Source: Psychrilyobacter sp. (GTDB lineage: Bacteria > Fusobacteriota > Fusobacteriia > Fusobacteriales > Fusobacteriaceae). Taken from it: a stretch of 13,754 nt of DNA. The position numbers and the translations under genes were made by a program. The DNA lies in NCBI GenBank assembly GCA_030621995.1, contig JAUXGP010000016.1:1-13754 (forward strand), given 5' to 3'. Below, in pieces: positions 1 through 13,754 of this stretch; position 1 is the first letter of the stretch; each line of letters opens with the position of its first letter. The notes beneath the pieces were generated by a model. The model was given only the letters and a program-made list of their open reading frames with translations, made no database searches and was not told the DNA's origin.

Positions 1-176
1 TAATTTGCATCATCAAAATCTAAAATCGCCTCTAATTTATCCTTCTTAAAAAGAAAATTTGTATGATGAAAATCACAATGGCAAATTCCTTTGGGTATAT
101 TTTCAGAAATATCTATTTTTTTTAATTCTGACCTTATCCATTCTAATTTTTTCTTAGAATTATCACTGTGGGTTTT
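1..176 (-). pseudogene. Fragment of an APH/choline-kinase-type phosphotransferase
   Basis: An open minus-strand reading frame runs off the left edge of the window. Its visible part includes the segment GICHCDFHHTNFLF followed by AILDFDDAN. This is the catalytic loop (HxDxxxxN) and the metal-binding aspartate segment of the aminoglycoside phosphotransferase/homoserine kinase-like fold, which transfers phosphate from ATP to small molecules. The frame meets an in-frame TAA at 177-179, and no ATG, GTG or TTG with a ribosome binding site precedes the motif. The N-terminal lobe that should lie upstream is therefore missing. The break coincides with the start of a dispersed repeat at 188. I infer a 5'-truncated remnant rather than a working gene. 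Its substrate cannot be told, and the C-terminal part lies outside the window. Confidence 0.6.
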
Positions 177-187
177 TTATTTTGCAC

Positions 188-266
188 AGATAAAACACTT
201 TAATAAAAAAAATCTGTGTTAATTGGATAAAAAAATCCGTGAAATCTGTGTCAAGTGTTTTTATCT
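188..266. repeat. Dispersed 'ATCTGTG' repeat, copy 1, with inverted flanks
   Basis: The core at 215-254 holds TGTGTTAAT, then GGAT-A7-ATCC (a small hairpin at 225-238), then ATCCGTGAAATCTGTGTCAA. A related copy in the same orientation lies at 5847-5883; the last 20 bases match at 18 of 20 positions. Copy 1 is also flanked by imperfect inverted arms, AGATAAAACACTT (188-200) and AAGTGTTTTTATCT (253-266), which differ by one A. The element lies between the MFS gene end and the broken phosphotransferase. 'AATCTGTGTTAATCTGTG'-like intergenic repeats are familiar from other bacterial genomes, but I know of no established function. Confidence 0.65.
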
Positions 267-285
267 CTACCAAATCTATCATCTA

Positions 286-1599
286 TTATTTTTTATTCAC
301 CTTTAAATATTCAGGTAAAAATGAGCTTATTCTTTTAAACATGGCTGAATTTACCGGTAAAATCCCCTTATATTTAAACTCTTTAATATGGGTTTCTACA
401 TTGGTAAAATGCAGGATAGCAAAAAACCTGGTTCCCATTCCCAAAAGGAAAATAAGTTTGATTCCATGATAGGTTTCACCAAAAATTACAAAGGTTTTAT
501 CCATCAAAATATTTCCCAAACTTCCACCTATAATCGAAGAGCATGCTGCTACAACTCCTATAACAATAGAAAATACTGCAAAATAACTTTCCATAGGATA
601 ATCTGAAATTTCTAAGATAAGCAGGTTAAAAAATGACAAATTGATAGCCGTAAATGTGATAGCTATAATAATTGCATCCAGTAACAGTAAAAATTTATAG
701 TTATCCTCACTTATTACCAGATATATTATCAAACTGTAGGTAGACAAAAACATCCCTATATTCATGATAAGTTTACTCCCGTATTTATCACTCATCTTTC
801 CATAGACATAGTACATCAGCATAGAACCTGCCCCTGTAATAATTCCCATGGTGGCTAAAAATTTAGGATCTACTCTCAATATATTTACCTGATAATAGGC
901 AAAAAAAGGTTTTACAAACTCAAAACTAAATACCCAGACTGCAACAAATTTTAAGTAGATCATAAACTTCTTGTCTTTTAACGGTATACTTAGATCAATT
1001 TTTTTACTCTCTTCCTTTAGATCTGGAATACTGTGAAATTTAAATATAACAGTTGTTACTATTCCACTTATAGCCATAAACACTGCTACCGAAAATATAC
1101 CTATTTCTTGATTCTTCATCCCCAGTAAATAACCATATCCATAAGTAAACACTATACTAGCCAGAGAACCCATGACAGATCTTTTTCCAAAATAACTTCC
1201 TCTGTCCTTTTCATCCACTATTTCATTCATAGCTGCAGTCCATACATTGGATACTATGGTTTCAAAAAAACTAAAGATTAACATAGCAATTAATAGGATA
1301 TATGGATTTCTATATTGAAAAAACATAGCCACAGGTACTATTAAAAATGCATTCCTGGAGATCAGAGCCGCGACCATCAAAACTCTTTTTCTGGTTTTGA
1401 ATACCTTGTAAAACTTAGGAGTCAATAACTGAAACATCCTGGTTGTGTAGAGCAGGGTCATCATCATAGAAAGCATTAGAGGAGTGGCATTAAAATACAT
1501 AGCTAGAGATGCCAGAACGAACCCTTGAGTTCCGGTCCCTATCCCGCTATATAACATCCCTTCTGCTATGGATAAGTTTTTAGTCATTTTTTTCTGCAT
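286..1599 (-). CDS. MFS family permease, probably for a sugar or oligosaccharide
   Basis: A 437-residue integral inner-membrane protein with about twelve hydrophobic segments, the usual major facilitator layout. The C-terminal half contains GKMSDKYGSKLIMNIG, the loop 8-9 version of MFS motif A. The N-terminal half has NEIVDEKDRGSYFGKRS, resembling the RGxYFGxR segment common in MFS permeases encoded beside glycoside hydrolases. I place the start at 1599 because GGAG at 1607-1610 sits 7 bases before that ATG; an in-frame ATG 12 codons upstream lacks a comparable site. The gene is the last one of the minus-strand sugar locus. I infer import of the substrate handled by the GH13, GH130 and DUF1861 proteins. 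The substrate itself is not readable from sequence. Confidence 0.85.
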   Translation of the reverse strand: MQKKMTKNLSIAEGMLYSGIGTGTQGFVLASLAMYFNATPLMLSMMMTLLYTTRMFQLLTPKFYKVFKTRKRVLMVAALISRNAFLIVPVAMFFQYRNPYILLIAMLIFSFFETIVSNVWTAAMNEIVDEKDRGSYFGKRSVMGSLASIVFTYGYGYLLGMKNQEIGIFSVAVFMAISGIVTTVIFKFHSIPDLKEESKKIDLSIPLKDKKFMIYLKFVAVWVFSFEFVKPFFAYYQVNILRVDPKFLATMGIITGAGSMLMYYVYGKMSDKYGSKLIMNIGMFLSTYSLIIYLVISEDNYKFLLLLDAIIIAITFTAINLSFFNLLILEISDYPMESYFAVFSIVIGVVAACSSIIGGSLGNILMDKTFVIFGETYHGIKLIFLLGMGTRFFAILHFTNVETHIKEFKYKGILPVNSAMFKRISSFLPEYLKVNKK

Positions 1600-1621
1600 A
1601 AAATTTCTCCCTATAATTTTA

Positions 1622-1646
1622 TAAGGGCTATACAAGATAGCCCTTA
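1622..1646. terminator. Hairpin between porin remnant and MFS gene
   Basis: TAAGGGCTAT (1622-1631) pairs perfectly with ATAGCCCTTA (1637-1646) around a 5-base loop. On the plus strand it is followed by ACAATTTTTTATTTTTTT, a good U-tract; on the minus strand the tail is only ATAAAATTATA. No plus-strand gene ends here, so it may act as a partial terminator or transcript-end stabiliser for minus-strand messages ahead of the MFS gene. It lies in the 5' region of that gene, 23 bases before its start codon, so attenuation is also possible. Confidence 0.5.
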
Positions 1647-1667
1647 CAATTTTTTATTTTTTTAATC

Positions 1668-2102
1668 TTAGAAGATATAGTTGAGTCCTATTTTGCCGAA
1701 GTAAACATCTGCATCTCCATATTCCACTCCGCCAGCTTCTTTATTAGTTCTATGTCTGTATGAAACTTCCGATAAAAAATAAAGATTCTGTTTGATAGGA
1801 TATGAATGTGCCACTATAAGCTTTACATCATCCGACTCATATCCAATAGTTCCATCTGGGTTTGTTCCAGTTTCAGGTCCTATCTCCATCTTAAAGAAGA
1901 AATTATGTTTCCCGGTATTCCAAGACATCCATGGTCTGATCTGAGTTTCATTCACATCATAGTTACTACGATTATATCCGCCATCACTGTAGTCATAACC
2001 ATTTTTTGAATAATATGCTCCGGACTTAGTTTCATTTAAGGCCTTGATTTCACCATTGATCCACATATTATCTGTAATCTGGTATCTGTACTGCGGTTTG
2101 AT
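1668..2102 (-). pseudogene. 5'-truncated outer-membrane porin-like protein
   Basis: The frame encodes the C-terminal ~144 residues of a beta-barrel protein. It shows alternating hydrophobic/aromatic strands (PQYRYQITDNMWINGEIKAL; KLIVAHSYPIKQNLYFLSEV) and ends in FGKIGLNYIF, the terminal aromatic residue typical of outer-membrane barrels. Coding similarity continues upstream of the first ATG (2064-2066) to an in-frame TGA at 2103-2105. There is no signal peptide, start codon or ribosome binding site, so the N-terminus is lost. The break lies within about 13 bases of the DUF1861 stop codon, suggesting a deletion that fused the operon to the porin tail. The style recalls KdgM-like oligosaccharide porins, but I cannot confirm the family. 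It is unlike the intact barrel at 12361-13482. Confidence 0.6.
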
Positions 2103-2115
2103 TCATAAATTGTTT

Positions 2116-3048
2116 CTAGTTCTCCCATTTTATAAATGGATCGTCTATCTCTATCCAATGAGCTTCTGCATCTGCTATTCCTGCATAGAGTACAGCCTTT
2201 CCATTTTCTTTTCGAACTAATCCTCCAGAGAATACTACATCTTCTAAATCAGGTCTTTTAGCTTCTCCTGCTTTGAATAAATCTCTATACCCTATCAATT
2301 CCATCTCTGTATATTCCTTTGTTTCAGGGTCGAAACAAAACACTGCCGGATAATAATGTCTAATGATTCCATCTGCATCAAGGGATGCTACATGAGCTAA
2401 TACTCCTAATTTTCCATTTTTAAGCAGGTGGATCTCATTTCCTCCTCCCCATTCTTCTTCAAAGAAATGATCCATTAACGGAGCATTCTCTACCAATTCA
2501 TCTGTTAAGTCATCTAAAGTTTCCATCTCTGCATATCCAATAGTTCCCCTTCCGCCTTTTTCACCTTGTGGTCTTGTGAATACACCTATTTTCCCGTCAG
2601 CTAATTCCACTAATCTCAAGTCTTTCATCCTGTCCGGTCCCTGGGCAAATCTCTCCAAAGAAAAGATATCTGTTCCCCTGTGATAGATAGTTCTCCACGC
2701 TAAAGCCTCAGGATTCTTGGTATCAGGATAAATCTGTACCCCTCCAAGGATTAATTCTCCACCTATCACAGTAAAGAATGGATCTTGAAGTTTAAAAGTA
2801 CATGCTCCTTCTATCGGATACCATTTCCCGTATTTTTCTTCAAAGAACATAACATCCGCATACTCTGTATCTCTTCCCTCTACTCTTCCTGCAATAACAG
2901 TTCTTCCGGCAGATTCAAATGGAGCGGTGATATTGTATACATCTCTTCCATCTACATTTTCAAACCTTATCTTGTCTGTTTTAAATTCTTTTCCTGCATT
3001 TCTTTCATTAAATTCCTTCAAAAGGTCTGCACACAATCTCTTTTTCAT
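2116..3048 (-). CDS. DUF1861 family protein, probable beta-propeller glycoside-active protein
   Basis: A 310-residue soluble protein without signal peptide. I recognise the DUF1861 family from its length and from segments such as AWRTIYHRG, RPQGEKGGRGTIGYAEMETL, WGGGNEIHLL and the closing VLYAGIADAEAHWIEIDDPF. The repeating strand-rich pattern and the final YAGIADA motif resemble the YYGAADE end of the GH130 protein next door, which suggests a related five-bladed propeller fold (inference). The family has no reaction I can name with confidence. The start is set at 3048 because GGAGG at 3060-3064 precedes it by 11 bases; an upstream ATG at 3093 would overlap the preceding gene and lacks a clear site. 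It follows the GH130 gene by 23 bases, so the two are probably co-transcribed and act on related mannosides. Confidence 0.8.
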   Translation of the reverse strand: MKKRLCADLLKEFNERNAGKEFKTDKIRFENVDGRDVYNITAPFESAGRTVIAGRVEGRDTEYADVMFFEEKYGKWYPIEGACTFKLQDPFFTVIGGELILGGVQIYPDTKNPEALAWRTIYHRGTDIFSLERFAQGPDRMKDLRLVELADGKIGVFTRPQGEKGGRGTIGYAEMETLDDLTDELVENAPLMDHFFEEEWGGGNEIHLLKNGKLGVLAHVASLDADGIIRHYYPAVFCFDPETKEYTEMELIGYRDLFKAGEAKRPDLEDVVFSGGLVRKENGKAVLYAGIADAEAHWIEIDDPFIKWEN

Positions 3049-3071
3049 TTTAAATTTATCCTCCGTATTTT

Positions 3072-4130
3072 TTATAAATCCAAGTGTTTCCACAAATCAT
3101 TCATAGTAATTTCAGCCAGACAGGTGACCTCATCTGCTGCACCATAATAAATTTTTAATATTTCATCTTCAATTATAGCTCCACAGCTGAATACTACATT
3201 TCCGAAAAAGCCATTTACTTCATAGTCCTCTTCAGGTTCTAAAAGCGGTGTTTTAGATTTTGCCAGAATTTTACTTGGATTATTTAAATCCAGTAAAAGA
3301 GCTCCCAGACAGTATCTTTCTTTCTCATCTACACCGTGATATATTTGTAACCATCCTTTAGGAGTTTTAAGCATCTGTGCTCCTCCTCCAAGTTTTAAAC
3401 AGTCCCATTCATCCTTAGAAGCTCCCAATAGATGCTCATGATCTCCCCAGTGCCTTAAGTTGGTAGACTTTGCAATCCATATCTCAGGTTTACCTATATA
3501 TTTTTGCATAGGTCTGTGAAGAGCATAATATTCTCCGTTTATTTTTTCCGGAAATAAACATACATCTCTATTATCCGGCTCAAAAATAATTCCAATTCTT
3601 TCTACAGATTCAAAATCATCTGTAACTGCTAAACCAGTTGCGATTCCCATAGGAGATACAGCTGAATAGTTGATGTAAAACCTTCCCTCTATCTCTGTAA
3701 TTCTCGGGTCTTCACATCCAAAAGCCTCATACTTAGTTTCAGGAAATAAAAATGGCTTATCTGATATTTCAAAATTAACCCCGTCTGTACTTCTGGCTAT
3801 TCTAAAGTGAGATATAGATGTCAGATACTGCATATATGTGTCCCCTGCATAGGTAACTATTCTGCTGTCTGAAAAATCATATCTTTTATCTGATTTTTCT
3901 ATCTCTTTGATAGCCAGTTCGTAATTCCCGTTTTTTTCTTCCAAATGAGGAATTCTCAATATATTTTCATCCAAAGATTTTGCACTTTCTGCTATTCTCA
4001 GGAGTAAGATAGTTTCTTTCTTATATTTTACTGCTCCTGCATTAAATACACACTCCACCTTAAAATCAGGTCTGGTAGGTTTTATATCTGCCGGAGTAAT
4101 CAGCGGATTTTTAACACTTCTTTTTATCAT
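3072..4130 (-). CDS. GH130 family beta-mannoside phosphorylase-like protein
   Basis: A 352-residue cytoplasmic protein of glycoside hydrolase family 130, whose members mostly cleave beta-mannosides with inorganic phosphate to give alpha-mannose 1-phosphate. Visible landmarks are NPLITP near the N-terminus, FNAG (29-32), FGCEDPRIT (137-145) with the conserved aspartate D141 expected to act as general acid, CLFPEKINGEYYALHRP (191-207), GGG (248-250), IYHG (263-266) and YYGAAD (328-333). From memory it most resembles the beta-1,2-mannobiose phosphorylases of Listeria and Thermoanaerobacter, but linkage specificity is inferred. The basic residues of HRP and YHG fit a phosphorylase rather than a hydrolase. 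The start follows GGGAG at 4139-4143 by 8 bases. It begins one base after the GH13 stop, indicating translational coupling. Confidence 0.85.
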   Translation of the reverse strand: MIKRSVKNPLITPADIKPTRPDFKVECVFNAGAVKYKKETILLLRIAESAKSLDENILRIPHLEEKNGNYELAIKEIEKSDKRYDFSDSRIVTYAGDTYMQYLTSISHFRIARSTDGVNFEISDKPFLFPETKYEAFGCEDPRITEIEGRFYINYSAVSPMGIATGLAVTDDFESVERIGIIFEPDNRDVCLFPEKINGEYYALHRPMQKYIGKPEIWIAKSTNLRHWGDHEHLLGASKDEWDCLKLGGGAQMLKTPKGWLQIYHGVDEKERYCLGALLLDLNNPSKILAKSKTPLLEPEEDYEVNGFFGNVVFSCGAIIEDEILKIYYGAADEVTCLAEITMNDLWKHLDL

Positions 4131-4131
4131 T

Positions 4132-5703
4132 TTATTTTCTCCCTTTCTTCAGAACTAAGATTTCATTTTTAACCAAGGTATTTTTAGCTTCTCCCGCCAA
4201 AACTTTAAAAACTCCACAAGGCAGCTCTATCTCGGTTGGTTGTTCAAAATTTATATACACATATATTCTTTCCTCTTTAAAAACTCTCTCAAAACTTATA
4301 AGTCCATCTGTATATTTTAAATTTTCATACTCTCCATATGATAGTGCTTCCTCACCCTTTCTCAATTCAATCAATTTTTTATAGTAATTAAAAAGTGAAT
4401 CAGTATTTTTTTTTTCATTTTCTACATTCAAAAACTTATAATTTCCATTTATTTTTAGCCATGATGTTCCTGTAGTAAAACCACTATTTTCCGTGCTGTT
4501 CCACTGCATGGGACTTCTGGATTTATCCCTGGTTTTTTCATTGGCCGTTTTTAAGGCTTCTTCATGAGATCTGCCTTTTTTTATCTCAGTTTCATAATTG
4601 GTTCTTCCCTGGATATCATTTATCTCATCCATCGATTTAGCTGTTAAGTTAGTCATTCCAATCTCATCCCCATAGTATAAAAACGGAACTCCCTTGGTAG
4701 TCAGTATAAATGTTGCTATGGCTTTGGCTCTGTCAACATCCCTGTCCGATTCACCAAATCTGCTCATATGCCGGGGCATATCATGACTGCCAAAAAAAAT
4801 AGTGGGATATCCATTCAGATCTCTATCCATTTTTTCTATTTCATCATAAAAACCCTTAGAATCAAACTTTTCCTTACTTCCCAAATTAAAGTTAAAGACA
4901 ACATCCAGAAGATCTTCACCGCAATATTTTTTCAACACATCCAGATCTTCACTCCCAATTTCTCCTACTAAAAACTTATCTCCATAGGATTTAACACACT
5001 TATTTATTCCACCAATGGCATCTAAGATCCCAGACTGGTCTATATCAAATTTATGATCCTGTTCTCCCTTTTCATCCATGGGATTATCCTCTGTTATACC
5101 TTCACAGGTCATAAAATTAATTACATCCAGCCTAAACCCATCTATCCCTTTATCCAGCCAAAACTCCATAATTTTATTGGCTTCCTCACGGACTTTAGGA
5201 TTGGTCCAATTTAGATCTACCTGCTCCACAGCAAATTTATGATAATAATATTCATTGGTTGCCCTATCCCATTCCCAGGCTGATCCGCTGAAGAATGATT
5301 CCCAGTTATTTGGTTTTTCTTTCCAGATATAATAATCCCTGTATGGATTGTCCTTTGACTTTTTAGCTTCTTGAAACCATTCATGCTGATTTGAAGTGTG
5401 ATTTAATACAAGATCCGCTATTACTTTAATATCCCTTTTATGAGCCTCATCTAAAAACTCCTCAAAATCTGCCATAGTTCCATAATCTGAATCCACAGAG
5501 TAATAATCACTGATATCATATCCATTATCTATTTTGGGAGATTGATAAAAAGGAGTTAACCAAATACCCGTTATCCCCAACCTCTTCAGATAATCTAATT
5601 TTTCTATTATTCCTTTAAAATCACCCTTTCCATCTCCATTGGAGTCATTAAAACTAGGTATATACAGTTCATAAAATACAGCTTCTTTCCACCAATTTTT
5701 CAT
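4132..5703 (-). CDS. GH13 alpha-glucosidase, oligo-1,6-glucosidase type
   Basis: A 523-residue cytoplasmic enzyme hydrolysing terminal alpha-glucosidic bonds. It has the (beta/alpha)8 GH13 signatures in order: calcium loop DSNGDGKGD (20-28), region I DLVLNH (97-102), QVDLNW (161-166, a variant of QPDLNW), region II GFRLDV with nucleophile D193, region III GEI with acid/base E248, and region IV SHD (306-308). Valine after the nucleophile is the residue reported for alpha-1,6-acting members such as dextran glucosidase and oligo-1,6-glucosidase; alpha-1,4 enzymes usually have alanine or threonine. Trehalose-6-phosphate hydrolase is an alternative. The start at 5703 follows GGGAG by 5 bases and gives the family's usual MKNWWKEAV opening; the ATG eight codons upstream lacks a ribosome binding site. 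First gene of the GH13–GH130–DUF1861 operon. Confidence 0.9.
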   Translation of the reverse strand: MKNWWKEAVFYELYIPSFNDSNGDGKGDFKGIIEKLDYLKRLGITGIWLTPFYQSPKIDNGYDISDYYSVDSDYGTMADFEEFLDEAHKRDIKVIADLVLNHTSNQHEWFQEAKKSKDNPYRDYYIWKEKPNNWESFFSGSAWEWDRATNEYYYHKFAVEQVDLNWTNPKVREEANKIMEFWLDKGIDGFRLDVINFMTCEGITEDNPMDEKGEQDHKFDIDQSGILDAIGGINKCVKSYGDKFLVGEIGSEDLDVLKKYCGEDLLDVVFNFNLGSKEKFDSKGFYDEIEKMDRDLNGYPTIFFGSHDMPRHMSRFGESDRDVDRAKAIATFILTTKGVPFLYYGDEIGMTNLTAKSMDEINDIQGRTNYETEIKKGRSHEEALKTANEKTRDKSRSPMQWNSTENSGFTTGTSWLKINGNYKFLNVENEKKNTDSLFNYYKKLIELRKGEEALSYGEYENLKYTDGLISFERVFKEERIYVYINFEQPTEIELPCGVFKVLAGEAKNTLVKNEILVLKKGRK

Positions 5704-5947
5704 TCTCTCTCCCTTATTTTTCAACATTAATTCACTTTAAATTAAATCATTTTAAACAAAATCAAACTTTATTATTTCATCTTAGTCATAAAAGAGTCTT
5801 CTTTTCAGAATCGTTTCAAGTCTGGGTCTAAACATTTAAGATTATTTGTGTTAATCTTTTTTTATCTGTGATATCTGTGTCAAAAAATTATTTTTTTATT
5901 CAATTCTTTAGATTTAATTCTATCATGAAAGGGAGTTTTTTTCAATT
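5704..5947. other. Intergenic region between phosphatase end and GH13 start
   Basis: This 244-base A+T-rich gap lies downstream of the hydrogenase-sensor operon and upstream of the sugar operon. It contains the second dispersed repeat copy (5847-5883) and must hold the sugar operon promoter. I see only weak minus-strand candidates near 5730-5765, for example TTGATT followed by A/T-rich DNA. No convincing minus-strand terminator follows the phosphatase gene. TTGAAACGATTC at about 5810-5821 (minus strand) looks like half of a LacI-type operator but does not match a full catabolite-repression site. Confidence 0.4.
5847..5883. repeat. Dispersed 'ATCTGTG' repeat, copy 2
   Basis: TGTGTTAAT (5847-5855), a T-rich spacer and ATCTGTGATATCTGTGTCAA (5864-5883) match copy 1 near the left end of the window in order and orientation. 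The first 9 bases are identical and the last 20 match at 18 positions. Here AAGATTA (5838-5844) and TAATCTT (5852-5858) form a hairpin overlapping the repeat, with a plus-strand T-run after it. The inverted arms seen around copy 1 are not recognisable here. Together the two copies bracket the sugar locus as direct repeats. Confidence 0.6.
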
Positions 5948-7099
5948 TTACACATATTCTAAGGTAACGCTTTTCCCAAAAGCTTTTAAAATTGCCTCTA
6001 ATTCTATGACTACCTTTAATTTAATATTAAAATCAATTGGAAAATCCGGATTTTGATGGGCAGGATTTACAGCAGTTCCTGCTATTATCTTTATATGACT
6101 GACATCGAACAGGAGTAATCTCCCAAGGATTCCGGCTCCATCTTCGCTAGTGATTTCATTGCCTTCATAGATATATCCCTTTATATATTCCACAGTTTTA
6201 TTCAGTGTAAGCAGCCCCTCTGTCACCAGATCTACTCCCCTTAAATAACCCACTGGAGGCAGGGTGTTTTTATATCCCTTTAGATCTATTGTAATCTCCT
6301 CATCCCAAGCTTCAGATATTATATTAGCTGTGGTCCCGCCGCTGAGCACTATAGTCCCCTGTGAATTTTCTACTTTTTTTATAAATTTTTCATCATCTTC
6401 TATATTTTTAGGAGGTCCTGTAAATAGATTTAAATATTTTATAGGCTGGAATTTTATCGACAGAACAGTGGTATCATCTCCCGGTTTGTCATTGTATAGA
6501 GTTTTACAGACATCCAGCAAACTATTGGTTACATCTGTTGCGTATTTTTTCTGGGATATATCCCTCAAAAAATCATTTATATTTTCCCACTGCCAGCCTA
6601 AATTCAGATATTCTCCTACCCCTGCATGAACTGCTCCATCACTGACAACAGTCAACAGATCCCCGGGACAAAATTTGAAATAACTCTCAAAAATAGTTTT
6701 TCCCTTTATAATCCTCTCTTTTCTATCTATAAAAATATCCCGGCCATCTCTATAAAAAAATGTAGGAGGATTATCATATTCAACCATATAGCAGTCATCA
6801 TTATTATTTAATTTTATAATTGTAAAGGTAGAATAAGCCAGTTTCCTCACCTTACATTCAGGCAGGGTATTCATTATCGTCTCCAATGTTTCCTCGATAC
6901 TAGACCCGCCCTTTAGCATGGTGACAGCTATCTTTGAAGTCAGGGTAGCCAAGATATTTGCCTTGACCCCGCTCCCAAGCCCATCAGAAAGCACCAAAAG
7001 ACATCCATCCTCTGTTTTTACAGTTTCCACCTTGTCTCCGCAGAGCTCCTCACCAAATTTATTTATGCTTTTATATGAAGCATCTATATAATATTCCAT
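5948..7099 (-). CDS. SpoIIE/PP2C-type serine phosphatase of a sensory hydrogenase operon
   Basis: A 383-residue protein. Residues 1-215 form a metal-dependent PP2C/SpoIIE phosphatase domain with all expected acidic motifs: GDK (21-23), SDGLGSG (38-44), SDG (153-155) and GDDTTV (207-212). It should remove phosphate from serine or threonine of a partner protein, perhaps an anti-sigma-factor antagonist. Residues 221-383 form an additional domain starting YLNLFTGPPKN that I do not recognise; it contains VLSGGTTANI and may bind a ligand. The ATG overlaps the hydrogenase-like gene's stop by one base (TAATG), so the two are translationally coupled. No transmembrane segment or signal peptide is visible. 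The context matches phosphatase-linked sensory [FeFe] hydrogenases, implying that the upstream Fe-S/PAS protein controls this phosphatase. The target is not encoded in the window. Confidence 0.85.
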   Translation of the reverse strand: MEYYIDASYKSINKFGEELCGDKVETVKTEDGCLLVLSDGLGSGVKANILATLTSKIAVTMLKGGSSIEETLETIMNTLPECKVRKLAYSTFTIIKLNNNDDCYMVEYDNPPTFFYRDGRDIFIDRKERIIKGKTIFESYFKFCPGDLLTVVSDGAVHAGVGEYLNLGWQWENINDFLRDISQKKYATDVTNSLLDVCKTLYNDKPGDDTTVLSIKFQPIKYLNLFTGPPKNIEDDEKFIKKVENSQGTIVLSGGTTANIISEAWDEEITIDLKGYKNTLPPVGYLRGVDLVTEGLLTLNKTVEYIKGYIYEGNEITSEDGAGILGRLLLFDVSHIKIIAGTAVNPAHQNPDFPIDFNIKLKVVIELEAILKAFGKSVTLEYV

Positions 7100-8805
7100 T
7101 AAAGACTCTCCTCTTTGTTGAATACATCCTTTAATTTATTGAAAGCCACCTTGGATTCCCCTGTGGTTTCTCCCAGTAAACTGGCTATTTCTTGAGCTAT
7201 TCTCATCTGTTTTTCCACCACTGTCTGGGTTATCTCAAAAGTTTTTTCCTTTAAATTTCTTATTTCCTCCTTTCTCAGCTCATCACTGGTTATGTCAGTA
7301 AGCAATATTAAGATCCCTTCCTTGGAATTCATAGATATAATACTTACCCTCATATAGAGTGTCCCATCTAAAAATGATTGTTTTTTCCAAATAATATTTT
7401 CTCCTCCAGAAGACACCTTCTCTAACCTCTCCCTGGATATAAACTCCTCTACAGATCGTTCCTTCACCTCTTTCGGGGATATCCCAAAATACCTGCTAAA
7501 AGCCATATTGCTCTCTATTATCTCATGTTTATTATTTAATATGAGAATAGCATTGGGAGAATTTTCAAATATTTCATTGGAAAGTTTATCAGCACATTTT
7601 TTCATATAGTGGATACACATCTCTCTGTGAGACATTCCCCTGTATATAGATATAGCTTTCTCTCTGCAGGTATCATACCCACATCCACCGCAATTTAACT
7701 CATCCTCTTTACTCTTTTTTTCCAAAGTCAATAAGATTTCACAGATTTCCTCCTCACTCGGCATCTTCTCTTCAATTTTTTTATTCTTAAAACTAGCTCC
7801 AAAATTTACGCTGTCAACAAGTTTATTATCTTTTATTTTTTTATCATTTTCATTTAAGTATTTCTTCAATGTCTGTACCCTGGAAAAAGTAGTTGAAGAA
7901 ACATTAGAACCACTGGGACCTCCGAGACAACTCTTCCTACACACACTTACCTCTACACAAGTCCCACTGATACTCCCCTTAGATAGTTCATCAAAAAGTT
8001 CTATACATTCATCTAACCCATCTACCTTTAGCTGAGTCAGCCCCTTGTTTTCGATACTCCCCCTAATTCCCTCTAAGATTCCTCCTACCACAGGGTAACT
8101 ATTCCCAAAATTAGTCCCAAATTTATCTACTTCGCAAGTTTCTCCATTTAAGTAATCGATATCTTCCTCTTCTAACCATTTAGATACTTCATCAAAGGTT
8201 AAAACAGCATCTATTACTCCTGTATATTTTTTAGATAATGATTCATGTTTCTTAGCTATACACGGTCCCAAAAAAATTGTTTTTTCCTTTGGATTATCTT
8301 TTTTCAATAGATAACCATGGGAGATCATAGGAGATGTAAAAGGCATTAAATATGGTATCAAAGATGGATAATATTTTTCTATCAAAAGAACTACTGACGG
8401 ACAGCAAGTTGTTATATAGATCTCTTGATTACCTGCTGATATGTAGTTTTCGTATAATTTTGAAGTAATATCAGCTCCTACCGCTGTTTCCTCTATAAGA
8501 TTAAATCCTAATTTTTTTAATCCCCATATAAAATTATCTGATTTCTCATAAAACCCTCTAAAAGATGGTGCTATAGAAATATTTATTTTTTCATCATTTT
8601 TTAATGCTTTTTTTACATCATCTAAATCCGAATGAATCTCTCTGGCATTTTGAGGACAAACAGCTAAGCAGTGCCCACATGCGGTGCACAAGTCCGAAAT
8701 TATCTGTGCCTGATTATCTATGATTTTTATAGCTTTCACTTTACATGTTCTTACGCATTTATAACAATTATTACAGTCGGCTTCTGAAAAATCCATAATT
8801 CTCAT
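7099..8805 (-). CDS. PAS-containing sensory [FeFe]-hydrogenase-like protein (group C type)
   Basis: A 568-residue cytoplasmic iron-sulfur protein. Domain order: two [4Fe-4S] ferredoxin motifs (C11/14/17/21 and C40/43/46/50); an [FeFe]-hydrogenase large-subunit domain (about 75-300); a CxxCx4Cx16C Fe-S motif (C372, C375, C380, C397); a PAS domain (about 411-510); and a helical tail with VEKQMRIAQEIASLLGETT. The H-cluster motifs are divergent, TTCCPSV (L1), GPCIAKKHE (L2) and SVCRKSCLGG (L3), but keep the ligands C135, C182, C289 and C293, plus the neighbouring C134 that relays protons in catalytic enzymes. This is the layout of group C sensory hydrogenases, thought to detect H2 and signal rather than turn over rapidly. 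The phosphatase neighbour fits subgroup C3. The start at 8805 has GGAG 8 bases upstream and overlaps the preceding gene by 4 bases (ATGA). Confidence 0.9.
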   Translation of the reverse strand: MRIMDFSEADCNNCYKCVRTCKVKAIKIIDNQAQIISDLCTACGHCLAVCPQNAREIHSDLDDVKKALKNDEKINISIAPSFRGFYEKSDNFIWGLKKLGFNLIEETAVGADITSKLYENYISAGNQEIYITTCCPSVVLLIEKYYPSLIPYLMPFTSPMISHGYLLKKDNPKEKTIFLGPCIAKKHESLSKKYTGVIDAVLTFDEVSKWLEEEDIDYLNGETCEVDKFGTNFGNSYPVVGGILEGIRGSIENKGLTQLKVDGLDECIELFDELSKGSISGTCVEVSVCRKSCLGGPSGSNVSSTTFSRVQTLKKYLNENDKKIKDNKLVDSVNFGASFKNKKIEEKMPSEEEICEILLTLEKKSKEDELNCGGCGYDTCREKAISIYRGMSHREMCIHYMKKCADKLSNEIFENSPNAILILNNKHEIIESNMAFSRYFGISPKEVKERSVEEFISRERLEKVSSGGENIIWKKQSFLDGTLYMRVSIISMNSKEGILILLTDITSDELRKEEIRNLKEKTFEITQTVVEKQMRIAQEIASLLGETTGESKVAFNKLKDVFNKEESL

Positions 8806-9050
8806 AAGATTCTCTCCTTAATAAGTTCTTTAAACTTTTCTTCTACATCTTCCTTGGAAAAGGAGTAGACATATTCCTCTCCTTCTATAACAGCGGAGAC
8901 TCCCTCGGTACAATTATTTAAACAAAAACAAGCTTTTAACTCTACCTCTCCCACTAAACCTTCATCCTCTATAATGTTGGTAATTGTATTTATGACATCA
9001 TAAGACCCCTTTATGTGGCAGGCACTTCCTACACAAACCTTTAAAATCAT
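8802..9050 (-). CDS. Thioredoxin-like [2Fe-2S] ferredoxin (NuoE/HydC-like)
   Basis: An 82-residue protein with CVGSAC (C6, C11) and CFCLNNC (C43, C47), the CxxxxC...CxxxC ligand pattern of the thioredoxin-fold [2Fe-2S] ferredoxins found as NuoE, HydC or as domains of NADP-reducing hydrogenases. It is about the size of the isolated domain. It should carry single electrons and, being first in an overlapping operon, probably exchanges them with the hydrogenase-like sensor that follows. A run of six G (plus-strand C 9057-9062) lies 6 bases upstream of the ATG and serves as ribosome binding site. The gene is divergent from rplU across a 334-base gap. Confidence 0.85.
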   Translation of the reverse strand: MILKVCVGSACHIKGSYDVINTITNIIEDEGLVGEVELKACFCLNNCTEGVSAVIEGEEYVYSFSKEDVEEKFKELIKERIL

Positions 9051-9085
9051 TTTTATCCCCCCTAACGGCTTTTAACCATATTAAA

Positions 9086-9113
9086 AATATAATTTTTTTT
9101 CTTTTGTTACAAA
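9086..9113 (-). promoter_or_regulatory. Possible promoter/operator of the hydrogenase-sensor operon
   Basis: On the minus strand TATATT (9091-9086) lies 36 bases upstream of the first gene and could be a -10 box. The only -35 candidate, TTGTAA (9112-9107), gives a short 15-base spacer. It overlaps the palindrome TTTGTTACAAA (9103-9113, five-base arms and one central base), which could be an operator. The site does not match a full Rex box. Tentative. Confidence 0.25.
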
Positions 9114-9286
9114 TTAGACACATCACCATTAACAATTTTTTCGTATTAATCTTTAGTATTCATAACTAAAAAATTTAATTTTGTTTTTAATTTTTTTAAG
9201 TATCTTTTAATAATAATATACCACATTAAAGTATTTTTTTCACAAAATTTAATCAATAGATCTATCAATTATATGTCAAAAAGCAA

Positions 9287-9315
9287 TTGACATATTATGA
9301 TAGATATGATATTAT
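9287..9315 (+). promoter_or_regulatory. Promoter of rplU-prp-rpmA
   Basis: TTGACA (9287-9292) and TATTAT (9310-9315) are separated by exactly 17 bases, a near-consensus housekeeping promoter with A+T-rich DNA upstream. Transcription would start near 9322, just before the G+C-rich leader. Confidence 0.8.
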
Positions 9316-9321
9316 GATCTA

Positions 9322-9384
9322 GTTACGCGTAGGTGGGGTTATCAGCAACCTGTGCCTGGCGATTAAATTTATGGAGGTGTTACA
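9322..9384 (+). ncRNA. Structured 5' leader of rplU (candidate L21 leader)
   Basis: A conspicuously G+C-rich block in A+T-rich DNA lies between the promoter and rplU. CGC and AGG (9326-9333) can pair with CCT and GCG (9355-9361), and GGTT/AACC (9337-9340/9347-9350) closes a six-base loop. The Shine-Dalgarno sequence GGAGG (9373-9377) follows. Position and compactness fit the cis-acting L21 leader described for Firmicutes and relatives, where excess ribosomal protein is thought to bind its own message. I did not test a covariance model. Confidence 0.55.
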
Positions 9385-9696
9385 ATGTACGCAGTAATCA
9401 AAACTGGAGGAAAACAGTACAAAGTTGCAGAAGGTGAAATATTAAGAGTAGAGAAATTAAATGCTGAAGTTAACGAAACTGTTGAAATGACAGAAGTTTT
9501 ATTAGTATCTAACAACGGAGAAATGAAAGTAGGAACTCCTGTAGTAGAAGGTGCAAAAGTGTTAGTAGAAGTATTATCACAAGGTAGAGCTAAAAAAGTT
9601 ATTAACTTCAAATACAAACCTAAAAAGTCAACTCATAGAAGAAAAGGTCACAGACAATTATTCACTGAAATCAAAATCACTTCTATCCAAGGATAA
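9385..9696 (+). CDS. rplU: 50S ribosomal protein L21
   Basis: A 103-residue protein of normal family length opening [14 protein letters not shown], with the family's basic C-terminal segment [15 protein letters not shown], which contacts 23S rRNA in the large subunit. GGAGG at 9373-9377 stands 7 bases before the ATG. It is the first gene of the L21–Prp–L27 operon, with a promoter and structured leader directly upstream. The stop codon overlaps the prp start by one base (TAATG). Confidence 0.97.
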
Positions 9697-10085
9697 TGAC
9701 GGAAATAACCCTCATTTATCAAGGGACTAGAATTGTAGAATTTTATGGATGGAATCATGCCGAATACGGTGAACATGGTAGTGATATCCTGTGTGCTGCA
9801 ATCAGTATGATTTTACAACAAGGAGCAGCTGGTATTTTGGAATATCTAAATATCCCTGCTACTTATTCAACTAATAATGAAACAGGTTTTTTAAGATTAG
9901 ATCTTAAAACTCCAGATGAAGAAAAGTTGGAAAAATTGGATATGACTATTCATAGTTATAATCACATTGTTTTAAAAAACAAAAGGGAAATTAATGCAAT
10001 ATTAGGAAGTATGGTAGTGATGCTGGACCAACTAAGAGAGCAATACCCCAAATATATGAAGATTTTCGAAGAGGAGGCTAATTAA
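9696..10085 (+). CDS. prp: Ribosomal-processing cysteine protease Prp
   Basis: A 129-residue protein encoded between L21 and L27, the defining location of Prp. This protease removes the N-terminal extension of L27, which is required for a functional 50S subunit. The catalytic pair is visible in [21 protein letters not shown]21 and C33 match the family's His and Cys within GHA...DxVCAAVS, with asparagine replacing the usual glycine before His. The ATG overlaps the rplU stop and the stop overlaps the rpmA ATG, both as TAATG, so production of protease and substrate is tightly coupled. At 129 residues it is slightly longer than many homologues. Confidence 0.93.
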
Positions 10086-10378
10086 TGTTTAGAATTGAAT
10101 TACAATTATTTGCTAAGAAAAAAGGACAAGGTTCTGTAAAGAACGGAAGAGACTCTAATCCTAATTACTTAGGTGTAAAAAAATATGATGGTGAGAAAGT
10201 AGTAGCTGGAAACATCGTTGTTAGACAAAGAGGAAACAAATTCCATGCTGGAACTAACATGGGGCAAGGTAAAGATCATACTTTATTTGCTTTAGTTGAT
10301 GGATATGTTAAATTTGAAAGATTAGGTAAAACTAAGAAGCAAGTTTCTATCTACTCTGAAAGAGCAAGCTTAGTATAA
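10085..10378 (+). CDS. rpmA: 50S ribosomal protein L27 with Prp-cleaved N-terminal extension
   Basis: A 97-residue protein with the L27 core ([38 protein letters not shown]). Mature L27 places its N-terminus next to the peptidyl transferase centre. Here the protein begins [16 protein letters not shown], matching the extension first described in Staphylococcus (LQFF|A); the predicted cut is after F9, leaving AKKKG. The extension explains the prp gene immediately upstream. GAGGAGG lies about 8 bases before the ATG. A strong terminator follows 7 bases after the stop, so the ribosomal transcript ends here rather than reading into obgE. Confidence 0.97.
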
Positions 10379-10385
10379 GCTTTTC

Positions 10386-10418
10386 AAATAAATCCCAGCA
10401 TTTTGCTGGGATTTATTT
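10386..10418 (+). terminator. Rho-independent terminator after rpmA
   Basis: AAATAAATCCCAGCA (10386-10400) pairs perfectly over 15 bases with TGCTGGGATTTATTT (10404-10418) around a TTT loop, with T-rich sequence in and after the 3' arm. Confidence 0.88.
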
Positions 10419-10450
10419 ATTATATGGCATTTAACTCTTCCCTTTTTAGC

Positions 10451-10481
10451 GGTTACTCTTTAAAAAAGAGCAACCTATAGT
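10451..10481. repeat. Left inverted terminal hairpin of the DUF559 cassette
   Basis: GGTTACTCTTT-AAA-AAAGAGCAACC folds into a hairpin (GGTT/AACC and CTCTTT/AAAGAG, one A·C mismatch), followed by TATAGT. Bases 10455-10481 match the reverse complement of 10888-10914 at 24 of 27 positions. It lies 33 bases after the rpmA terminator and has no U-tract, so it does not look like an ordinary terminator. Confidence 0.75.
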
Positions 10482-10515
10482 ATATTATGGAGTGACATAA
10501 TTATAGAGGTGTTTT

Positions 10516-10881
10516 GTGAAAGTTTTAAATAAAAAATCAACTAAAATAAAAAGAATTAATCTTAGAAAAACTTCTACTATAAGCGAGAAAAATTTATGGA
10601 AACATTTAAGAGCAAAAAGGTTTCATAATCTTAAATTTTTTCGACAATATGGAATTGGAGAATATATTGTAGATTTTTATTGTCCACAATTAAAGTTAGT
10701 TATTGAACTTGATGGTAAAATACATGATAGTATTTTACATAAAGAATATGACGATATTAGAGATAAGTTTATGAAGGACATAAATATTTTAGTGGTTAGG
10801 TTTAAAAACAAAGAAGTTATAGATGATATTGAGCTAGTTTTAAAAAAATTAAAAATCATAATTTTAAACAAACAACAGTAA
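10516..10881 (+). CDS. DUF559 endonuclease-like protein (Vsr/PD-(D/E)XK fold)
   Basis: A 121-residue basic protein of the DUF559 family, related to the very-short-patch-repair endonuclease fold. The core SEKNLWKHLRAKRFHNLKFFRQ is followed by YIVDFYCPQLKLVIELDGKIHD. The aspartate of VDFYC and the E and D of IELDG are the expected metal-binding residues of a PD-(D/E)XK nuclease. They are intact, so DNA cleavage activity is plausible. The start is GTG at 10516, with GAGGTG about 4 bases upstream. Length is typical of the family. It is not part of the ribosomal operon, since a terminator separates it from rpmA, and the flanking inverted hairpins suggest it belongs to a mobile cassette. Its biological target and benefit are unknown. 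Confidence 0.85.
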   Translation: MKVLNKKSTKIKRINLRKTSTISEKNLWKHLRAKRFHNLKFFRQYGIGEYIVDFYCPQLKLVIELDGKIHDSILHKEYDDIRDKFMKDINILVVRFKNKEVIDDIELVLKKLKIIILNKQQ

Positions 10882-10887
10882 ATATTA

Positions 10888-10915
10888 ACTATAGTTTACT
10901 CTTTTGTAAAGAGTA
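10888..10915. repeat. Right inverted terminal hairpin of the DUF559 cassette
   Basis: ACTATAGT then TACTCTTT-TGT-AAAGAGTA (8-bp stem, 10897-10904/10908-10915) is the inverted counterpart of the hairpin upstream of the gene. It starts 7 bases after the DUF559 stop. It might also end or protect that transcript, though only loose A/T-rich sequence follows. Confidence 0.7.
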
Positions 10916-10958
10916 TACATTTCAAATTAAATTTTTATTACATTTGATTTGAATAATA

Positions 10959-10964
10959 GTATAA
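10959..10964 (+). promoter_or_regulatory. Candidate -10 box for obgE
   Basis: A perfect TATAAT preceded by AATAG lies 47 bases upstream of the obgE start. No good -35 box is seen at 16-18 bases; TTACAT (10938-10943) is at 15. It would give obgE its own promoter, consistent with the terminator after rpmA. Confidence 0.4.
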
Positions 10965-11011
10965 TTCCGACAACAAGGAATGAGTTAGAACAATTAGGAG
11001 GTAAAAGATTT

Positions 11012-12295
11012 ATGTTTATAGATGAGGCGATAATCACCGTCAAAGCCGGTACTGGTGGAGATGGTGCAGCAACATTCAGAAGAGAAAAATATGTACAATT
11101 TGGTGGTCCTGATGGTGGAGACGGTGGAAATGGTGGAAGTATCATATTCGTAGCCGACAACAACATCAATACCCTGGTAGATTTTAGATATAAAAGAGCA
11201 TTTGTAGCTGAAAACGGTACCAAGGGTGCTAAAAAAAGAATGCATGGTAAAACTGGAGATGACTTAATCATCAGAGTTCCTGTAGGAACTATGGTAAGAG
11301 ACTTCGAAAGTGGTGCTTTACTACTTGACCTGAATGAAAACGGGGAAGAGAGGAAGTTATTTCAAGGTGGAAAAGGTGGAGGTGGAAACATTCACTTCAA
11401 GAGTTCTGTAAGAAGAGCTCCTAAGATGGCTGGTAAAGGTCGTAAAGGTAAGGAACTCAGAGTTAAATTAGAACTAAAATTATTAGCTGATGTAGCCTTA
11501 GTTGGATACCCGAGTGTAGGTAAATCAAGCTTTATCAATAAAGTTTCTGCTGCTAAATCAAAGGTTGCAAACTATCACTTCACTACTTTAGCTCCTAAAT
11601 TAGGTGTAGTAAGAGTAGGAGATAACAGATCATTCCTTATGGCAGACATTCCCGGATTAATCGAAGGAGCACATGAAGGTGTAGGATTAGGAGATAAATT
11701 CCTAAAACATATCGAAAGATGTAAGATGATCTACCATATAGTAGATATATCTGGTATGGAAGGCAGATCTCCTGAAGAAGACTTTGAGAAGATTAACAAT
11801 GAATTGGAAAAATTCAGTAAGAGATTGGCCGGTAAGAAACAAATCGTATTAGCCAACAAGATGGACCTGTTGTACGATATGGAAACTTATGAAAACTTTA
11901 AGATCTATATGGCAGGTAAAGGAATTGAAGTATATCCTATATCTGTAATCCTCAATGATGGATTAAAAGAAGTCGTAAACAGAACTTGGTCGTTATTGGA
12001 GGAGATCCCTCGTGAAGAACTAGAAGAAGAAACAGATGTACTGGATATCTTAAAAGCTATCGAGGATGAAAAACCTGACTGGCATGTAGAGATAGATGAA
12101 GAGGGTACCTTTGTTGTAACCGGTAAGATCGTAGAAAATGTACTTAATACCTATGTCTTCAACGATGATGAAGCTATTGTAAGTTTCGTCCATGTATTGA
12201 AAAACCTAGGATTAGAGAATCAGCTGATCAAAGCCGGGATTGAAGAGTGGGATACAGTAAGAATTGAAAATGTAGAGTTTGACTATATTGTATAA
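11012..12295 (+). CDS. obgE: Obg family GTPase ObgE/CgtA
   Basis: A 427-residue protein, standard length. The glycine-rich Obg fold (1-158) opens MFIDEAIITVKAGTGGDGAATFRREK. The G domain shows GYPSVGKSS (G1, 165-173), FTTL (switch I, 190-193), DIPGLIEGA (G3, 212-220), NKMD (G4, 282-285) and SV (G5, 311-312, where SA is usual). A C-terminal OCT domain (about 355-427) follows. It binds GTP/GDP and ppGpp, associates with the 50S subunit and acts in late ribosome assembly and stress control. The start is at 11012: AGGAGG at 10996-11001 is 10 bases upstream and the family opening is matched. A TTG 21 codons earlier is rejected. It normally follows rplU–rpmA; here the DUF559 cassette intervenes. 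Confidence 0.97.
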   Translation: MFIDEAIITVKAGTGGDGAATFRREKYVQFGGPDGGDGGNGGSIIFVADNNINTLVDFRYKRAFVAENGTKGAKKRMHGKTGDDLIIRVPVGTMVRDFESGALLLDLNENGEERKLFQGGKGGGGNIHFKSSVRRAPKMAGKGRKGKELRVKLELKLLADVALVGYPSVGKSSFINKVSAAKSKVANYHFTTLAPKLGVVRVGDNRSFLMADIPGLIEGAHEGVGLGDKFLKHIERCKMIYHIVDISGMEGRSPEEDFEKINNELEKFSKRLAGKKQIVLANKMDLLYDMETYENFKIYMAGKGIEVYPISVILNDGLKEVVNRTWSLLEEIPREELEEETDVLDILKAIEDEKPDWHVEIDEEGTFVVTGKIVENVLNTYVFNDDEAIVSFVHVLKNLGLENQLIKAGIEEWDTVRIENVEFDYIV

Positions 12296-12297
12296 GA

Positions 12298-12323
12298 AAA
12301 GGGATTGATTCCTCAATCCCTTT
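12298..12323. terminator. Shared terminator of convergent obgE and outer-membrane gene
   Basis: AAAGGGATTGA (12298-12308) pairs perfectly with TCAATCCCTTT (12313-12323) across a TTCC loop. A/T-rich tails lie on both sides, so it can stop transcription from obgE (plus) and from the minus-strand gene ending at 12361. Confidence 0.8.
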
Positions 12324-12360
12324 CACTATCTTATATAAATATGTTTAATTTATTTTTTTC

Positions 12361-13482
12361 TTAGAATTTTGTACCGAATCTAACCCCTACAGATAATTCC
12401 TCTTTAGCATAACTTCCTGCAGCCCATCCTGTAGCTGTATAAGAAATATATTTTACATATGGAGTTATATTGGCTTGACCTAATTTAGCTCTATATTGTA
12501 ATTCTGGTGCAACATACATAGATATGTCATTATTTGCACTTTGTAAAATTGAATATGCTTCTAACCCAAATTCAGTGATGAAGTATGTATTCTCTGCAAC
12601 TTCTCTTTCATAACCTAAATACTGCTCAATTGAGAATGCAAACTTATTATCTTCATCAATATTTCCATCAAACACACCATTAGAGTAGTCATCATATTCT
12701 TTTCCTGTTTTTTTATCTTTTTTAGTTTTACTTGTTCCTGCAAAATCAAAATAGAAATCTCCAGCAAGTGACCAAGTATCACTCAATTTTCTATAGTTAG
12801 TTATGTTTAATTGAAATGCAGTAGTTTCTTTTGCATCATCATAACCTATGATAGGACTGATATCCATTGCAAATCCATAGTATGTAGCTGAGATCTTTGG
12901 GTTAAATTTCCATAATCTCTTTGTTTCAGAATCTCTTCCTTCATCTGCTGTACCATGGTCAGCATGTTTAGATGTATAATTTTCTGACTTATCATAATCA
13001 AATCCAACAGTTGGTACGAATGTCCATTCTTTCCCCATCATATCAAATGTTCCTGCTTGATAGTCCAATGCAAATTCAGTATCCCAACCTGCACTCGTCT
13101 TCTCCCATTTTTTATTGAAGTTATAATCCCTGTCGATGTCATAGATAAATCCAAATTTATCCATGTTTAATTTACCCTTAGCCACTGTCCACTCTATCTT
13201 ATTAGCAGAGTTTGCATAATTACCATTTCCTTCTTTATCCGATCTTCCAGGACCTTGATACATTCTAGCTCTTACTTCACCTGTATAAGAACCGCTGAAT
13301 CCACCTTCTCCCGTCTGTCTTCCTGCTACCAATCCTTCAATTGCACCAACGTCAGTAGTTGTAATAACTTCTACAGCCTTTTCAGTCGATAAAGTTGCAT
13401 CTTCCGGGGCTGGAGTATGTACTGCAAATGTTGTAGCTCCTAATACTAGTATTCCTGCTAATAATAATAATTTTTTGTTCAT
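12361..13482 (-). CDS. Fusobacterial-type outer-membrane beta-barrel protein (porin-like)
   Basis: A 373-residue secreted protein. The signal peptide MNKKLLLLAGILVLGATTFA ends in an AxA-like site, probably cut after A20. A short proline/acidic linker (VHTPAPEDA) comes next, then a long run of alternating aromatic strands with polar loops, e.g. IEWTVAKGKLNMDKFGFIYD and EWTFVPTVGFDYDK. The C-terminus SVGVRFGTKF ends in phenylalanine, the signal for BAM-mediated insertion. This is the layout of FomA-like major outer-membrane proteins of Fusobacteriota, although I cannot call it FomA itself. It probably forms a diffusion channel. AGGAGG at 13491-13496 lies 8 bases before the ATG, and the promoter is at 13573-13601. 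It is monocistronic, between two terminators, and convergent with obgE. Confidence 0.85.
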   Translation of the reverse strand: MNKKLLLLAGILVLGATTFAVHTPAPEDATLSTEKAVEVITTTDVGAIEGLVAGRQTGEGGFSGSYTGEVRARMYQGPGRSDKEGNGNYANSANKIEWTVAKGKLNMDKFGFIYDIDRDYNFNKKWEKTSAGWDTEFALDYQAGTFDMMGKEWTFVPTVGFDYDKSENYTSKHADHGTADEGRDSETKRLWKFNPKISATYYGFAMDISPIIGYDDAKETTAFQLNITNYRKLSDTWSLAGDFYFDFAGTSKTKKDKKTGKEYDDYSNGVFDGNIDEDNKFAFSIEQYLGYEREVAENTYFITEFGLEAYSILQSANNDISMYVAPELQYRAKLGQANITPYVKYISYTATGWAAGSYAKEELSVGVRFGTKF

Positions 13483-13572
13483 AAATTCTTCCTCCTAAAA
13501 TAATTTTTAATTTTTTTTAGTTTCTTTTTCTACTCTTTGCTGTAAGAGATACCTTCCCGTATTCCTGATATC

Positions 13573-13601
13573 AGTGTAGTTTAGTAATTCTTAATAGTCA
13601 A
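13573..13601 (-). promoter_or_regulatory. Promoter of the outer-membrane protein gene
   Basis: On the minus strand TTGACT (13601-13596) and TACACT (13578-13573) are spaced by 17 bases. Transcription would start near 13566, giving a leader of roughly 83 bases. Within it, GATATC and GGTATC could form a weak stem. Long porin leaders are often targets of small RNAs, but nothing here shows one. Confidence 0.6.
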
Positions 13602-13682
13602 TAGTCTCTATCTTTACATTTATTAAAAGAGAATTAATATTCTGTTATATATTCAGCATAAATAATAAAAAACAATAAAAAA

Positions 13683-13727
13683 AAACCTTTAACATTAAAG
13701 ATTATTAATTTTTAATGTTAAAGGTTT
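13683..13727 (-). terminator. Strong minus-strand terminator of a gene beyond the window
   Basis: AAACCTTTAACATTAAA (13683-13699) and its exact reverse complement (13711-13727) form a 17-base-pair stem with an 11-base loop. On the minus strand the stem is followed at once by a long U-tract (plus-strand A run at 13676-13685), so it ends a minus-strand transcript entering from the right edge. It also insulates the outer-membrane gene's promoter. No coding sequence is recognisable between it and base 13754. Confidence 0.8.
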
Positions 13728-13754
13728 GATATTCATATGTTATATAATAGAGAA

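What the first reader, a model, noticed from the sequence alone, without database searches (positions are those of the whole stretch)
10451..10918. DUF559 nuclease gene boxed by inverted hairpin repeats between rpmA and obgE
Bases 10455-10481 and the reverse complement of 10888-10914 agree at 24 of 27 positions, and each copy itself forms a hairpin (CTCTTT...AAAGAG). They closely enclose a single DUF559 gene that interrupts the usual rpmA–obgE adjacency. The layout suggests a minimal, transposase-free mobile cassette whose nuclease may drive its own spread, or a hairpin-ended unit recognised by that nuclease.
Basis: partly seen in the sequence, partly recalled or inferred. Interest (0 to 1): 0.75.

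Follow-up and report, generated by a model that had tools for sequence, protein, structure and literature searches.

The report
Nuclease gene inside dispersed hairpin repeats
A small DNA-cutting enzyme gene sits inside a folded repeat that is scattered through its genome, and similar enzyme genes in many other bacteria sit beside matching repeats, which points to a tiny mobile element that carries no known transposase.

Summary
The 24-of-27 inverted hairpin pair is real. It is the first and third arm of a larger repeat, 10433-10986: an outer stem (AACTC...GAGTT) enclosing hairpin arms, with the DUF559 gene (10516-10881) where gene-less copies have a short central arm. Gene-less copies, simplest about 100 nt, are scattered in this genome (31 right-end matches, reversed control 2); 8 of 29 pairs of their fold show compensatory changes. 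Of 61 genomes of the family, 9 hold the repeat; 7 of those also hold a repeat-type DUF559 gene. No Y1/RAYT transposase was found in the five repeat-rich genomes. Cross-phylum DUF559 genes often have inverted palindromic flanks (31 of 77, controls 2 of 131; 13 of 25 further copies), and similar nucleases have similar repeats. In E. coli a repeat found beside ycjD (DUF559) is polymorphic, once as a clean insertion with an 8-nt duplication. Best reading: a nuclease-repeat pair that spreads like REPIN-RAYT but with a Vsr/homing-type nuclease. Mobility of the repeats is supported; the nuclease's role is inferred; the window gene shows no recent movement.

The parts
10433..10986 (+). whole element: folded repeat carrying the DUF559 gene in place of the central arm
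   Evidence: outer ends match gene-less copies; orthologue in G054
10433..10444 (+). left outer stem arm AACTCTTCCCTT
   Evidence: resembles the left ends of gene-less copies; outer stem with compensatory changes
   Evidence: left outer end plus arm identical at 46 of 47 positions to G054
10516..10881 (+). DUF559 (PF04480) PD-(D/E)XK nuclease gene, GTG start, 121 aa
   Evidence: dN 0.18, dS 0.80 (NG86) against the G054 orthologue
   Evidence: 26 of 26 aligned positions identical to G054, 2 gap columns set aside
10915..10967 (+). inserted block of a second, smaller repeat type; stands where the G054 copy has CAAA
   Evidence: a similar block in gene-less copies L091, L097, L136
10968..10986 (+). 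right outer end CGACAACAAGGAATGAGTT
   Evidence: 31 matches of its consensus in the genome (up to 3 mismatches) against 2 for the reversed control

Best explanation
The unit at 10433-10986 is the gene-bearing member of a family of folded palindromic repeats; the other members found in this genome are gene-less derivatives, the simplest about 100 nt. The DUF559 protein is a small Vsr/EDxHD-type (PD-(D/E)XK) nuclease that I think recognises the hairpin arms of its own repeat family. It would make staggered breaks at a target (between genes, or in another repeat), and repeat DNA, with or without the gene, would be joined or copied in during repair. It is thus a transposase-free nuclease-repeat pair, working like RAYT-REPIN but with an unrelated enzyme. 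Shown: the anatomy, dispersed and polymorphic copies, no Y1 transposase found in the repeat-rich held assemblies, a recurrent association of DUF559 genes with cognate repeats, conserved catalytic-type residues, purifying selection, and one clean insertion with an 8-nt duplication for the repeat found beside E. coli ycjD. Inferred: hairpin recognition, cleavage, and that the nuclease causes the movement.
Against: 35 of 77 cross-phylum loci show no flank similarity at the threshold in either orientation, and 11 of 25 further copies likewise; 9 of 16 and 5 of 15 genomes have none of the generic hairpin. G045 has a DUF559 gene but no repeat match; G057 and G059 have repeat matches (1 and 7) but only the D-to-N paralogue (G059 also a DUF559-like stretch in a 1566-aa frame); the G060 repeat-type nuclease is broken although repeats abound. 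The window gene is at the same site in G054, 70% identical, so no recent movement of the gene is seen. Two gene-less copies of this genome show no clear target duplication, and one replaced about 80 nt; two of three E. coli copies compared with other alleles were replacements, not clean insertions. The link between ycjD and its neighbouring repeat is adjacency only. Several genus assemblies are incomplete (G000 76%, G056 62%, G060 81%). Transposases other than Y1 were not searched for. No binding or cleavage is shown.
Confidence: 0.6

Rival explanations
1. Homing: the repeats spread by some other means, and the DUF559 gene is a homing-type endonuclease gene that invades existing repeats by cutting the gene-less form and being copied in between the arms by recombination.
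For: Nearest fold with a described function is the homing endonuclease I-Bth0305I; the gene lies in the central arm with arms on both sides as homology, in more than one nuclease lineage; many gene-less target-like copies exist.
Against: Does not explain why nuclease lineages tend to have their own repeat type or what moves the repeats; among the 45 copies compared, the highest identity between copies of one genome is 82% (G070), apart from one identical G097 pair with matching upstream flanks.
Confidence: 0.2
2. The repeats are ordinary MITEs moved in trans by a DDE or other transposase not found here, and DUF559 is passenger cargo.
For: Outer inverted repeats, nesting of copies, an 8-nt target duplication in the E. 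coli relative. Only Y1 transposases were searched for.
Against: A passenger would not be expected recurrently beside its own cognate repeat in many phyla; conserved residues and dN/dS about 0.23.
Confidence: 0.13
3. The hairpins are host regulatory or terminator structures around a domesticated Vsr-like repair or defence nuclease, with no mobility of their own.
For: Outer ends and arms nearly identical between G000 and G054 (92 of 93 aligned positions; gene 293 of 360), so probably functional; a Caulobacter DUF559 protein is linked to DNA damage (PMC12907096, summary and passages).
Against: Neither arm is listed by the terminator scan and neither is followed by a T run in the sequence (the scan is weak, as it also misses the likely rpmA terminator near 10393-10420); dispersed gene-less copies and polymorphism.
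Confidence: 0.07

Closest known systems
REPIN-RAYT systems (REP doublets with Y1 tyrosine transposases; PMC3116915, abstract and section list seen)
   Same: enzyme gene beside cognate palindromic repeats; gene-less repeats dispersed between genes; enzyme and repeat pair up
   Different: enzyme is a PD-(D/E)XK nuclease, not an HUH/Y1 transposase; no Y1_Tnp found in the repeat-rich genus genomes; here the gene lies inside the folded repeat
EDxHD homing endonucleases (I-Bth0305I, PDB 3r3p) and Vsr (1cw0)
   Same: fold; conserved acidic and His residues E24, E64, D66, H70; PMC9403480 assigns a DUF559 gene to the EDxHD family (one passage). Which residues make up the EDxHD motif is recalled, not tested.
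   Different: no intron or intein; the host site is a dispersed palindromic repeat
MITEs
   Same: short, non-coding, terminal inverted repeats, between genes, nested
   Different: no parental transposase identified; the gene-bearing copy encodes a nuclease
CGTC-tagged REPs, reported to lack a dedicated transposase (PMC3733652, abstract and passages)
   Same: dispersed palindromes without a known transposase
   Different: the motif I recall for them (ATTCCC..GGGAAT) was not found in the loci held; no link shown

Membership tests
DUF559 / PF04480 | profile match above curated cut-off | tested here: met
   106.5 bits against cut-off 20.6
DUF559 / PF04480 | PD-(D/E)XK Vsr-like fold with acidic/His residues | tested here: met
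REPIN-RAYT | Y1/HUH transposase in repeat-bearing genomes | tested here: not met
   none found in the five repeat-rich genus genomes (three of them incomplete); one copy with stops in G057
REPIN-RAYT | enzyme gene next to repeats that are also dispersed without it | tested here: met
MITE of a DDE transposon | terminal inverted repeats | tested here: met
   outer stem, 10 pairs, 96.4% of cells paired
MITE of a DDE transposon | target-site duplication | tested here: inconclusive
   8 nt at one E. coli site; none clear at two G000 sites or at two other E. coli sites
MITE of a DDE transposon | parental transposase with the same ends | not tested
EDxHD homing endonuclease gene | cleaves the gene-less allele and is copied in | not testable with these tools
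   needs an enzyme assay; fold match only
Intrinsic terminators | G+C-rich stem followed by a T run | tested here: not met
   neither arm is listed by the scan of 9300-12400, and no T run follows either arm on either strand in the sequence; the scan also misses the likely rpmA terminator, so it is weak on its own

The most novel reading that the evidence does not exclude
Stand-alone DUF559 nucleases are the missing partner enzymes of a large, cross-phylum class of non-RAYT palindromic repeats, including the repeat found beside E. coli ycjD, and move them by nuclease-initiated, repair-completed insertion: a class of mobile element built on a restriction-fold nuclease and its hairpins alone.
Probability: 0.4. 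Interest if true: 0.92.

Novelty: new variant of a known kind. Interest (0 to 1): 0.78.

Why it matters
Some widespread bacterial palindromic repeats are reported to lack a dedicated enzyme (PMC3733652, abstract). If DUF559 nucleases are partners of such repeats, a widespread 'unknown function' family gains a role, and the origin of common repeats becomes directly testable in ordinary laboratory E. coli K-12, where the pstB-pstA copy is present. It would also show that dispersed mobile repeats can be kept by a Vsr/homing-type nuclease without a transposase.

Tried and rejected
RAYT/IS200 as mover: rejected for this genus as far as the held assemblies go. Terminators: rejected by sequence reading and scan (the scan misses the likely rpmA terminator). 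Known RNA family: five matches, all far below gathering score; three lie outside the element, one ends at its first base and one overlaps its left end. CGTC-type motif at the loci held: none found. Defence-system reading: only weak PADLOC matches (DpdF, mREase_II, best E 2.3e-6, for the G054 orthologue). E. coli sapF-fabI as empty site for ycjD: not usable, since the three strains read without ycjD carry efflux genes there. zntA-tusA E. coli copy: search run, no other allele read. Phage and plasmid collections: relatives in 2 of 50,697 phage records and 37 of 72,556 plasmid records; flanks of six plasmid-collection records were read by eye and not counted. The search for homologous proteins failed and was not repeated; proteins from fetched loci were aligned instead. 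The YN00 dN/dS estimate failed; only NG86 is given. Literature: the searches that answered were made; seven more failed. DUF559 occurs in 14 held papers (listing), none titled on dispersed or mobile repeats. Passages were seen in PMC12907096, PMC8836110, PMC9403480 and PMC3733652 (abstract 83), and the abstract of PMC3116915. So absence of a prior description is only weakly tested. The score threshold of 30 was chosen after seeing the score list (several thresholds are given). The generic hairpin patterns were written after reading some of the same loci, so searches are not independent of them. Which copies were new was tagged by hand from contig lengths and positions.

Full report
What is there. 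Searching the 27-mer (up to 3 mismatches) in the window's own genome (G000, 1.87 Mb in 311 contigs, about 76% complete) found it at three other loci; the genome has only two DUF559 genes, the window's and one on C59, so these three carry none. With up to 3 mismatches the right end has 31 matches in the genome (reversed control 2) and the left end 18 (control 0). Pairing ends gave 25 copies of 42-183 nt; the simple ones are about 100 nt: outer stem, first hairpin arm, short central arm, third hairpin arm, outer stem. I aligned 11 of these 25 (length 99-110 nt, two others of that length left out for nested inserts). They give 29 pairs, 8 with changes on both sides, 95.9% of cells paired; 0 of 500 shuffles reach the covariation score, slid controls pair 50-59%, and the count of further pair types is not raised (12 against 14.6 in shuffles). 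In the window the gene occupies the place of the central arm.

The gene. It is DUF559. The predicted structure (pLDDT 91.5) is closest to 3hrl, then the I-Bth0305I homing endonuclease catalytic domain, then Vsr. E24, Y50 and H70 are among the invariant residues of 44 aligned proteins; E64 and D66 are nearly so. PMC9403480 (one passage) places a DUF559 gene in the EDxHD homing family. The C59 gene belongs to a lineage whose VDF motif has become ANF or FNF, so it is probably not catalytic. It lies downstream of one conserved gene, with no repeat recognised by eye at L143, L145, L146 and L164; L002 and L157 carry a half repeat upstream, and L162 was not classified.

Close relatives. G054 carries the whole element at the same rpmA-obgE site. 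Outer ends and arms agree at 92 of 93 aligned positions (4 gap columns set aside), the gene at 293 of 360; proteins are 70% identical, dN 0.184, dS 0.802 by NG86. The sequence left of the element is also well conserved (52 of 55 aligned). G055, G057 and G059 have no such element there but a different palindrome, so the gap is not a clean empty site. Two gene-less copies of G000 are absent from G054, G055, G057 and G059 at the matching places; at one the repeat stands in place of about 80 nt, at the other the insertion is nearly simple without a clear duplication. A covariance model found the repeat in 9 of 61 genomes (E 0.001, stricter filters, hits counted on both strands): G000 50, G060 36, G055 33, G056 20, G054 19, G059 7, G046 3, G053 2, G057 1. 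Repeat-type DUF559 genes are in G000, G054, G055, G056, G060 (broken), G045, G046 and G053 (my sorting of the 18 genomes with any match, leaving out paralogues of the C59 type and matches inside frames of several hundred residues or short fragments); the table 7/1/2/51 gives Fisher 6e-7, not corrected for kinship. Y1 transposases: none in 7 of 8 genus genomes, one with stops in G057.

Other phyla. One scan gave 80 loci (of 134 confirmed) with related proteins. For the 77 with usable flanks, upstream and reversed downstream flanks align at score 30 or more in 31, against 2 of 131 other genes in the same loci; counting direct or inverted similarity, 42 of 77 against 6 of 131. As a check, 23 of these genomes were searched for all DUF559 genes (61 matches); 54 stretches were fetched and 44 of them used. 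Of 30 copies not in the first set, 25 had both flanks, and 13 of 25 reached 30 inverted, 14 of 25 in either orientation. In 45 copies, within-genome pairs (59, after dropping one identical G097 pair) show nuclease identity rising with flank similarity, rho 0.43, permutation p 0.009; between genomes (930 pairs, not independent) 15 of 620 pairs under 45% identity share flanks against 64 of 310 above. So nucleases tend to keep their own repeat. Generic hairpins occur in 7 of 16 and 10 of 15 such genomes, two or more copies in 5 and 7, up to 26 and 23 copies, reversed controls 0-1.

E. coli. A plasmid-collection search led to ycjD, between sapF and fabI. A 47-nt palindrome lies about 160 nt downstream of ycjD. 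It is found in 5375 of 5426 genomes, median 18 places, range 1-32 (E 0.01). I recall, from no call, that E. coli has a repeat called BoxC of this kind. The pstB-pstA copy is covered (80% or more of the query) in 2089 of 5426 genomes. Two alleles without it were read; exact comparison with one shows an 84-nt insert between two copies of the 8-nt AACCGTGT, 92 nt longer in all. A third AACCGTGT lies inside the insert. The ypfG-tkt copy (811 of 5426; five other alleles read) and the yihR-yihS copy (2297 of 5426; one other allele read) are replacements instead. That ycjD moves this repeat rests on adjacency only.

Mechanism. Mobility of the repeats is supported by scattered, nested and polymorphic copies. 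The nuclease as agent is inferred from its place inside the repeat in two lineages, cognate pairing across phyla, conserved residues, purifying selection and lack of a Y1 enzyme. Hairpin recognition and repair-mediated joining are inference; copies lying within other copies at hairpin loops (L098, L108, L113, read by eye) and the 8-nt duplication fit staggered cutting. Homing into pre-existing repeats and an unseen transposase remain open.

Noticed in passing
window 10915-10967; L091, L097, L106, L110, L136: A second, smaller repeat family (about 45-55 nt, CATCKTAAA..) sits at or in the hairpin arms of the first family; the window copy has such a block, absent in the G054 orthologue.
   Followed up: partly
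L166, L167, L169 (G055, G059, G057), rpmA-obgE gap: A different palindrome, TTGAAAATTGAAAGTGG..CAACTTTCAATTTTCAA, occupies the place where G000 and G054 carry the DUF559 element.
   Followed up: no
L003:581-934 (G000 C59) and L143, L145, L146, L162, L164: DUF559 paralogue kept beside one conserved gene, with the catalytic-type Asp changed to Asn (VDF to ANF/FNF): perhaps a domesticated, inactive copy.
   Followed up: partly
L306, L307, L308 (E. coli 4069, AREA_R485, N4220121): These three strains lack ycjD and carry efflux genes after sapF instead.
   Followed up: no
L299 (NZ_OL790696.1): An E. coli record of chromosome size (4.8 Mb) is filed as a plasmid in the plasmid collection.
   Followed up: no
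L273, L274 (G097 C8): Two DUF559 copies about 14 kb apart, identical over the matched region, with matching upstream but not downstream flanks.
   Followed up: no
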